From NCBI GenBank assembly GCA_947629385.1, contig CANRDO010000002.1:1-64000 (forward strand): 64,000 bases of DNA, written 5' to 3'. Of the stretch, positions 1 through 64,000 are shown one piece after another (position 1 is the stretch's first letter; each line of letters starts with the position of its first letter). The notes under the pieces are model-generated. The model was not told the origin of the DNA and made no database searches. It worked only from the letters and a program-made list of their open reading frames with translations. The stretch comes from an uncultured Lachnospiraceae bacterium. Lineage in GTDB: Bacteria; Bacillota; Clostridia; Lachnospirales; Lachnospiraceae. The position numbers and the translations under genes were made by a program.

Positions 1-2
1 TG

Positions 3-64
3 TTTACAAAACAGGAATCTCATTTACAAAGCGGGACTCTTGGATTACAAACGGGACTCTCGGC
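3..64. repeat. Three imperfect tandem repeats of about 20-22 bp
   Basis: Three degenerate copies start near positions 3, 23 and 45 and share the pattern TTTACAAA-(A/G)C-(A/G)GGA-(A/C)-TCT. They overlap a very short minus-strand reading frame behind a consensus promoter. Repeats of this kind can be regulator sites or the end of a mobile element, but the window edge hides the other side. Confidence 0.5.
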
Positions 65-78
65 TTACTATTTACCAT
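4..78 (-). CDS. Possible 24-codon leader peptide, read out of the window
   Basis: Behind a consensus promoter and a GAGGAGG ribosome site (87-93) an ATG at 76-78 opens 24 codons and stops at 4-6. The reading frame runs through the three short repeats. It could be a leader peptide, or the true gene could start further left, outside the window, with this being chance. No family is recognised. The ribosome site and the promoter are the only support. Confidence 0.3.
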   Translation of the reverse strand: MVNSKPRVPFVIQESRFVNEIPVL

Positions 79-110
79 CAGTCTCGCCTCCTCATCTTCT
101 AGACAATTAC

Positions 111-139
111 ATTATAGTCATTTGTGCACACATTGTCAA
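111..139 (-). promoter_or_regulatory. Perfect sigma-A promoter reading leftward
   Basis: On the minus strand TTGACA (134-139) and TATAAT (111-116) are separated by exactly 17 bp, a full match to the housekeeping consensus. It sits just past the end of the AICAR transformylase gene and drives something to the left of the window. Confidence 0.8.
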
Positions 140-157
140 CCATTTGTATACATTTCA

Positions 158-1336
158 TTAGTGGTGGAACAGCCGGATCCCCGTGAACACCATCACCATG
201 CCATACTTGTCGCAGGTCGCGATGACGTCCTCGTCGCGCACCGAACCGCCCGGCTGCGCGATATACTCGACGCCGGATTTGTGCGCGCGCTCGATATTGT
301 CGCTAAACGGGAAGAACGCGTCGGAGCCGAGCGTCACGCCCTTCATCTGATCCAGCCACGCCCGCTTCTCCTGCTCGGTGAAGACCTCCGGCTTCTCCGT
401 GAAGACCTTCTGCCACGCGCCGTCTGCGAGCACGTCCATGTACTCCGGCCCGATGTAGACGTCGATCGCGTTGTCGCGCTCCGCCCTCGTGATGTTGCCA
501 GCGAACGGAAGATTCAGCACCTTCGGGCACTGGCGCAAGAACCAGTTGTCCGCCTTCTGCCCGGCCAGTCTCGTGCAGTGCACGCGGGACTGCTGCCCGG
601 CGCCGATGCCGATCGCCTGTCCGTCCTTCACAAAGCAGACGGAATTCGACTGCGTGTACTTCAGCGTGATCAGCGCGATCTTCAGATCCGTCTTCGCGCT
701 CTCCGGCAGCTCCTTCTGCTTCGTCACACAGTTGGAGATCAGCGCGTCGTCGATCGGGAGCTCCTGCCGTCCTTGCTCGAACGTCACGCCGTACACCTGC
801 TTGCGCTCAATCGGATTCGGACGGTAATTCTCGTCGATCCGGATCACGTTGTAATTGCCCTTTTTCTTCTGGCCGAGTATCTCCAGCGCCTCGTCCGTGT
901 AGCCCGGCGCGATCACGCCGTCAGACACCTCTCGCTTGATCAGCGTCGCCGTGTCCCTGTCGCAGACGTCGGACAGCGCGATGAAGTCGCCGAACGAAGA
1001 CATCCGGTCCGCGCCTCTCGCCCTGGCGTACGCACAGGCGAGCGGAGAGAGAGGACCACAGTCGTCCACCCAGTAGATCTTCGCGAGCGTCTCGCTAAGC
1101 GGAAGCCCCACCGCCGCGCCGGCCGGGGACACATGCTTAAACGAGGTCGCCGCCGGAAGCCCGGTCGCCTGCTTCAGCTCTCTTACGAGCTGCCAGCCGT
1201 TGAACGCATCGAGAAAATTGATGTAGCCCGGCTTGCCCGAGAGCACCTTGATCGGGAGTTCGCCGCCGTCCTCCATAAAAATGCGGGAAGGCTTCTGGTT
1301 CGGGTTGCAGCCATATTTCAAAGCAAGTTCATTCAT
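158..1336 (-). CDS. AICAR transformylase (stand-alone PurH formyltransferase domain)
   Basis: This 392-residue protein is the formyltransferase half of PurH only. It would transfer a formyl group from 10-formyl-THF to AICAR, the ninth step of purine synthesis. The family motif KHVSPAGAAVG near residue 67 and the C-terminal FTGIRLFHH are visible, while the N-terminal IMP cyclohydrolase (MGS-like) domain of ordinary bifunctional PurH is absent. The missing activity is supplied by the gene 13 bp upstream, a PurO-type cyclohydrolase, in the same riboswitch-controlled operon. The separated arrangement is common in Clostridia of the Lachnospiraceae type. The ATG at 1336 follows an AGGAGGACGA-type ribosome site. 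Confidence 0.93.
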   Translation of the reverse strand: MNELALKYGCNPNQKPSRIFMEDGGELPIKVLSGKPGYINFLDAFNGWQLVRELKQATGLPAATSFKHVSPAGAAVGLPLSETLAKIYWVDDCGPLSPLACAYARARGADRMSSFGDFIALSDVCDRDTATLIKREVSDGVIAPGYTDEALEILGQKKKGNYNVIRIDENYRPNPIERKQVYGVTFEQGRQELPIDDALISNCVTKQKELPESAKTDLKIALITLKYTQSNSVCFVKDGQAIGIGAGQQSRVHCTRLAGQKADNWFLRQCPKVLNLPFAGNITRAERDNAIDVYIGPEYMDVLADGAWQKVFTEKPEVFTEQEKRAWLDQMKGVTLGSDAFFPFSDNIERAHKSGVEYIAQPGGSVRDEDVIATCDKYGMVMVFTGIRLFHH

Positions 1337-1348
1337 ATTGTCGTCCTC

Positions 1349-2062
1349 CTACTGATTCTTGTTTATGATCTTCGACTCGTATTTTCCGCTCGCGATATCG
1401 ATATATCGCACGAACAGCGACACCTTGTTGTCCTCGTTCAGGCTTGTCCAGAGCATCTGCGCGAACTCCTCCATATCGTCCGGGATCGCCACGAGCTTCG
1501 GCTCGCCCTCAAAGCTCGGGAGCGGATCGCCGTCGCACTTGTAAGTGTGGATGAAATGCCCCTCGCCCGCGACGCAGTTCTCGTACGCGAAGGTGAAGCG
1601 GTTGCAGGCCGACGGGTCGCCGTTGCTGCTCTTCAAAATGGAGAGCGCGTAGCTGTATTTTCCACCCTCAACATGTATGATACCGGAAATCCTCGGCGTG
1701 TAGTTCGGAGCGTCCGGCTCAAACTCGCGGCTGCGTAGCGACTGCTCGAACGTCAGCTGTCGGTCCATGCCCTCGTAGATCGTGTCCGTCTGGTCGCCGT
1801 TCGTCACGATCGTCTTGTTTCCGAGCACGCGCACCGGCGCGTAGATGATCAGGCTCGGATCGCTCAGCTTTGACGGATCAAACGCCTGCGTGCGGATCCC
1901 CTCGCCGTCCTCGACGAACACGCGGTTCCTGCTGTTGACGCTGCGCCCCATGATAAAGTACGCCGTCACCGCCTTCGTCCCATCCGCGGATCTGCCGATG
2001 ATAATTCCTCTTCCCGGGTAGCTGTTTTCCCTCAGTTCCTTTTCCAAAGAAATCATTTCCAT
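1349..2062 (-). CDS. purO: IMP cyclohydrolase, PurO type
   Basis: This 237-residue protein belongs to the archaeal-type IMP cyclohydrolase family (PurO, IMP_cyclohyd). It closes the ring of FAICAR to make IMP, the last step of purine synthesis. It begins MEMISLEKELRENSYPGRG and carries the conserved early GRSADG and YFIMGRS segments. I chose the ATG at 2062 because GGAGAGGAGA lies just upstream. A longer reading frame to 2110 would run back into the riboswitch terminator. It is first in a two-gene operon with the stand-alone AICAR transformylase and lies directly behind the ZTP riboswitch. Confidence 0.92.
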   Translation of the reverse strand: MEMISLEKELRENSYPGRGIIIGRSADGTKAVTAYFIMGRSVNSRNRVFVEDGEGIRTQAFDPSKLSDPSLIIYAPVRVLGNKTIVTNGDQTDTIYEGMDRQLTFEQSLRSREFEPDAPNYTPRISGIIHVEGGKYSYALSILKSSNGDPSACNRFTFAYENCVAGEGHFIHTYKCDGDPLPSFEGEPKLVAIPDDMEEFAQMLWTSLNEDNKVSLFVRYIDIASGKYESKIINKNQ

Positions 2063-2083
2063 AACGTCTCCTCTCCTTTCAAT

Positions 2084-2137
2084 AAAAAAAGCCAAGCGCC
2101 GGACATTCACATGCCCAGACGGTCGGCTCCCCTTGGC
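2084..2137 (-). terminator. Riboswitch-controlled terminator ahead of purO
   Basis: On the minus strand GCCAAG (2132-2137) can pair with CTTGGC (2091-2096), followed by seven T (2084-2090). The 5' arm lies inside the riboswitch fold, so ligand binding and termination should be mutually exclusive. This is the usual layout of a transcriptional ON switch for ZTP. Confidence 0.8.
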
Positions 2138-2178
2138 TCATACTCCCTGTGGGTTCTCCCACTTCCGTCAGTCATATG
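2112..2178 (-). promoter_or_regulatory. ZTP (pfl) riboswitch
   Basis: Read on the minus strand the leader shows the pfl-motif signature in order: a GACTG segment, a small GTGGG-AGAA-CCCAC hairpin, GGGAG, and the downstream CCG-CCG-TCTGGGC block that closes the pseudoknot. ZTP (or ZMP/AICAR) signals folate shortage, and the two genes below consume AICAR and FAICAR. Sequence match and gene context agree, and an overlapping terminator supplies the expression platform. Confidence 0.9.
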
Positions 2179-2187
2179 AGCAGATTC

Positions 2188-2216
2188 AACATAACATTAA
2201 CCTGCAAAAAAAGCAA
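2188..2216 (-). promoter_or_regulatory. Promoter of the purO operon
   Basis: TTGCTT (2211-2216) and TATGTT (2188-2193) are separated by 17 bp on the minus strand, with a TG dinucleotide in the extended -10 position. Transcription would start about 5-10 nt ahead of the riboswitch. Confidence 0.6.
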
Positions 2217-2300
2217 GCAGTATTTTGAAATTCCCGGAAGATTATTTCAAACACGGCCGTACGCAGACACACGGTCGCCGGAAATTTTCAGCGTTTACAG

Positions 2301-3962
2301 TTACAGCAGCCGATACCTTGTAAGCGCCGCCAGGATTTCCTGCACGCGCACCATCGCGGCCGGACCCGCCCCGTAATTTCTCGGTGTGACGCTCAGGATG
2401 CCCTCACGCGCGAGCTTCTGCGCCGCCTCCTGCGCAAGCTGCGCCGCGCTCTTCCGTCCGTCCGCCATACGGCTGAGTATGTATTGAAGCGTGTAGCCAA
2501 GCGCCGCCGTCTGCGTCTCATCCACGATCTGCTCCAGATAACGCAGATCGATCTCCGCCTTGTCAAGGCTCAGCGTGTCCCAGCCGTGCACGCGCATCTT
2601 CTCGATCTCCTTTTTCCGAACTGTCTTCTTCAGCCAGACACGCTTCTCGGCCGCTTCCTCCGTCAGGCTCACCGCGAGCTCCTTCGCGCGCTCTGTCACG
2701 TCCTTCGCCACATAGCAGTCCATCTGCAGCACCGTATCCGCTACCGAGAGATAATCGCCCGAGCTTCCCGCCACGAGCACCGTTGACACGCCGAGATCGC
2801 TGTACAGGCTGCGGATCTTGCGGATGAACGGCGTGATCGGCTCCTTCTCATCCGACACGAGCTGCGCCATCCGGTCGTCGCGCACCATGAAATTGGTCGC
2901 AGACGTATCCTCATCGATCAAAAGCACCGTACTGCCGCAGGCCAGCGCCTCGACCGTGTTCGCCGCCTGGGACGTGCTGCCGCTCGCGTTCTCCGTCGAG
3001 AAGCAAGTCGTATCCGTCTTTGTCGGAAGATTGCTGATAAACATCGAGATATCCGTCTCATGGACGCAGCGTCCTTCCTCGGCGCGCAGCTTGAACGCGC
3101 TCTCATCCGTCAGGACGTACTCTCTCCCGTCGCCCGCGATGTGGTTGTACACGCCGCGCTCCAGCGCCTTCAAAAGCGTCGACTTTCCGTGGAAGCCGCC
3201 GCCCGCGATCACCGTGATCCCTCTGCGGATCCCCATGCCGCGAAGCGCCCCTCTGTGCGGCAGCGTAAGCGTCACGGCAAGGCTCTCCGGACTCTCAAAC
3301 TTCACCGCTTCCTTCATCGGCCGCTGCGACACGCCGCTCTCACGCGGGAGCACCGACCCATCCCCGACAAACGCCACCAGCCCCAGCCGCTTTAGCTCGC
3401 CGCGGATAAAATGCTGATCGTCCGCCAGAAATACCACCTGCTGCAACTCCCGCTGCATTGCGGGCTGCATGCGAAACGCCTTCTCCGACACCTCCGGCAG
3501 CAGGTCAAACAGGATCTTCTCCAGCTCGCCCGCCGCGATCGTCCGCCCGTAAGCCGGGAAGCCGACCTCGATGCGCGCCGTCACCGCCTCCGCGGAAATC
3601 TGCATCGCCGTGCGCTCCAGAATCTCCTGTCCCGCGTAGCACGCCGTCACAAGCCCGCTCTTGCCGGAACCCTTGCGCTCGCGGTCCATGCACATCCGCA
3701 GGCTGCGGTGCAATCGCCTCAGCAGATAATCCTCCACGGCAGTTCTCCGATGCTTCTGCGCGAAATATTCCCCGGGAATATTGCTTCGGTTGCCATATAC
3801 GATCCGTACCCGCGAGGGCGTCGCGAACGGGTCCCCTTGCACATGATCAATGCACAGGCGGTACGCCCCGAAATCGTACTCTCCTTCCAGTACCTTATAT
3901 GCCTTGTATCCCTTATGGTCAATCTGGCGCAGCTGCGCCCTGAGTTCATTCTGTGTTTTCAT
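2301..3962 (-). CDS. ABC-class ATPase, soluble, function unknown
   Basis: This 553-residue protein matches the predicted ABC-class ATPase family (PF09818 type), which is not part of a membrane transporter. A Walker A loop GGGFHGKST is near residue 260 and a Walker B VLLIDEDTSATNFM near residue 350. Between them lies a serine/threonine-rich stretch (STENASGSTSQ) in place of a classical LSGGQ. No membrane segments are visible. The biological role of the family is not established. The gene is convergent with none of its neighbours: it lies upstream of the purO promoter on the same strand and is probably its own transcription unit. Confidence 0.85.
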   Translation of the reverse strand: MKTQNELRAQLRQIDHKGYKAYKVLEGEYDFGAYRLCIDHVQGDPFATPSRVRIVYGNRSNIPGEYFAQKHRRTAVEDYLLRRLHRSLRMCMDRERKGSGKSGLVTACYAGQEILERTAMQISAEAVTARIEVGFPAYGRTIAAGELEKILFDLLPEVSEKAFRMQPAMQRELQQVVFLADDQHFIRGELKRLGLVAFVGDGSVLPRESGVSQRPMKEAVKFESPESLAVTLTLPHRGALRGMGIRRGITVIAGGGFHGKSTLLKALERGVYNHIAGDGREYVLTDESAFKLRAEEGRCVHETDISMFISNLPTKTDTTCFSTENASGSTSQAANTVEALACGSTVLLIDEDTSATNFMVRDDRMAQLVSDEKEPITPFIRKIRSLYSDLGVSTVLVAGSSGDYLSVADTVLQMDCYVAKDVTERAKELAVSLTEEAAEKRVWLKKTVRKKEIEKMRVHGWDTLSLDKAEIDLRYLEQIVDETQTAALGYTLQYILSRMADGRKSAAQLAQEAAQKLAREGILSVTPRNYGAGPAAMVRVQEILAALTRYRLL

Positions 3963-4077
3963 ATCGTCACCTCATATAGATTTCTTATATCCTGTCACTT
4001 ACCTCGACCGCTTAGATCCCTCCGGCATTTCTTTTCCTGCCGTCCTCCCAAATAATCCTTGTCTGCAACGGCCCATT

Positions 4078-5424
4078 TTAAGTCAGATGCAGCCCCTCCA
4101 CGTGCTTCGAAAATCCCCGGAACCGCCACAAAAACACGATCATCCGGAAGATCCAGTCGATGAACATCGCGTACCACACATACTCGACGCCGTGATGGAG
4201 ACCTGCGATAAACAGGTAGGCGCAGCCCACCCGGAACGCCCACATGGAAAAGATCGCGACAATCATGGTGAACTTCGCGTCGTTCGCCGCGCGCAGCGCG
4301 TTCGGCAGCAGAAAGGCGAACGGCCAGATCAGCATCGCAAAGCAGTGAGCCAGCGTCATCCTCGCGGCGATGCGGGATGCCTCGCCGGACAGATTGTAAA
4401 TATTTACCCAAAGTCCTCTCCCGGCGCCCAGCACGACCGCCAGAACAGCCAGCATAGCGTAATTAATGACGAGCAGCTTTTTGACGTAATACTTTGCCTG
4501 GTCTGCCTCCTGCGCGCCCACGCACTGCCCCACGATCGTCGTCATGCCGAGCCCCAGTGCGTTCCCTGGCAGATAGAGGAACATCACCAGATTGCAGGCC
4601 ACCGCGTAGCCCGCAATGGACGAGGTTCCAAGCGCAGACACCAGACTCTGCAGCGTCAGCTTTCCGAACTGGAACATGCCGTTTTCCACGCCGCCCGGTA
4701 TGCCGATTGAGAGAATCCGGTGGATCATTCTTCCATCTGGCTTCAAATCCGAAATATGATGGATGCGAATCTCGTTCCCCGGTCTCTGGAGCAGGAAAAA
4801 GATCAGCACGGCCGCCGCCATTCTGGAGATCAGCGTCGGAATCGCCACACCCGAGACGTCCATATGCAGCCCGAAAATGCAGATCGCGTTCCCGACGATA
4901 TTCAGCCCGTTCATGAAAAGAGAGACATTCATGGACACCCTGGAATTACCCGTAGAGCGGAACAGCGCCGCCCCGGAATTGTAGATCGCCAGAAACGGAA
5001 ACGATAATGTAGTAATCAGAAAATATGTATAGGCGTTGCTCATGACGTCTGCTTCCACGCGGCCAAAAATCAGCGACAGCAAGTGTCTGCCGCTTAGCAG
5101 GAAAACCGCTGTCACCACGGCCGAGCCACACAGCGTGATCGTAAACAGCTGCCCCGCCGACCGGTTGGCCATCTTTCCATTCTTCATCCCGATAAACTGA
5201 GAGCACACCACCGTCCCGCCGGCAGTCAGCGCCGCGAGAAACTGAATTACCAGCTGATTCAGCGAATCCACAAGCGAGACGCCGGACACGGCCGCCTCTC
5301 CGAGGGACGCCACCATCACCACATCCACCATGCCCACGAGCACATTCAAAAGCTGCTCAACAATCAGCGGCCAGAGAAGCCGATAGAGCTGACGGTTGCT
5401 GAACAGATAATCTGATCTCTTCAC
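4078..5424 (-). CDS. MATE family multidrug/sodium antiporter
   Basis: This 448-residue, about 12-span membrane protein has the two-fold repeated MatE fold. Its start, LYRLLWPLIVEQLLNVLVGM, is typical of the clostridial branch, and a second repeat begins near residue 230 with GIPGGVENGMFQFG. Length and hydrophobic pattern fit the family. It would export organic cations or other toxic compounds using a Na+ or H+ gradient; the substrate cannot be told from sequence. No regulator is adjacent. Confidence 0.9.
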   Translation of the reverse strand: MKRSDYLFSNRQLYRLLWPLIVEQLLNVLVGMVDVVMVASLGEAAVSGVSLVDSLNQLVIQFLAALTAGGTVVCSQFIGMKNGKMANRSAGQLFTITLCGSAVVTAVFLLSGRHLLSLIFGRVEADVMSNAYTYFLITTLSFPFLAIYNSGAALFRSTGNSRVSMNVSLFMNGLNIVGNAICIFGLHMDVSGVAIPTLISRMAAAVLIFFLLQRPGNEIRIHHISDLKPDGRMIHRILSIGIPGGVENGMFQFGKLTLQSLVSALGTSSIAGYAVACNLVMFLYLPGNALGLGMTTIVGQCVGAQEADQAKYYVKKLLVINYAMLAVLAVVLGAGRGLWVNIYNLSGEASRIAARMTLAHCFAMLIWPFAFLLPNALRAANDAKFTMIVAIFSMWAFRVGCAYLFIAGLHHGVEYVWYAMFIDWIFRMIVFLWRFRGFSKHVEGLHLT

Positions 5425-5478
5425 ACAAGAAGACCTCTTTTCCTTTGTATAAACGATATCATTTTTTTCGTATTATTC

Positions 5479-5898
5479 TCAGCCTTTGCCCCAGCGCATA
5501 TAAAATCCCAGCAGGCTTCCGCTCACCTTCCCGGCCGCCATCGTAATCACGATCCAGCTCAGGCCCTTCGTGATGCCAAGCCGCCTGCAGTAGACCGGAA
5601 ACACATTGACGACCTCCGCGAGCGCCAGGATCCAGCCACCCACAAAGATTCCGATAAACAATCCGCCGAATCCCAGGATCCACGCGCCAACGGGCAAGCG
5701 CAGATCGTAGACTGTCAGCAGCGTACCGGCCACCGCCCCGAGAAGGATCGCGTCCTCATAGCAGAAAATCCGCTTCGCCGTGCGCGTGATGCCGATATAC
5801 CGTGTGATGATCCCGAGCCCGACCATCAGCGCCACAACACCCCCGGCCACGATAAAACCGGAAGAAAATCCGATCAGTGTGATCAGTGCCTGTCCCAT
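5479..5898 (-). CDS. spoVAB: Stage V sporulation protein AB
   Basis: This is a 139-residue hydrophobic protein with four to five predicted membrane spans (starting GFSSGFIVAGGVVALMVGLG) and the usual SpoVAB length. SpoVA proteins form the channel that loads dipicolinic acid into the forespore and releases it on germination; the exact part played by AB is unclear. It follows spoVAA by 12 bp. The remaining spoVA genes (C, D, E) do not follow: the next gene downstream is a MATE exporter, so the cluster is split in this genome. Confidence 0.88.
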   Translation of the reverse strand: MGQALITLIGFSSGFIVAGGVVALMVGLGIITRYIGITRTAKRIFCYEDAILLGAVAGTLLTVYDLRLPVGAWILGFGGLFIGIFVGGWILALAEVVNVFPVYCRRLGITKGLSWIVITMAAGKVSGSLLGFYMRWGKG

Positions 5899-5910
5899 CG
5901 CCTTTTCCTC

Positions 5911-6531
5911 CTATGATATGCGCTCTTTCCGTTTGCCGGACTCGATCAGCGTCGTGTCGACGTCGTCCTCGTACGTGCGCATCTCAACCTCCAGAGGCGT
6001 CGGATCCGAGAGGTTCTTTTTGCGCGCAAAGTGATGGAAGAAAATCAGTATGCCGAGCCCCACCCCGACCGAGTAAGACAATTCGAGCAGCGTGAAGCCG
6101 TCCGAGGTCTCGCCCGTGAAGGTCTCATAGAGCTGAGAAAACAGCGTGGTGATCCCGACGTCGTTGTTGAACGCCATGATGGAAAAGGCCGCCCCGAAGA
6201 AGGCCAGCACGCACACGAAAGCCGTCTTTCCCCAGCTCAGCGCGTCGGACAGCTTGTCCTTCTTTTCCACCGTTATGATAAAATCGGCCTCGCCCAGATT
6301 GTTGATCTCCAGATTCGGGAATTCCTTCTGAATAACCTCGATCACGTCGAACACCGAAAACACATAGCGCCCAGGTCCCTTAATAATCTCCGTCGGCAGG
6401 CGCAGCACCTTGACCTTGTTTTCAGTAGCCTTGTCACTGCAGCTGATCGAAGCGATGTCTTTCAACATGACATGCTCATGGTCCGCCTGCACGTTCTTGT
6501 CAATCTTCAGGTACAGCGTGTCACAGCTCAT
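5911..6531 (-). CDS. spoVAA: Stage V sporulation protein AA
   Basis: This 206-residue protein has a soluble N-terminal domain (about residues 1-115, starting DTLYLKIDKNVQ) and two membrane spans near residues 124-145 and 165-185, as in SpoVAA. It acts with SpoVAB in the forespore membrane. The ATG at 6531 overlaps the last 11 bases of the preceding small gene, which suggests translational coupling. Confidence 0.88.
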   Translation of the reverse strand: MSCDTLYLKIDKNVQADHEHVMLKDIASISCSDKATENKVKVLRLPTEIIKGPGRYVFSVFDVIEVIQKEFPNLEINNLGEADFIITVEKKDKLSDALSWGKTAFVCVLAFFGAAFSIMAFNNDVGITTLFSQLYETFTGETSDGFTLLELSYSVGVGLGILIFFHHFARKKNLSDPTPLEVEMRTYEDDVDTTLIESGKRKERIS

Positions 6532-6808
6532 GGAGGGCCTCCTCCCAGAGCGGCCGCTGCGCCCCCTGCGGCTGCACCTCTGTCGGCCGCATTTTCGACA
6601 TCCGCAGCTGCATCTCTGTTAACTGCATTTCCGGTATCCGCGGCTGCACCTCTGCCAGCTGCATTTCCGGCATCTGCGTCTCCAGCCCGGCAAGCACCGC
6701 GCCTGCCTGCGGCGTGCCGGAGTCCTGCGTGAAATACCACGCCGCGCCCGCAAAGATCGTCAGCGCAATAATCAGAATCAGATAGCGCGTCAACATTTTC
6801 CGTTCCAT
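6521..6808 (-). CDS. Small membrane-anchored protein with degenerate repeats, ahead of spoVAA
   Basis: This is a 95-residue protein starting at the ATG at 6808 behind AGAGGTAGAG. One N-terminal membrane span (YLILIIALTIFAGAAWYF) is followed by a tail made of five related units of the type (I/M)PEMQLAEVQPR, rich in Met, Glu, Gln and Pro. No family is recognised. Its reading frame overlaps the start of spoVAA by 11 bases, so it is probably co-expressed in the forespore under SigF or SigG. The repeats make an extracytoplasmic spacer or binding tail likely, but this is inference. Confidence 0.65.
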   Translation of the reverse strand: MERKMLTRYLILIIALTIFAGAAWYFTQDSGTPQAGAVLAGLETQMPEMQLAEVQPRIPEMQLTEMQLRMSKMRPTEVQPQGAQRPLWEEALHEL

Positions 6809-6996
6809 ACAATCTCTACCTCTCAATCCGCCTTGGCCGCCGTCTGATCCCTTCCGTTCGGAACAACGGCCTTATTCACGCCCGCCGGCCTCAGAAAATT
6901 CGGACCATGATTTCTCAAGCAAGCTTAGATGATTGATGATAGTATTCCCGGATCACATGGAATTATCCGCACAGCGCCTGGTTTTCTTTGTGCCGG

Positions 6997-7080
6997 CCCG
7001 AAGTTTCTCTGTTCAGACCCGGAGTTTCTCTGTTCAGACCCGGAGTTTCTCTGCGCAGACCCGGAATTTCTCTGCGCTGC
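6997..7080. repeat. Four tandem copies of a 21-bp unit
   Basis: Units start at 6997, 7018, 7039 and 7060. The consensus is CCCGGAGTTTCTCTG followed by TTCAGA or CGCAGA. They fill the gap between the fumarase beta gene and the small spoVA-operon gene (6809-7110). The period is a multiple of three and both strands are open through them, but no ribosome site or protein family supports a gene here. Confidence 0.85.
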
Positions 7081-7110
7081 CGCAGAAAGCTCCGCCCGGA
7101 CCTGCCGTCT

Positions 7111-7674
7111 TTATTTTTCTCCATGCTGCTGCAGGTACGCCGCGCGGCCGGTCTGATAGAGATCGTTTCCCTCGCAGTCGATGATCACAACGAGCGGCAT
7201 CTCCTCCACATACAGTCGGCGCAGCGCCTCCGCGCCGAGATCCTCATAAGCGATCAGCTCCGCCTTTTTGATGCACTTTGCAAGCAAGGCGCCCGCGCCC
7301 CCGATCGCGCCGAAATACACGCCGCTGTATTTTTTCATGGCCTCGACTACCTCCGGCAGCCTTGCGCCTTTTCCAATCATGCCGCGTGCGCCCACGCACA
7401 TCATCGTCGGAGCGTAGGCGTCCATGCGCCCGCTCGTCGTCGGTCCGGCGGAACCGATCACCTGACCAGGCTTCGCCGGAGCCGGCCCGACGTAGTAGAT
7501 CGTCGCATCCTTCGGATCAAACGGAAGCTCTTCCCCGCGCGCGAGCGCCTCACACATACGCTTGTGCCCGGCATCCCTGGAGGTATAAATCGTCCCGGTC
7601 AGATACACTGTGTCGCCTGCGTGAAGCGACCGTGCCAGCTCCTCGGTGAGCGGCAGCGTAATATGTCTCTCCAT
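7111..7674 (-). CDS. Class I fumarate hydratase, beta subunit
   Basis: This 187-residue protein matches the C-terminal (beta) domain of iron-sulfur fumarases and L-tartrate dehydratases. Landmarks are YYVGPAPAKPGQVIGSAGPT near residue 60, GKG and the FGAIGGAGALLA loop near residue 120. It converts fumarate and malate together with the alpha subunit, whose gene ends one base upstream. The tartrate dehydratase family is very close, so fumarase is the likelier but not the only reading. Citrate synthase at 59-61 kb fits a partial citric acid cycle. Confidence 0.88.
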   Translation of the reverse strand: MERHITLPLTEELARSLHAGDTVYLTGTIYTSRDAGHKRMCEALARGEELPFDPKDATIYYVGPAPAKPGQVIGSAGPTTSGRMDAYAPTMMCVGARGMIGKGARLPEVVEAMKKYSGVYFGAIGGAGALLAKCIKKAELIAYEDLGAEALRRLYVEEMPLVVIIDCEGNDLYQTGRAAYLQQHGEK

Positions 7675-7675
7675 C

Positions 7676-8524
7676 TCAGATCACCTCCGTTCTGTGCCTT
7701 GTCACATGACAGCTGATGTTGATTGCGCAGGGCATGCCCGCGATGTGCGTCGGCATCGTCTCGATGTTGAGTCCGAGCGCCGTCGTCCTGCCGCCGAAGC
7801 CCTGCGGACCGATGCCGAGCCGGTTGATTCTTTCCAGCATTTCATCCTCGAGCTTTGCATAGAACGGATCCGGGTTTCTCGAATCCAGCGGACGCAGCAG
7901 CGCCTTCTTCGCAAGAAGCGCCGCCTTGTCAAACGTTCCCCCGATGCCGACGCCGACCACCATCGGCGGGCAGGGATTCGGCCCCGCCGTCTCCACCGTC
8001 TCCAGAATAAAGTCCTTGATCCCCTGCAGTCCGGCGGACGGCTTGAACATGCGGATCGCACTCATATTTTCGCTGCCGAAGCCCTTCGGGGCAACCGTCA
8101 CTTTGATCTGATCACCCGGCACAATCTCCGTATAGAGCATCGCCGGCGTGTTATCGCCCGTGTTCCCGCGGCGCACCGGATCCCGCACGACCGACTTTCG
8201 CAGATAACCCTTGTCGTAGCCGCGGCGCACGCCCTCATCCACCGCCTCACGCAGATCGCCGCCCGCGATATGCACCTCCTGACCGATTTCAAGAAACACA
8301 CAGGCCATACCGGTATCCTGGCAGATCGGCACCTCCTGCTGCTCTGCGATCTCGTAATTCTCGATGATCTTGTCCAGAACATCCTGCGCAGTCGCCCAAT
8401 CCTCGCATGCCCGACAATCCCTGAGCGCGCACTTCACATCCTCCGGAAGATATTCGTTCGCCTCGATGCACAGCCGTTCCACAACGTCCGTGATCGTCCC
8501 TGCCTGAATCTCTCTCACCGTCAT
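7676..8524 (-). CDS. Class I fumarate hydratase, alpha subunit
   Basis: This 282-residue alpha subunit is expected to hold the [4Fe-4S] cluster of an oxygen-sensitive hydratase. Cysteines in the expected places are visible in VPICQDTGMACVF (near residue 90) and GPNPCPPMVVG (near residue 186), with a GIGGTFDKAA loop after the latter. It is the first gene of a two-gene operon with the beta subunit. The start follows GAGGA. The pair sits between sigF and spoVAA, genes that are often close together in spore formers. Confidence 0.9.
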   Translation of the reverse strand: MTVREIQAGTITDVVERLCIEANEYLPEDVKCALRDCRACEDWATAQDVLDKIIENYEIAEQQEVPICQDTGMACVFLEIGQEVHIAGGDLREAVDEGVRRGYDKGYLRKSVVRDPVRRGNTGDNTPAMLYTEIVPGDQIKVTVAPKGFGSENMSAIRMFKPSAGLQGIKDFILETVETAGPNPCPPMVVGVGIGGTFDKAALLAKKALLRPLDSRNPDPFYAKLEDEMLERINRLGIGPQGFGGRTTALGLNIETMPTHIAGMPCAINISCHVTRHRTEVI

Positions 8525-8604
8525 TCCTCCTCTTTTGCAGCTATTTCTTAATCACAGGCCTCTGCCTGAACATTTATTCACTTTCTTTTTCTGCGATGCA
8601 TCTT

Positions 8605-8633
8605 ATCATACCAAGTACCCGGAGCTCCCGCAA
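8605..8633 (-). promoter_or_regulatory. Promoter candidate of the fumarase operon
   Basis: TTGCGG (8628-8633), 17 bp, TATGAT (8605-8610) on the minus strand, with a TG extending the -10. It lies about 80 bp ahead of the alpha subunit start, in the 198-bp gap after sigF. Confidence 0.5.
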
Positions 8634-8722
8634 GTGCTAATTGTATTTTCTCTCCATATTCTTTCAGGGAGAACAGTTTCTTCGAATATCAGCTTCATGG
8701 CCTTAGCGACAAGCATTCCGGC

Positions 8723-9454
8723 CTACTCCGAGCAATAGCCGCGCAGCTTTTTCAGTATCCTCTTCTCGGCGCGCGACACCTGCACCTGCGTCATCCCGAG
8801 CCGTTCAGCCACCTGCACCTGAGTGCAGTCCTCAAAATATCGCAGCCGGATAATCTCCTGCTCGTCTCCCGACAGAAGCTCTAAAAGTTCCCGAAGCAGC
8901 AGCCGGTTCAGCAGTTCCTCATTGCGGTCCTTCCGATCCGGCAGCCGGTCGCTTAAAAGCACCGGCGTCCCGTCTCCGCTGTAAATCGTCTGACTCAAGG
9001 ATTCCACATCGGACATCGCATCCATCGCAAGCACGAGATCCTCCGCGCTGATTCCGGTCTCCTGCGCGATCTCCTCCATCGTCGGCTCCTTTCCGCTGCG
9101 TTTCTCCAAAGTATCCCTCGCCCGGTATGCTTTGACCGCTGCCTCCTTCAGAATCCGGCTCACCTTGATCATGCCGTCGTCGCGCAGAAAGCGCTTGATC
9201 TCCCCGGTGATCATCGGAACTGCATACGTCGAGAAACGCACCTCGTAGGAGCAATCGAAATTGTCGATTGCCTTCAAAAGTCCGATGCATCCGATCTGCA
9301 CCAGATCCTCCTGCTCACAGCCTCGCCCCTGAAAACGGTGTACCACCGTAAACACAAGGCCCATGTTTTCCTCTACCAATTGTTCTCTGGCTTCTTTATC
9401 CCCCTCGTGAACCCGTTTGATCAACGCAAGGGTATGCTCCATCCGCCAGATCAC
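8723..9454 (-). CDS. sigF: RNA polymerase sigma factor SigF (forespore)
   Basis: This 243-residue sigma-70 family protein has region 2 (EDLVQIGCIGLLKAIDNFD, near residue 50), region 3 and region 4 (QVQVAERLGMTQVQVSRAEK, near residue 215). It is the third gene of a spoIIAA-spoIIAB-sigF operon and overlaps spoIIAB by four bases. SigF is the first forespore-specific sigma factor, held inactive by SpoIIAB until septation. The start used (MIWRMEHTLALI) is set by the overlap; the inner ATG at 9442 is an alternative. Confidence 0.94.
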   Translation of the reverse strand: MIWRMEHTLALIKRVHEGDKEAREQLVEENMGLVFTVVHRFQGRGCEQEDLVQIGCIGLLKAIDNFDCSYEVRFSTYAVPMITGEIKRFLRDDGMIKVSRILKEAAVKAYRARDTLEKRSGKEPTMEEIAQETGISAEDLVLAMDAMSDVESLSQTIYSGDGTPVLLSDRLPDRKDRNEELLNRLLLRELLELLSGDEQEIIRLRYFEDCTQVQVAERLGMTQVQVSRAEKRILKKLRGYCSE

Positions 9455-9990
9455 GACCTTTCCTGTCTGTTTCCGAATCCTTCATCCGGCCGCAACGTCG
9501 ACTGCGCGGCGTAGCCAGCGACCGTGCCGGACCGTTCTTCTTCCTCCGCAACCGAGCACTCCCGTTTTTCCCGCGAGATCCGCTTGCGCATCTTCACACA
9601 GGTTCCACGCCCCGGCTCTGATTCCACCTCAAGCGAATCCATAAACGCCTCCATGAACGCGAAACCCATCCCGGCCCGGTCGCACTCCTCCTTCGTCGTG
9701 TAGAGCGGCTCCATCGCGAGCGCAACATCCGCAATGCCTTTTCCTTCGTCGCGCACCTCTACATACAGCTCCTGACCTTCAAGTCTGCACAGGATCGTGA
9801 CCTTCTCCACCCGCCCCTCATAGCCGTGTATGATTGCGTTCGTGACCGCCTCGGACACAGCAGTCTTGACGTCCGCAACCTCCTCCAGCGTCGGGTTGAG
9901 CTGCGTCAGGAATGCGGCCACCGCCACACGTGCAAAGCCCTCGTTGCACGAACGGCTGTCAAACTCCAGTCTCATCTCATTTTGATGCAT
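9451..9990 (-). CDS. spoIIAB: Anti-sigma F factor SpoIIAB (serine kinase)
   Basis: This GHKL-type kinase shows the N box (EAVTNAIIHGY, near residue 48), the G1 box (DEGKGI, near residue 82) and the G2 box (RAGMGFAFM, near residue 106). It binds SigF and phosphorylates SpoIIAA. At 179 residues it is about 30 longer than the usual form. The extra part is a charged C-terminal tail after residue 140 (KRECSVAEEEERSGT and onward) that has no known counterpart and overlaps the sigF start. Confidence 0.93.
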   Translation of the reverse strand: MHQNEMRLEFDSRSCNEGFARVAVAAFLTQLNPTLEEVADVKTAVSEAVTNAIIHGYEGRVEKVTILCRLEGQELYVEVRDEGKGIADVALAMEPLYTTKEECDRAGMGFAFMEAFMDSLEVESEPGRGTCVKMRKRISREKRECSVAEEEERSGTVAGYAAQSTLRPDEGFGNRQERS

Positions 9991-10028
9991 ATCATGCTCC
10001 CCTTTCTCACATACAATTCAATGCGCCG

Positions 10029-10364
10029 TCAATACAGCTCCGACTGCTGCGGCAGCCCCTCATAGATATCGATCACCTTGTAGATTCCAGACAAGGTCAA
10101 AAGCCTGCGCATCTGCTCTCCGACGCGGATCGCCAGGACATTGCCACCCATAAAGCGCATCATCTTGTACCGCCCTATGATCATTCCTATCCCGGAGCTG
10201 TCCATAAAGCTTGTCCCTCCAAAGTCAAACAACAGGCTGCGGATGTTTCGCGTGCGAATCAAGCGATCCGCCTCCGCCCTGATCTGCTCCGAGCTGTGGT
10301 GATCCAGCTCCGCCGGCAAATGAATCGTCATCACGGTCCCTGCAATTGTAAATATCTGGTTCAT
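10029..10364 (-). CDS. spoIIAA: Anti-sigma F factor antagonist SpoIIAA
   Basis: This 111-residue STAS-domain protein has the phosphorylation loop FMDSSGIGMIIGRY near residue 55; the serine in DSSG is the SpoIIAB target. Dephosphorylated SpoIIAA frees SigF. It is first in the operon, and the ATG follows GAGGAGGTAATAAC. Confidence 0.95.
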   Translation of the reverse strand: MNQIFTIAGTVMTIHLPAELDHHSSEQIRAEADRLIRTRNIRSLLFDFGGTSFMDSSGIGMIIGRYKMMRFMGGNVLAIRVGEQMRRLLTLSGIYKVIDIYEGLPQQSELY

Positions 10365-10458
10365 GTTATTACCTCCTCGCTTCTCTCTATACTCCCCGTC
10401 CTTTTATCTGTCCGTATCCCTCCCTGGTATTCTCCCTTGTATCAAAGAAATCCCCACG

Positions 10459-10540
10459 CAAAAAAGAGACTGCCGCAGAAGCTTCTGCCGCTGTCCACCT
10501 TGCGTATGACAGCACATTTTCTCTTCTGTAACAGTCTCTT
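10459..10540 (-). terminator. Terminator after the TPR protein gene
   Basis: On the minus strand AAGAGACTG (10532-10540) pairs with CAGTCTCTT (10464-10472), followed by a T run. A second internal palindrome, GCAGAAGCTTCTGC, sits at 10474-10487. It separates the TPR gene from the spoIIA operon. Confidence 0.75.
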
Positions 10541-10561
10541 ATTTATGATTCTTTGTATTTT

Positions 10562-12196
10562 CTACATCTGCCCCGGAAGCGGGTTGCCGTAGACGTCATA
10601 CTGAATTCCGGTATTCGGATCCGTCCATGCGGGATAAATACCGCTCGCATAGTCATAGTTCGTCGTACCGCCCGTGTCCTGATCCTGATATATCGTGATA
10701 TCGCCGTCCCCGGCTGTGCCGGCGTTCTGCCCCGTCGTCGCGTCCCCGAGACCGCTCAGATCCTGCGCTCCCGTGTCCTGTCCGCCCGTATAGCCGCCCG
10801 TCGACATGTAGGCGGAGAGTCCATACTGCTGTGCGATGTTGGGATAATACTGCTGGATCTGACCGAAGACACTGTCTGCTTTCGCGGAATCTCCGAGATA
10901 ATAATAGGACATCCCGAGATACAGCAGCGCATCCCCGTGGTTCGCCTGTTTGCGATCCGGGTCAGAGTCGACCGCTTTCTGCAGCTGCTCCGCCGCGGTC
11001 TGATAATTCGGCAGCACATACGCCGACGTCCCGGCATTGTAATACTGTGTGAAGAGGCTGCCCTGGGCTGCGCCCGAGAGCGTATCATACAGCGACTTTG
11101 CATTGCCCTCCAGGCTCGAAGCATCCAGATTCGTAATCATGTTGGCGGCTGTGGAAGCGTCGCCTCCCACATACACCTGCGCGATCGCAAGCAGTTCATC
11201 GTAGCTATCCGCCTTCGCAAGCGCGTCCTCGCGGTCCTTCTGCGCGTCCTCTACCTGCGAGACATATCCGTCAATCTCGTCCTGAAGCTCCTGCACCTTG
11301 ACCGACTCCGTGGCCAGCTTCGTGTTCGCGTCCGTCACCTGCCGATTCGCCTCGTCGTTCACCGACTGCCGATTCGCCGGAACGACAAGAAACCACACGA
11401 TTGCACCGCCGAGCAAAATACCAAGCGCGATATTGATAAACGTCGCAATCCCCGAGCTGTCGCGGAAGGTCGTCGGCTGTATGATCGTCTCCGTGCCGCT
11501 CATATAGCGAAGCGTCCCTGACACATCCTGCTCCGCTTCCTTTTCCTGACGCTTGTGCTTCCACGCGAGATTCGTGCCTCTGCCTGTCGCGTCCTCGATC
11601 TCCTGAAGATACCGCAGCGTCGTCGTGTTCGTTGTGTCAATGTTCGCCGCCTTGCGAAGCAGCCTCCTCGCCCGCTCATACTCCTGGCGCTTCATGTACA
11701 GAAGCGCGAGCAGCTGGTATGCCTTGACAAATTTCGGATTCTGGCTGAGCACCTTCTTGAGCTGGATGATCGCCATATCCTCGTTATCTTCCCTGCAGTA
11801 TGTAATACACTGATTGTACTTACGGATCGTCTGATTGATCGTGTCGAGGCGGTTTTTGTTCGTCTGAAGCTCGTTGAGATAATAATCTGCAAGATTTTCC
11901 GACTGCTGAAGGTTCTTGCTGACTACCCACTCACAGAGAGCCGAGACCGCCTCGCCCGTCTCATAATAGCAAAGACCCAGGAGATTCCTGGCGTCCGTAT
12001 TTTCTTTGTTGAATTTCAAGCTGCGCTGCAGACAGGAGATCGCTCCCTTCATATCCCTGACCCGCGCCTTCTCGAGCCCCTCGTTGTACAAAAGATTGGA
12101 AATCCGGACGATGCGCTTCTGGATCGTGATATCCGCGCCACAGCCCGTGCAGTAATCGATCGCCGCCAGAGGGGTATTGCAGTAAATACACCTCAT
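10562..12196 (-). CDS. Zinc-ribbon, TPR and membrane-anchored protein, function unknown
   Basis: This is a 544-residue protein. A four-cysteine zinc-ribbon-like start (CIYCNTPLAAIDYCTGCG) is followed by TPR-type helices at about residues 35-205 (for example AISCLQRSLKFNKENTDARN). One membrane span lies near residue 252 (NIALGILLGGAIVWFLVV), then a coiled-coil segment at about 275-325, then further TPR-like units at about 375-435. The C-terminal tail is rich in Gly, Thr, Asp and Gln. Orientation is probably cytoplasmic N-terminus and external C-terminus. It lies 3 bp behind a 51-residue gene. The architecture suggests a scaffold in envelope assembly; no function is claimed. Confidence 0.75.
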   Translation of the reverse strand: MRCIYCNTPLAAIDYCTGCGADITIQKRIVRISNLLYNEGLEKARVRDMKGAISCLQRSLKFNKENTDARNLLGLCYYETGEAVSALCEWVVSKNLQQSENLADYYLNELQTNKNRLDTINQTIRKYNQCITYCREDNEDMAIIQLKKVLSQNPKFVKAYQLLALLYMKRQEYERARRLLRKAANIDTTNTTTLRYLQEIEDATGRGTNLAWKHKRQEKEAEQDVSGTLRYMSGTETIIQPTTFRDSSGIATFINIALGILLGGAIVWFLVVPANRQSVNDEANRQVTDANTKLATESVKVQELQDEIDGYVSQVEDAQKDREDALAKADSYDELLAIAQVYVGGDASTAANMITNLDASSLEGNAKSLYDTLSGAAQGSLFTQYYNAGTSAYVLPNYQTAAEQLQKAVDSDPDRKQANHGDALLYLGMSYYYLGDSAKADSVFGQIQQYYPNIAQQYGLSAYMSTGGYTGGQDTGAQDLSGLGDATTGQNAGTAGDGDITIYQDQDTGGTTNYDYASGIYPAWTDPNTGIQYDVYGNPLPGQM

Positions 12197-12199
12197 GGA

Positions 12200-12355
12200 T
12201 CAATTCCCCTGCTTTCTGTTCTTCTTTTCTTCCCTGAGCATCTCCTTCAGGATATCCGTAACGTCGGTCAGATCGCGGCTGTAGATCGCGTCCTCAGCCT
12301 CGTTGACGTCCATGCTGGGATGAAATTTTTTCAGTTCCTCTTCGTAATTAATCAT
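12200..12355 (-). CDS. Small acidic/basic protein of 51 residues
   Basis: An ATG at 12355 follows AGAGGAACAG and opens 51 codons starting MINYEEELKKFHPSMDVNEA, ending in a lysine/arginine-rich tail. The stop lies 3 bp before the start of the TPR protein, and the 3' end supplies its AGGGGA ribosome site. Two predicted helices and the tight spacing support a real gene. No family is recognised; a partner of the TPR protein is inferred from spacing only. Confidence 0.6.
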   Translation of the reverse strand: MINYEEELKKFHPSMDVNEAEDAIYSRDLTDVTDILKEMLREEKKNRKQGN

Positions 12356-12407
12356 CTGTTCCTCTCCTCATCATAAGCGCTTCCCGCGCGATACCATTTG
12401 CGCCCCT

Positions 12408-12462
12408 GCCCTGTCTGTTTACGCCTCCTGCCCTGTCTGTTTACGCTTCCTGCTCTGTCTGT
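12408..12462. repeat. 22-bp tandem duplication over the folC stop codon
   Basis: Two near-identical 22-bp units (from 12408 and 12430) and a third partial one cover the last codons and stop of folC. Because the period is not a multiple of three, each copy places the stop in a different frame. Confidence 0.7.
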
Positions 12463-13802
12463 CCTTCCGACACGAGCAGCTTCTTCAGCTCCCCCACCAG
12501 ATACAGGGAGCCCACGCAGAACAGCATGCTGTCCCCCCTGCGAGCAAGTGCCTCCGCGAACGCCTCCCCCACGTCCGCCTTCGCGACGACCGGAACCTTC
12601 GTATACCTGCAAAACACCTCCGCAAGCGTCTTTGCCGGCACGACACGCGCGCCGCCTACCTGCGTCACCACGACAAACTCCGGCCGCATGTCCTCGCAGA
12701 TCTCCCGGATCATCTTCTCATATTCCTTCTCGACAACCGCCGAAAACAGCAGCGACACCGGCCTCCGCCCACGGACGTCAGCGGCTGTGCGGATAAATTC
12801 GCGGATCCCATCCGCATTGTGCGCCCCGTCCAACACCACACCCGGCAGCACCGTCTCCATCCGGCCCGGCCAGCGCGCCGTGCGTATCCCCTCCGCGATC
12901 GTCTCGTCGGTGATCGTACCGCTTCCCTCTTGGCGGCCGGTCCCGCCGTTTTTCTCTCTCTCCGCAACAACCCGCGCTGCCATAGCTGCAAGCGAGCTGT
13001 TCACGACCTGGTACTCGGCGAGAAACGGGACTGTGATCCGCAGCCTTTTCGCCATATCAGTTTTATCATAACTGCAATCCAGCATAAAATCAATGCTTTT
13101 CTCTGTTTTTGCCAGTATTTCACACATGGAGTCATCATATCGGTACGTCGGCGCATGCATCTTCTCCGCCTGGGCGAGAATCACCTGCTCCGACTCCGGA
13201 TTTCTTCCGTCGTAGACGACGGGAACTCCCTCCTTGATGATCCCGGCCTTTTCCGCCGCGATCTTCGCCACAGTGTCGCCCAGATATTCCATGTGATCGA
13301 GACTGATGCTCGTGAGCACGCAGACAACCGGATGCTCGACAAGATTCGTCGCGTCCAGCCGACCGCCCAGCCCGGTCTCCAGCACGAGATATTCTACTCC
13401 AGCCTCCTCGAACATGAGAAGCCCAGCCGCAAACAAAAGCTCAAAATACGCCGGGTGCGCGAAGCCGTCTTTGATCATCGCGTCAATCTCGCGCTTTACA
13501 CGCACGAACGCGTCCGTGAATGTCTCATGCGACACGGGAACCTGATCCACCTGAAAACGCTCCGTGATCTCGACGAGATGAGGCGAGGTGAACAGCCCCG
13601 TTCTCTTCCCCGCCTTCTGCAGAATCGAGGCGAGAAACGCGCAGACAGAGCCCTTGCCGTTCGTCCCTGCCACATGGATCACTTTCATCCTCCGCTCCGG
13701 ATGTCCAAGCCTGCGAATCAGCTCCGCTGTGTTCTCCGGCTTGTTTTTTTTCGTAAACTTCGGCGTGCTTTCTATGTATTCAACCGCTTCCGTATAGTTC
13801 AT
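12441..13802 (-). CDS. folC: Folylpolyglutamate synthase / dihydrofolate synthase
   Basis: This 453-residue protein adds glutamate to folates (and to dihydropteroate in the bifunctional form). It has the P-loop VAGTNGKGSVCAF near residue 45, SPHLVEITERFQVD near residue 72, and GLGGRLDATN near residue 143. Length fits FolC. It is a single gene on the minus strand. Folate supply links it logically to the 10-formyl-THF-using AICAR transformylase at the left end. Confidence 0.94.
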   Translation of the reverse strand: MNYTEAVEYIESTPKFTKKNKPENTAELIRRLGHPERRMKVIHVAGTNGKGSVCAFLASILQKAGKRTGLFTSPHLVEITERFQVDQVPVSHETFTDAFVRVKREIDAMIKDGFAHPAYFELLFAAGLLMFEEAGVEYLVLETGLGGRLDATNLVEHPVVCVLTSISLDHMEYLGDTVAKIAAEKAGIIKEGVPVVYDGRNPESEQVILAQAEKMHAPTYRYDDSMCEILAKTEKSIDFMLDCSYDKTDMAKRLRITVPFLAEYQVVNSSLAAMAARVVAEREKNGGTGRQEGSGTITDETIAEGIRTARWPGRMETVLPGVVLDGAHNADGIREFIRTAADVRGRRPVSLLFSAVVEKEYEKMIREICEDMRPEFVVVTQVGGARVVPAKTLAEVFCRYTKVPVVAKADVGEAFAEALARRGDSMLFCVGSLYLVGELKKLLVSEGQTEQEA

Positions 13803-13939
13803 GGTATCATCCCCTGCTTTATCCTTTCAATACGCTACCAATATACCACAATCACCCTGTTATTCAAGAAATTTTTTTCGCACAATTCGCTAAAAAGCAT
13901 ATTTTTTCTTAATTTTTCATACTTCCAGACATTGCTCTA

Positions 13940-13968
13940 TAGACACTCAAAATAATCGGTGCTATAAT
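13940..13968 (+). promoter_or_regulatory. Promoter of the secreted protein gene at 14.0 kb
   Basis: TAGACA (13940-13945), 17 bp, TATAAT (13963-13968) on the plus strand, about 55 bp ahead of the ATG at 14023. Confidence 0.65.
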
Positions 13969-14022
13969 AACGACATCTTGTTAAATACTTATCTACATAA
14001 GGGAAAGGAAGGATTTAAACTT

Positions 14023-14985
14023 ATGAAAAAACAGTTTCTTATGGGTCTCGCAGTCGTGGCGGCAGCTTCCATGCTCTGCGGATTCGACAGCGCCGAAACA
14101 CTCGATTCGCTCAGCGAGAAGATGGCTGCTGCAGACGTGGATCTGAAGAGCATGTCCATGAATATGGATCTCAACCTGGACGCAGCGCTCAACATGTCAG
14201 ACGGCACGAACACGACCAATATGCCAATCACCACTGCAGGTTCCATGCAGATAGACTACACGCTGGATCCGATCGCGATGAAGATGGACGGTTCCTTCGA
14301 CGTAGCCGCTCTGTCCGAGGGTCAGACGACGCCGGTCGAGTCCTACATGACGACAGGCGAGGACGGCACCATGACGATATACGTGAAGGATCCGACAAGT
14401 GGCGCCTGGGCCGCACAGTCCGACAGCAGCGGCATCAATATAAAGGAGCTTATGGATTCTGCTACCGGCCAAGCTTTATCCTTCAGCGAGTTGGCTGAAT
14501 GGGGGCTGAATTTCGAGCTCGCTCCCGAGGCAGCCGACGTAGACGGCACCGAGTGCTACCTGCTCAGCGGCAAGATCGATTCCACCACACTGAATACAAT
14601 CCTGCAGAAGGCCTCTGAGACGACAGGGCAGGACCTCACCGCGGATGAGAATGTCAGCATGGTTCTTTCCCTGCTGGACGGCATCGTGCTGAACATCGAA
14701 TATTATATCGACGCTTCTACCTATCTTCCGGCCAAGATGCATATGGATCTCAACGGCAGCGATCTGGGCATGATCAGCTCGCTCGTCAACCAGATGGTGG
14801 CCGGCGCCTCTGCAGAGGGTGCAGCCTCTACTACCGTGGAGCTTGTCCTGAACGACTGCACCATCGATACAACGATGGCCTACAACGGCGTAGACGAGAT
14901 TGTCATTCCTGATGAGGTGCTCGCAGCGCCGAACGCGGATGTCGACGTTTCCTCAATAGCAGACGTTGCTGTGGAAGCCGAGTAA
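14023..14985 (+). CDS. Secreted protein, DUF6612-like
   Basis: This 320-residue protein starts at the ATG at 14023 behind AAGGAAGG. An upstream in-frame ATG at 13978 lacks a ribosome site. A signal peptide (MKKQFLMGLAVVAAASMLCG) carries one cysteine, but residue -1 is Leu, so a lipobox is doubtful. The rest alternates short beta segments rich in Met, Asp and Thr, such as MSMNMDLNLDAALNMSDG near residue 44, resembling LolA/LppX-like folds and the DUF6612 family of Gram-positive bacteria. No catalytic motif is seen. It stands alone between a promoter and a strong terminator. Confidence 0.7.
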   Translation: MKKQFLMGLAVVAAASMLCGFDSAETLDSLSEKMAAADVDLKSMSMNMDLNLDAALNMSDGTNTTNMPITTAGSMQIDYTLDPIAMKMDGSFDVAALSEGQTTPVESYMTTGEDGTMTIYVKDPTSGAWAAQSDSSGINIKELMDSATGQALSFSELAEWGLNFELAPEAADVDGTECYLLSGKIDSTTLNTILQKASETTGQDLTADENVSMVLSLLDGIVLNIEYYIDASTYLPAKMHMDLNGSDLGMISSLVNQMVAGASAEGAASTTVELVLNDCTIDTTMAYNGVDEIVIPDEVLAAPNADVDVSSIADVAVEAE

Positions 14986-15008
14986 AGGATATCATCTCTG
15001 AAATGACC

Positions 15009-15050
15009 AAGGCGCCGACAGGGGTTCATGCCTCTGCGGCGCCTTCTTTA
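15009..15050 (+). terminator. Terminator after the secreted protein gene
   Basis: AAGGCGCCG (15009-15017) pairs with CGGCGCCTT (15037-15045), followed by CTTTA. It is strong and GC-rich and can also act on the opposite strand for the gene at 15.1 kb. Confidence 0.85.
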
Positions 15051-15078
15051 CGTAATGTCTTATCAGATTACATACCAT

Positions 15079-15663
15079 TTATATTTTTCTGATCATCTGA
15101 ACCATTGGCTGTTCGTTATCAGGAATCCGCGCAATCTCATCAAACCCATTTTTTCGATAAAAATCAATGAGTTTGTCGTTATCCCTACATTCAATCATCA
15201 TATACCTGCCTCCTACCGCTTCTACCGCCGTAGAAATAACATCCTGCGCAAAACCAATCAACTGTTCACCCTTGAGAACGGTACGTTCGACACTGGAATT
15301 GCGCGAAAGCTGACCGATCAGGTAACATGGAAAATCTTTTATTTGCTCCCCATGAATTTTCGCGCTGAATCCGTCTATTTCTTTTCTCATATGGTTTGAT
15401 ATAGTTTCGGGTACTGTGAGTATTTTAAGAGCAAGAGAGATATATCCGTATATAATTACTTCCGAAATCCTCTTCGTCAGCAGTTCATCCTGATTGCATA
15501 CCAGATAAGTCCTTGATTTTGAAAGCTTCTCAAATTCTATCGCCCTATTATGTAAAAAGCTCTCGATGTCCTCGTCCTGCACGCAGGAAAAAGAAGACAG
15601 GAATGGCCTAAGCTCCCTGTCTTCTTCCATTTCATTTATCAACGTCTTGAGCGAGATAAGCAC
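15079..15663 (-). CDS. GNAT acetyltransferase, likely toxin of a toxin-antitoxin-like pair
   Basis: This 194-residue protein has a GNAT core in its C-terminal half: LIGQLSRNSS near residue 115, an acetyl-CoA-binding region at about 130-150, and the common C-terminal block FYRKNGFDEI near residue 168. The N-terminal part is helical. It overlaps the preceding small gene by 25 bases, an organisation typical of type II toxin-antitoxin modules with acetyltransferase toxins (TacT/AtaT type). The start is uncertain: a GTG at 15663 with a weak AAGG site, or an ATG at 15630. Confidence 0.7.
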   Translation of the reverse strand: MLISLKTLINEMEEDRELRPFLSSFSCVQDEDIESFLHNRAIEFEKLSKSRTYLVCNQDELLTKRISEVIIYGYISLALKILTVPETISNHMRKEIDGFSAKIHGEQIKDFPCYLIGQLSRNSSVERTVLKGEQLIGFAQDVISTAVEAVGGRYMMIECRDNDKLIDFYRKNGFDEIARIPDNEQPMVQMIRKI

Positions 15664-15821
15664 TGCCTTAATAATTGATCACTCCTCTCACGCTCAGCTG
15701 CCGTATACGGATGTTCGGAGAGCGGCCTGCCCGACGTCTTTTTCGCCATTACATCTGCAAGCTTCTTAATCGACTCAGGATCCGAAATCTCAATCTTACG
15801 CTCAAATGTATTTGTTGCCAT
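15639..15821 (-). CDS. Putative antitoxin of the GNAT pair
   Basis: This is a 60-residue protein with a good ribosome site (GGAGGGAGGAG). The charged N-terminal segment (MATNTFERKIEISDPESIKK) and the overlap with the GNAT gene suit an antitoxin, though no exact family is recognised. The C-terminal part is basic (LLRQCLSRSRR). Confidence 0.6.
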   Translation of the reverse strand: MATNTFERKIEISDPESIKKLADVMAKKTSGRPLSEHPYTAAERERSDQLLRQCLSRSRR

Positions 15822-15906
15822 AACCAGCTCCTCCCTCCTTCAGCCTGCTAAAAACACGTTTTTGTTTTATTATACGCAATATTTCTTTAAAAATCAATTG
15901 AATTTC

Positions 15907-15936
15907 TTGTCAAATGCAATTTGAATGTAGTAGAAT
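15907..15936 (+). promoter_or_regulatory. Promoter candidate of mutS2
   Basis: TTGTCA (15907-15912), 18 bp, TAGAAT (15931-15936), about 65 bp ahead of the mutS2 ATG. Confidence 0.45.
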
Positions 15937-16003
15937 AACTATCAATAGTGTCCTTTTATCATTTAGATTTCCGCAAAAAGATGCAGAGAAACTGGAGAAC
16001 GAT

Positions 16004-18379
16004 ATGAACGAAAAAGCATTGCGGGTTTTGGAATACCCGAAGATCATAGAAAAACTGACGCAGTACGCCGGATCGCAGCCCGGCAAGGAGCTGTGCCGCC
16101 GTCTTGCGCCATCTTCTGACCTCGCAGAGATCCGGCGCATGCAGCGCGAAACGACCGACGCCGTCAGCAGACTCTTCCGCCGCGGGAACATATCGTTCTC
16201 CGGGCTGAGCGACATCCGCGGCTCGCTGAAGCGCCTGGAGATCGGCAGCTCGCTGAACATCGAAGAGCTTCTGAGAGTCTGCCGCCTTTTGGAAACCACC
16301 GCGCGGGTAAAGGCATGGTCACGCAGCGAAAACCGCGAGGACATGCCCCAGGATTCGCTCGAGGAAATGTTCTCCGGTCTGCAGCCGCTCACCCCGCTTA
16401 GCACGGAAATCCGCCACTGCATCATCTCCGAGGAAGAGATCAGCGACGACGCGAGCCCCGGACTGCGGCAGGTGCGCCGTCAGATCCGGCAGGCCAACGA
16501 AAAGATCCGCGCGCAGCTCGCCTCCATGGTAAACGGCTCCGCGCGAACCTATCTGCAGGACGCCGTCATCACACAGCGGAACGGGCGCTTCTGTCTTCCG
16601 GTCAAGGCGGAGTACCGCGGACAGGTGCCCGGCATGATCCACGACCAGTCGTCGAGCGGCTCCACTCTTTTTGTCGAGCCAATGGCGGTCGTCAAGCTGA
16701 ACAACGATCTGCGTGAGCTCGAAATCCGCGAAGAGAAGGAAATCGAGATCGTCCTCGCGAACCTCAGCGCCCAGGTTGCGGAGCAGAGCGAACCCCTAAA
16801 CTGCAATGTCCTGCTCCTTACAGAGCTTGACTTTATTTTCGCGCGCGCGCTCCTCTCCCGCTCTTACAACGGGACGGAGCCGGACTTTAACGAGGACGGC
16901 CGCGTGCGCATCAAGAAGGGCCGTCACCCGCTGCTCGATCCGAAAAAGGTCGTACCGGTCGACATTCACATCGGGGACGACTTTACACTGCTCGTGATCT
17001 CCGGCCCGAACACCGGCGGCAAGACCGTCTCGCTCAAGACCGTGGGGCTTTTTACGCTGATGGGACAGGCCGGACTGCACATCCCGGCGTCCGATCACTC
17101 AGAGCTGGCGGTATTCGACGAGGTATACGCGGACATCGGCGACGAGCAGAGCATCGAGCAGAGCCTGAGCACGTTCTCCTCCCACATGACGAACATCGTC
17201 TCCTTCTGGGAAAAGGCGGACGAGCGCTCTCTTGTCCTCTTCGACGAACTCGGCGCCGGCACGGATCCGACCGAGGGCGCGGCGCTTGCGATCGCCATCC
17301 TCTCCAGCCTGCACCGGCGCGGCATCCGGACGATCGCGACGACGCATTACAGTGAGCTGAAGGTGTTCGCCCTGTCGACGCCCGGTGTAGAGAACGGCTG
17401 CTGTGAATTTAATGTAGAGACGCTTCGCCCGACCTACCGCCTGCTGATCGGCATCCCCGGCAAGAGCAACGCGTTCGCGATCTCTGAGAAGCTCGGGCTT
17501 CCGGACTACGTGATCGAGGAGGCAAAGGGGCATCTGCGCCAGCAGGACGAGGATTTCGAGGATGTGATCGCGGATCTTGAATCAAACCGGGAAAAGCTTG
17601 AACGCGAGCAGGAAGAAGTCGCCCGCTATCGTCGGGAGATCGAAGAATTAAAAGACAGGCTCGCCCGCAAGGAGGAGAAGCTCGAATCCAGCCGCGACGC
17701 GATCCTGCAGAAGGCGCGCGAGGAAGCCCAGGCCATCCTCCGCGACGCCAAGACGTACGCGGACGAATCGATCCGCCGCTTTAACAAGATGGGCGGGAGC
17801 TCCCGCGAAATGGAACAGGAGCGCACGAAGCTGCGCGAACACATGTCCGAGCTCGAGAAAAACATGTCCGCAAAGACAGAGAAAAAACCGAAGAAGGAGC
17901 TTTCCGCCGCCGACCTGCGCATCGGCGACAGCGTCAAGGTGCTCAGCATGAACCTGAAAGGCACCGTGAGCACGAAACCGGACGCAAAGGGCAATCTCTT
18001 CGTCCAGATGGGCATCCTGCGCTCCCAGGTCAACATCCGCGATCTGGAAAAGCTTGCCGACGACTCCTACGACAACTACGCCCCCTCGAAGGCGCGCAGC
18101 GGAAGCAGCAAGCTCAAGATGTCCAAGTCCTACTCAGTCAGCGCGGAGATCAATCTGATCGGCAAGACCGCAGACGAAGCGCTCACAGAGCTCGACAAGT
18201 ACCTCGACGACGCCTATCTGGCGCATCTTCCGCAGGTGCGCGTCGTGCACGGCAAGGGCAGCGGCATCCTGCGCAAGGCCGTCCACCAGTACCTGCGCCG
18301 CCAGAAGCACGTCGCTTCCTACCGCCTCGGCGAGTATGGGGAGGGCGACTCCGGTGTGACGATCGTGGAATTCAAATAA
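16004..18379 (+). CDS. mutS2: Endonuclease MutS2
   Basis: This 791-residue protein starts at 16004 behind TGGAGAAC. The ATPase core has Walker A ISGPNTGGKTVSLKT near residue 335 and Walker B LVLFDELGAGTDPTEGAAL near residue 410. A coiled-coil clamp follows at about 515-625, and a C-terminal Smr nuclease domain has the conserved VRVVHGKGSGILRKAV. MutS2 lacks the mismatch-recognition domain of MutS. It limits recombination and rescues collided ribosomes in Bacillus. It is complete and a single gene. Confidence 0.95.
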   Translation: MNEKALRVLEYPKIIEKLTQYAGSQPGKELCRRLAPSSDLAEIRRMQRETTDAVSRLFRRGNISFSGLSDIRGSLKRLEIGSSLNIEELLRVCRLLETTARVKAWSRSENREDMPQDSLEEMFSGLQPLTPLSTEIRHCIISEEEISDDASPGLRQVRRQIRQANEKIRAQLASMVNGSARTYLQDAVITQRNGRFCLPVKAEYRGQVPGMIHDQSSSGSTLFVEPMAVVKLNNDLRELEIREEKEIEIVLANLSAQVAEQSEPLNCNVLLLTELDFIFARALLSRSYNGTEPDFNEDGRVRIKKGRHPLLDPKKVVPVDIHIGDDFTLLVISGPNTGGKTVSLKTVGLFTLMGQAGLHIPASDHSELAVFDEVYADIGDEQSIEQSLSTFSSHMTNIVSFWEKADERSLVLFDELGAGTDPTEGAALAIAILSSLHRRGIRTIATTHYSELKVFALSTPGVENGCCEFNVETLRPTYRLLIGIPGKSNAFAISEKLGLPDYVIEEAKGHLRQQDEDFEDVIADLESNREKLEREQEEVARYRREIEELKDRLARKEEKLESSRDAILQKAREEAQAILRDAKTYADESIRRFNKMGGSSREMEQERTKLREHMSELEKNMSAKTEKKPKKELSAADLRIGDSVKVLSMNLKGTVSTKPDAKGNLFVQMGILRSQVNIRDLEKLADDSYDNYAPSKARSGSSKLKMSKSYSVSAEINLIGKTADEALTELDKYLDDAYLAHLPQVRVVHGKGSGILRKAVHQYLRRQKHVASYRLGEYGEGDSGVTIVEFK

Positions 18380-18522
18380 AAACGTTGATTCTCAGTCTGC
18401 TATTCAAATGCGTGCTTTTATTTGATGATGTATTGATTTTTAAAAGAAGAATGTGTATAAATGATGAACATTCTGGACTCCGCAGAAACGAATTCAAAAG
18501 AATTCTGCGGCAAGGAGGCATG

Positions 18523-19242
18523 ATGGCTACACAACAGAAAATTTTGATCGTAGACGACGACAAGGCAGCAGCAGAGCTGCTCGCCCAATATCTGTCCGGA
18601 GAATTGTATGATACTAAAATTACATATGACGGGGAGACCGCTCTTGACGCGCTCTCGGAATTCGGGCCGGATCTTGTCCTGCTCGACCTTGTGTTGCCCG
18701 GCATCGACGGCTTTCAGGTCTGCCGGGAGATCCGCCGTTTCTCCGGCGTCCCGATCATCATCACTTCTGCCAAATCAGACATCTTCGACAAAATGCTCGG
18801 TCTTGAGCTCGGCGCCGACGACTACCTTGTGAAGCCCTTCGACAATCGCGAGCTGGGCGCCCGGATCAAAGCTGTCCTGCGCCGCTATCGCCCTCTCGGC
18901 ATGGCGCTCCGCCCGTTGCCCACCGCGGCAGCAACCTCCGGGAAATACGTCGAATACCCGGACCTTGCAATCAGCCTGACGAACTACTCCGTCACCTACC
19001 GTGGGGAAAACATCGAGATGCCTCCCAAGGAGCTGGAGCTCCTGTACTTCCTTGCCTCCTCGCCCAACCAGGTCTTCACGCGCGAGCAGCTGCTCGACCA
19101 GCTCTGGGGCTACGAATACATGGGCGACACCCGCACCGTGGACGTACATATCAAACGCATTCGTGAGAAGATCAAGGATCATGAGAAATGGGCGGTCACA
19201 ACCGTCTGGGGAATCGGGTATAAATTTGAAGTAAAGAAATGA
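18523..19242 (+). CDS. OmpR-family response regulator, orphan
   Basis: This 239-residue protein has an N-terminal receiver domain with the acidic pair VDDD near residue 11, the phospho-acceptor aspartate in LVLLDLVLPGIDG and the lysine in YLVKPFD. The C-terminal winged helix ends TRTVDVHIKRIREKI. Two ATGs (18520, 18523) follow AAGGAGG; the second has better spacing. No histidine kinase gene is adjacent. EcoRI-like direct copies of GAATTC flank the ribosome site region, with no obvious meaning. Confidence 0.9.
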   Translation: MATQQKILIVDDDKAAAELLAQYLSGELYDTKITYDGETALDALSEFGPDLVLLDLVLPGIDGFQVCREIRRFSGVPIIITSAKSDIFDKMLGLELGADDYLVKPFDNRELGARIKAVLRRYRPLGMALRPLPTAAATSGKYVEYPDLAISLTNYSVTYRGENIEMPPKELELLYFLASSPNQVFTREQLLDQLWGYEYMGDTRTVDVHIKRIREKIKDHEKWAVTTVWGIGYKFEVKK

Positions 19243-19309
19243 AGCCATAATGAGTACATTCAGCGCGGCTGCATTCATGGGATCTTTCACATATCATGCC
19301 TGTTGCTCT

Positions 19310-19870
19310 CTATTCTTTCCACAGGATAAACCCTTTGCGCACTTTGATATACGCCCGCGCCGCGATTCTCGCCATAGGAAGGTCAGATTTTGAATCTGTA
19401 TAAAACTCATCAATCTGTGCATCTCCAAACTCCGCGCGGAATCGCTTTTCCTTTTCCTCGCCGTGGCAATTCAGGCCCTCATATGCTCCTCCCCTGCTGT
19501 CCACATGCGACGCAATCAGGTGCCGGATCCCAAGTTCCCTGCATATCTCTTTCAGCAGAAATTCCGGCGATGCCGATATCACCACATCCCCATCTTCCTG
19601 CTTTTGCAGGTACCAGTCCGCGATTTTCCTTTTATGCAAAGCCCAAAAGGCCTTTACCTCCTCGTCTACCTGATCCAGCCCCTTCAAAAAGGAGTAAAAT
19701 TTCTCTTTCATCCGCGTCTTATCACAACGGCGCAGCATGTATCGCACAACAGCAAAGCCCTGCACAGGGAGATATTTTAAAAGCGCAGGATGTCTTCTTA
19801 CACAGTAAAGATAAAAATCTACCGTGCTGTCTCCATTATAAATCGTTCCGTCAAAATCATATACATTCAT
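19310..19870 (-). CDS. HAD-superfamily phosphatase, probably of a lipid-linked sugar phosphate
   Basis: This protein of about 186 residues has the HAD nucleophile motif YDFDGTIYNGD at the start, a conserved Ser region (VVISASPEFLLKE) and a C-terminal Asp motif (YTDSKSDLPM). It resembles SerB-like phosphatases. It lies directly behind a UbiA-type gene. In decaprenylphosphoryl-ribose synthesis a UbiA enzyme is followed by a phosphatase, so removal of the 5-phosphate from a polyprenyl-phospho-ribose-5-phosphate is a reasonable inference. A start at 19939 is also possible but its ribosome site abuts the ATG. Confidence 0.75.
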   Translation of the reverse strand: MNVYDFDGTIYNGDSTVDFYLYCVRRHPALLKYLPVQGFAVVRYMLRRCDKTRMKEKFYSFLKGLDQVDEEVKAFWALHKRKIADWYLQKQEDGDVVISASPEFLLKEICRELGIRHLIASHVDSRGGAYEGLNCHGEEKEKRFRAEFGDAQIDEFYTDSKSDLPMARIAARAYIKVRKGFILWKE

Positions 19871-19947
19871 ACCCTTATCCCTGATGCCACATCCCGATAC
19901 TGCAGACAATGCCTTTCTGTCCGGACTGTTGCTGCCCATCCTCCGCC

Positions 19948-20790
19948 CTATCCCAGATACAGCGCGGCCGAAATGTAAAGCACATACACGATACCCAATG
20001 CCATGATCAGCTTATCGCCCAGGAGCACCTCAACCGGGTCCCCTTCCGACGCGCCTTCAACAATCAGGCTGTAGCGCATCGACAGAATCAGTACAATCGG
20101 AACCGTCCCTATCATATACCTGCTCTCCTGTTCCAGCGCCCACAGCGCATAAAACCCATTCGCAAGCCCTACGCACATATACATATTCTTGTCCAGGAAT
20201 TCCCTGGTATAAGATTTCAGTACATTTCTTGTATTGCTTTCACTGTGCCGTATCATCTCGTTCCTCCTCTTGCCCAGCGCAAAGTAGAAGGAAATAGATA
20301 TGACAGTCAGGTACAGCCACGCCGACACTTCAATCTGCGATACTGTGCCGCCAAACATAATACGAATCAAAAACCCGGACACCAGGATGCAGATATCCAA
20401 AAGCGCCTTATCCTTCAATCCGAAGCTGTATGCAATATTTAGCAAAAGATATGCCAGCGCAAGCCCCGCTGCAGGAAGGGAAAAGAACAGATACAGAAGG
20501 ACCGGCGGGACGGCTGCAAGCAGTCCCACCAATATCCATGCCGTCCGAATGCTCACTGCCCCGCTGGCGATCGGGCGGTTCTTCTTCACCGGATGCTGGC
20601 GGTCCTTTTCCACATCGCATATATCATTGATAATATAGACCGCCGAGGTGACCATGCAGAACAACACCCCGCCTACGGCAGTCAGCGCCAGACGTTTTGC
20701 ATCAAATATCTTGCCGCTGAAAAACAGCGGCACAAGAATCAGCATATTTTTTATGTAATGCTTTATCCTCAATAGTCTTACGTATTTCAT
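19948..20790 (-). CDS. UbiA-family polyprenyl-phosphate phosphoribosyltransferase-like protein
   Basis: This 280-residue, eight- to nine-span membrane protein carries the first Asp-rich motif NDICDVEKDRQHPVKKNRPI near residue 55 and the second-site region YSFGLKDKALLDI near residue 130. The motif form and neighbours match the branch that moves phosphoribose from PRPP to polyprenyl phosphate (Rv3806c type) rather than quinone enzymes. A HAD phosphatase follows and a GT-C transferase precedes it in the operon. The ATG at 20790 follows TGGAG. The acceptor and the sugar are inferred. Confidence 0.8.
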   Translation of the reverse strand: MKYVRLLRIKHYIKNMLILVPLFFSGKIFDAKRLALTAVGGVLFCMVTSAVYIINDICDVEKDRQHPVKKNRPIASGAVSIRTAWILVGLLAAVPPVLLYLFFSLPAAGLALAYLLLNIAYSFGLKDKALLDICILVSGFLIRIMFGGTVSQIEVSAWLYLTVISISFYFALGKRRNEMIRHSESNTRNVLKSYTREFLDKNMYMCVGLANGFYALWALEQESRYMIGTVPIVLILSMRYSLIVEGASEGDPVEVLLGDKLIMALGIVYVLYISAALYLG

Positions 20791-20862
20791 GGAAGCTCCA
20801 GTCTGCCACTCCTTGTCTCGCGGCACAGGCGGCGTTGAAAACGCAGATTTTTGTCATTCTCC

Positions 20863-22305
20863 TCAGTGTTCTACGGTAATTAATTTGTAGGAATTGTAAC
20901 TGCTGTCCGTTTTATATCCTTCTCTCGAATCAAAATACGTGTAAAGATATCTGCTGCAGTCTTTTTCAAACAGCACAAGCATCGTCTTCCGATTCTCTGC
21001 GGCTATCGTTCCTGTTTCGTCTGTCAATTCCTTCATTTCTTCAATAATCTGCTCATCCGTCTTCTGTTTCAGATAAATGATCTGCTCTTTCGGATCCACG
21101 GCGGACTGCCGAATAGGATAATACCCATCTTCTCCCCTCGTGGTGAGAACTATAGCATCTTCATCCGCAAGCCATTCTGTTATCTTCTTCGCCGCTCCCT
21201 TGTGATCATCACATGCGTAATAATAGTTCAACCGAATGTTAAGGCAAGATCCGATTATCAGAGCAAAATATAGGATAATTGCCAATTGTCCGCCCTTCGA
21301 CCGCCTATATACACATGAAAAGAGATCACAGGCACAGATCATGCAAACCGGGAGCGCGGTCATGCAGTGCCGTTCCCAAAGACCCAGATCCACTATTTTC
21401 GCCGCCAGGCAAATAACGACAAAGAACACAGCCAGCGACAGCAGCATTTCCCTGTTACGCGCGAGGAAGCCCTTCAGCTCCCTGCCCGCAAGGCACAGGA
21501 TCAAGACCAGCGCTATCACAAAAAGCAGCAAAAAAACAATCTGCCACATCTGCAGGTTTTGGAAATTCCCGGCGCGCAGATCATTTCTGGACAGTCCGGC
21601 TCCCTGCAGTCCCAGGAAACTGTATATAATATACAGGACACTCTTAAGCCCAAACCCGGTCTGTGTCTTGTTAAGCCGCGTCAGATACAGATACAGAAGT
21701 CCAAGATAGAACGGTGAAAAGCAGAGCATGACCCCGATATGGCGCCGCATGCTCCCTTTCTTTTCCCTGAACCGCAGGATACACCGCGTAAAATAAAACA
21801 TGATGATAAAGCCAAACATGAAATGCATAAATACACCCAGCAGATAGGCTACGTTTATACATACAATATTTCGGACTGAATGGAAATCCCCCACGCAGAA
21901 CACATGATAAGTAAACGCAAGCGCAAGCGCGTATACCACGATATACGGCGTCGCCTCATCCATGTAATAGATAAACATCGGATGTGCGAAAAACACCAGC
22001 GCATACCAGACCGGCCAGCCCTTCGCACTCACGACTTTCATAGCATATACAGCCGCAATCGCGGCAAATATCAGATTGCTGCATCTCAGAAGGAACTCCG
22101 TAGAGCCGATCAGGCCTGTCCACAACAGCATATACAGCATATAGCCCGGCTGTGCATATCCCAGGGCAGTATGTATAGTCGCCTTCAGGTCTCCGCTGAT
22201 GGGATCGACCACACGGCAGATCTCATCGTCCCAAAGGCTGCCGTTCGTAATTGACAGCACAGCAAGCAGTAAAACCAATGCAACTATTGTTATGCGCTTT
22301 TTCAT
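20863..22305 (-). CDS. GT-C-type membrane glycosyltransferase
   Basis: This protein of about 480 residues has a signal-like first span, an external loop with the acidic pair WDDEICR near residue 25 (GT-C enzymes use such an Asp/Glu), and about ten membrane spans. A soluble C-terminal domain after residue 380 ends the protein. It resembles ArnT/PMT-like enzymes that take sugars from polyprenyl-phosphate donors on the outer face. Next to the UbiA and HAD genes it probably attaches the lipid-linked pentose to the polymer. The start at 22305 follows AAGGAGAAAGAG. Confidence 0.75.
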   Translation of the reverse strand: MKKRITIVALVLLLAVLSITNGSLWDDEICRVVDPISGDLKATIHTALGYAQPGYMLYMLLWTGLIGSTEFLLRCSNLIFAAIAAVYAMKVVSAKGWPVWYALVFFAHPMFIYYMDEATPYIVVYALALAFTYHVFCVGDFHSVRNIVCINVAYLLGVFMHFMFGFIIMFYFTRCILRFREKKGSMRRHIGVMLCFSPFYLGLLYLYLTRLNKTQTGFGLKSVLYIIYSFLGLQGAGLSRNDLRAGNFQNLQMWQIVFLLLFVIALVLILCLAGRELKGFLARNREMLLSLAVFFVVICLAAKIVDLGLWERHCMTALPVCMICACDLFSCVYRRSKGGQLAIILYFALIIGSCLNIRLNYYYACDDHKGAAKKITEWLADEDAIVLTTRGEDGYYPIRQSAVDPKEQIIYLKQKTDEQIIEEMKELTDETGTIAAENRKTMLVLFEKDCSRYLYTYFDSREGYKTDSSYNSYKLITVEH

Positions 22306-22427
22306 CTCTTTCTCCTTCAGTAGTAATTTCATAGCAGTTTAAAACAATATACTAATATCTTTAAATGCAACAAAAAAAAACATATCCGTGAAAACTCTAT
22401 CAGTCTCCCGGAACAGTTTCTCTCCTC

Positions 22428-23543
22428 TCATTTCAAATAATCAATAAAATTCCTTTTATTCTCTCTTGGTGAAGTAGTAGGTCTACCTAAATCAACCCTG
22501 GCGCCTATGGAGCACTTCACCTCAATCAAACTCAATTCCTGTCTAAGTTTTGCCGCTTCCAACTCCGCATCAAGATCTTCAAAGTTATCTACACTCACCG
22601 CACTCGGATATCCGCAACCCTTTGCTATAGTGACAAAATCAATCTTTCCGGCTACCGTCGGCATACCGCCGACCGTTTCATGAGAGCCATTATTGATGAC
22701 GATGTGGACGATATTTTGAGGAGCATTTGCACCGATTACTGCCATAGCACCCATGTGCATAAGTGCCGCGCCATCTCCATCAATTATCCAGATCTTCTTG
22801 TCCGGCTTCTGAACAGCAATTCCAAGTGCAATTGAGGACGCATGACCCATCGAGCCAACTGTCAGGAAATCTTTCTCGTGACCCTCGCCTCTTACTTCTC
22901 GTATCTCAAAAAGCTCACGACTTGCCTTGCCGGTAGTAGAGACAATTAAATCATCACTTGTAAACCTCACAACTTGTTTAATTATCTCCTCACGAGTCAT
23001 GCAATTACTATTTATATACTTTACGTTCCCGTGATACTCAAGGATTCCTTTCCTGACTACAAAAGCTACTTGCTTGCCCAAAGCGAGTATTGTCCTGAAA
23101 TCCTCCATAACGGCAGCAAGTTCATACTCTGTTGTTTCTTTGGAGATAACAAAGTATGTTATGTCCATGTCTTCAAGCAGCTTAAGCGTTACCTCGCCCT
23201 GATAGATATGCTGCGGTTCATCGTGAACGCCTGGCTCACCGCGCCAACCGACAATGAAAACACAGGGGATCGCATAAACCTTATCATTCAATAGACTTGC
23301 GACAGGGTTGATGACGTTCCCCTCGCCTGAGTTCTGCATATAGACAACCGGGATCTTACCTGTCGCCAAATGATATCCTGCGGCAAGGGCTGTGCAATTA
23401 CCTTCATTTGCAGCAATAATATGATGCTTTGGATCAATACCGTATTCAGCCATCAGATAATTGCAGAGCGCTTTCAGCTGGCTGTCAGGCACACCGGTAT
23501 AAAAATCTGATCCTATTATTTCAACAAGCTTCTCTACCTTCAT
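22428..23543 (-). CDS. Phosphonopyruvate decarboxylase
   Basis: This 371-residue ThDP enzyme converts phosphonopyruvate to phosphonoacetaldehyde, the step that makes phosphonate formation irreversible. It shows the N-terminal GVPDSQLKALCNY and NEGNCTALAAGYHLATGK (near residue 46), typical of Fom2/Ppd. The ThDP-binding segment IIDGDGAALMHMG is near residue 250, with INNGSHETVGG after it. It lies 12 bp behind the PEP mutase in one operon with the transaminase and cytidylyltransferase. Confidence 0.95.
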   Translation of the reverse strand: MKVEKLVEIIGSDFYTGVPDSQLKALCNYLMAEYGIDPKHHIIAANEGNCTALAAGYHLATGKIPVVYMQNSGEGNVINPVASLLNDKVYAIPCVFIVGWRGEPGVHDEPQHIYQGEVTLKLLEDMDITYFVISKETTEYELAAVMEDFRTILALGKQVAFVVRKGILEYHGNVKYINSNCMTREEIIKQVVRFTSDDLIVSTTGKASRELFEIREVRGEGHEKDFLTVGSMGHASSIALGIAVQKPDKKIWIIDGDGAALMHMGAMAVIGANAPQNIVHIVINNGSHETVGGMPTVAGKIDFVTIAKGCGYPSAVSVDNFEDLDAELEAAKLRQELSLIEVKCSIGARVDLGRPTTSPRENKRNFIDYLK

Positions 23544-23555
23544 GATATTCTCCCG

Positions 23556-24851
23556 TTACAGTTCATCGATCAATGTAATAATTTCCTTAATCGGCAAGAG
23601 TCGATCATCTACTTCTTTCGCTCTGTGGTATTTCAAAATATCCTCGGCCGTCTTTTGCATGGCAGGGAATGCGCTCCTTGTAAGCTGGTTTGCGTAGATG
23701 ACGATATTCACGCCATGCTGTACCAACTCGGCTTCCGTGATAATATTAAAACTGCTTGGAACAACCACAATAGGTGTATTTCTGTCTTCCAGTCTGAACT
23801 TATCGCAGAATTCCAGAATCTCAGCCGGATCTTTTTTGCGGCTATGTATCATGATGCCATCGGCTCCTGCCCTCACAAAAGCCCTTGCTCTCTCAAGTGC
23901 ATCGTCCATCCCCTTTTCAAGAATCAGACTCTCAATACGTGCGATGATCATAAAATCATCGGTCAGCTGTGCCCGCTTCCCAGCAGCAATCTTTTCGCTG
24001 AACTCTTCGATTGAAGCCTGCGTTTGCACGACTTCGGTACCAAAAAGGCTGTTCTTCTTCAGTCCCTTTTTGTCCTCGATAATGACTGCGGATACGCCAA
24101 GACGCTCCAGGCTCCTTACTGTATACACAAAATGCTCCGTCAATCCGCCGGTATCACCGTCAAAAATAATCGGCTTTGTCGTTACTTCCGTAATATCCTC
24201 GATTGTACGGAACCGGCTGGTCATGTCTACAAGCTCGATATCCGGCTTGCCTTTTTCCGTGCTGTCACAAAGGCTGGATATCCACATAGCATCGAACTGG
24301 TCAAGCCTGCCCTCATGTTCGATAACGGTCTTTTCAACGATAAGCCCTGTAAGCCCACTGTGGGCTTCCATTGTTTTTACTATAGGGGTCACTGAGATAA
24401 GTTGCCGCAAAGCCTTCCGCCTGTATTCCGGCATCGCAAGCTTTTCCCTGAGCTGCCGGTCAACTTTTTTTACATTCTCATTATAAGTATATGGAATGTC
24501 GATGATCTGGCCGCCGTAAGCATTCAACAACACTTCTACATGACTGCGAATTTTCGCTTTCGGACCATCTTTCCAATTATCGCCATGCACAACATAGTCA
24601 GGATGGATGAGAGCTATTACATCGTCATACAACATATCTTCTTGTATAACGACCTCTTCCACATCAGGGAGTCCGCGATACAGTTTCACTCTTTCTGCCT
24701 GACTTATAGTAGGAATTTTATTATAGCGAATCAAAGCCTTATCGGATAGAGCGCCAACGACTACTTTGCCAAGCCTATGTGCTTCATGTATAATATTCAG
24801 ATGGCCCTCATGAATGATTTCTGTACAAAAGCATGTGTAAACGGTTTTCAT
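23556..24851 (-). CDS. pepM: Phosphoenolpyruvate mutase with N-terminal nucleotidyltransferase domain
   Basis: This 431-residue two-domain protein has a cytidylyltransferase-like fold at residues 1-135 with the HxGH motif (IIHEGHLN) and a later Asp/Lys segment (YVVHGDNWKDGPK). The isocitrate-lyase-fold PEP mutase occupies about 145-430, with the diagnostic EDKKGLKKNSLFG near residue 255. The mutase isomerises PEP to phosphonopyruvate, the entry to nearly all phosphonates. A separate cytidylyltransferase gene lies 2.7 kb upstream, so the fused domain's role is open. The ATG at 24851 follows AGAGGG; upstream in-frame ATGs overlap the transaminase stop. Confidence 0.95.
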   Translation of the reverse strand: MKTVYTCFCTEIIHEGHLNIIHEAHRLGKVVVGALSDKALIRYNKIPTISQAERVKLYRGLPDVEEVVIQEDMLYDDVIALIHPDYVVHGDNWKDGPKAKIRSHVEVLLNAYGGQIIDIPYTYNENVKKVDRQLREKLAMPEYRRKALRQLISVTPIVKTMEAHSGLTGLIVEKTVIEHEGRLDQFDAMWISSLCDSTEKGKPDIELVDMTSRFRTIEDITEVTTKPIIFDGDTGGLTEHFVYTVRSLERLGVSAVIIEDKKGLKKNSLFGTEVVQTQASIEEFSEKIAAGKRAQLTDDFMIIARIESLILEKGMDDALERARAFVRAGADGIMIHSRKKDPAEILEFCDKFRLEDRNTPIVVVPSSFNIITEAELVQHGVNIVIYANQLTRSAFPAMQKTAEDILKYHRAKEVDDRLLPIKEIITLIDEL

Positions 24852-24864
24852 TTTCATCCCTCTT

Positions 24865-25998
24865 TCAGTCATTATATTTTACCGGGATTTGTACACCGCA
24901 GACTGCCAGTGCCTCCTTAAACACCCAGAAAAAATCGACAATATCCTTTTCATCAATTGCTCCCAAAGCGCAGAGGCGGAAAGTGTTCGTTGTCGAGATC
25001 TTCCCGGGATAAATCGTGAAGCCCCGCTCGTAGCAGTAGTCATGAACCTTGTCAAAGCTCCAGTTCGGGTCATCGGGATAAATTGCGGAAGAAACAAGCC
25101 CCGCCCGCCATTCGGGTTTGATTACCTGTTTAAAACCGAGTTCATCCAAACCTTTGTTGATTGCATTGAACACTCTCGTATGACGCGCCCACTTTGCCTG
25201 TTCGCCCTCCGCCCAGTACTCTTTAAGCGCCTGCAGAGTCGCGTAAATTGTCTGAACCGGCGGGGTGAAGTGCATCTCCCCTGTCTTCTCAAAATAGTCG
25301 TATTGCAGGAAAAGATTGCAGTAATACGATCGCTTGGGGTAGTCCCTGGAAGCTTCAATTACGGCGCGGCTGCCAACCACAAAAGATAGTCCGGTAAACG
25401 CCATCAGACCTTTTTGAGCCGAAGCCATCAGGAAGTCGATGTTGTCTTTTTCAATATCTATCGGCCGCATAGCGTAGGTACTAGTGGTGTCGGTGATGAA
25501 TATGGCACCATATCTGTGCGCAAGTGCGCCTATCTCCCGGATCGGGTTCAGGATTCCAGTCCCAGTTTCGTTGTGGGTAGTGTAGACTACCGCTATATCC
25601 GTATTTTCCCGAAGCGTTTTCTCGACTTCGGAAAGATCGGGACGCTCGTCCACCGGGTATTTCAACTCAATATACGGAAGTCCGTAATACTGGCAGATCT
25701 CCACCGCGCGGGTGCTGTATGCACCGTTGTTGACGACAAGGATCCGCTTATTCTCAGGCAACAGGGAGTTCAGGCAGACATCAATATTCAGAGTTCCCGA
25801 GCCGCAGAACAGGACTGATGTATATTTCTCAAGATCACCATGGACAATTCTGACTAAGTCATTCCGAAGCCCTTTCATCAGAGATGCAAACTCATTTTCA
25901 CGCGGGCAAATATCAGGGACGACCTGGGCGTATTTTACTGAATCCGTCGTGGTTGACGGACCTGGGTTTAAAAGGATATTCCGTTTTACTGCTTCCAT
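24865..25998 (-). CDS. 2-aminoethylphosphonate aminotransferase (PhnW-like)
   Basis: This 377-residue PLP enzyme of the class V family begins NILLNPGPSTTTDSVKYAQ. The PLP lysine is in SAQKGLMAFTGLSFV near residue 193, with the preceding Asp in ITDTTSTYAM. In this operon it should run toward synthesis, converting phosphonoacetaldehyde to 2-aminoethylphosphonate (AEP) with an amino donor. Family members also act in AEP breakdown, but the neighbouring mutase and decarboxylase fix the direction. The stop overlaps one candidate start of pepM. Confidence 0.92.
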   Translation of the reverse strand: MEAVKRNILLNPGPSTTTDSVKYAQVVPDICPRENEFASLMKGLRNDLVRIVHGDLEKYTSVLFCGSGTLNIDVCLNSLLPENKRILVVNNGAYSTRAVEICQYYGLPYIELKYPVDERPDLSEVEKTLRENTDIAVVYTTHNETGTGILNPIREIGALAHRYGAIFITDTTSTYAMRPIDIEKDNIDFLMASAQKGLMAFTGLSFVVGSRAVIEASRDYPKRSYYCNLFLQYDYFEKTGEMHFTPPVQTIYATLQALKEYWAEGEQAKWARHTRVFNAINKGLDELGFKQVIKPEWRAGLVSSAIYPDDPNWSFDKVHDYCYERGFTIYPGKISTTNTFRLCALGAIDEKDIVDFFWVFKEALAVCGVQIPVKYND

Positions 25999-26008
25999 TT
26001 CTCATACC

Positions 26009-27487
26009 TCACTTATATTCTTTTCTGAAGTTCTTCCTTTCTTTTATATAGAAGACAAGACCAATCATAATCCAGACCGCAAGCATGACATAGCTTTCTC
26101 TCCCGAAATGAACGCCAGACAGGCCGGGAATCGGAATAAGCTGCAAAATCATAAATATAATACCGAATAGAGTTCCTGTTACCGCCATCGCTTTCAAAAA
26201 AGCTGTGCCGTCTCCGTCGCGCTTCACGGTAACAAGCGTGCTTGCGCAGGTAAAGAAATATCCGATCGATGCGCCGATCGCACTCATATCCACAAACCAG
26301 CCCAGCGCTTCTCTGCCAAGTATCGGTCCCGAAAGCGAGATAACCATGCAGAAGATGATAGCGTTCTTCGGCGTCCCGTATTTGCCGTCAACCTTGCCGA
26401 AAGACTTCGGAAGATAGCCGGCGCGGCTCATGGAATACATCAGCCTGGAAGACGCAAGATAGAATCCCATAATTCCCGAAAGAACGGCGCAGGAAACACC
26501 AACGCCTATCAAAACCTTGCCGAAAGTGCCAAGGAGTTCTTCCGCGGCAATCAGAAGCACCCAGTCCCCAGCCATTACTCGCTCCGGCCAGTTTTCAAGA
26601 GCCGCAGCAGCCACAGTGTTATTGCTTATATATACAAAACAGCCGAACACAATAGCGATTATCATTATAAACGATACTTTTTTGTAGCTGAAGTTAAATT
26701 CCTCAGCAGCTTGTGGAATGGCGTCAAAACCGACATACGCCCACGGGGCTATCGCAAAGGTTGCCAGAATTGCTGAAAAAATTCCGGCGGTACCCGTATG
26801 GGCATAGCTGCTTATTTCATATGTGACGGCATTTGCCGCTATTGCTGCTTCTTTATCAAAGCCCCAGATTGGCTGCATATTTATGCCATTTGCCTTTGCA
26901 GAAACAACTCCAGCAACACAAAGAGTAAACGCACAGATGACAAGAAGCGATGAAAGGATCGTCTGGACAAAACCCGCCTTTTTTACACCTACTATATTCA
27001 GCCAGCCGAACAGGATGAGGATCGCCATTGCCAAAAGCATTTCGCCTGCATAGATGTCGAAACCGGCTATCGTATAGTGAAATCCCCATTTCAGAACATC
27101 TGCAGGCCCATCGAGACCATCAAAAATAAGACCGATCGCAGTACTGTTCATCGGTACATTCGTCAAATATGCGACGACCAAAAACCAGCCGCAGACAAAT
27201 GCGGCATCCCTGCCGAAGCACATCTTTGTGAAGGTAAATTCACCACCCGCCTTTGGATACTTTGGCACCATATAGGCATAAGAAAAGGCTATAATAATCA
27301 TTACAAGCGCGCCAAGGATCATCGCCAGCGCGGTTCCGGCGACGCCTGAATTTGGCAAAAACTTTTTGCCAGGGTTGATAAAACTTCCCCAGCCTATGAC
27401 GCAGCCGAAAGCGATCGCCCAAACATGCATAGGTGAAAGCGAACGCTGTAGTGCAGCCTCCGGTTTTTTTATCTGATTTCCGCTCAT
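26009..27487 (-). CDS. APC-family amino acid/amine permease
   Basis: This membrane protein of about 492 residues has 12 predicted spans. It begins with the APC consensus (VWAIAFGCVIGWGSFINPG) and has a conserved PWAYVGFDAIPQAAEEFNFS near residue 250. It sits between the AEP transaminase and the AEP cytidylyltransferase genes. Phosphocholine (lic) operons have a choline permease at the corresponding place, so uptake of an amine, an amino donor or AEP itself is plausible. The substrate cannot be read from sequence. Confidence 0.85.
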   Translation of the reverse strand: MSGNQIKKPEAALQRSLSPMHVWAIAFGCVIGWGSFINPGKKFLPNSGVAGTALAMILGALVMIIIAFSYAYMVPKYPKAGGEFTFTKMCFGRDAAFVCGWFLVVAYLTNVPMNSTAIGLIFDGLDGPADVLKWGFHYTIAGFDIYAGEMLLAMAILILFGWLNIVGVKKAGFVQTILSSLLVICAFTLCVAGVVSAKANGINMQPIWGFDKEAAIAANAVTYEISSYAHTGTAGIFSAILATFAIAPWAYVGFDAIPQAAEEFNFSYKKVSFIMIIAIVFGCFVYISNNTVAAAALENWPERVMAGDWVLLIAAEELLGTFGKVLIGVGVSCAVLSGIMGFYLASSRLMYSMSRAGYLPKSFGKVDGKYGTPKNAIIFCMVISLSGPILGREALGWFVDMSAIGASIGYFFTCASTLVTVKRDGDGTAFLKAMAVTGTLFGIIFMILQLIPIPGLSGVHFGRESYVMLAVWIMIGLVFYIKERKNFRKEYK

Positions 27488-27508
27488 ATTCATGCCTCAC
27501 TTTACTTC

Positions 27509-28411
27509 TCATACATCATAGGTTGGATCAACAGCCTTCAGTTCCTTAAACGTATCGATCTCAACTATGTCGGATGCTAAACAATCACGTATTTCGACCC
27601 GATAATTGTCTTTGCAGTATTTCAGCGGAACCTGCTCCCAATATCGTTCTCTTCCACCCGGCGACTGGTAAACTTTCGCAATATCTTCCGATAGCCTCCG
27701 ACCATCTTCCTCATTCCAGTAAGAGATCCCAACCATCTGCCAGATGTCGTCACCCTCGCCGCCGACTTCCTGCTCAACGATAATTCCGTCCCTGACCCTG
27801 AAGCACCAATCGTCGGAACGCTGCATTTTAATGCCAAGGAAATCAGAAGTGTAATGATACTTCTTGATAATACCTGGATTAGATAAAAGCAAATCCGCCT
27901 CGAATACATAGGCGTTCGAAAGTATGGATTTAGCTACCAAAGAAGAACTGATATTATTTGCTTCATTATAAACGGGGTTCTCCAGGAACCTGATCATCGG
28001 ATACTTATAAAGGAGCTGGTCAAACTGCTCTGCCAGATATCCACGGACAATATAGATCTCATCAATTCCAACAGACAGACATGCGTCTATCAAATGGTCA
28101 ATGATCCTGACTCCACGGACACGGACAAGCGGCTTAGGTGTATTAAATGTAATCGGTACAAGACGGGAACCGAAACCGGCCGCGATAAATACCGCACGCC
28201 TGACCCTATAGGGTTCCAGGGCGTTAATCCCTAGAGGAGTAATTCTAAAGTCCTTTATATAACCGAATTTAGAAAGCTCGGCTAACACCTGATCGACATT
28301 TTCAGCTGAATTCTTCAGCCAGTCTTTAATTGGAGATAAATCTGTTGATCCCATATCGCTTATTGTTGCAAATCTTTCTAAAACACCGAATTGCTCCCTA
28401 GTCAGGTCCAT
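27509..28411 (-). CDS. CMP-AEP-type cytidylyltransferase (PntC/LicC-like)
   Basis: This is a 300-residue protein with an N-terminal winged-helix-like segment (about 1-68). The LicC-type nucleotidyltransferase domain has FIAAGFGSRLVPITFNTPKP near residue 75 and an acidic metal motif VFEADLLLSNP near residue 165. LicC activates phosphocholine with CTP; relatives in phosphonate loci (PntC) make CMP-2-aminoethylphosphonate. Position between the AEP genes and the glycan genes supports the second reading. CMP-AEP would then donate AEP to the polysaccharide. Confidence 0.85.
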   Translation of the reverse strand: MDLTREQFGVLERFATISDMGSTDLSPIKDWLKNSAENVDQVLAELSKFGYIKDFRITPLGINALEPYRVRRAVFIAAGFGSRLVPITFNTPKPLVRVRGVRIIDHLIDACLSVGIDEIYIVRGYLAEQFDQLLYKYPMIRFLENPVYNEANNISSSLVAKSILSNAYVFEADLLLSNPGIIKKYHYTSDFLGIKMQRSDDWCFRVRDGIIVEQEVGGEGDDIWQMVGISYWNEEDGRRLSEDIAKVYQSPGGRERYWEQVPLKYCKDNYRVEIRDCLASDIVEIDTFKELKAVDPTYDV

Positions 28412-28442
28412 GTTTCTTCCTCCTACCGATATTTAATACCGT

Positions 28443-29258
28443 TTATACTCTGATAAATTTATACTGTGATGCAGCAAATACTGCTCCATTTTTCTTGTGT
28501 ATTTCTATTGTCGCTGCATTATCGCTGCGCAATAAAGTTACTCCCATAACTCCATCTGCCGCCACAGCCTTGTGAGCAAATTTCATGATTTGTGAGCCTA
28601 ACCCTCGCCTTCGGTAATCAGGATGAACAACAAGCCCACTTAGAATATACATTTTGTCACATTCACCATATGTACTATAAGCCGCAACGACTTTTCCGTC
28701 GCATCGAATAATGAAATAACGGCTGAAAGAGTCATCGAATCGGCTCAAAAGTTGGGACTCAAGAATTGTCCTGTCGTATACATCTTTAAATTCAGGATCA
28801 GTAAGCATTAAATCCGCAATATCAGCCAAATCGTTCCTGTCCGCAATCTCGACACCGTTGACACGTGGCAAAGGACGTGAAACATTTAAATCGGCAATGT
28901 AATATTCTTTTGCGATATATTTACCTGAAATTTCTGCTGCTAATCGACTTCCAAACTCGCTTGAAGTAAAAACTACTTTTGGGTTCAACTCATGAAACCA
29001 GTTCAAAAAAGCATTAACTGAATATTGCGTTTCTTTCGTGTAAAAATGCAAAGTATCATAATACAGCAGATAGACACCGCACAACTTATTCTTTTGTATG
29101 TCAGTCCAAATAAAGATGTTCGGATTAGAAACACCATACCGTTTTAGATTAACGTACAAATACGGTGCAGCAACAAAATTATCACCTATGTATTCTATAA
29201 TATGGGATACGTCTTCTTTTCCCAGACATTGAAACAGCATCTTTATCTCCTTACTCAC
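28443..29258 (-). CDS. GNAT acetyltransferase in the phosphonate-glycan locus
   Basis: This 271-residue protein has a C-terminal GNAT domain with the acetyl-CoA loop VVHPDYRRRGLGSQIMKFA near residue 215 and a C-terminal IHKKNGAVFA. The N-terminal 120 residues form a second, degenerate GNAT-like or helper domain. Its place between the cytidylyltransferase and the formyltransferase suggests N-acylation of an amino sugar or of AEP, but the substrate is unknown. Confidence 0.8.
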   Translation of the reverse strand: MSKEIKMLFQCLGKEDVSHIIEYIGDNFVAAPYLYVNLKRYGVSNPNIFIWTDIQKNKLCGVYLLYYDTLHFYTKETQYSVNAFLNWFHELNPKVVFTSSEFGSRLAAEISGKYIAKEYYIADLNVSRPLPRVNGVEIADRNDLADIADLMLTDPEFKDVYDRTILESQLLSRFDDSFSRYFIIRCDGKVVAAYSTYGECDKMYILSGLVVHPDYRRRGLGSQIMKFAHKAVAADGVMGVTLLRSDNAATIEIHKKNGAVFAASQYKFIRV

Positions 29259-29321
29259 ATAAAATTTCTGATATGCTATCCCCTATATGCTTCAGGATCG
29301 CCGTTTCAATAATTATCGATT

Positions 29322-30095
29322 CTAACAGCCATAAAGTTTGCCAAGCCGCTTCAACAGTTCATCATCAACAATGGAATAACGTTTCCCGCCGATCATTATG
29401 GAAGCCCCATGATAAGGCGGAAACCACAGCGCATGAATACGCCTGTCAATTTCATCGGTTGAATTCAAATTCGATATGTCCTTAAAGCTATCTAATTCTT
29501 TTCGACTGAAATAGTGCCCTTTTGTCAGATCCTGCTTGTTTCTTGGCAACGCTTCACCGTTCAGAATTTTAACCAGCAATTCCCGAAATAATATGAGGGA
29601 TTCTTCTTGAGCAATCCTTTCTACATCAAGCGCTGTAAGTGAATACCCCCCCCTGCATGGTAAATCGAACCAACGTTCTTCTATTACATCTCCTTCGTCA
29701 AATTTAGGGGCAACATAATGAGCAGTGACTGCCCATTTGTCATGATGCTCCAATAAAGCATAACAGCAGGCCGCTACACCTTTATGCACAGAAACCGGAG
29801 CAGGGTGAAAATTGATGATTCCTTGTTGCGGATATTCAATAATAGATTCCCGCAGAAGCCTTGGATAGAGGTAAGAAATACCTATATCAAATGGTGGTAG
29901 CGTTCCAGCTTCTAATTCTTCATAGAGTTTAGTAGTAGAGAAAATTGAAACCCCAAATTCTTGACAAAGCGCCACAATTAAACCATCTTGTAGTTCATCA
30001 CAAACACATCCAACAACCTCTACATTATTCTCTGTCAATATACGTAATACATCTCTAGGCCCATGTCTGTCAGGGCAAAAAAGCATCATTTTCAT
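29322..30095 (-). CDS. Formyltransferase family protein, likely sugar N-formyltransferase
   Basis: This 257-residue protein has the formyltransferase core: an early nucleotide-like fold, the catalytic block GIINFHPAPVSVHKGVAACC near residue 90, and the conserved Asp in KFDEGDVIEERW near residue 130. A tail of about 90 residues follows. It should use 10-formyl-THF to formylate an amino group, probably on a sugar nucleotide. The frame passes through a run of eight G (29646-29653); gain or loss of one base gives a stop within a few codons, so this gene may be phase variable and is ON here. Confidence 0.78.
   Translation of the reverse strand: MKMMLFCPDRHGPRDVLRILTENNVEVVGCVCDELQDGLIVALCQEFGVSIFSTTKLYEELEAGTLPPFDIGISYLYPRLLRESIIEYPQQGIINFHPAPVSVHKGVAACCYALLEHHDKWAVTAHYVAPKFDEGDVIEERWFDLPCRGGYSLTALDVERIAQEESLILFRELLVKILNGEALPRNKQDLTKGHYFSRKELDSFKDISNLNSTDEIDRRIHALWFPPYHGASIMIGGKRYSIVDDELLKRLGKLYGC
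29646..29653 (-). repeat. G8 tract inside the formyltransferase gene
   Basis: Eight consecutive G on the coding strand followed by TA, encoding the two Gly of PCRGGYSLT. A shift to G7 or G9 brings a stop within about seven to eight codons. Confidence 0.95.
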
Positions 30096-30133
30096 AGCAA
30101 ATTCTCCTCATGTAACATCATATTTTGATAAAA

Positions 30134-30292
30134 TTATTGCCTAATTGATCTTAAACCAGCATAGACAAGTTGTTTGAGCAAATGTGACATGATCGTTTCA
30201 GTTAATAAAATTTCAGCCATCTATTTCGGATGTTCCAAAGTAAGGACTCCCATACAAGATCCGAGGCCAGCATTGAGAATAAAGCTTTTCAT
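30134..30292 (-). pseudogene. Remnant of a sugar/choline-type nucleotidyltransferase gene
   Basis: Fifty codons from the ATG at 30292 read MKSFILNAGLGSCMGVLTLE, then HPK, an in-frame TAG (30231-30233), MAEILLTETIMSHLLKQLVY and a TAA at 30134. This is clearly the first part of a LicC-like nucleotidyltransferase (normally G-S-R-M-G and HPKCM). The active-site Arg is changed to Cys, one stop is internal and the rest of the gene is gone. It lies in the 231-bp gap between the sulfatase-like and formyltransferase genes. Confidence 0.75.
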
Positions 30293-30326
30293 TTTCAATG
30301 TTCTTAGTTATTATATAAACGCAATA

Positions 30327-31493
30327 TTAGTGCTGTATTATTTTTTTTAGAAATGAAAATTTCTTTCGCACAACTCCATACAAAACATACCACCATGGGG
30401 CTTCCCTCCAGAAACTTTCGCGTATGTGTCTTAGTCTTTCTAACGCTTCTAAAGCCTCAGTTTTGTATGGATACAAGTAATGCTCTGAACAAACAAACCA
30501 TTTCTTTCTGTCTTTATCATAATGATTTTCAAGAAGTATATTATTTAGTTCCCACGGATCCCAAGAAAGATCATATAATTCTTCAGAGTTATCGCTCTTA
30601 TTATATATGTACTTAAAACGTTCTGTTATAATCGCAGTTTTACGACTTGGTTGAGCATAATAGGCAGTTTCAGAAACAACATAATCTCGTTTGATTATTT
30701 TGCGCTCCGTAAGTAAGTCTGGTAGATCTATGTTACATGTCAAATACTCTATTTGTTGGATATTATCAATTCTTGGAGTTATCAATGGAATATGAACTAT
30801 CGGCTCATAAACATGAAAGCCGTATCCTAGTATTCCTTTATGCCAATTCATATGCCCGTGATCCGTAGTAATGAAAATACTGTCATCGCCTACCAATCCG
30901 CGTACCTTTCCTACTATATAATCAAATGCATCCATATCATCCATCCATGAGCATCTTCCCTTTAAAATATGCGGCAAATGCATCCATATAAACTGCTTTT
31001 TAGAAAAATCCACATCGTCCAATACTTGAAATATCTGTTTAAATGTTTTTTCTAGCAAGGCATCATCCCGGACAATATGTTCCCCATTTTTGTGATTATC
31101 AGTTTCTTGCGCAATATCTAAATTATGTACAATTGTTTTGTTTTCGTCTCCAAATTCCCTTGTAAAACGCCATACTGAATTCATCCATGTACGATCCCAG
31201 ATCATGTGACACTCATATCCTCTTTGTTGTAAAGTGTCAAACACGCTTGAAAATTCAGAAGGCTGCACATTTATATATATCTTGCGACTATTAAACTCGT
31301 AAGGATAATGACCAGACAGCATAGCCGATAATGCCATTGCCGTAGAAGCAGCTGCTGTATAGTGGCGCTTGAACACCGTTCCCTTTGCAGCAAGCTCATC
31401 GATGTTCGAAGTTTTCCAATACCTATTTCCATAAATCGGTAAACTCTCGCATGCCATACAATCTTTTGATATCAAAAAAATTACATTTTTCAT
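30327..31493 (-). CDS. Sulfatase/alkaline phosphatase-superfamily enzyme of the glycan locus
   Basis: This soluble protein of about 388 residues starts at 31493 behind GAGGGGAG. Metal-site motifs of the superfamily are visible: IFLISKDCMAC at the start, a Ser/Thr nucleophile region HYTAAASTAMALSAML near residue 45, and TTDHGHMNWHKG near residue 210. No C-x-P-S-R sulfatase signature is present, so a classical sulfatase is unlikely. Relatives include phosphoglycerol and phosphoethanolamine transferases, although those are membrane bound. In a CMP-AEP locus without a LicD-type gene it is a candidate for transfer or removal of the phosphonate group. Confidence 0.75.
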   Translation of the reverse strand: MKNVIFLISKDCMACESLPIYGNRYWKTSNIDELAAKGTVFKRHYTAAASTAMALSAMLSGHYPYEFNSRKIYINVQPSEFSSVFDTLQQRGYECHMIWDRTWMNSVWRFTREFGDENKTIVHNLDIAQETDNHKNGEHIVRDDALLEKTFKQIFQVLDDVDFSKKQFIWMHLPHILKGRCSWMDDMDAFDYIVGKVRGLVGDDSIFITTDHGHMNWHKGILGYGFHVYEPIVHIPLITPRIDNIQQIEYLTCNIDLPDLLTERKIIKRDYVVSETAYYAQPSRKTAIITERFKYIYNKSDNSEELYDLSWDPWELNNILLENHYDKDRKKWFVCSEHYLYPYKTEALEALERLRHIRESFWREAPWWYVLYGVVRKKFSFLKKIIQH

Positions 31494-31554
31494 ATTTGTT
31501 CTCCCCTCGTATATTACCACTGTCAATGCTATATCTTAGTCTGAGAAAAAGATT

Positions 31555-33018
31555 TTAATTATCTTTTAGTTTTGTCAGTTGCTTTATGCTATTAATGGCA
31601 GTTTTACGCTTTAAGAAGACAGCAAAAGAAATTATAATAATAAGCAAATATCTGATTAATGTAAATTTATATGTCACCATAAAAATAAATCCAACAACTA
31701 TAAATGCTACAGATATAAGTATAATTAGTTTAGTACTATATGGCTGCTTGCATTCTGTCTGCTGCCTACAGATTTTAGCCATAAAGAAGTAATGAAAAGC
31801 AGCATATAACATATCGCAAAATAGAGTTGTATATCCGGCTGCCTGATATCCACACAATTTGATCAATATGTAATTGAGAACTATATTCATCAAAGCGCTT
31901 GTCATAGTGGAAACCATAACATATTGCGTTTTTTCATAATAGAATTCAAATACAGAGAAAAAGTAATATATAAATGTGAAATACACGCTCATCGCTACAG
32001 GAGGAACGACCCATATTGCCTGATAATACTCCGGCGGAGCAAAAATTCGGATTACTTCCGGAGCTATGGAAATAAGAATAATATTTACTCCTGCAATGAT
32101 AATAAAAGCCATATATGCTATTTTGGACATTTTTTCAAATTGCTTCTCTTTTATCTTTTTGTAAAGCCAAGGTTCTATAGTTTGAAGCAACGCGGCATTA
32201 AACATTGTCATAATAAGAGAAACAGAATACGCAAGATTATATATGCCCGCCTCACTATTACCTACCATTTTACTTATCATTATCCTATCCGAGCCGCTCA
32301 GAACAGATGATGAAAGATAGTGGGGAATCAGGGGTAGATTAAATAAAATTGCATATTTCCAAAATCTGAATGAGAAAAACTTTTTTCCTTTTATTATCTG
32401 GAATATAAAAATACCTATATACGCAATTAAGTCAACCGCAACCATTCCGAGAATGCGGGCGGTAACCTTATCCTTTGCTCTATTAACGAGCAGAATTCCC
32501 AAACTCGGCCGCACTAATGAAACAATGAGCGTAAGCGCAACTAACTTTCGATAGCTCAACACCACTCTCTGCTCTGAAGCCCAAAACTGGAAAACAGTAG
32601 CAAGCCATATTATCGCTATCATAGAAATAACTTGAATAGTTGTTAGCGACAAAAGGCTGTTAAAATAATTTCTTAAAGGTATGTAAATAAGTAAGGACAA
32701 AACAGTTAAAGTAAAGCTAAGCCCCTGCATTGAGGAGATAAATTCTTTTCTATCCTCACTGTAAAGAACAAGACCTCTAGTATATGAACTTCTATCTAAA
32801 TTAAGGGTTATAATAACAGCTAATAGCCCAGACCATGTATTAAAAACACTAAACTGACCATATTCGTCAGTCGTCATTAATCTGGTAAAGATTGGTGTCG
32901 TTATACTCGAAATACCCTTTTGCAAAAATGCACAGATTAAAAACCAAAATGCTGCACGAGCTTGAACAGGTAAGCCTTTGTATTTATTTATCATGTTTCT
33001 AAGAAGAAGATTCTTCAT
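31555..33018 (-). CDS. wzx: Polysaccharide flippase, Wzx type
   Basis: This 487-residue protein with about 14 predicted membrane spans begins RAAFWFLICAFLQKGISSIT and contains FNLPLIPHYLSSSVLSGSDR near residue 225, typical of MOP-superfamily (PST) flippases. It would move the undecaprenyl-linked repeat unit across the membrane for polymerisation by Wzy. AT-rich codon use matches its neighbours and differs from the flanks. Confidence 0.9.
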   Translation of the reverse strand: MKNLLLRNMINKYKGLPVQARAAFWFLICAFLQKGISSITTPIFTRLMTTDEYGQFSVFNTWSGLLAVIITLNLDRSSYTRGLVLYSEDRKEFISSMQGLSFTLTVLSLLIYIPLRNYFNSLLSLTTIQVISMIAIIWLATVFQFWASEQRVVLSYRKLVALTLIVSLVRPSLGILLVNRAKDKVTARILGMVAVDLIAYIGIFIFQIIKGKKFFSFRFWKYAILFNLPLIPHYLSSSVLSGSDRIMISKMVGNSEAGIYNLAYSVSLIMTMFNAALLQTIEPWLYKKIKEKQFEKMSKIAYMAFIIIAGVNIILISIAPEVIRIFAPPEYYQAIWVVPPVAMSVYFTFIYYFFSVFEFYYEKTQYVMVSTMTSALMNIVLNYILIKLCGYQAAGYTTLFCDMLYAAFHYFFMAKICRQQTECKQPYSTKLIILISVAFIVVGFIFMVTYKFTLIRYLLIIIISFAVFLKRKTAINSIKQLTKLKDN

Positions 33019-33022
33019 ATAA

Positions 33023-34096
33023 CTATTTCCTTAAACCCTTAGTATAAGCTTTTCTTGTACGTAACAATTCTTTTTCACGATATATATGACTTATGACCCA
33101 AGATGAGTTTATACATAATAGGAAGTATACAAACAGTAATTTTTTATTACATTGCTTGATCGATATATTCTTCTTAAGGTAATCATCATTGATAAACTCT
33201 ACAAGAATCATTTTAACTGCACCCTTATGGTCAGGAGGAGAATCATTTCTAAATAAATTTGATAATCTCAAACTATACATTTCAATTTTCCTCAAGCATA
33301 GATTTGTCTTACATAAAGGCCTTAAATTATAATCATCTAAAACTTTATTCAAAGCCTGATCAACTTTTTTTAATGTATCATCGAAATCGGGCCAATAATG
33401 TTCTAACGTAGAATTACTGTGTTTCACATAATGGTATCTGACGCAATTCAAAACCAGCAAAGAGCTTAGTCTACATAACAGTTGTACACAAAAAACTAAA
33501 TCTTCTTGTATGTGTAATTCCTCATCAAATAAAAGATCGGCACCAATTTCTTTTCTAAATACAAACCGCCAAGCAGAACCCATAATCAATTTATTCTGTC
33601 TGGATCCGGAGAGCATATTCGGAATAAGTTCAGATTTAATGCGCGAACTGTCAAGAACCGTTTCGTCATCCCACGGCAATAAATCAATCAGTTTTCCTTG
33701 TTCTTCACTTTCAAACTCATGTTCGATTGCATATATAGCAGCTTCTGCATTAGAGACCGCTAAACGATTTATGATTGTTTCGTAAGCATTAGGATCAATA
33801 GAGTCGTCAGCATCCACAAAAGTAATATAATCACCATGGGCAAATTTTATACCCGAATTTCTCGCCGCAGATACTCCGTGATTATTCTGATTCAGCAATA
33901 TAACTCTTGAATCCTGTTGAACAATTTCTTCAATTAAGTTCGCGCTATTATCAGTGGAACCGTCGTTTACAGCAATTATTTCTACATTTGAATAAGTTTG
34001 TGCACTAAGGCACTTCAAGCACATTGCAATATATTTTTCACTATTAAATACAGGAACAATTATGCTCAATAATGGACTTTTTTCTGTATTACTCAT
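33023..34096 (-). CDS. Glycosyltransferase, GT2 family
   Basis: This 357-residue protein starts at 34096 behind AAGGAGG. It has a GT-A fold with SIIVPVFNSEKYIAMCLKCL at the N-terminus, a nucleotide Asp motif NDGSTDN, and the metal motif FVDADDSID near residue 95. The ATG overlaps the wzy stop by eight bases. It adds one sugar to the lipid-linked repeat; specificity cannot be told. Confidence 0.9.
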   Translation of the reverse strand: MSNTEKSPLLSIIVPVFNSEKYIAMCLKCLSAQTYSNVEIIAVNDGSTDNSANLIEEIVQQDSRVILLNQNNHGVSAARNSGIKFAHGDYITFVDADDSIDPNAYETIINRLAVSNAEAAIYAIEHEFESEEQGKLIDLLPWDDETVLDSSRIKSELIPNMLSGSRQNKLIMGSAWRFVFRKEIGADLLFDEELHIQEDLVFCVQLLCRLSSLLVLNCVRYHYVKHSNSTLEHYWPDFDDTLKKVDQALNKVLDDYNLRPLCKTNLCLRKIEMYSLRLSNLFRNDSPPDHKGAVKMILVEFINDDYLKKNISIKQCNKKLLFVYFLLCINSSWVISHIYREKELLRTRKAYTKGLRK

Positions 34097-35285
34097 TACT
34101 GATCCTCCTTCGAGAGCCAAAATATAAATGGAAGGGCTTCGCTTTTATACCCCTTCCTTGCAAATTTGGTTCTCTGTTCACCGCATAGATTGCAAACAAT
34201 GCAAAATAGAAATTGTAATCAAATGATATTTCTACAATCGAAGCGACAATCATAGCATATAAAAGACCATATAAACCATCATATTTTTCAGATACATGTC
34301 CAGATGAACATTTATAAACTAATCCCAAAAATATAACAAGGCCTATAATTCCATAGTTAACGATAATTTGGAAAAAGCCGTTTTGAATATTACCATAACC
34401 AACTATTTTTGTTACTATAGTATTGCCATATCCATATCCTAACCACTTATTGTTAGTTATAATGGATATAGCATTTAGGTATATTTTTTCTCTACCGTTG
34501 ATATTTAGTCCTTCACCAAAAATGTCAACAACAAAATGCTGTATCTGAGGAATACTCATAATTGCTTGGAAAGCTGTAATCATAGCAGTTGTAATGAAGA
34601 TCGACAATAGCACAAACTTACCGTTTTGGACGAATTTTCTAAACGCACCCGGAACAAGCAAATATGCCAACATAAATATTGCTGCAATCATTGATGTAGT
34701 GCAGTATATCCATTTACTCACTAATATACACAAAACAGATATAACGATGAAAAGTGCTTTCCAAAAGATTCTTTTATTGAATTTCTCGTAATAGCGGATC
34801 CAAAACAAAGCTGCTAATTGAATAAACAAATAACCTGTGGCAAACTTGTTCCCAACAAAATAATATATAGGCAACCTGTTACTAGTACCTAGTGCAACTA
34901 TAGAAATAAGCGAGGCAAGGCAATATAACGTAGTCATATAATAAAATACATTAAACAAGTTATTAATATAATCATTTTCACTGCAATAAATACATATACT
35001 GCATATGCTATATAAGCATATTGCATAGAGTATGCTGTCCAAGATGCCTCGAGAAAGAATATAGTTATTCCAATACGCATAAACGCCTGCAACTATTATA
35101 ACTAAGCAAAAAGGTATTGAGATATTAAAAAGTTTTTTGAAGCTCAAATTAGTGAGCAAAAAAACAAGTATTGCTAATATAGCAATAATCTTTGTCGCTT
35201 GCTGTATCCATGTAGGAATTATGTAGATCTTAAAAAAAGCAAAATACAGCAAGACGCAAATCAAATCTATCTTTTTAACCTTCAT
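34089..35285 (-). CDS. wzy: O-antigen/capsule polymerase, Wzy type
   Basis: This 398-residue protein starts at 35285 behind TGGAGG. It has about 11 membrane spans and one large external loop near residues 255-310 containing EGLNINGREKIYLNAISIIT and WLGYGYGNT, the pattern of Wzy/WaaL-family polymerases. It would polymerise repeat units on the outer face. Low similarity among family members is normal; topology and gene context give the call. Confidence 0.82.
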   Translation of the reverse strand: MKVKKIDLICVLLYFAFFKIYIIPTWIQQATKIIAILAILVFLLTNLSFKKLFNISIPFCLVIIVAGVYAYWNNYILSRGILDSILYAICLYSICSICIYCSENDYINNLFNVFYYMTTLYCLASLISIVALGTSNRLPIYYFVGNKFATGYLFIQLAALFWIRYYEKFNKRIFWKALFIVISVLCILVSKWIYCTTSMIAAIFMLAYLLVPGAFRKFVQNGKFVLLSIFITTAMITAFQAIMSIPQIQHFVVDIFGEGLNINGREKIYLNAISIITNNKWLGYGYGNTIVTKIVGYGNIQNGFFQIIVNYGIIGLVIFLGLVYKCSSGHVSEKYDGLYGLLYAMIVASIVEISFDYNFYFALFAIYAVNREPNLQGRGIKAKPFHLYFGSRRRISNE

Positions 35286-35316
35286 GCAGCAATCCTCCAG
35301 GCGATATTTTATATGT

Positions 35317-36339
35317 TTATGCCATCCCGGCCAGCGTACATAAATACAGTAAATACGCAAGCTTATGTTTCAAAGCAAATAGGAAAAATCTTTGATTGAG
35401 TTTTAGCTTTTGAACGGGATATTCCTTAATAGTCTCTTGCAATATAGAATTTTGACAATACTGTTTTATATTTGATATTGCCTTCGACGCCTTATTAACA
35501 CTCTCCCAATGAATACAACTTCTTGTATTTGAGAACAACATTTTATCCAAACGATAAATATCTTCTGATCCATAGCCTAATTCGATGAGCCTGTTTTTAA
35601 CATATGTGTGAAATCTCACGCAAGCCTCAAACCTATCGGAACGGTAGCTTTTCGTGAGTGATGTTTCATTGTACCGATAATTATAGCCAATATGAGATAC
35701 AGTACATGCGCCATTGGCATATTGCATATATTCGATATTAAATATAATATCTTCAGAAATAAGCACTCTCTCTGATGGGAATTTGATGTCATACTCCTTA
35801 ATAGGTGATGTTTTATAAAGACTTCCCCAAACTGCGGAACCTAACATATCCTTTTTCTCTGGTGATGATCCTATAGTCCTGAGTAGAAATGTTTTTGCAG
35901 CCTGATTTCCGGGAAACACCTCATCTTGATAATGCATGTTGTAAGTAATTCTTCCGTCTCCGTAAACATTACGCCCACAGCTTTTGCTTACGTCTACACC
36001 ATTCTTCTTAATCGCTGTAAACAGTATTTCAATCAAATCTGGATCAAGATAATCATCAGAATCCACAAACATTACATACGCGCCCGTCATGTATTTCATG
36101 CCAGTATTCCGTGCCATTCCAAGGCCAGCGTTTTCCTTATGGACTGCTATAAAGTTCTTATATTTTTCCGCATACTCTTCACATATCGCTCCACAATTAT
36201 CAGGCGACCCGTCATCAACCAGGATAACCTCTATGTTTTTATATGTCTGTGCAAGTATGCTATCTAGGCACTGCCTCAAATATGGTTCCACTTTATATAT
36301 TGGTACTATTACACTAATTAACGGTGTTTCCTGTTTCAT
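35317..36339 (-). CDS. Glycosyltransferase, GT2 family
   Basis: This 340-residue GT-A protein has SVIVPIYKVEPYLRQCLDSI at the start, VDDGSPDNCG near residue 40 and the metal motif FVDSDDYLDP near residue 92. It belongs to the EpsJ/CpsI-like branch. Its 5' end would overlap the acyltransferase gene if the G8 tract there shifted frame. Confidence 0.9.
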   Translation of the reverse strand: MKQETPLISVIVPIYKVEPYLRQCLDSILAQTYKNIEVILVDDGSPDNCGAICEEYAEKYKNFIAVHKENAGLGMARNTGMKYMTGAYVMFVDSDDYLDPDLIEILFTAIKKNGVDVSKSCGRNVYGDGRITYNMHYQDEVFPGNQAAKTFLLRTIGSSPEKKDMLGSAVWGSLYKTSPIKEYDIKFPSERVLISEDIIFNIEYMQYANGACTVSHIGYNYRYNETSLTKSYRSDRFEACVRFHTYVKNRLIELGYGSEDIYRLDKMLFSNTRSCIHWESVNKASKAISNIKQYCQNSILQETIKEYPVQKLKLNQRFFLFALKHKLAYLLYLCTLAGMA

Positions 36340-36369
36340 GCTGCATATCTTCTTTCCAGTATAATCTTC

Positions 36370-36894
36370 TCAAACGATAAGCTGGTACCCCCCCCATACT
36401 TCAAAAGAGGGTATGTCTTTTGTTACAACTGCTCCTGCCGCAATAACCACTCCGTCTCCGATCGTGACTCCTTTTTTAACCGTGACATTTGCACCAAACC
36501 ATACATTATTTCCAATATGAACCGGAGCGCATTCAAAGCCTTCTTCTACACCGCGTTTTCCGATTTTATGATCATGATCCACAAGAACAAAGTTATTTGC
36601 AAAGATACAATTGTCTCCGATACTGACGCTGTCCATACATGTTAGACTGCAATTGTGATTGAAAAAACAATGAGAACCTATTTTCAATTCTGCGTTTTCG
36701 GAGCAATGAATATACATTGGCCCACGGGTCATTAAAAAGTTTCCAATACTCAAATGACCTCCCTTTTTAACCTCTACAAACAACTTTCCCTGTATGGAAT
36801 TTATAAGGCTAAGATTAATTTTACTAAAATTGATAACCTTCAATCTTACATATGTGTATATGGACATTACTGAACGTTTAATAAGTTTAAACAA
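36370..36894 (-). CDS. Hexapeptide-repeat acyltransferase with C-terminus cut by a G8 tract
   Basis: This 174-residue left-handed beta-helix acyltransferase (WcaF/maa type) has repeat turns such as VSIGDNCIFANNFVLVDHDH and VHIGNNVWFGANVTVKKGVT and the active-site His in that region. The usual family ending is WGG-V-P-A plus a basic tail. Here the frame reads VWGG then YQLIV and stop, because the run of G at 36388-36395 has eight residues. A ninth G would give WGG-VPAYRLRRLYWKEDMQ and run to a stop inside the next gene. It is probably an OFF or altered state of a phase-variable gene. Confidence 0.82.
   Translation of the reverse strand: MFKLIKRSVMSIYTYVRLKVINFSKINLSLINSIQGKLFVEVKKGGHLSIGNFLMTRGPMYIHCSENAELKIGSHCFFNHNCSLTCMDSVSIGDNCIFANNFVLVDHDHKIGKRGVEEGFECAPVHIGNNVWFGANVTVKKGVTIGDGVVIAAGAVVTKDIPSFEVWGGYQLIV
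36388..36395 (-). repeat. G8 tract inside the acyltransferase gene
   Basis: Eight G on the coding strand followed by TA, at the WGG codons. One extra G restores the canonical VPA-type C-terminus of the family. Confidence 0.95.
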
Positions 36895-37006
36895 TTTCGT
36901 TGCACTCCTTAAAGTTAATAAAAACGATTACGGTATGCAAATAAGCACGATGGAATAGTAAACGCACTGACGGGCTTAGTTATTTTCCTATTCTTGCTTT
37001 CCGTAA

Positions 37007-37156
37007 TTATTCCTCATCCTTTCGCAGACAAATCAATTCGTCAAAATCCTCCACATAGTTCCATAAATCACTTGAAACGTTTCTAACGCATTCTTTACAG
37101 TTTCTCGATTTTTTGAAAGATCCATATATTGTCTGCAAATATTGCTTCAAATGTCA
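37007..37156 (-). pseudogene. Possible C-terminal remnant of an unidentified gene
   Basis: In the 341-bp gap 36895-37235 one minus-strand frame is open for 48 codons without a start. It contains IYGSFKKSRNCKECVRNVSS and ends YVEDFDELICLRKDEE before a TAA. The composition looks coding, and it is preceded by a stop in the same frame. I do not recognise the family. The rest of the gap shows no gene. Confidence 0.35.
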
Positions 37157-37235
37157 ATTTTTCCAAACTATCGTTTAAACGCACTTGACCCGTTTGCGGT
37201 TTCCGTCATGGTTTTATCCCTTTCGTCCAAAGCGT

Positions 37236-38324
37236 TTATATTGAACGGTAATAATCGAGCACCTTTTGACAAAAGACGCCGAAGCTAAATTCCGTCAGAA
37301 ATGTCCTATACCCGTTTTTCTCCATGACATGCCTGCAGTCTGGATGCTCTAATAGATCGATTACTTTTCTTGCAATAGCCTTTGGGTTCTGCGGTGGGAT
37401 CAGATACCCATTTTCACCGTCCCGGATAATTTCCACCGTGCCATCGACAGCCGTCGCCACAACGGTTTTTCCGACGGAAAACGTTTCTATCGGCGTCAGA
37501 GGCAAGCCTTCCCAAAGTGAGCTCAGAACCACCAAATCGAGTTGGGAAATAAGGTTCTGGATATCTTTGCGGTACCCTAAAAAATGCAAGTTATCTTCGA
37601 TGTTCAGTCGTTTTGCTCGCTCTTTAAGGCTATTCTCTAATTCGCCGGTTCCGATTATAAGAAAATGCGTTTCGGGATGATTTTTCAGAACTTCTGGCAA
37701 AGCTTGTATGTAATACTCCATGCCCTTTTGTTCCGAAAGCCTGCCGATATTTCCTACAATAAAACAGCCCTCACTGTGAAGTCTTTCTATTGTTTCATCT
37801 TTGGTGATCTGCCCATCAAACGGCACTATTGCATTTCGTATGACCGTTACTTTTTCATCCGGTATACCGAAATAATCTACTAAATTTTTCTTTACCATTA
37901 CTCCGCAGGCTACAAGTCCGGCGTGTTTGTATGCAAACTTTGTCAGGAATTTTTTATCATAAAAAGTATTGTGGCTTGTGTTTATGAAACTACATTTTTT
38001 ATACAGCCTGAGTACAGCTGCATAAAACGCAGCCATACGGTGGTGAGTATGAATTACGGTGATTTTTTCCTCTCGGACAATTCTGCGGAGTTGCTTTGCT
38101 ATTTTAATCATGACAAATGGCGATTTATTTTCAATGTCCGGAATAACGTAATGCCTTATAGCCATCGTTTCCAGACGTTTGATATTTTCTCCACCGCATG
38201 AACAAACAACGATATTGTTTACCAGCGGCTTGAAAATTTCACAAAGCTGCAAAACAACATTTTCAGTACCACCTGAGTCCATGGTTCTTGGGAAAAACAG
38301 AATATTCTGCTTCGATAACTCCAT
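37236..38324 (-). CDS. Glycosyltransferase, GT4 family
   Basis: This 362-residue GT-B protein has the N-terminal glycine motif TMDSGGTENVVLQLCEIF and, in the C-terminal domain, VGNIGRLSEQKGMEYYIQAL near residue 192. The donor-binding SSLWEGLPLTPIETFSVGK near residue 268 contains the E-x7-E-like pattern of retaining GT4 enzymes. It adds a sugar to the lipid-linked intermediate. Confidence 0.92.
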   Translation of the reverse strand: MELSKQNILFFPRTMDSGGTENVVLQLCEIFKPLVNNIVVCSCGGENIKRLETMAIRHYVIPDIENKSPFVMIKIAKQLRRIVREEKITVIHTHHRMAAFYAAVLRLYKKCSFINTSHNTFYDKKFLTKFAYKHAGLVACGVMVKKNLVDYFGIPDEKVTVIRNAIVPFDGQITKDETIERLHSEGCFIVGNIGRLSEQKGMEYYIQALPEVLKNHPETHFLIIGTGELENSLKERAKRLNIEDNLHFLGYRKDIQNLISQLDLVVLSSLWEGLPLTPIETFSVGKTVVATAVDGTVEIIRDGENGYLIPPQNPKAIARKVIDLLEHPDCRHVMEKNGYRTFLTEFSFGVFCQKVLDYYRSI

Positions 38325-38328
38325 ATAA

Positions 38329-39072
38329 TCACCTATATTTCCACGCCAATTTCAATATCTTGCTGTCGTCAATAATATACCGCTTAAACATTCTCTTTGG
38401 ACTTTGACATAGTCTGTAAAGCCATTCCATTCCGATCCTGCTTATCCATTTAGGTGCCCTTTTTTGTTCTCCAGCTATAAAATCTATTGTTCCACCGATT
38501 GAAAACGACATCGGGATCTTGTACTTATACATATTTTCATATATGAAAATATCCTGCTTCGGCACTCCCATCCCCACAAACAGCATATCCGCGTTAGAAT
38601 CATATAACATCTGATTTATCTTATCTAACTCTTGCCGATCTTTTTCAAACCCTATTGGCGGAGAATATACGCCTGCTATTTTCAGGCTCGGTAGCTTTTC
38701 ATTTAATTTATCAGCCGCTCTTTGCGCCACCCCCGGAGCAGCCCCTAAAAAGAATACCGAATAACCTTTTTGGGCGGCGACCTCGCAAAGCTTGGGTATG
38801 AGATCTGAGCCGCATATTTTTTCTTTGATCGGAGTTTTGTACCACTTTGCAATCCACAGGAGCGGATGCCCGTCTGTCAGAAGCAGTTCTGCATTATCAC
38901 ATATCTCTTTAAAATAGCTGTCAGTTTCCATTCGGACGATCTGATCGACATTCGGAGTTATTATCTGCCCGATTTTGCGTAGCCGAATACACTCTTCTAT
39001 ATGATCTATTGCTTCATCCATAGTAATGTTATCTATGTATGAATTCATGAACCGCATTCTGTTTTGGGGCAT
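38329..39072 (-). CDS. WecG/TagA/CpsF glycosyltransferase, GT26 family
   Basis: This 247-residue protein has the family blocks IITPNVDQIVRM near residue 38, LLLTDGHPLLWIAKW near residue 64, and the strong VFFLGAAPGVAQRAADKL near residue 105. FVGMGVPKQDIFI and GGTIDFIAGEQKRAPKWISR follow. GT26 enzymes add the second sugar (often ManNAc-type) to an undecaprenyl-linked first sugar, which fits the initiating transferase at 46 kb. Confidence 0.93.
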   Translation of the reverse strand: MPQNRMRFMNSYIDNITMDEAIDHIEECIRLRKIGQIITPNVDQIVRMETDSYFKEICDNAELLLTDGHPLLWIAKWYKTPIKEKICGSDLIPKLCEVAAQKGYSVFFLGAAPGVAQRAADKLNEKLPSLKIAGVYSPPIGFEKDRQELDKINQMLYDSNADMLFVGMGVPKQDIFIYENMYKYKIPMSFSIGGTIDFIAGEQKRAPKWISRIGMEWLYRLCQSPKRMFKRYIIDDSKILKLAWKYR

Positions 39073-39087
39073 TTTATTCCCTCCGAA

Positions 39088-40053
39088 TCATTTAGTTCTC
39101 CAATACTCCAACATATCTCTAACAGTCTGCTCCATCGTGATCTGCTGTTTCCAGCCTGTATCACGTTTCAGCTTCGTCACATCGCCGACGATTACCTTTT
39201 CATCAGTTGAGCGAAGAAGATTCGGATCGACGATCGTCTTAAACTTATGCCCCGTCTGCACTTCAATAATCTCCACAATATCTCTCATCCTGTAAATGTG
39301 CTCCGAGGATATGTTGTAAACTTCTCCAGGTATGCCTTTTTCGGCAAGCAACATAAGCGCGTTAATCAAATCCCGCTGATCCATTATTGCTCGCCTTGAT
39401 TCGAGGTTTCCTACTCTGAACTCATAAATACCAGTCTTTTCTGCCTGAACAGCCCTGTATGTGAAATCCGAAGTAACGTCGTTTACTTTTCTCGTTCCAG
39501 TGGAATTGAAAATTCTAGCCCTAATGCAACGTATGTGATCATTCATAAAATACTGAAACGAGATCAAATCCTGCCCGACCTTGCTGACGCCATAAGGGTG
39601 TAAAGGCTTGAGCTCCGCCGTTTCCTTGACATAAACCTCATCTCCCACGAGTTCGTTGAGCGTCTCGCCATATTCGGCGCTTGAACACGCAACAACAACA
39701 ATAGGATCATAGTTTCTGTCAATAAGTTTTCTTACTTTTTTGATTGTCTCATAAACTGCAATCGTTCCGTTTATGTTCGATTCTATGGTTTCGTATGGTT
39801 TATTCCACGAAACGGTAGGATAACTCTGTGCCGCAAGATGATAAATCTGCTCTGGCATATACTCAAAAATTATTCTTTCAATATTTTCAGGGTATCTTAC
39901 GTCGCATTCTATCATCTTGATTGCGGGCGGCAGTTCAGTTATGTCCGTCGTGGGCTTGTAGTATGTCCCTATGACATTCTTACTCTGAGAATGCAACAAC
40001 TCTACCATGTGAGAACCGACCATTCCGCCGGCACCGGTGACCATAATGTTCAT
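39088..40053 (-). CDS. NAD(P)-dependent sugar-nucleotide reductase/dehydratase, DmhB/RMD-like
   Basis: This 321-residue extended SDR has the nucleotide motif TGAGGMVGSHMVELL at the start and the catalytic YGVSK near residue 172. It is closest in pattern to GDP-6-deoxy-mannose reductases and GDP-mannose dehydratases. It pairs with the next gene upstream, and with the GDP-heptose genes present a reductase that completes GDP-6-deoxy-heptose is the best guess. Confidence 0.75.
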   Translation of the reverse strand: MNIMVTGAGGMVGSHMVELLHSQSKNVIGTYYKPTTDITELPPAIKMIECDVRYPENIERIIFEYMPEQIYHLAAQSYPTVSWNKPYETIESNINGTIAVYETIKKVRKLIDRNYDPIVVVACSSAEYGETLNELVGDEVYVKETAELKPLHPYGVSKVGQDLISFQYFMNDHIRCIRARIFNSTGTRKVNDVTSDFTYRAVQAEKTGIYEFRVGNLESRRAIMDQRDLINALMLLAEKGIPGEVYNISSEHIYRMRDIVEIIEVQTGHKFKTIVDPNLLRSTDEKVIVGDVTKLKRDTGWKQQITMEQTVRDMLEYWRTK

Positions 40054-40098
40054 GCTACTGCCTCCCCGTAAACGGAATGGCAGGAGCGTTCATAATGG

Positions 40099-41160
40099 TC
40101 ACCTTGTAAGGAAGTAGTTTTTTCTACCTTGTAAGGTAGTACCCCCCCCGTTGATTTTTTCTCTCCAGTAGTCGAGCAGGTCGCGCATCGTCTTCTCAAA
40201 TGGTATCTGCGGCTCCCAACTGGTGTGTTCCTTGAACTTGCGGCAGTCGGGGACCTGAAGGTCTGCATCAATCGGGCGCAGGCGCTCGGGGTCGGTGACT
40301 ATCTCGATCTTATCCTTCATCGTCGAGTAGGAAATAAGCGTGTTCAGCGTGTCGCCAACTTCGCAGGTGTAGCTGCCGCCGATGTTGTAATACTCGCCAG
40401 CAACTGGATTGACAGTGACGAGCATATAATACGCCCTGACTGCGTCCCTGACGTCGGCATATGTACGGAGCGACTTTAGATTTCCGACCATGACTTTCGG
40501 CTCTATCATTTCTGCCTCAATCATCGCAATTTGCTTTGCAAATGTCGATTCGTGGAACACATCTCCGCGCCTCGGCCCTGTATGGGTGAACATTCTCGTC
40601 GTCATCACAGTCATACCGTAAGCCTCTGCGTAGTATCTGCCCAAAAGGTCGGTACCGACTTTGGAAATGGCATAGGGGCTTGCCGGGTGGAACGGACATT
40701 CTTCGTGAATACCTGTCTCAGGTTTTTTCACTGCAGGAATCTTACCGAAAACCTCCGAAGAAGCGCAGACATGAATAATCGGGTGGTAGTCTTTGTCCTC
40801 CGCCATTGCAAGGCGGAAAGCTTCAAGCAGACGGCAGGTGCCGAGGATATTTGTATTTAAAGTATCTATCGGGGCTGTGAAGCTCGTCAAAGGATAGCTC
40901 TGCGCAGCAAGGTGAAATACATAGTCCGGCTTAATGTTGTTTACGACCGTGATGAGGCTCATCTCGTCGTTAAGATCGGCATATTCAAAGAATACGCGGT
41001 CTTTCCTGTTCACACGGTCCAAAAGATGCGAAACATTGTCCAAAGGACTTCTCCAGCGGCATACGCCGTAAACGTCCCAATCCGTATTTTCAAACAGGAA
41101 ATCCGCAAGGTGGGAGCCCACCATTCCCGTAATGCCCGTAATAAGTGCTTTTGTAGCCAT
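40099..41160 (-). CDS. GDP-sugar 4,6-dehydratase, GMD/DmhA-like
   Basis: This 353-residue extended SDR has TGITGMVGSHLADFLFE at the start, the dehydratase block CASSEVFGK near residue 130 and the catalytic YAISKVGTD. TRMFTHTGPRRG near residue 190 is typical of GDP-mannose 4,6-dehydratases. Next to GDP-heptose genes it probably acts on GDP-D-glycero-D-manno-heptose. The last 15 codons lie behind a G8 tract (40142-40149), so its C-terminus can change with tract length without touching the catalytic core. Confidence 0.8.
   Translation of the reverse strand: MATKALITGITGMVGSHLADFLFENTDWDVYGVCRWRSPLDNVSHLLDRVNRKDRVFFEYADLNDEMSLITVVNNIKPDYVFHLAAQSYPLTSFTAPIDTLNTNILGTCRLLEAFRLAMAEDKDYHPIIHVCASSEVFGKIPAVKKPETGIHEECPFHPASPYAISKVGTDLLGRYYAEAYGMTVMTTRMFTHTGPRRGDVFHESTFAKQIAMIEAEMIEPKVMVGNLKSLRTYADVRDAVRAYYMLVTVNPVAGEYYNIGGSYTCEVGDTLNTLISYSTMKDKIEIVTDPERLRPIDADLQVPDCRKFKEHTSWEPQIPFEKTMRDLLDYWREKINGGGTTLQGRKNYFLTR
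40101..40139. repeat. Duplicated 11-bp palindrome-containing sequence
   Basis: ACCTTGTAAGG occurs at 40101-40111 and again at 40126-40136. The second copy lies in a 7-bp-arm hairpin, CTACCTTGTAAGGTAG (40124-40139), between the dehydratase G8 tract and the next gene start. Confidence 0.7.
40142..40149 (-). repeat. G8 tract near the 3' end of the GDP-sugar dehydratase gene
   Basis: Eight G on the coding strand followed by TA, at the codons for three Gly. G8 gives a tail ending FLTR, G9 a tail ending YYLTR after a few codons, and G7 a longer tail whose stop overlaps the ATG of the next gene. Confidence 0.95.
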
Positions 41161-42000
41161 TTACTTTTCCTCCAACTCTTTTTTAAGCTTTTCTGTAAAG
41201 GATTCGTCTTTCAGAATCCCGTATTTATTAAGATACAGACTTTTCATCTGTGTTATCTTCGGACGGTTTTTGTAGAAATCACCACCCGGTGAGGTGATGA
41301 CATATTTTAGTCTGTTGCCATACAGCCTGTTCAGCTCGTCCGCTATCCGTACTCGGCTTACAAGCTCGTTACCTGCAACATTAAGAACTTGTGACTCAAA
41401 GTTTTCCCAATGCTTTGTAATCCAATCGACTGTATTTACAACGTCTGAAACGGTTATACAGTTTCGGTAGAACGGGTGGAAGATGTCCGCGGTCTCGTCT
41501 GTGTCAATACATTTGAGGCAGTAAGAAACAAACCTGTCGTTTTTCGAGACCACATACGAGAGCCGTATCGCCTTGAAATTCGGATCATCTTTAAAACAAT
41601 CCTCAACTGCTTTTTTCATTCTGCCGTAAGGAGTATGCGCATTGGTTTCGGAGAGCTCGGTATATATATCTCGGGGGATATCCCCGAAAACCGCGTCACT
41701 TGAGAAGAATAGAACCCTACAGCCTTGTGCAATCGCATTTTTTATGAAATACTCAGTACCGGTAACGTTTATATTCCAACACTTTTCAAACTCGTTCGCA
41801 CATATATCCGGACCGGAAATTGCGGCGGTGAATATCACATAATCAATGCCGTCGAGAACCGAATAATCAAACTTTTCGGCTTCCGCGAGGTTCAAATGCG
41901 CGCCCGCTATGGGGGTCTGGTCTATTTTCAGAACGTTTTCAAATCTTTTAAGCAGATACCCGGCGATGTAACCCGAGCTGCCTACAATAGCTGTTTTCAT
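41161..42000 (-). CDS. RmlD/WcaG-like SDR, sugar-nucleotide epimerase or reductase
   Basis: This 279-residue short SDR has VGSSGYIAGYLLKRFE at the start, FFSSDAVFGD near residue 100 and the catalytic YGRMKKAVE near residue 125. The stop abuts the dehydratase start and its own start overlaps gmhA by four bases. Together with the two SDRs downstream it probably tailors the GDP-heptose (epimerisation or reduction at C4). The exact reaction is unknown. Confidence 0.8.
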   Translation of the reverse strand: MKTAIVGSSGYIAGYLLKRFENVLKIDQTPIAGAHLNLAEAEKFDYSVLDGIDYVIFTAAISGPDICANEFEKCWNINVTGTEYFIKNAIAQGCRVLFFSSDAVFGDIPRDIYTELSETNAHTPYGRMKKAVEDCFKDDPNFKAIRLSYVVSKNDRFVSYCLKCIDTDETADIFHPFYRNCITVSDVVNTVDWITKHWENFESQVLNVAGNELVSRVRIADELNRLYGNRLKYVITSPGGDFYKNRPKITQMKSLYLNKYGILKDESFTEKLKKELEEK

Positions 42001-42644
42001 ACGCCAAACTCATTCTCCTCAATTATCAAACATATTGTGTGATACACCGGCAGATGCAGCTCCTGCACCATATAGGTTTCTGTTTCCGGTACCCGTATGC
42101 ACACGTCCGCCATATCGCTCAGCTTGCTCTCCTTCTGCCCCGTCAGCCCGATTACTTTCATGCCTTTTGCTTTAGCTGTGACCACGGCATAAAGCACATT
42201 TTTGCTGTTTCCCGAGGTTGAGATACCGAGAAGAACATCGCCCTCGTTACCGTAACCGTTGACCTGTTGGGCAAAGCATAAAAGTGGCTCGCAGTCATTT
42301 TGATAGGCGGTCGAGAGCGCCGGGTGCCCGTCCAAAGCTATTGCAGGAAGCGCTCCTTGCAAGTTCTCGGCAAGGGTTTTACCGAGTTCCGGGTTTACGG
42401 CTATAAGTCTGTCTGCATATTCCTTCGGAAGCTTGCGCAAATTCTTGAGGCCCTTCATCAGCTCGCCGACGATATGCTCGGCGTCGGCAGCAGATCCTCC
42501 GTTACCGGCAATAAGGAGCTTTCCGCCGTTCGCGTAGCAGGACTCAATCAGTTCGTAAGCCTTCATTATATCGTCCTTGCAGACTGCAAGCTGCGGGTAT
42601 CTCTCAATCAAAAGGTCAAGCTGGGCTTTAGCTTTCTCGGTCAT
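41997..42644 (-). CDS. gmhA: Sedoheptulose-7-phosphate isomerase
   Basis: This 215-residue SIS-domain protein has AGNGGSAADAEHIVGELMKG near residue 46 and GISTSGNSKNVLYAV near residue 137. It converts sedoheptulose 7-phosphate to D-glycero-D-manno-heptose 7-phosphate, the first step of heptose synthesis. It overlaps the end of the broken hddC-gmhB gene by 17 bases. Confidence 0.93.
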   Translation of the reverse strand: MTEKAKAQLDLLIERYPQLAVCKDDIMKAYELIESCYANGGKLLIAGNGGSAADAEHIVGELMKGLKNLRKLPKEYADRLIAVNPELGKTLAENLQGALPAIALDGHPALSTAYQNDCEPLLCFAQQVNGYGNEGDVLLGISTSGNSKNVLYAVVTAKAKGMKVIGLTGQKESKLSDMADVCIRVPETETYMVQELHLPVYHTICLIIEENEFGV

Positions 42645-43876
42645 ATCTATCCTCCAAAATCTCCTCGACCGCTTTCAGCAGATCTCCATCGGTCGGGATA
42701 ATTTTCGCTTTGCAGCCTGCCGCTTCTCTTGCGCCTCTGTCATGCTCGCCGTCGCCTATCATATACGACTGCTCAAGGTTCATGTTGAAGTCTTTTGCCG
42801 CTTGAAGCAACATTCCTGGCTTCAGCTTGCGGCAGTTGCAGTCGAATTTGAGTTCTTTGACTTCTGCTGTCGGGGTGATGCGGGCAGAAGTAAATGCCGT
42901 CAAGATATGCGCCGTGCCTGCCGAGCAGAGTCTCCATTTTGTTATGTATCTCGTTAAGCTCTGCAAACGTTACCTCACCGCGCGCGATTACAGGTTGATT
43001 AGTTACTACTATTGCAAGATAGCCCGAGCGATTTATTAGCTTTATTGCCCAGAGACCATCGGCAAAAGCTCAAAGGCATCAATATTTCTCAGGAATCCGA
43101 CATATTTGTTGATCGTCCCGTCGCGGTCTAAAAAGATTGCTTTTGCTTATTTCTGAGATTTCTTGCGAACACCTTGCCGCTCTCAAAATCTTTTGAGACT
43201 GCCTCAAATCTCTCCAGCATACCCATATCCTTTACGTACTCTGGGCTGTTATAGCAGAACATTTTGCTGCTGCTCGCAAGAGGCTTAAGCAAGTGCCGAT
43301 CTAAATCTATTTTCGGCAGGTCAATGTCGTTTTCCAAAAGCTTCGGAGAAATGATGTGCAACCCCGCGTTAACGCAGTTTTTATAAAAATCGGGTCGTTC
43401 GTCCTCTTTGGCAAGCCATTTCTGAACGGATTTGTTCCCGTCCGTAATAATCAGTCCACTGTCATATGGGGGTCGTTCGGATGGGCAAACACCGTAACAA
43501 GGGCTTTATGTTCTCTATGAAACGCCACAAAGCGGTTGAAATCTATATTGAATACAGAGTCGGCGTTCAGAAGCAGAAAATTTTACGTCAGCTTATCTTT
43601 CAGTCTGAACAATGTACCCACATTTCCGAGCGGCTTGTCCTCAACGAAGTAATCTATATGTGCGCCAAGACGTTCTCCATCGCCGAAATATTCAATTATC
43701 TTACTCGCCATACGGCTGATGATGAGGATTATGTCGGTGAAGCCTTGTTCGCGCAAGCACTCTATTTCGTGCTCCCAAACGGGCTTTCCGCATATAGGAA
43801 TTAGCGGCTTCGGAATATCCGGAAAAAATTCTGAAATTCGAGTACCCTTCCCGCCGGACATTATTACCGCCTTCAC
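42628..43876 (-). pseudogene. Broken hddC-gmhB fusion (heptose guanylyltransferase and bisphosphate phosphatase)
   Basis: From a GTG at 43876 (overlapping the hddA stop) the sequence reads an HddC-type nucleotidyltransferase (SGGKGTRISEFFPDIPKPLI), then an in-frame TAA near 43583 after KDKLT. The frame then continues NFLLLNADSVFNIDFNRFVA. About one base is lost near 43470 at HPND/PYDSG, restoring IITDGNKSVQKWLAKEDERP. Near 43137 one A is lost between RNKQK and AIFLDRDGTINKYVGFL, the HAD start. A G is lost near 43050 in MVSG-AIKL, and a gap occurs near 42880 before VKELKFDCNCRK. That is at least five lesions, so neither domain can be made intact. Confidence 0.88.
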
Positions 43877-44883
43877 TTTTTCTTCTCCGCAGGGGTATAG
43901 CTCTCCGGCGAATAATATATGACCCTTGTTCCTCCGTTTTCAAACTCGAACGGGACGTAGAGCAGATCTTTCATCGCCTCCATAACGCTTGCGCGGTGCT
44001 CGGGCTGAACGTAGAACAGCAAGAATCCTCCGCCGCCTGCACCAAGAAGCTTGCCGCCCAAGGCTCCCGCGGCTATGCCCCTTGCATAAAGCGCATCAAT
44101 GCCGTCTGTTGTAATCGCAGCGCCTGTTTGCCTTTTCAGTTTCCATGTATAATCCAAAAGTTTCCCGAAATCGTCTAGATTAGCATATTTATCTATTAAA
44201 ATATTTTCAGCTTCATCAACGAGAGCGAGCATCTCCTTCAACTGTGCAGTCTTATCCCCACGCCCTTTAGCGTTAGCTTCCTGAACTTCGGATGAAAAGC
44301 GCGTAAAGCCAGTAAAAAACATGACAAGATTCTCATTAAGGTAACGCTTACGTTCAGGCGAAATAATTACTGGTCGAACTTCATATCCATCGGTATTAAA
44401 ACTGATACGATTTAGTCCTCCAAACGAGGAAGCAATTTGATCCTGCCAACCACCCGCTTCGTTGCAGAGCGCACGTTCGAGATAAATTGCTTCATCAGCG
44501 AGGCGGTTTTTATCTGCATATTTCCCTTTTAAAGCATGGAAAGCATTAAGCATTCCAACTGCAAAGGATGACGATGTTCCAAGACCCGAACGCGCAGGAA
44601 GATCCGCTTCGTATGTGAGACGTATCTCATGCATATCTAACATTTTCATAGCATTTCGAATTGCAGGATGCTTAATCTGATCAACACCTGTAACACGCTC
44701 TGTCTGCGAATAACAAAGTTCGGTCGAGTAGTCGAAGAAACGTGGGAGATGACGCACATTGACATAGCAATACTTATCAAATGTTGTTGACAATACCGCA
44801 CCGCCGTATTTTTCAAAAAAATCCTTCATATCTGTTCCACCGCCAAAAAAAGACATGCGGAAAGGAGTCTTTGTAATTATCAT
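43873..44883 (-). CDS. hddA: D-glycero-alpha-D-manno-heptose-7-phosphate kinase
   Basis: This 336-residue GHMP kinase has an N-terminal TPFRMSFFGGGTDMKDFFE, the ATP loop LPARSGLGTSSSFAVGMLNA near residue 94, and the C-terminal LLGAGGGGFLLF. It phosphorylates heptose 7-phosphate at C1 toward GDP-heptose. It is first in the cluster after the LoaP leader hairpin. It is intact although the next enzyme gene is broken. Confidence 0.93.
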   Translation of the reverse strand: MIITKTPFRMSFFGGGTDMKDFFEKYGGAVLSTTFDKYCYVNVRHLPRFFDYSTELCYSQTERVTGVDQIKHPAIRNAMKMLDMHEIRLTYEADLPARSGLGTSSSFAVGMLNAFHALKGKYADKNRLADEAIYLERALCNEAGGWQDQIASSFGGLNRISFNTDGYEVRPVIISPERKRYLNENLVMFFTGFTRFSSEVQEANAKGRGDKTAQLKEMLALVDEAENILIDKYANLDDFGKLLDYTWKLKRQTGAAITTDGIDALYARGIAAGALGGKLLGAGGGGFLLFYVQPEHRASVMEAMKDLLYVPFEFENGGTRVIYYSPESYTPAEKKK

Positions 44884-44932
44884 CTCTAGGTCAATTCCTT
44901 TCGACTACAAAATTCTTCCTAAACATAAAATA

Positions 44933-44969
44933 GCGGAGAATAGCAACGCTCTGAGCTGCCTTTCTCCGC
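44933..44969 (-). promoter_or_regulatory. Leader hairpin ahead of hddA, candidate LoaP target or attenuator
   Basis: GCGGAGAA (minus strand, 44962-44969) pairs with TTCTCCGC (44933-44940), 8 bp, with a 21-nt loop, followed by TATTTTATG. It lies about 50 nt ahead of hddA and behind loaP. LoaP proteins act on leader RNA hairpins of long operons. The weak U run could be the terminator that is overridden. Confidence 0.55.
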
Positions 44970-44970
44970 A

Positions 44971-45243
44971 TCGCTTGTTAAATACAACTTTATGGGTGGC
45001 CTTTCTCATCCAGCTTCAGAAATCTATTTAATCCGACAACTCCAAACTGCCGGTGTGACATTGCCTAACATGGGCATTTCTTTCCAATATCTGTCTCTTT
45101 GTAGCCGCTTTGTTTTTGTGCCTAATATTACTCCAGCACCAAGCATTGCAATTTTCAGGCGCTCGCCCCTGTCTTCCTTTTTCAATGCCCTGCACTCCCT
45201 CTTCTCGCTTCGGCCAGCCTGGCTCTGATCAGCCGTTCATTCT
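44971..45243 (-). pseudogene. Decayed coding fragments between loaP and hddA
   Basis: The 360-bp gap holds short minus-strand frames that look like gene debris. One, (L)KKEDRGERLKIAMLG followed by AGVILGTKTKRLQ, resembles the first residues of a glycosyltransferase. A second frame ends FGVVGLNRFLKLDEKGHP before a stop. Neither has a proper start or usable length. No intact gene is seen; the plus-strand frame at 44992-45228 has no ribosome site. Confidence 0.35.
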
Positions 45244-45762
45244 TCAGTTCCCTGCAGCCTTCCTCACAATCTCCAGCCCTACTTTCATCCTTGTGATCCG
45301 GCCGAAGAACTCCACCTCCAGCACGGCCTGCCTGTCGTGCCGGTCCACATATACCACCTTGCCCGTCAGATCCTTCAGCGGCCCTTCCGTGACGACCAGC
45401 GTCCTCCCGATATACTCGCCTGTGCTGACCTCAAATACCTTGTCCTTGTTGATATGTTTCTCCAGAAAATCGACCTCATCCTCGTACAACGGAATCGGTC
45501 CTTCCTTATCGCCCAGAAGCTTCGTGAACTGGGGGATGGTTTTCAGAGCCTGATACAATCTGTCCGGATCCTCCGTCACAAAGAACAGATATCCGGGAAA
45601 GAGGACTTTCTGCCTCTTAACCCATACCCCGTTTTCCTTCCAGGGCTTCTCATATTTCGGGAGGAAACATTCCTCATAGACATTCCTGCTTCCCAGCTCC
45701 CGGTCGCAGGCTATCCTGACCTGCTCCTCACGGCCGGTCTGCACCCATACCGCGTACCACAT
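45244..45762 (-). CDS. loaP: LoaP-type transcription antiterminator (NusG paralogue)
   Basis: This 172-residue protein starts at 45762 (MWYAVWVQTGREEQVR). An N-terminal NusG domain contains KRQKVLFPGYLFFVT near residue 55, and a C-terminal KOW region has VTEGPLKDLTGKVVYVDRHD near residue 130. The family promotes readthrough of long polysaccharide and secondary-metabolite operons in Firmicutes. The gene lies between the initiating transferase and a 25-kb run of co-directional glycan genes, exactly where such a factor is expected. Confidence 0.9.
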   Translation of the reverse strand: MWYAVWVQTGREEQVRIACDRELGSRNVYEECFLPKYEKPWKENGVWVKRQKVLFPGYLFFVTEDPDRLYQALKTIPQFTKLLGDKEGPIPLYEDEVDFLEKHINKDKVFEVSTGEYIGRTLVVTEGPLKDLTGKVVYVDRHDRQAVLEVEFFGRITRMKVGLEIVRKAAGN

Positions 45763-45966
45763 TTCTTTGCACACCCTTTTTCGTATTGAACTGCCACGCT
45801 TACGGCCTATATGCTCCTGTTTTTGCCATGCCGGTCACCGTATTTCAGGGCAGGCTTCGCCATACCGCGCATGCTTTGTACTCCGTGTGCGCGGCTTCCT
45901 TCCTCCCTATGTCAGCAGCTTCCCGCAACGTGCCCTAAGCAACGATTGTTTTCCGCTGCATCCTCC

Positions 45967-47439
45967 TCACATCGCACCCTCCCGCCGGAAAACAACACCT
46001 ACTGTTTTCAGCAGGATCTTCAGGTCCAGCCACAGGCTCCACCCGCTTATGTACTTCCGGTCCAGCTCCACCACTTCCTCGAAGTCTGTGATGTTGCTCC
46101 TCCCGCTCACCTGCCACAGCCCCGTGATCCCCGGACGGATCGACATCCGCGCACGGTGGTGCGCTTCATACTTCTCCCACTCGTCCACCGTCGGCGGACG
46201 CGTACCCACCAGGCTCATATCGCCCTTCAGCACGTTAAAGAACTGCGGGAACTCGTCCAGGCTCAGGTCACGGATAAAGTTACCGATACCCTTCCTGTAG
46301 GTCCCGTCCGGCAGGACCCTCGATCCGATGATTCGCGGATCCTCCTCATACTTGAACATCATCTGCCCGTCCAGACCGCAGGCCGCGGCTATCTCCGCCT
46401 TGCGTGACTCCGCGTCCGGGTACATGCTGCGGAACTTGTACATCTTGAACTTCTTCCCGTTCCGCCCCACGCGCGTCTGCGCGAAAAAGATCGGGCCGGG
46501 CGAGCGGATGTAGATGAAGGGGGCGATCACGACATACAGAAGCCCGGTAAGCAGACAGCCGATCAGTCCTCCGAGGATGTCGATTGTCCGCTTCGCGAAC
46601 GCCTGCCCCAGCGTGACGCTGCCCAGGCTGTAGGTCAGTACCATGTTGCCTCCCAGATATTCCACGGTCTGCGTCTGCTCCGCATACCGTCTCAGGCCTT
46701 CCAGTCTGATATGTACAATCAGTCCCATCTCAATCAGGGTCTGATATAATTCTTCTGTATTCGGCGCTGCCACCAGCACCTCGTCCACCCATTCCCTTTT
46801 GAGGTATTCGACGACGTCCTCCCGGCAGGCTGCCACCGGCACGCCGTCGATCTCCTTCCCCCGCATGTCCAGGTCGACGACTGCCATCCCCGGAATCTGG
46901 TACAGCCCGTGGCTGTTCTGCAGGACGCTCTCAACGACCTGCCGCGCGTTCTTTGACGTCACGATCAGGAAGAGGACGTTTCTGTCCCTGATCGGGTTCT
47001 TCCGCAGGACCACCTTCCATCCGAGCCGCACCGGCAGCGTCAGGCAGAAATAGACCGCGATCATCGTATAGTAGAACACGCGTGAATAGGTTTCCCCGCT
47101 TTGCACGGAAAACATGTAGAACGACACCGTGATCGCAAGCAGGACGGTATGAACCAGCGTGGTCGTGAATTCCTTCCGGAAGCCGCGCTTCAGCACGTCC
47201 GACAGGCGGCTGAAAAACACGAGGAGCAGGAGATCCGTCATCGTGAAGATGATCGCGATGGCCCGGTAGTCTTCTATGGCGTAAGGATTTTGGAAGCCGT
47301 GGCGTACCATGTAGGCAAACACGAACGCCACATGCAGGCACAGCAGGTCCAGCACGATGAAATCAATGTGCTTCAGCCAGCCCTGTGTGATCTTCCTGTA
47401 CATAACCGCCTGCCCCCTAACGTGCCAACATAGCCGCAT
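45967..47439 (-). CDS. Undecaprenyl-phosphate sugar phosphotransferase (WcaJ/CpsE type)
   Basis: This 490-residue protein has four to five N-terminal membrane spans, a CoA-binding-like middle domain (about 140-250) and a C-terminal bacterial sugar transferase domain. Landmarks there are KRTIDILGGLIGCLLTGLLY near residue 293, FAQTRVGRNGKKFKMYKFRS near residue 335, and DLSLDEFPQFFNVLKGDMSL then GTRPPTVDEWEKY. It starts polymer synthesis by moving a sugar phosphate to undecaprenyl phosphate. Confidence 0.93.
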   Translation of the reverse strand: MRLCWHVRGQAVMYRKITQGWLKHIDFIVLDLLCLHVAFVFAYMVRHGFQNPYAIEDYRAIAIIFTMTDLLLLVFFSRLSDVLKRGFRKEFTTTLVHTVLLAITVSFYMFSVQSGETYSRVFYYTMIAVYFCLTLPVRLGWKVVLRKNPIRDRNVLFLIVTSKNARQVVESVLQNSHGLYQIPGMAVVDLDMRGKEIDGVPVAACREDVVEYLKREWVDEVLVAAPNTEELYQTLIEMGLIVHIRLEGLRRYAEQTQTVEYLGGNMVLTYSLGSVTLGQAFAKRTIDILGGLIGCLLTGLLYVVIAPFIYIRSPGPIFFAQTRVGRNGKKFKMYKFRSMYPDAESRKAEIAAACGLDGQMMFKYEEDPRIIGSRVLPDGTYRKGIGNFIRDLSLDEFPQFFNVLKGDMSLVGTRPPTVDEWEKYEAHHRARMSIRPGITGLWQVSGRSNITDFEEVVELDRKYISGWSLWLDLKILLKTVGVVFRREGAM

Positions 47440-47464
47440 TCGCCCCGCCGGAAGGACAAATCTT

Positions 47465-49630
47465 TCAGCTGACTCCGAGTTCTGCCAGCTTCTTCCTGCG
47501 GTCCTCGCTCATGCCGGAACGGCACGTTTCCTTCTGTTTTCGTATCCAGCGTCCCAGATGGCAGCCGTCCTCCGTCACGTAGGCGACCGGGATATTCAGG
47601 TTGCCGTATTTCTTCCGGTAACGGCACGCCGCTAAATAAGAGCGCTCCCATACGACATTATTCTTGTTGCTCCAGATCATTCCGAGTTCGTCCAGCCTCG
47701 CGATCTGATCCTCGCTCAGCTCTGCCCGGCCGGCGCCTCCGTTTCTTCTGGCAAACCTTGTATTTGCAATCCAGACGCCAAGCTTCACGCCGTCCGGGTC
47801 TACGTAGTAGTATGGGACGTCCAGATCCCCGTATTCCCGATGGTACCGCACCGCCGCGTGGTAGTTCTGCTCCCAGAGATAGTCCGGCACGTCCCAGACC
47901 ATCCCGATTTCCTCCAGAGCCGCCTCACGTTCGGGCGTCAGATAACTTGTGCGGATCCCGCTCTTCCGGTAGGTGCGCAGCTGCGCCAGCCATTTGCCCA
48001 GCTCCACGCCCTGGTATTTCCCGTCCCGCACGTTCACCAGAAGGTTCCCGTGTTCCCGGTAATACACCTGCGCCGCCGAAAAATATCGCGCCCAGTTCCG
48101 GTCAATCTTTGACTCCCAGCGCATGCCCAATCTGTCCAGTCTTGCGATCTGCGCTTCCGTGAGGACGCCCTTTGCCTTCCCCGCCCGTACCTTGCGCTGC
48201 GTGTCCAGCCACTGCCCCAGCGACAGTCCGTCCTCCGTCACATACCGCTTCGTCGCTTCCAGATCCCCGTGTTGCTCGAAATACTGCTCCGCCGCCTGAT
48301 ACATCAGCTCCCACGAGGCGCCCAGCGTCTCGTTCAGTCTGCGGAACAGCCTCATGCAGTCCTGCACCTCGTCCGTGATGTGGAAATGTTCGTTCACGAT
48401 AAGGCTGCCTTCCCCGCGGTCCCGATAGTATCGCACCGCGGCCTGCATCTCGTCCTCGACCGTACCGATGCTGTACAGGTTCTCTATGTTCATCACTACA
48501 TCGAAGATCACAGCATTCTCGTCCTGCTTTCTTCCCGCGGAAAGCGCACGTCCGATCTGCTGCTTGTAGATGATCGGCGAGACCGTCGGCCGGAGCAGGA
48601 TCACCCCGCTCACGTCGTCCACATGGATCCCTTCATTCAGCATGTCGATGCAGAACAAGAGCTTCAGGTGACCGCTCCCGTCCGCCTTGAACCTCGCAAA
48701 CTCCGCCTCCGCCCGCGCGTCCTCCGAGTAGACCGAGTAGACGTGCGGCTCCGGGTCCACCTTCGCGAACCACTCCGGGACCTTCGCGATCATCTCCTGC
48801 ATATGCTCGTAATCCGCGCAGAAGACAAGATACTTCCCAAACCGCCCCGGCAGCCCTTTCTTCCGCGGCTGCACAGCTGGTTCTTTTTCTTCGGGCGGAT
48901 CTTCTCCCGCCATGTGTTTCCGGAAGACCTCGTCCAGCCCGTCCGCCTTCTCCAAAGCGCGCCGCAGGGCCTCCAGATATTTGTCCGCCTCCGCGCGCAC
49001 TGCGCTGTTTTTTGCCCCTTTCACTCGCGCCTTGTAACGCTCCAGCTCCTTCTGGCAGGAATACGTCGACAGCACGTATTTCGGCGGGTTCAGGATGCCG
49101 CGCACGATCGCGTCCCCGAGCGTCATCTCCGAGGCGATGTTCCCGTCGAACAGCTCGTCCGCCATGTCCCGCTGCCCGTCCAAGTAGCGGATGTTCGTTG
49201 CTGAGAGTCCGAGTACCGGGACGTCCGGGTACCGCTCCAGCAGCCTCTGCACGCCCTGTCCCCACATCTTCGCACCGCAGCGGTGAAACTCGTCCAGGAT
49301 GATGTAGTCCGGCTTTAGCCCTTCAAGCTCTTCCTCCTGCATCAGCATGAGCCTCGCGTAGGTGAGGAAGCGGATGTTCGTTTCTTCCGGTTTATCTGCA
49401 GGCATACCGGCCGCCCGCCAGTTCTCCAGCTGTGTCCGGAAGATGTATTCCGAGGGCGCAAGCCAGCACACGGTCTTATCCGGATGATCCTCGCACAGCT
49501 GGAAGGCGATGAAGGACTTCCCCGTGCCGGTCGGATGGATCACGGCCGCGCGGCCTTTCTCCGCCAACATGGCGAGAACGGCTTCGTATGCGGTTTGATT
49601 GTGTTCATACAGCCGAATGCCCATAGTCAT
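47465..49630 (-). CDS. DEAD/DEAH helicase with four C-terminal helicase-associated (HA) repeats
   Basis: This 721-residue superfamily 2 protein has motif I VIHPTGTGKSFIAFQLCE near residue 34, motif II IILDEFHRCG near residue 110 and motif VI IIYKQQIGRALSAGRKQDE near residue 355. After about residue 440 come four HA repeats of about 65 residues, each of the form W-x3-Y-x2-A-x2-Y-x3-H/Y-G-(D/N)-L and ending L-G-M-x-W. The substrate is unknown. It is the first gene downstream of the invertible segment; the ATG at 49630 follows AAAAGGATGA, which lies just outside the inverted repeat. Confidence 0.88.
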   Translation of the reverse strand: MTMGIRLYEHNQTAYEAVLAMLAEKGRAAVIHPTGTGKSFIAFQLCEDHPDKTVCWLAPSEYIFRTQLENWRAAGMPADKPEETNIRFLTYARLMLMQEEELEGLKPDYIILDEFHRCGAKMWGQGVQRLLERYPDVPVLGLSATNIRYLDGQRDMADELFDGNIASEMTLGDAIVRGILNPPKYVLSTYSCQKELERYKARVKGAKNSAVRAEADKYLEALRRALEKADGLDEVFRKHMAGEDPPEEKEPAVQPRKKGLPGRFGKYLVFCADYEHMQEMIAKVPEWFAKVDPEPHVYSVYSEDARAEAEFARFKADGSGHLKLLFCIDMLNEGIHVDDVSGVILLRPTVSPIIYKQQIGRALSAGRKQDENAVIFDVVMNIENLYSIGTVEDEMQAAVRYYRDRGEGSLIVNEHFHITDEVQDCMRLFRRLNETLGASWELMYQAAEQYFEQHGDLEATKRYVTEDGLSLGQWLDTQRKVRAGKAKGVLTEAQIARLDRLGMRWESKIDRNWARYFSAAQVYYREHGNLLVNVRDGKYQGVELGKWLAQLRTYRKSGIRTSYLTPEREAALEEIGMVWDVPDYLWEQNYHAAVRYHREYGDLDVPYYYVDPDGVKLGVWIANTRFARRNGGAGRAELSEDQIARLDELGMIWSNKNNVVWERSYLAACRYRKKYGNLNIPVAYVTEDGCHLGRWIRKQKETCRSGMSEDRRKKLAELGVS

Positions 49631-49640
49631 TCATCCTTTT

Positions 49641-49666
49641 ACAACATTATCTGTATAATGTAGTGC
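49641..49666 (+). repeat. Left 26-bp inverted repeat of the invertible segment
   Basis: It is an exact inverted copy of 50030-50055. It contains CATTATCTGTATAATG, itself two 7-bp arms (ACATTAT/ATAATGT) around a 4-bp centre, the form of a tyrosine recombinase crossover site. It lies 10 bp ahead of the helicase ATG. Confidence 0.95.
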
Positions 49667-49708
49667 AATAAGTAAGCAGATACTGCCGTGTAATCAAAGT
49701 CGTGAATT

Positions 49709-49737
49709 ATAATAGCACTTTCAATCCGAAATAGCAA
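49709..49737 (-). promoter_or_regulatory. Leftward promoter inside the invertible segment
   Basis: TTGCTA (49732-49737), 17 bp, TATTAT (49709-49714) on the minus strand. An overlapping TATAAT is also present. The predicted start lies about 70 nt ahead of the helicase ATG, with the left repeat in the leader. Confidence 0.6.
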
Positions 49738-49783
49738 GAGATACATAAGTGGTAAATTTTTATATTTGACTTATTTTAAATTG

Positions 49784-49789
49784 TATAAT
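49784..49789 (+). promoter_or_regulatory. Rightward -10-like TATAAT inside the invertible segment
   Basis: A perfect TATAAT at 49784-49789 has TTGACT at 49766-49771, but only 12 bp apart, too close for sigma-A. With the terminator at 49952-49989 it could still define a rightward RNA of about 190 nt. Support is weak. Confidence 0.3.
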
Positions 49790-49951
49790 CACAGAATTTT
49801 CTGAATATAGAGATAGAATGATCGAAAAAGCCTGTATCAGGTTGCGATATGCTGAAATCCAGCCGGGAAGCCTGAATTCCGACCGGATTTTGGCATGCAA
49901 GAAAGGCCTTTGTATAAAAAGATACAAAAGCCGATGCAAAAGATATCACTG

Positions 49952-49989
49952 GGGTCCGCACAGTCGAAGGGCGTGGGGACTCTTTTTTT
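49952..49989 (+). terminator. Rightward terminator-like hairpin inside the invertible segment
   Basis: GGGTCC (49952-49957) pairs with GGACTC (49977-49982) with one G-U pair, followed by seven T (49983-49989). In the inverted state it would lie between the segment and the helicase. Confidence 0.5.
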
Positions 49990-50029
49990 GCTTGAAAAAT
50001 TCAACGTGTTCGATGTGCAAAGAAGCGGC

Positions 50030-50055
50030 GCACTACATTATACAGATAATGTTGT
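50030..50055 (-). repeat. Right 26-bp inverted repeat, inside the recombinase 3' end
   Basis: It is an exact inverted copy of 49641-49666. It encodes the last codons (TTLSV) and contains the stop of the recombinase, so the crossover site is part of the recombinase gene. Confidence 0.95.
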
Positions 50056-51003
50056 GCTTTTTTTATTTTGTCGTTGTCCCGGCTTTCTCCCGCCCCCGGC
50101 CTTTCCGGCCTTTTCCGGATCCCGCTCCCCTCTTTCTCCGATCTTGCGCAGAATCTCTCTCATCATCCGGTCGACACGCGCCCTGACCTCGCGCTCTGTC
50201 CTCCTGACGTAGATCATCGTCGTGTTAACGCTGCTGTGTCCGAGCAGGCAGGCAAGCTGCGCGATATCGTGCGAACTCTCATAAAACATTCGCGCGAACA
50301 ACTTCCGGATATTGTGGGGGAATACCTTATCCTCGCCGACGCCCGCCTTTTTGCACAGGCGTTTCATCTGCCTCCAGAAATTGCTCCGATCTACGGGTCT
50401 GCCGCTGCGCGTACGGAAAATCACGCCCTCTTTGATCCTCCGCTTCCTGATATAAGCGGAAAGTTCCTCGCGCAGTCCGTCCGGAATGATGATCTCCCGG
50501 CTTTTCCTTTTGCAGGAGACGCGGATGCTGGTTCGCCGCTCCTTTTTCCGGATTGCCTCCACGGTGAAGTATTTCAGCTCGGAAACACGGATTCCGGTTC
50601 CGGCAAGCACCTTCAGCATCATCTGCAGGCGCTGGTTTCCCTCCGCGGCGTTCAAAAGTCTCCGGTATTCTTCCATCGTAAGGCTTTTGTTTTCCGGGCA
50701 ATACGGCATTTCCTGCGTGCGGAGCCTTGCGACGTTGCAGTCGTCTCTTCCCAGGTATTTGAAAAGTCCCCGCAGGGACGCAAGCATGGAATTGATACTG
50801 CTGTCCGCGTATTTTCCGGACTCGATCAGATATCTTTTGTAATCGACCGCAAGCTCCTTCGTGAGCGGCCGGCCGGAGGCGAAGCTTCGGAACGCCTCAG
50901 CGTCCCGGATGTATTTATCAATCGTGTACGGACTTTTTTCGTTGGTGCGCAGGTATCTGCCATATGCGGTAAGTATTTCCTCATTCAGTGTCAATGTATT
51001 CAT
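50038..51003 (-). CDS. Tyrosine recombinase, probable invertase of the adjacent switch
   Basis: This 321-residue protein has an N-terminal SAM-like core-binding domain (about 8-95, with SPYTIDKYIRDAEAF). In the catalytic domain LAGTGIRVSEL near residue 137 holds the first Arg, FPHNIRKLFARMFY near residue 230 holds H-x-x-R, and LLGHSSVNTTMIYVRR near residue 255 holds the His and the Tyr nucleophile. The tail is very basic and Gly-rich. It is not accompanied by phage or ICE genes. Because its 3' end carries one inverted repeat, local inversion is its likely job. The ATG follows AAAGGAG. Confidence 0.93.
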   Translation of the reverse strand: MNTLTLNEEILTAYGRYLRTNEKSPYTIDKYIRDAEAFRSFASGRPLTKELAVDYKRYLIESGKYADSSINSMLASLRGLFKYLGRDDCNVARLRTQEMPYCPENKSLTMEEYRRLLNAAEGNQRLQMMLKVLAGTGIRVSELKYFTVEAIRKKERRTSIRVSCKRKSREIIIPDGLREELSAYIRKRRIKEGVIFRTRSGRPVDRSNFWRQMKRLCKKAGVGEDKVFPHNIRKLFARMFYESSHDIAQLACLLGHSSVNTTMIYVRRTEREVRARVDRMMREILRKIGERGERDPEKAGKAGGGRKPGQRQNKKSTTLSV

Positions 51004-51084
51004 TTGTGCTTTCTCCTTTCAGAAAATCCCGGTTTTCATCCTTATATATAGAAATATAGTAAGCTTTTCCAGATGTATCAATCC

Positions 51085-51113
51085 TTGACCACCTGCACAT
51101 AACATGCTATAAT
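51085..51113 (+). promoter_or_regulatory. Promoter of the toxin-antitoxin operon
   Basis: TTGACC (51085-51090), 17 bp, TATAAT (51108-51113), about 33 bp ahead of the antitoxin ATG. Confidence 0.8.
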
Positions 51114-51146
51114 ATTTCTACAAATTTATCGAAAGGAAGTGTGCAT

Positions 51147-51419
51147 ATGCCTACGATTGCACCAGTCTCTGATCTGAGAAATTATGGTACTATTTTGGAA
51201 AAAGTATCTGCCGGATCGCCTGTTTACCTGACGCGGAACGGTCATGGTGTGTACAGCATCCGAAATATGGAAGATGAAGAGAATTTTCAAAAAGCAGAAG
51301 CTATGATACGCTTGATGTGTGAGTTGAATGCGGGTATCCGCTCCGCGGAGAAAGAGGGCTGGGTTTCTGACGACGAACTCCGCAATCATTTTCAAAATAG
51401 AAGGAACTCGAAGAAATGA
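51147..51419 (+). CDS. Antitoxin, Phd/YefM-like
   Basis: This 90-residue protein starts at the ATG at 51147 behind AAAGGAAG; a GTG two codons earlier is too close to the ribosome site. The N-terminus MPTIAPVSDLRNYGTILEKV and the following VYLTRNGHGVYSI match the Phd/YefM fold that binds DNA and the toxin. The C-terminal part is a charged helix that would cover the toxin. It overlaps the toxin gene by four bases. Confidence 0.88.
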   Translation: MPTIAPVSDLRNYGTILEKVSAGSPVYLTRNGHGVYSIRNMEDEENFQKAEAMIRLMCELNAGIRSAEKEGWVSDDELRNHFQNRRNSKK

Positions 51420-51760
51420 TTTATTCAATACGATATTCACCGGAAGCTGTACGCGATATGGATATGGTTTGGGATGGCGTTTTAAAAGCTTCCGGAAGCT
51501 ACGATATTGCAGATCGATATATCGACGAATTAAGGGCTGTGATTGCTGCAAAAAAGGCTTACCCTTTTTCCGGAACCCCGCTTCAATATCGTGGTTTATT
51601 TACCGGATTCTATTCTATAAATTATAAGAAATACAAGATATTCTATCGTGTACATAACGGTTTCATTGAAGTAGCCAGGGTCATTATGGCAAAACGTGAT
51701 TATATGAGGATACTTTTTGGCGAATCGGAGGGATCAGAAGAAGCAGAAGATGAACTTTAA
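51416..51760 (+). CDS. Toxin, RelE/ParE family
   Basis: This 114-residue protein begins MIYSIRYSPEAVRDMDMVWD and has a central YKIFYRVHNGFIEVARVIMA, the ParE/RelE fold. The end carries an acidic tail (GESEGSEEAEDEL). It would inhibit gyrase or cleave mRNA on ribosomes when free of the antitoxin; sequence alone does not decide which. A strong terminator follows at once. Confidence 0.9.
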   Translation: MIYSIRYSPEAVRDMDMVWDGVLKASGSYDIADRYIDELRAVIAAKKAYPFSGTPLQYRGLFTGFYSINYKKYKIFYRVHNGFIEVARVIMAKRDYMRILFGESEGSEEAEDEL

Positions 51761-51797
51761 AAAGAGGACAAGATACGTTTTCGTACCTGTCCTCTTT
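51761..51797. terminator. Bidirectional terminator between toxin and transketolase
   Basis: AAAGAGGACA (51761-51770) pairs with TGTCCTCTTT (51788-51797), 10 bp. T runs lie on both strands, so it can serve the toxin operon and the leftward transketolase operon. Confidence 0.9.
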
Positions 51798-51845
51798 CCT
51801 TATTTGTATTGAATTCTCACATTCAGTCTAAGTGGCCAGTCGCCC

Positions 51846-52784
51846 TTACACCCACGCCTTGATCTGCTCGTAGACGCCCTTGCCGTCGAGTTTGTACTTC
51901 TCGAGCAAAGCCACGGCCGAACCGGACTCGCCGAACACATCCTGCACGCCGATGCGCAGCACCGGGGTCGGAGCCTTCGCGCACAGCGTCTCGCAGACTG
52001 CGCTGCCCAGGCCGCCGATCACGGAATGCTCCTCGACTGTCACGACCTTGCCGGTCGCCTTCGCGGCGGCCACCACAAGCTCCTCGTCGAGCGGCTTGAT
52101 CGTGTGGATGTTGATGATCTTCGCGGAGATACCGTCCGCCGCGAGCATCTCTGCCGCCTCGAGCGCGCTGTTCACGCACAGGCCTGTCGCGAATACGGTG
52201 ACGTCCGTGCCCTCGCGCAGCGTGATGCCCTTGCCGATCTCAAACTTGTAATCCGGGTTCGTGTTGATCACCGGAACAGCCAGACGGCCAAAGCGCAGAT
52301 AGACCGGTCCGACATACTCATAGGCAGCCTTCACTGCGGCTCTCGCCTCAACGTCGTCCGCCGGGTTGATCACGACCATGCCCGGGATCTCGCGCATCAG
52401 AGCCAGATCCTCGTTACACTGGTGGGACGCGCCGTCCTCGCCTACCGAGATGCCGGCGTGCGTCGCGCCGATTTTCACGTTCATATGCGGATAGCCGATG
52501 GAATTTCTCACCTGCTCATACGCGCGGCCCGAAGCGAACATCGCGAACGTGCTCGCGAACGGCACCTTTCCCGTAGTGGAAAGACCTGCAGCAATGCCCA
52601 TCATATTGCACTCCGCGATACCACAGTCGATGTGGCGGTCCGGGAACGCTTTCTTGAATACGCCTGTCTTCGTCGCACCCGCGAGGTCAGCATCCAGAAC
52701 GACGAGATCCTCATGCTCCGCGCCGAGCTCGGCCAGCGCGTTTCCGTAACTTTCTCTGGTAGCGATCTTCTTTACTTCTGACAT
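51846..52784 (-). CDS. Transketolase, C-terminal subunit
   Basis: This 312-residue protein holds the pyrimidine-binding domain (LVVLDADLAGATKTGVFKKA near residue 32, DGASHQCNEDLALMREIPGM near residue 117) and the C-terminal regulatory domain (FATGLCVNSALEAAEML). It works with the N-terminal subunit encoded just upstream, overlapping by 13 bases. Splitting of transketolase in two is common in Clostridia. The enzyme moves two-carbon units in the pentose phosphate pathway and makes sedoheptulose 7-phosphate, the heptose precursor used in the central locus. Confidence 0.93.
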   Translation of the reverse strand: MSEVKKIATRESYGNALAELGAEHEDLVVLDADLAGATKTGVFKKAFPDRHIDCGIAECNMMGIAAGLSTTGKVPFASTFAMFASGRAYEQVRNSIGYPHMNVKIGATHAGISVGEDGASHQCNEDLALMREIPGMVVINPADDVEARAAVKAAYEYVGPVYLRFGRLAVPVINTNPDYKFEIGKGITLREGTDVTVFATGLCVNSALEAAEMLAADGISAKIINIHTIKPLDEELVVAAAKATGKVVTVEEHSVIGGLGSAVCETLCAKAPTPVLRIGVQDVFGESGSAVALLEKYKLDGKGVYEQIKAWV

Positions 52785-53611
52785 AATGCTTCCCCCACTT
52801 TCTCTAAGTCTGCCATGGCGACGGCGTACTGCTCATCGTTCGGAGCGGTGCCGTGCCAGGACGCCTGATTCTCCATAAAGGAAACGCCCTTTCCTTTGAC
52901 GGTCTTCATGATGATCGCCGTCGGCATGCCCTTTGTGGTCTTCGCCTCCGCGAACGCCGCGCGCAGCTGATCCATGTCGTTGCCGTCCGCCACGTTGATC
53001 ACATGGAAATTGAACGCTTCGAATTTCTTGTCGATCGGGTACGGTGAGCAGACGTCCGCGATGTTGCCATCGATCTGAAGGCCGTTGTTGTCCACGATCA
53101 CGACGAGGTTGTCCAGCTTCCTGTGGCCTGCGAACATTGCCGCTTCCCAGACCTGGCCTTCCTGGATCTCACCGTCGCCGAGCAGCGTGTACACGCGGTA
53201 GGACTTGCCGTCCATCTTCCCCGCAAGCGCCATGCCGACCGCCGCCGAAATGCCCTGTCCCAGAGAGCCCGAGGACATGTCGATGCCGGCGATGTGCTGC
53301 ATGCACGGATGCCCCTGCAGATGTGAGCCGACCTTGCGCAGCGTCGTCAAATCCTCCACCGGGAAATATCCCCTGTGCGCCATCGCAGAATAGTAGCCCG
53401 GAGCCGTGTGTCCCTTTGAGAGCACGAAACGGTCTCTGTCCGGATTCTTCGGATCCTTCGGATCGATGTTCATCTCCTCAAAATAGAGGTAGGTGAACAG
53501 ATCTGCGGCTGAGAGAGATCCGCCCGGATGTCCGGCTTTCGCGCTGTGCACCGCCGTCACGATGCCCTTGCGAACCTCGTTCGCCATTTTCTGTAACTCA
53601 AGTGTCGTCAT
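52772..53611 (-). CDS. Transketolase, N-terminal subunit
   Basis: This 279-residue subunit binds the ThDP diphosphate. Landmarks are SAKAGHPGGSLSAADLFTYL near residue 23, SKGHTAPGYYSAMA near residue 65, and the metal/ThDP motif LLGDGEIQEGQVWEAAMFAG near residue 148. It is first in the two-gene operon; the start follows GAAAGG. Upstream is a 255-bp gap with a complex hairpin element. Confidence 0.94.
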   Translation of the reverse strand: MTTLELQKMANEVRKGIVTAVHSAKAGHPGGSLSAADLFTYLYFEEMNIDPKDPKNPDRDRFVLSKGHTAPGYYSAMAHRGYFPVEDLTTLRKVGSHLQGHPCMQHIAGIDMSSGSLGQGISAAVGMALAGKMDGKSYRVYTLLGDGEIQEGQVWEAAMFAGHRKLDNLVVIVDNNGLQIDGNIADVCSPYPIDKKFEAFNFHVINVADGNDMDQLRAAFAEAKTTKGMPTAIIMKTVKGKGVSFMENQASWHGTAPNDEQYAVAMADLEKVGEALCQK

Positions 53612-53640
53612 AATGGGTACCTTTCCTTTCTATCGATAAT

Positions 53641-53812
53641 AAAGCCCAGTCTCCATGAAGAGCGGACAACAAGTTCACTTGTTCGTCCGCTCATCCATGA
53701 GAGACGCTAATCCGTATGAGCAATACAGCAGCACGAACAGATGTGAGTGCTGCGATTTGCGAATGCGGATAGGATTGCGAGAGCACATAGTGCGAAGCAA
53801 TCCGTGGGCTTT
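53641..53812. repeat. Hairpin-rich intergenic element with outer inverted ends
   Basis: Outer ends AAAGCCCA (53641-53648) and TGGGCTTT (53805-53812) are inverted copies. Inside are three stems: GAGCGGAC with AACAAGT (53660-53674) against ACTTGTT and GTCCGCTC (53677-53692); GCAGCAC/GTGCTGC (53728-53734/53747-53753); and GGATTGC/GCAATCC (53772-53778/53797-53803). It fills most of the gap 53612-53867. It may be a dispersed palindromic repeat or a structured leader or terminator RNA. Confidence 0.7.
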
Positions 53813-53867
53813 TATTTAGATACATTCATCATACTATGATTTCCCACATTCGTCCAGTAAAATAATA

Positions 53868-56800
53868 TTATTCCACACTTTTCAGCGACTCGACCATGTC
53901 TATTTTCTTCAGCTTGAAGTACATGACGCCGTTGACGATCACGGAGAAGCCGATCGTGAAGAGTGTCCCGTACACGAAGCTCGGCAGGTTGATGTTGCGG
54001 CCGAACATGCAGGCGTCCACCTCGATCGTCGTGATGATGTACGCGTGCAGCAGCTTCCCGAGCCCGATCCCGAGCGCGGCGCCGATCAGCGTGAGCAGAA
54101 TATTTTCGCGGTAGACGTAGGCCGCCACCTCGCCGTTGTAGAAGCCGAGCACCTTCAGCGTGGCGAGCTCCCTGCGGCGCTCGTTGATGTTGATGTTGTT
54201 GAGGTTGTAGAGCACCACGACCGCGAGCGCGCCGGCCGATACGATCAGCACCAGCATGACGACGTCCATCGCCCCGAGCATGTTCTCGATCTGCTGCGCG
54301 AGCGTGCCGGTGTAGGTCACGTTGAGCACCGCGTCATGGCTCAGCATCGTCTCACCGATCTCCTCGATCCCTTCCTGCGGCTCTCCGCTCTCGAAGAAGA
54401 CGCTGTTAAATTCCGGCGCTTCCCCGTACACTTTTTCATACAGCGCCGGCGTCATATAGAGATAGTGCGACAGATAATTCTCGCACACGGCCGCGATCGG
54501 CACCTCGACGTCGTCGCCTTCGTCCTGTTCGAGCGTGATCACGTCGCCCGGCTTCAGCTTGAATTCCTTCGCGATCTTCTCCGTGATGATCGCGCCCTCG
54601 TCGCCCAGCTCGTACGGCTCCTTCGTCTCGCGGTCGCGAAAACGGAAAAATCCGTCCAGATCCTCCAGATCCTCGGGCACATACAGGTATACCGACCACT
54701 CCTTGTCCGTGATCCCCTCCGTCTGCACGTCCGTCAGCTGCATATAGAAACGCTTGGAATGCGTCACTCTCTCGTCCGCGCGCAGGGCGTCCTCCACTTC
54801 CTCAATCTCGGATGCATCTGCGTCCGTGTCCAGCACGACAACCGCGTCGTAGAGCTGCAATTCATCAAACTGTATGGTACCGATATCCGTGATCGAATCC
54901 AGCAGCCCGTAACCCACGAGCAGAAGGCCCATACAGCCACCGATGCCGATGACCGTCATCAGAAAACGCTTCTTGTAGCGGAACAGGTTTCGCACCGTAG
55001 ATTTCCATGTGAAGCTGAGCCGCTTCCACAAAAATGTGATCCGCTCCAGGAAGACGCGCTTGCCTTCCTTCGGGGCAGGAGGCCGCATGAGCTGTGCCGG
55101 GACAGCCATGAGCTCCTTGTAGCAGGCGGAGACCGTCGCCCCGATCGTGCACAGCAGCGCTGCTCCCATCGCGATCAGACCGTAGGTCCAGTTATACGGA
55201 AGCAGGATCTCCGGAATGTGCTGATACATGATCCCGTAAGCGTTGATAATCACCCACGGGAAAATCTTTTCGCCGATCAGGATGCCTGCCACGCCGCCGC
55301 CGAGCGTCGCCAGAAACGCGTATTTCAGATATTTTGAAGCGATCGACCACTTGCCGTAGCCGAGCGCCTTCAGCGTCCCGATCTGCGTGCGCTCCTCCTC
55401 GACCATACGTGTCATCGTCGTAAGAGAAATGAGCGCCGCCACCAGGAAGAACAGGATCGGCACGACCTTGGCGATATTCGAGAGGCGCTCCGCGTTCTCG
55501 CCGAAACCGGCATGTTCCGGAAGTGCGCTGCGGTTGTCTATGTACCAGTCCGGATAGCGCAGGTCGGCGAGCTTCTCCTCGGCGTCCGCGATCTGCTCCT
55601 CTGCCTCCGCCAGATCCGCCTCCGCATCCTTAATCTTCTGCTCGCCCTCCGCGATCTCGTCCTCAGCCTCTTTTTTCCCTTCCTCGTAGTCCTCCCAGCC
55701 ATCCTGAATCTTGTGCTCGTTTTCCACGATCTCTCTCTGGCCGTCCCGAATCTGCCGTCTGGCCTCGGCCAGATCGCTGCGCGCATCACTCAGCTTCTGA
55801 CGTCCCTCAGCAAGCTGCCGTTCTCCCTCCGACGCCTGCGACTGCGAGGCCTCCAGCTGCGCCCAGCCGGAATCCAGCTGCCTGCGGGCCGAGGTCAACT
55901 GTGCCCGCGCTTTTTTTAGTTCCTGATAGCCCTGATTGATCTCTTCCTGTCCCTGCTTCAGCTTCTTCTCGTTCGCGTCCAACTCCTTTTTCGCGGCGGC
56001 AAGCTGCTTTCCGGCGGCCGCCGCCTGCGTCTTCTGCGTGTTCAGCTGCTGCCATGCCGCGGTAAGCTGTTGTCCGGCAGCGTTCAGCTCCTGCTCATTC
56101 GCATCCAGCTCCTGCTTCGACGCCGCAAGGGCGGTCGCCGTCGCGTCCAGCGTCTGCTTTTGTCCCGCCAGCGTCGTCTGCGCCTCGTCCATCTTTGCCT
56201 TCGCGCCCGCAAGACCGGCCACAGTGCTGTCACGCGTGGCCACGGCCTTCGCCGCCGCCTGCTGTTTCTGCTGCTGCTCCTGGACCAGATTCAGCTTTCC
56301 CTGACTTGCAGTCCCGCTGTATTCCGCGTCAAGCGCCGCGATCTCCTGCCTCAGGGCTTCTATCTCGGAATTCTTCCCGGATACATTGCTCTCTGCCGTG
56401 CCGACCGCCGCGTTCAGCGCCTGAATCTGCGCATCCAGCCCCGATACTTTCGCCTCCTGGTCTGCGATCTTTGTTTTCAGATCGGCGATGACGGATTCCT
56501 GCGCGCCTGCCTGCCCCGCCAGAGTATCCGCTGCCGCCTGGCGGTCCTCCACCGCCTGCTGCGCCGCAGAGAGCGCGTTTTGGTAGTCCTCTGTATATCC
56601 TGAATCCGGGTTCCCCGGATCCTTGTAGGCAGGCGCTTTCTGCAATTTCTCAAGCGCATCCTGAGCCGCCTGCAGATCCGCCTCCGCCGTCTGCTGCTGG
56701 GCCTGCAGATCCGCGGTAGCCGCTTCCGCCGTCGCGAGCTGGTTCCTCTGGTCAGTCAAGGTACCGGCCTGTGCATCCCTCTGTGCCTGCAGCGCCGGAA

Positions 56801-58406
56801 CCCCTTTCTGGGCCTCCCGGGCATCCTGAAGCTGCTGGTTCAATCCCTCCAGCGCCTTCTGCGCCTGCGCGAGCTGGCCGCTCATTTCGTCCCTGTCCGA
56901 ACGATTCTGCGCGACCCTCGCGTCGCATTCCTGCTGTGCCTGCTGCGCGGCGTCCACCGCCGCCTGAAGCGCCGCAATTGTATTATCGTATTCCTGAAGC
57001 TGTCCCTGCAGCTGCGCGGCCGCGGCGTTGTAGGCCGCCAGACCTGCGTTGTACTGCTCAAGCCCCGTCTCATACTGCGCCTTGCCCGCCGTCAGCTGCT
57101 GCATGCCGGAATCATAAGCCGCCTGCTGCTGTGTGAGCTGCGTCTCGGCCGCCGCCAGCTGTTTCTGTCCCGCGTTGTAGGTTGCCAGATTTTCCTTGTA
57201 CGCCTTCTGTCCCGCCGCCAGCTGCTTCTTTCCCGCGTCGATCTGCTTCTGCGCGGCCTTCAGTTCCTTCTCTCCCTTGGCGGATTCGCTCTCGTATTCC
57301 TTTACGCCGGTGCTGTATTCCTTTTCCCCGGAATCCAGAGTGCCGCGGGCCTCTTCCATCTGGCTCCTGCCTTCCTCCAGGGTCGACTCGTTCTCTTCTA
57401 TCTCCTTTTCGCCGTCCTTCAGCTCTCTCTCTCCATCCGCGAACTCCTCTCTGGCGTCCCAGAGCTCTCGCTTTCCATCCTCGAGCTCCTGCTCTCCCTC
57501 CGTGAGCTCGGACTCCGCCTCCGCAAGCTCAGACTCTGCCTCCGCCCTGCCGTCCTTAAGCTCCTGCTTCGCGTCGGCAAGCTCCTGCTTCCCGTCCGCA
57601 ACCTCCTGCTTCGCCTCCGCAAGCTCGGATTCCGCCGTCTCTGTGACTTCGTTGTAACGGATCTCGCAGCGCGCGTCGGCGATCCCCTCGATGCGGCCGC
57701 AGACCTCGTCCACGAGGTCGTCGTAGCCGTCGGTAAACGCCGTCTTCGCCGCCGCGCCGTCCACCCGCAGATACGCGACGCTATAGATCTCCGCGTCGAA
57801 TTCCTCCGGGATCACATAGGCAAAACCCGCCAGTGAACCCGTGCCAAGTGCCGTGCTTCCCCGATTGAAGGATAAATAGCAAGGACTGTAGCCATAGCCG
57901 CTAACCGTAAATTTCCGGTGCCTCAGGCTGCTGTCCTCCTCTGATGACACAGCGATCTCCAGCTCGTCCCCCGGCCTGTACCCGGTCTTGAGCGCGTAGG
58001 CGGCGTCCAGAAAACACTCATCCGCGCGCTCCGGCAATCTGCCCTCCGCCGGCGTCAGCTCGTTAATCCCGTCCTGCAGAGCCTCGACGTGAAGCACCTC
58101 GCGCGCGTCGCCCTCGCCGCAGTAAACATCCTCCATATAGCTGCCTGCCACAAAAGAGACACCCTCGATCTCCTCGAGCGCGTCCAGGTCGTCCTCCGTC
58201 AGGCCAAGCGTGCTGATGACACGAAGATCCATGAGACGACTGTCGTCAAAATAAGAATCTCCAGTCAGCCGCATATCCGGTGCGGAAGATTGAATTCCAG
58301 AGAAAAAAGCCACTCCCAACGCCACAATGAAAAATATGGACAGGAAGCGGTTTTTACTCTTTCTTATTTCCACGCGAAAATCTTTGTGTAATGCCTTTTT
58401 CCTCAT
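53868..58406 (-). CDS. FtsX-type ABC transporter permease with a very long coiled-coil insert
   Basis: This protein of about 1512 residues has one span near the N-terminus (FLSIFFIVALGVAFFSGI), then an external domain to about residue 260. A very long coiled-coil-like, Ala/Gln/Glu/Lys-rich stretch follows to about residue 960, with units such as ELADAKQELKDG and AEAESELAEAESEL. Then come three FtsX spans (VVPILFFLVAALISLTTM onward), a second external domain and a last membrane part near the C-terminus. It pairs with the ATPase gene 22 bp upstream. MacB/FtsX-like systems act mechanically on envelope processes or export. A GTG at 58415 is an alternative start. Confidence 0.88.
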   Translation of the reverse strand: MRKKALHKDFRVEIRKSKNRFLSIFFIVALGVAFFSGIQSSAPDMRLTGDSYFDDSRLMDLRVISTLGLTEDDLDALEEIEGVSFVAGSYMEDVYCGEGDAREVLHVEALQDGINELTPAEGRLPERADECFLDAAYALKTGYRPGDELEIAVSSEEDSSLRHRKFTVSGYGYSPCYLSFNRGSTALGTGSLAGFAYVIPEEFDAEIYSVAYLRVDGAAAKTAFTDGYDDLVDEVCGRIEGIADARCEIRYNEVTETAESELAEAKQEVADGKQELADAKQELKDGRAEAESELAEAESELTEGEQELEDGKRELWDAREEFADGERELKDGEKEIEENESTLEEGRSQMEEARGTLDSGEKEYSTGVKEYESESAKGEKELKAAQKQIDAGKKQLAAGQKAYKENLATYNAGQKQLAAAETQLTQQQAAYDSGMQQLTAGKAQYETGLEQYNAGLAAYNAAAAQLQGQLQEYDNTIAALQAAVDAAQQAQQECDARVAQNRSDRDEMSGQLAQAQKALEGLNQQLQDAREAQKGVPALQAQRDAQAGTLTDQRNQLATAEAATADLQAQQQTAEADLQAAQDALEKLQKAPAYKDPGNPDSGYTEDYQNALSAAQQAVEDRQAAADTLAGQAGAQESVIADLKTKIADQEAKVSGLDAQIQALNAAVGTAESNVSGKNSEIEALRQEIAALDAEYSGTASQGKLNLVQEQQQKQQAAAKAVATRDSTVAGLAGAKAKMDEAQTTLAGQKQTLDATATALAASKQELDANEQELNAAGQQLTAAWQQLNTQKTQAAAAGKQLAAAKKELDANEKKLKQGQEEINQGYQELKKARAQLTSARRQLDSGWAQLEASQSQASEGERQLAEGRQKLSDARSDLAEARRQIRDGQREIVENEHKIQDGWEDYEEGKKEAEDEIAEGEQKIKDAEADLAEAEEQIADAEEKLADLRYPDWYIDNRSALPEHAGFGENAERLSNIAKVVPILFFLVAALISLTTMTRMVEEERTQIGTLKALGYGKWSIASKYLKYAFLATLGGGVAGILIGEKIFPWVIINAYGIMYQHIPEILLPYNWTYGLIAMGAALLCTIGATVSACYKELMAVPAQLMRPPAPKEGKRVFLERITFLWKRLSFTWKSTVRNLFRYKKRFLMTVIGIGGCMGLLLVGYGLLDSITDIGTIQFDELQLYDAVVVLDTDADASEIEEVEDALRADERVTHSKRFYMQLTDVQTEGITDKEWSVYLYVPEDLEDLDGFFRFRDRETKEPYELGDEGAIITEKIAKEFKLKPGDVITLEQDEGDDVEVPIAAVCENYLSHYLYMTPALYEKVYGEAPEFNSVFFESGEPQEGIEEIGETMLSHDAVLNVTYTGTLAQQIENMLGAMDVVMLVLIVSAGALAVVVLYNLNNININERRRELATLKVLGFYNGEVAAYVYRENILLTLIGAALGIGLGKLLHAYIITTIEVDACMFGRNINLPSFVYGTLFTIGFSVIVNGVMYFKLKKIDMVESLKSVE

Positions 58407-58436
58407 CAATCTCACATTCCCGCTGTTTTGTATAGA

Positions 58437-59165
58437 TTACCACTCAATCGTCTCCACCGGGATCGGCCGGTCATTCAGCTTCATCTCGGACACACGGCCG
58501 TTTTTGATGCGGATCACACGGTCCGCCATCGGCGTGATCGCCGTGTTGTGCGTGATGACGATGACAGTCATTCCGCGCTCTCTGCACATATCCTGCAAAA
58601 GCTTGAGGATCGCCTTGCCGGTCTGGTAGTCAAGCGCGCCCGTCGGCTCGTCGCACAGCAGAAGCTTCGGATTCTTCGCGAGCGCCCGCGCAATCGACAC
58701 GCGCTGCTGCTCGCCGCCGGAGAGCTGGGTCGGGAAATTCCCCATGCGCTGCTCCAGACCGACCTCGCGCAGCACCTCCTCCGCGTTCAGAGGATTCTTT
58801 GAGATCTGCAGCGCAAGCTCCACGTTCTCGAGCGCCGTCAGATTCGGTACAAGATTATAAAACTGAAAGACGAAGCCGATATCATTTCGCCGGTAAGACG
58901 TCAGCTTCTTCTGGCTGTAGCGGGCGATGTCGCTGCCGTCCACGATCACGCTGCCGCTGCTCGCCGTGTCCATGCCGCCCAGAATGTTGAGCACCGTCGT
59001 CTTGCCTGCGCCGGAAGGCCCTACGATCACGACAAACTCGCCCTTCTTTATCTCGAAATCAATCCCGTCCACCGCATGGATATCCACCTCGCCCATGTGG
59101 TAGATCTTCGTCACATTCTCAAGCTTTACGAACGCCTCCGGCACGTCCCATACCTCCGAATCCAT
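58437..59165 (-). CDS. ABC transporter ATPase, MacB/LolD type
   Basis: This 242-residue ATPase has Walker [21 protein letters not shown] near residue 48, the Q-loop [16 protein letters not shown], the signature [19 protein letters not shown] near residue 148 and Walker [13 protein letters not shown]. The H-loop is VIVITHN. It drives the long FtsX-type permease. The start is uncertain: an ATG at 59165, or a GTG at 59144 behind CGGAGG. Confidence 0.92.
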
Positions 59166-59241
59166 GTACTCTAATCTTCATTTTACATGTACAAAGTCCG
59201 TCCTGCAATCACTTTATAAAAATTTAATGCTGGTTTTCCCT

Positions 59242-60609
59242 TCAACGCTCGTTCAGGTCGACATATTCTCTGTGATGCCCCACATACTTGTACGCAGGGC
59301 GGATGATCTTGCCCTCGTTGACGAGCTCCTCGATCCGATGCGCGCTCCAGCCCGCGATCCTCGAGATCGCGAACACCGGCGTGTACAGCTGTTTCGGGAT
59401 GCCGAGCATCGAATACACAAATCCACTGTAAAAGTCGACGTTGCAGCAGATCGGCTTGTGCAGCTTCTTGCGGTTCGTCAGAAGCTCCGATGCGATGCGC
59501 TCCACCCTCTCGTGCAGCGCGAACTCGTCCGTCAACCCCTTCTCCTCTGAGAGAGACTTCGCATACTCCTTCAAAATGACCGCACGCGGATCGGAGAGCG
59601 TATAAACCGCGTGCCCCATGCCGTAGATCAGACCGCTGCCGTCAAACGCTTCCTTATTCATAATCTTCATCAGGTAATCGCGAACCGCGTCGTCGCTGCC
59701 CCAGTTCGGCACGTTCTCCTTGATGTCCGCGAACATATTCTCCACCTTGAGGTTCGCGCCGCCGTGCTTCGGTCCCTTCAACGATCCGAGCGACGCCGAG
59801 ACCGCGGAATAGGTATCCGTGCCGGTCGATGAGACGACATGCGTGGTAAATGTAGAGTTATTACCGCCGCCGTGCTCCGCATGAATCACCAGCGCGATGT
59901 CGAGCACGCGCGCCTCTAGCTCCGTATACTGCCCGTCGTCACGCAGAATACGCAGAATATTTTCCGCCGTGGAAAGCTCCGGTTCCGGATAGCGGATCAA
60001 AAGACTCTTGTCATTATGGTAATGCTGATATGCATGATATGCGTAAACGGAGATCAACGGGAATGTCGCGATCAGAGATAAGCACTGCTTAAGCACATTC
60101 TGGATCGAAATGTCGTCCGGATTCTCGTCGTACGAATACAACGTCAGTACACTGCGCTGCAATGCATTCATGATGTCCATGCTGGGAGCCTTCATGATCA
60201 CATCCCGCACAAATTTGTTCGGAAGCTCCCGGTACTGGCTCAGGATCTCGATAAAGGATGAAAGCTGCTGCTGATTCGGCAATGCCCCAAACAAAAGCAG
60301 GTATGTAATCTCCTCGAAGTTGAATTTTCTCTCCTCGAAGCCCTTCTTCAGATCCATAATGTTGTAACCCTGAAAATATAGCTGTCCCTCGGACGGAATT
60401 TTCTTTCCACCCTCTGTCCGAAACGCGACCACGTCCGAAATCTCGGTCAGACCGGTCAAAACGCCTTTGCCGTCCGATTCGCGCAGGCCGCGCTTCACAT
60501 CATACTCCTCATAAAGATTCAGGTCCAGCGCCCCTGAAATCATACACCACTTCACGAGCTCCGCCAGTCTGATGTCTCTGATTCTTCTGTCCTCGTCACT
60601 CTTCATCAT
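59242..60609 (-). CDS. Citrate synthase
   Basis: This 455-residue protein begins at the ATG at 60609 behind AGGAGGAG. Family landmarks are IALVIHAEHGGGNNSTFTTH near residue 255, SLGSLKGPKHGGAN near residue 287, GMGHAVYTLSDPRA near residue 340 with the catalytic His, and the C-terminal VFAISRIAGWSAHRIEEL. It condenses acetyl-CoA and oxaloacetate; a methylcitrate activity cannot be excluded. It lies just behind an ArsR-type regulator, and the two reading frames nearly touch. Confidence 0.94.
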   Translation of the reverse strand: MMKSDEDRRIRDIRLAELVKWCMISGALDLNLYEEYDVKRGLRESDGKGVLTGLTEISDVVAFRTEGGKKIPSEGQLYFQGYNIMDLKKGFEERKFNFEEITYLLLFGALPNQQQLSSFIEILSQYRELPNKFVRDVIMKAPSMDIMNALQRSVLTLYSYDENPDDISIQNVLKQCLSLIATFPLISVYAYHAYQHYHNDKSLLIRYPEPELSTAENILRILRDDGQYTELEARVLDIALVIHAEHGGGNNSTFTTHVVSSTGTDTYSAVSASLGSLKGPKHGGANLKVENMFADIKENVPNWGSDDAVRDYLMKIMNKEAFDGSGLIYGMGHAVYTLSDPRAVILKEYAKSLSEEKGLTDEFALHERVERIASELLTNRKKLHKPICCNVDFYSGFVYSMLGIPKQLYTPVFAISRIAGWSAHRIEELVNEGKIIRPAYKYVGHHREYVDLNER

Positions 60610-60640
60610 AATATTCTCCTCCTCACGTCTGTGCGTTCTT

Positions 60641-61189
60641 TTAGCTGTCCTTCGCTGATCCACACTCCGCCAGACGCTTCAGCTCCGTCCGCAGCTTTCT
60701 GTCTACCGAGTAATACGACCATTTTCCCTGCTTACGGCACTTCACGATACCGGCCTCCGTCAGGATCTTCATATGATGCGACAGCGTAGACTGCGCGATA
60801 TCCATCGATCCCAGAATATCGCCCGCGCAGAGCTCCCTGTCCGCAAGCAGCGCCAGAATCTGCAGCCTGTTCTTATCTCCGAGCGCCCGGAAGCGCTCCG
60901 CCATCTCACGCAGCTTATCCCCTGCCATGTCTTTGGTCCTGCTTCCGGATGGCCTTCCGGCCGTGCCTTTGGCCCTGCTTTCGGATGATCTTCCGACCGC
61001 CTTCTCAACCGGCTTCTTTCCGGCCGCTTCGGGCTTGCTTCCGGCCGTTCCCGCCTCCGGTTTACGGTCTTTCTTCTTAAGCTTATCCTTTTTCGATCCG
61101 GCCGTCTTCTGCCCGGCTGCCGCAGGCTTTTTCAGTTTTTCCTTCTTTTTCTTTTCCTTTTCCGGCTTCCCCTGTTTCTTCTTTCCCAT
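60641..61189 (-). CDS. ArsR-family regulator with a lysine-rich N-terminal extension
   Basis: This protein of about 182 residues starts at the ATG at 61189 behind AAGGTGGG. The C-terminal 95 residues are a winged helix of the ArsR type: RFRALGDKNRLQILALLADR, then ELCAGDILGSMDIAQSTLSH as recognition helices, then KQGKWSYYSVD. No metal-binding CxC motif is seen in the alpha-3 position except the single Cys in ELCAGD. The first 85 residues are a low-complexity Lys/Ala/Gly/Pro tail, unusual for the family. It may regulate the citrate synthase gene 32 bp downstream. Confidence 0.85.
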   Translation of the reverse strand: MGKKKQGKPEKEKKKKEKLKKPAAAGQKTAGSKKDKLKKKDRKPEAGTAGSKPEAAGKKPVEKAVGRSSESRAKGTAGRPSGSRTKDMAGDKLREMAERFRALGDKNRLQILALLADRELCAGDILGSMDIAQSTLSHHMKILTEAGIVKCRKQGKWSYYSVDRKLRTELKRLAECGSAKDS

Positions 61190-61331
61190 GGAGTTACCCA
61201 CCTTCCACAGTTTCCGCAATTCAAATTCAATTCAGATTTAATTCAAATTTATATCATATTTTTCTTTTACAATCGACTACATCCCTTGGTTCGCGGACAG
61301 TATATCACAATATTTTATTTGAGTAAAGTGT

Positions 61332-61360
61332 TTGCATTTTTTATCCAGAAATGTTATAGT
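61332..61360 (+). promoter_or_regulatory. Promoter of the trigger-factor-like lipoprotein gene
   Basis: TTGCAT (61332-61337), 17 bp, TATAGT (61355-61360), about 78 bp ahead of the ATG. Confidence 0.5.
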
Positions 61361-61437
61361 ACCAATATTGTTACCTACAATTCACAACTATTTTCAAATT
61401 CATCCACATGAATCACGAGAAAGGAGCTTGAAACTTT

Positions 61438-62664
61438 ATGTCTAATAAAAAATTGTTTCCCCTGTTCGTACTGACTGCCGCGGTGACACTCTCCGGCTGC
61501 GGAAGCAAAAAAGAATCTGAGCCCGAACCGGTCATCCCGGAGACAGAAATGATCTTCGAGACAAGTGCCGCAGAGTCGGAGGAAGAATTAGAACCGATCA
61601 CACCTTCCGATTATCTGGTGAAGGATGTGTCCCAGTACGTCACGCTCGGCTCTCTCGACAATCTGTCCGCCACGCAGAACGTCTATGATATTACAGATGA
61701 GCTGCTGCAGGAGCGAATCGAGGAGGAGCTTTACATGTACAGCGAGGACGTAGAGGCTGAAAAGGTTTCTGAGGGCAGCACCGTCTATGCAGATATAACC
61801 TACTCCGTTGAGGGAAGCGAGGATCCGGAATCCACGGAAAGCACATATCTCACAATCGGAGACGAGGATTACGGCGCAGAATTTGACGCCCAGCTGATCG
61901 GCAAGGCCGTCGGGGACGAGCTGAGCTTTTCTGTCAGCTACGACGACGATGTCTGGTATGAAGAATGGATTGACCAGACCGTGAATTTCAAGGTCACTGT
62001 GACCGGTATTTACGATACGGTCATTCCCGAATATGATGAAAAATTTGTCACAGAGAATACGGAATACGCCTCAAAGGAAGAATACGAGGAGGCCCTGAGC
62101 GCGACAATGGAGGAGGAGTATGCGCAGGAAGGCTATTCCGAGGCGATAGACAGCCTGTTCCAGTCTGTCATGGACAATTCAACATTCAACGGATATCCTG
62201 AGGATCTGTATACCGAGTGCGAAAATGAATCCATCTCCTACTATGGACAATTTCTTGGCACGGATGACCGCGATGAAATTCTGGAGGCGCTTGGTCTCAC
62301 CACAGAGGATCTGGAAGCCGAGGTGATCGACTCTGTCAATCTTCGCCTTACCATCTGCGCGATCTGCGAGGCGCAGGGTCTGGAGGTGAGCGAGGATGAC
62401 TATATTTCAGAGGTAACCGAATCTGCTGAGACTTATGGCTATCCAAGCCCTGTCGAATATGAAGAGGTCAATGGCCGCGAGAATATCGTGTGGTCGCTCT
62501 ACGAGAACAAAGTCGCTGAGTTCCTGTACGACAAGGCGGAGATTACCCCTGTCGAGGCATCTGCAGACGATCTTTACGGCGATGAGTTCATCGAGGTGGA
62601 GACGGAGGAAGAAACATTCGGCGCGGACGAGATCTATGCCGCAGAGCTTGAGACAGAGGAATAA
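61438..62664 (+). CDS. Trigger-factor-like lipoprotein (FKBP-type foldase domain)
   Basis: This 408-residue protein has a lipoprotein signal peptide ending LSGCGSKK (lipid-modified Cys near residue 21). An acidic linker is followed by an FKBP-like domain (about 105-200, with VSEGSTVYADITYSVEG and FDAQLIGKAVGDELSFSV). The helical C-terminal chaperone part resembles trigger factor (EYDEKFVTENTEYASKEEYE near residue 200). It is strongly acidic throughout. It would assist folding or turnover of proteins outside the membrane. It is a single gene with its own promoter. Confidence 0.85.
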   Translation: MSNKKLFPLFVLTAAVTLSGCGSKKESEPEPVIPETEMIFETSAAESEEELEPITPSDYLVKDVSQYVTLGSLDNLSATQNVYDITDELLQERIEEELYMYSEDVEAEKVSEGSTVYADITYSVEGSEDPESTESTYLTIGDEDYGAEFDAQLIGKAVGDELSFSVSYDDDVWYEEWIDQTVNFKVTVTGIYDTVIPEYDEKFVTENTEYASKEEYEEALSATMEEEYAQEGYSEAIDSLFQSVMDNSTFNGYPEDLYTECENESISYYGQFLGTDDRDEILEALGLTTEDLEAEVIDSVNLRLTICAICEAQGLEVSEDDYISEVTESAETYGYPSPVEYEEVNGRENIVWSLYENKVAEFLYDKAEITPVEASADDLYGDEFIEVETEEETFGADEIYAAELETEE

Positions 62665-62727
62665 ACCTTAAAATTGTATCAAAAATTTAAAATCACACGT
62701 TTTTTACGTTATTTTCTTCAATTGTGC

Positions 62728-62755
62728 TTGACATTTGACTTTATTGTGCTATACT
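62728..62755 (+). promoter_or_regulatory. Promoter of the cold-shock gene
   Basis: TTGACA (62728-62733), 16 bp, TATACT (62750-62755). A second TATAAT follows at 62755-62760. The 5' leader is about 130 nt long, as is usual for csp genes. Confidence 0.65.
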
Positions 62756-62783
62756 ATAATCGCTGGTAGAGTGGTTTGTTTGT

Positions 62784-62856
62784 AAATTTCACTAGCTATT
62801 ATAGATTATGAAATAATAGCCTTTGATAGTCTATAATAGTTAGTGAAATTTTTTAA
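62784..62856 (+). promoter_or_regulatory. Very long leader hairpin of the cold-shock gene
   Basis: Positions 62784-62805 pair with 62830-62851 over 22 bp with a single G-U pair; the loop is 24 nt and the hairpin runs into six T. It resembles a terminator but lies between promoter and gene, about 25 nt ahead of the ribosome site. It may act as an attenuator or temperature-sensitive structure. Confidence 0.75.
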
Positions 62857-62891
62857 CGAATCAGGTAGGCACAAAGTTAGGAGGTACCCAG

Positions 62892-63092
62892 ATGAACAAA
62901 GGTACAGTGAAGTGGTTCAATGCAGAGAAGGGCTACGGCTTCATCACCGGCGAGAACGGTTCTGATGTGTTCGTACATTTTTCTGCAATCCAGGGTGAAG
63001 GATTCAAGACTCTGGAAGAGGGGCAGGCAGTGTCTTATGATCTGACAGAGGGCGCCCGCGGAATGCAGGCTGCCAATGTAGTGAAACTCTGA
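62892..63092 (+). CDS. Cold-shock protein, CspA family
   Basis: This 66-residue single cold-shock domain has the RNA-binding motifs KGYGFITG (RNP1) near residue 13 and VFVHFSAI (RNP2) near residue 26. It acts as an RNA chaperone. The ATG follows AGGAGGTACCCAG. The length matches the family. Confidence 0.97.
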
Positions 63093-63115
63093 ATTGGAAT
63101 GTGAGATGGCCAGAA

Positions 63116-63148
63116 GGCCGCTGCAGCGCTTGCGCAGCGGCCTTTTTT
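63116..63148 (+). terminator. Terminator of the cold-shock gene
   Basis: GGCCGCTGC (63116-63124) pairs with GCAGCGGCC (63134-63142), followed by six T. Confidence 0.95.
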
Positions 63149-63184
63149 ACGTCCGAAAATCCTATCTGTCTGTGCTCGTACTCA

Positions 63185-64000
63185 TCAGTACGCCCATTCT
63201 CCGTCGCAGTAAATGACAATGAAGTCCGGCGTGTTCGCCTTGTCCAGGCTGTAGTTTACGCTGATGCGGTTCTCATCGCTCTCCATATCGGATACCTGCG
63301 CCGAATAGCTGTGGTAATCGCTGTCATCAGCCTTGTAATCCGATACGTAATATCTGAGTCCGTCCTTCTCCAGCGTTCCGGAGGTACCGTCAATCTCCAC
63401 TTCATTGACGGCCGGAAGAAGCGTCTTCAGCTCTTCGTCCGTGGTCTTGTTCGTAATCCCGTACGGAGTCTTCAGAGCGTCCGCGCTCCAGTCGTCGCCC
63501 AGGAAGAACTGGATGCTTGTGACCATGGTATCCTGCACATTTACCATCATATCGTCAAGATTTTCCACCCCGACATTGATGCGTCGTTCTCCATTCGAAA
63601 GGTATACGCTCGAATTGTCGCCCAGACCGTATACTACCGTCTCCTCGTCAAGCGTCCATCCGTTATCAATAAGTACCGACAGCGGCATCGGCAGCTGATA
63701 CGCTGTTCCGTCCAGCTCGAAGGTCATCGGCGTCACGCTGTCTCCCATTGCCGCCGGAGCCTTATATTCGTCAAGATACGCCGGCCTGCCCGAAACCTCC
63801 GTCTCGTCTTCCGGGAAAGTCTTGTAATAGTTCAGCTCAATCTCAGTTACCGCTCCGGACTCCTCATCCACACGGAATACCGTCGAGTCCGAATCCGCCG
63901 CCTCGCTGAACATCAGAGACATGTCGCGCATGGTCTCCTGCAGATCCGTCCCCTTCTCGCGAAGGATTTCGGAAAACTCGTATGTATAATTCCCCTCGTC
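63185..64000 (-). CDS. Partial gene, secreted or cell-surface protein of unknown family (5' end outside window)
   Basis: The last 271 codons of a gene run in from the right edge without a start; the frame is open to position 64000. The protein is acidic, and rich in Tyr, Asp and Thr. Two similar blocks can be seen (MTFELDGTAYQLPMPLSVLI and the later VSDYKADDSDYHSYSAQVSD), with no membrane span in the visible part. No family is recognised. It is convergent with the cold-shock gene. Confidence 0.7.
   Translation of the reverse strand, partial: DEGNYTYEFSEILREKGTDLQETMRDMSLMFSEAADSDSTVFRVDEESGAVTEIELNYYKTFPEDETEVSGRPAYLDEYKAPAAMGDSVTPMTFELDGTAYQLPMPLSVLIDNGWTLDEETVVYGLGDNSSVYLSNGERRINVGVENLDDMMVNVQDTMVTSIQFFLGDDWSADALKTPYGITNKTTDEELKTLLPAVNEVEIDGTSGTLEKDGLRYYVSDYKADDSDYHSYSAQVSDMESDENRISVNYSLDKANTPDFIVIYCDGEWAY

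Follow-up and report, generated by a model that had tools for sequence, protein, structure and literature searches.

The window analysed here, 64,000 nucleotides (64 kb) from a Lachnospiraceae genome, contains a non-coding segment of 363 bp (49667-50029) that lies between a tyrosine recombinase gene and a co-directional, ~30-kb polysaccharide locus of the Wzx/Wzy type. The segment is bounded by a left inverted repeat of 26 bp on the side of the helicase gene that begins the locus (49641-49666) and by a right repeat of 26 bp on the recombinase side (50030-50055). The two repeats, 363 bp apart, are 100% complementary (26 of 26 bp) and constitute the sole perfect inverted repeat of at least 14 bp in the window at spacings of 60-1200 bp. 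Inverted pairs of 26 bp are expected by chance in the window at about 1e-8, and the sequence-only reading that first drew attention to perfect repeats around non-coding DNA was well founded. Both repeats contain ACATTAT-4-ATAATGT, with the core ACATTAT-CTGT-ATAATGT at 49644-49661 on the left and the corresponding core at 50035-50052 on the right, in agreement with the 7-bp arms and 4-bp centre that had been proposed. Together with the outer bases, the ACATTAT/ATAATGT sequences form arms of nine or ten bases, which is a usual arm size for tyrosine recombinases.

The segment carries a sigma-A-type promoter on the minus strand (49709-49737; TTGCTA-17-TATTAT, with a TG before the -10 element), located about 40 bp from the helicase-side repeat and pointing into the helicase and glycan locus. 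This leftward promoter had been suggested as a candidate, and comparison with related switches bears it out. Among switches with the window's class of site, hereafter class 1, a TTG-N3-17-TATYAT promoter occurs at an equal distance from the core site in 9 of the 9 compared, and a TGCTTAC stretch between promoter and repeat is common to all of them except the most distant, L087. Two oppositely facing terminator-like hairpins had escaped the sequence-only reading. The stronger, on the plus strand (49951-49990; -19.5 kcal/mol, followed by U7), faces away from the locus as assembled and would face it upon inversion. The other, on the minus strand (49905-49932; -13.9 kcal/mol, weak U tail), faces the locus upstream of the promoter, and read-through from the recombinase gene would end there. 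The earlier judgement that the switch is ON is right for the assembled state, in which the conserved promoter points into the locus; an assembled orientation represents the majority of a population rather than the state of a single cell.

The recombinase gene (50038-51003, minus strand) encodes a Xer-like tyrosine recombinase of 321 residues, a probable invertase, with a SAM-like N-terminal domain and a catalytic domain of the R-K-HxxR-H-Y pattern (PF00589, 2e-28; PF02899, 1e-8). All six active-site residues (R139, K167, H230, R233, H256, and Y265) are present and the reading frame is intact. The protein scored far under the curated NCBIfam cut-offs for XerC, XerD, and XerA, and on this basis it was not classed as a housekeeping XerC or XerD. 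As had been noted before, the adjacent gene ends inside the right repeat, which codes its last codons and stop codon. Since the stop codon lies within the repeat, inversion does not alter the recombinase sequence. A promoter-like site for the gene, TTGATA-17-TATATT (51053-51081, minus strand), lies outside the invertible segment. Beyond it, a second, strong promoter-like site (51085-51113) accompanies two genes that diverge from the recombinase (51141-51760, plus strand), one a small antitoxin-like ORF and the other encoding a ParE-type toxin.

The first gene of the switched locus (47465-49630, minus strand) encodes an SF2 helicase with four HA domains (PF03457) and intact SF2 motifs (GTGKS, DEFH, SAT, and QxxGR). 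Translation probably begins at the second ATG (49624), giving an N terminus (MGIRLYEHNQ) of a form conserved in relatives; the distance from the repeat to the gene is then about 16 bp and not the 10 bp given previously. AlphaFold gave a helicase model of poor quality (mean pLDDT 60.6, five sequences), whose fold matches to XPB, RadD, and SNF2 indicate only an SF2 translocase. Downstream on the same strand are an initiating sugar transferase of the polyprenyl glycosylphosphotransferase type (45967-47439; Bac_transf and CoA_binding_3) and a NusG-KOW family protein (45244-45774), a specialised NusG paralogue in a LoaP/UpxY-like position within the glycan operon. Specialised NusG paralogues of the LoaP type are encoded inside long biosynthetic operons; the likeness here is one of family and position, and the NusG-KOW gene is third, behind the helicase and the sugar transferase. 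The remainder of the locus runs co-directionally from 45243 to 19310 (minus strand), confirming the gene run to 19.3 kb described earlier. It includes a Wzy_C-type polymerase/ligase (34089-35360), a Wzx-like Polysacc_synt flippase (31555-33018), a heptose kinase, a GmhA-like isomerase, epimerases, WecG/TagA, glycosyltransferases, acetyltransferases, a sulfatase-family protein, PEP mutase, phosphonopyruvate decarboxylase and aminotransferase, UbiA, and HAD proteins. The gene set is that of a complete locus for a capsule or an exopolysaccharide. The sequence-only reading was thus correct in calling it a glycan locus, but its first gene is an HA-domain SF2 helicase and not a glycan enzyme, and the NusG-like gene and the further switches of the genome had been missed. 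The whole 30 kb may be transcribed as one unit; gaps of 230-360 bp and one decayed region (42630-43876) mean that internal promoters or ends are possible. In the decayed region (minus strand), genes for a heptose-branch sugar-nucleotide transferase and a HAD phosphatase are interrupted by a stop codon and shifts of frame, while the remainder of the ON-reading locus is intact.

The genome contains at least three switches, that of the window and one each on contigs C46 and C30, and all have the order switch, helicase, and glycan genes. The three helicases are close copies with 83-85% identity. On C46 and C30 repeats of a second class, AATGAAGT-5-ACTTCATT, precede the helicase gene, and a sugar transferase gene comes after it; the genes upstream of these two switches, for phosphatidylserine decarboxylase and beta-galactosidase, are unrelated metabolic genes, and no recombinase adjoins either switch. 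The arms of class 2 differ in sequence from those of class 1. Exact matches to the class-2 site were found in 5 of the 47 species of the genus searched and a reversed-pattern control gave none, while a third class, CCCTTAGT-5-ATTAAGGG, occurs in other species. Within every intact switch the two spacers match each other; between loci the spacers differ and the arms are fixed. The distinct spacers of the loci within one genome are real, yet they would also be expected by chance. A search for matching sites beside the 12 tyrosine recombinases of the genome gave no convincing trans-acting enzyme for class 2. One class-2 site, at L102, has a XerD-like gene beside it, but this gene was discounted because it probably encodes the housekeeping XerD. 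That the window's recombinase also serves class-2 sites, with which it co-occurs in the genus, is disfavoured, as genomes G331 and G242 have class-2-type sites and no relative of this recombinase. Judged by their arms and distribution, the class-2 sites would need another enzyme.

Sibling genomes share the order recombinase, repeat, segment, repeat, and helicase, and in them the homologous segment is found in both orientations between colinear flanks. Between locus L050 of sibling G005 and locus L101 of sibling G069, the recombinase and helicase sides are colinear at 83-90% identity, and the reversal of the segment (85% and 93% identity) runs precisely from one repeat to the other. The segment of the window is reversed relative to L069, L050, L072, and L073 and lies the same way as in L101, L103, and L076; the class-2 segment of L048 is likewise reversed relative to L066 and L049. 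Both orientations therefore occur at orthologous and at paralogous loci. Assembly breaks give a second line of evidence. Two further switches of G005 are split between contigs, with the helicase-side contig starting at base 1 of the repeat and the other flank stopping, in both cases, exactly 77 nt from the outer edge of the repeat. Contig ends also fit a value of 77 at L054, a switch of the window's site class, and at L099. Of 25 exact class-2 sites, 7 are no more than 80 nt from the end of a contig, where 0.26 would be expected (Poisson tail 1e-8). For an assembly with k=77, a value that we deduce from these ends, a repeat of 24-28 bp alone would not break the assembly, whereas a fork created by two orientations would, and the breaks are thus probably the mark of both orientations in the reads of the siblings. 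Reversed segments, colinear flanks, and breaks at repeats all support the on/off layout proposed in the sequence-only reading; for the window's own copy, we infer inversion from these relatives.

We propose, with high confidence, that the locus is a phase-variation switch in which the adjacent recombinase inverts the 363-bp promoter segment and so turns the capsule locus on and off. The recombinase would bind both 26-bp repeats, and crossover inside their matching central spacers would invert the segment. In the ON orientation the sigma-A promoter at 49737-49709 would read across the left repeat into the HA helicase and the ~30-kb polysaccharide locus. With the segment turned to OFF, the promoter would be directed towards the recombinase gene from its 3' side, and the strong terminator would face the locus and stop transcripts running on from that gene. 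Roles for the helicase and the NusG-like protein may lie in aiding transcription of so long an operon or in selecting among loci.

The strongest competing explanation, which we nevertheless consider unlikely, is that the segment is invertible through another recombinase acting in trans, as for Mpi in Bacteroides and RecV in Clostridioides, the adjacent gene being incidental. Mpi is a serine recombinase, and RecV of Clostridioides difficile works on several sites in trans. Some enzyme must serve the class-2 switches on C46 and C30 in trans, as neither adjoins a recombinase, and any of the 11 other tyrosine recombinases of the genome might act on the window's segment. The two systems look separate, however, given the differing class-2 arms and the two genomes with class-2-type sites and no relative of the recombinase. 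Moreover, relatives of the recombinase at 39-85% identity nearly always have inverted repeats just 3' of the gene, in varied genomic settings, and for this reason the adjacent enzyme appears to be the best candidate invertase for class-1 switches. The pattern extends to at least 8 of 10 further relatives (39-71% identity). The repeats of some relatives precede VWA/Cna-B or LPXTG surface proteins, including adhesins, or else genes for an acyltransferase (L103) or a NusG-like protein (L091). Another species of the genus has recombinases ~50% identical to that of the window next to inverted repeats, with genes for giant VWA/Cna-B and LPXTG-anchored surface proteins following (L105, 2029-9876; L106, 2593-8499). 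At L091 (6810-7644), a related recombinase and a 231-bp inverted-repeat segment stand directly ahead of the NusG-like gene, a layout near that of Bacteroides UpxY.

A second alternative is that the DNA was formerly invertible and is now locked ON in this strain; in its favour, the three switches of the genome were all assembled straight through, without the contig breaks of the siblings. Repeats that are still identical at 26 of 26 positions, beside a recombinase whose frame and active site are intact, make such a frozen switch very unlikely. A short stretch of non-coding DNA that ends in perfect inverted repeats and has homologues elsewhere in the genus might also recall a small MITE-like mobile element, or its remnants, with an incidental promoter, but MITE or insertion-sequence ends were rejected and this origin is scarcely credible, as the flanks (...CATCCTTTT and GCTTTTTTT...) show no target-site duplication, homologous segments keep the same place relative to recombinase and helicase, and both orientations are found with the promoter at a fixed distance from the repeat.

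The promoter-inversion switch of the window has counterparts beyond the genus. In other Lachnospiraceae genera HA helicases also lie behind repeat-bounded promoters, although several there show no repeat, and the first gene behind an HA helicase is a glycan or NusG gene in at least 36 of 45 loci, a count summed over families that should not overlap. Across Lachnospiraceae, HA helicases appear from these sequences to head glycan loci behind switches, several per genome with up to seven resolved, mostly OFF. States were called from the direction of the best promoter-like site and, for class 1, also from the conserved motif. Of 30 switches in the seven genomes with at least three resolved, 4 were ON, a bias towards OFF with P = 6e-5. 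The numbers ON per genome were 1/3, 1/4, 1/5, 1/4, 0/3, 0/7, and 0/4 and never exceeded one; mutual exclusion of ON states was not significant by permutation for these seven genomes and 30 switches (P = 0.40). In G242, which belongs to another genus, seven resolved switches before HA helicases (L135, L176, L177, L179, L181, L182, and L183) are all OFF in the assembly, and a further two copies of the helicase are found close to contig ends. At L050 (6032-11277), L101, L054, L082, and L083 a single switch precedes two HA helicases in tandem, with a NusG-like gene after the pair in L050, L101, L054, and L083.

The closest known parallel is capsule (CPS) phase variation in Bacteroides fragilis, with Mpi, UpxY, and the cross-locus inhibitor UpxZ (PMC12632263). 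In both systems several polysaccharide loci per genome each stand behind a promoter bounded by inverted repeats, a regulatory-type gene heads the locus, and a NusG-family protein is encoded in the operon. Unlike the single global invertase of Bacteroides, the class-1 switches of Lachnospiraceae have their own adjacent tyrosine recombinase, and site classes differ between the loci of one genome. The NusG-family UpxY is first in the Bacteroides operons, whereas here an HA-domain SF2 helicase is first and the NusG-like gene third; the repeat sequences differ as well, and the host is a Gram-positive member of the Lachnospiraceae. The switch works like the Bacteroides capsule switch but is built from another recombinase, other repeats, and another head gene, and it is not a member of that system. 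A survey of hCom2 (PMC11892184) describes inverton group 139 and its invertase group 35 in Clostridia, where inverted-repeat promoter segments lie beside a tyrosine recombinase whose own expression does not depend on the inverted promoter. The main text of the survey says nothing of helicases or glycan loci for this group, which by its description may include relatives of the switch. In C. difficile, also a Gram-positive anaerobe, the RecV-type switches use a site-specific recombinase and inverted repeats to control surface traits, but their targets are flagella, a cell-wall protein (cwpV), and a signalling system (cmr) and not helicase-headed capsule loci (PMC5386303, PMC2784873, PMC6837544). 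We found no description of HA-helicase-headed switches in the open-access literature. Promoter inversion as such is already known, and what is new is the recurrent, helicase-headed, multi-locus architecture. A tentative and rather doubtful extension is that multi-locus capsule switching in Lachnospiraceae evolved independently of that in Bacteroides, with the locus-specific HA helicase, a dsDNA-translocase-like SF2 protein, serving as a processivity or exclusion factor of its operon such that each cell makes a single capsule at any one time.

Capsules subject to phase variation influence how susceptible cells are to phages and how the immune system recognises them, and Bacteroides offers the best-known examples. 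The loci described here represent a parallel, repeated capsule-switch architecture in Lachnospiraceae, a dominant Gram-positive gut family. Their conserved tags, namely the arms of the recombination sites, the promoter spacing, and the HA helicase, allow loci to be found and scored as ON or OFF in existing reads, and the genomic context gives the unstudied HA helicase family a testable role. The window additionally contains a Clostridiales-1 RNA (53641-53812, plus strand) and a ZMP/ZTP riboswitch (2106-2185, minus strand).
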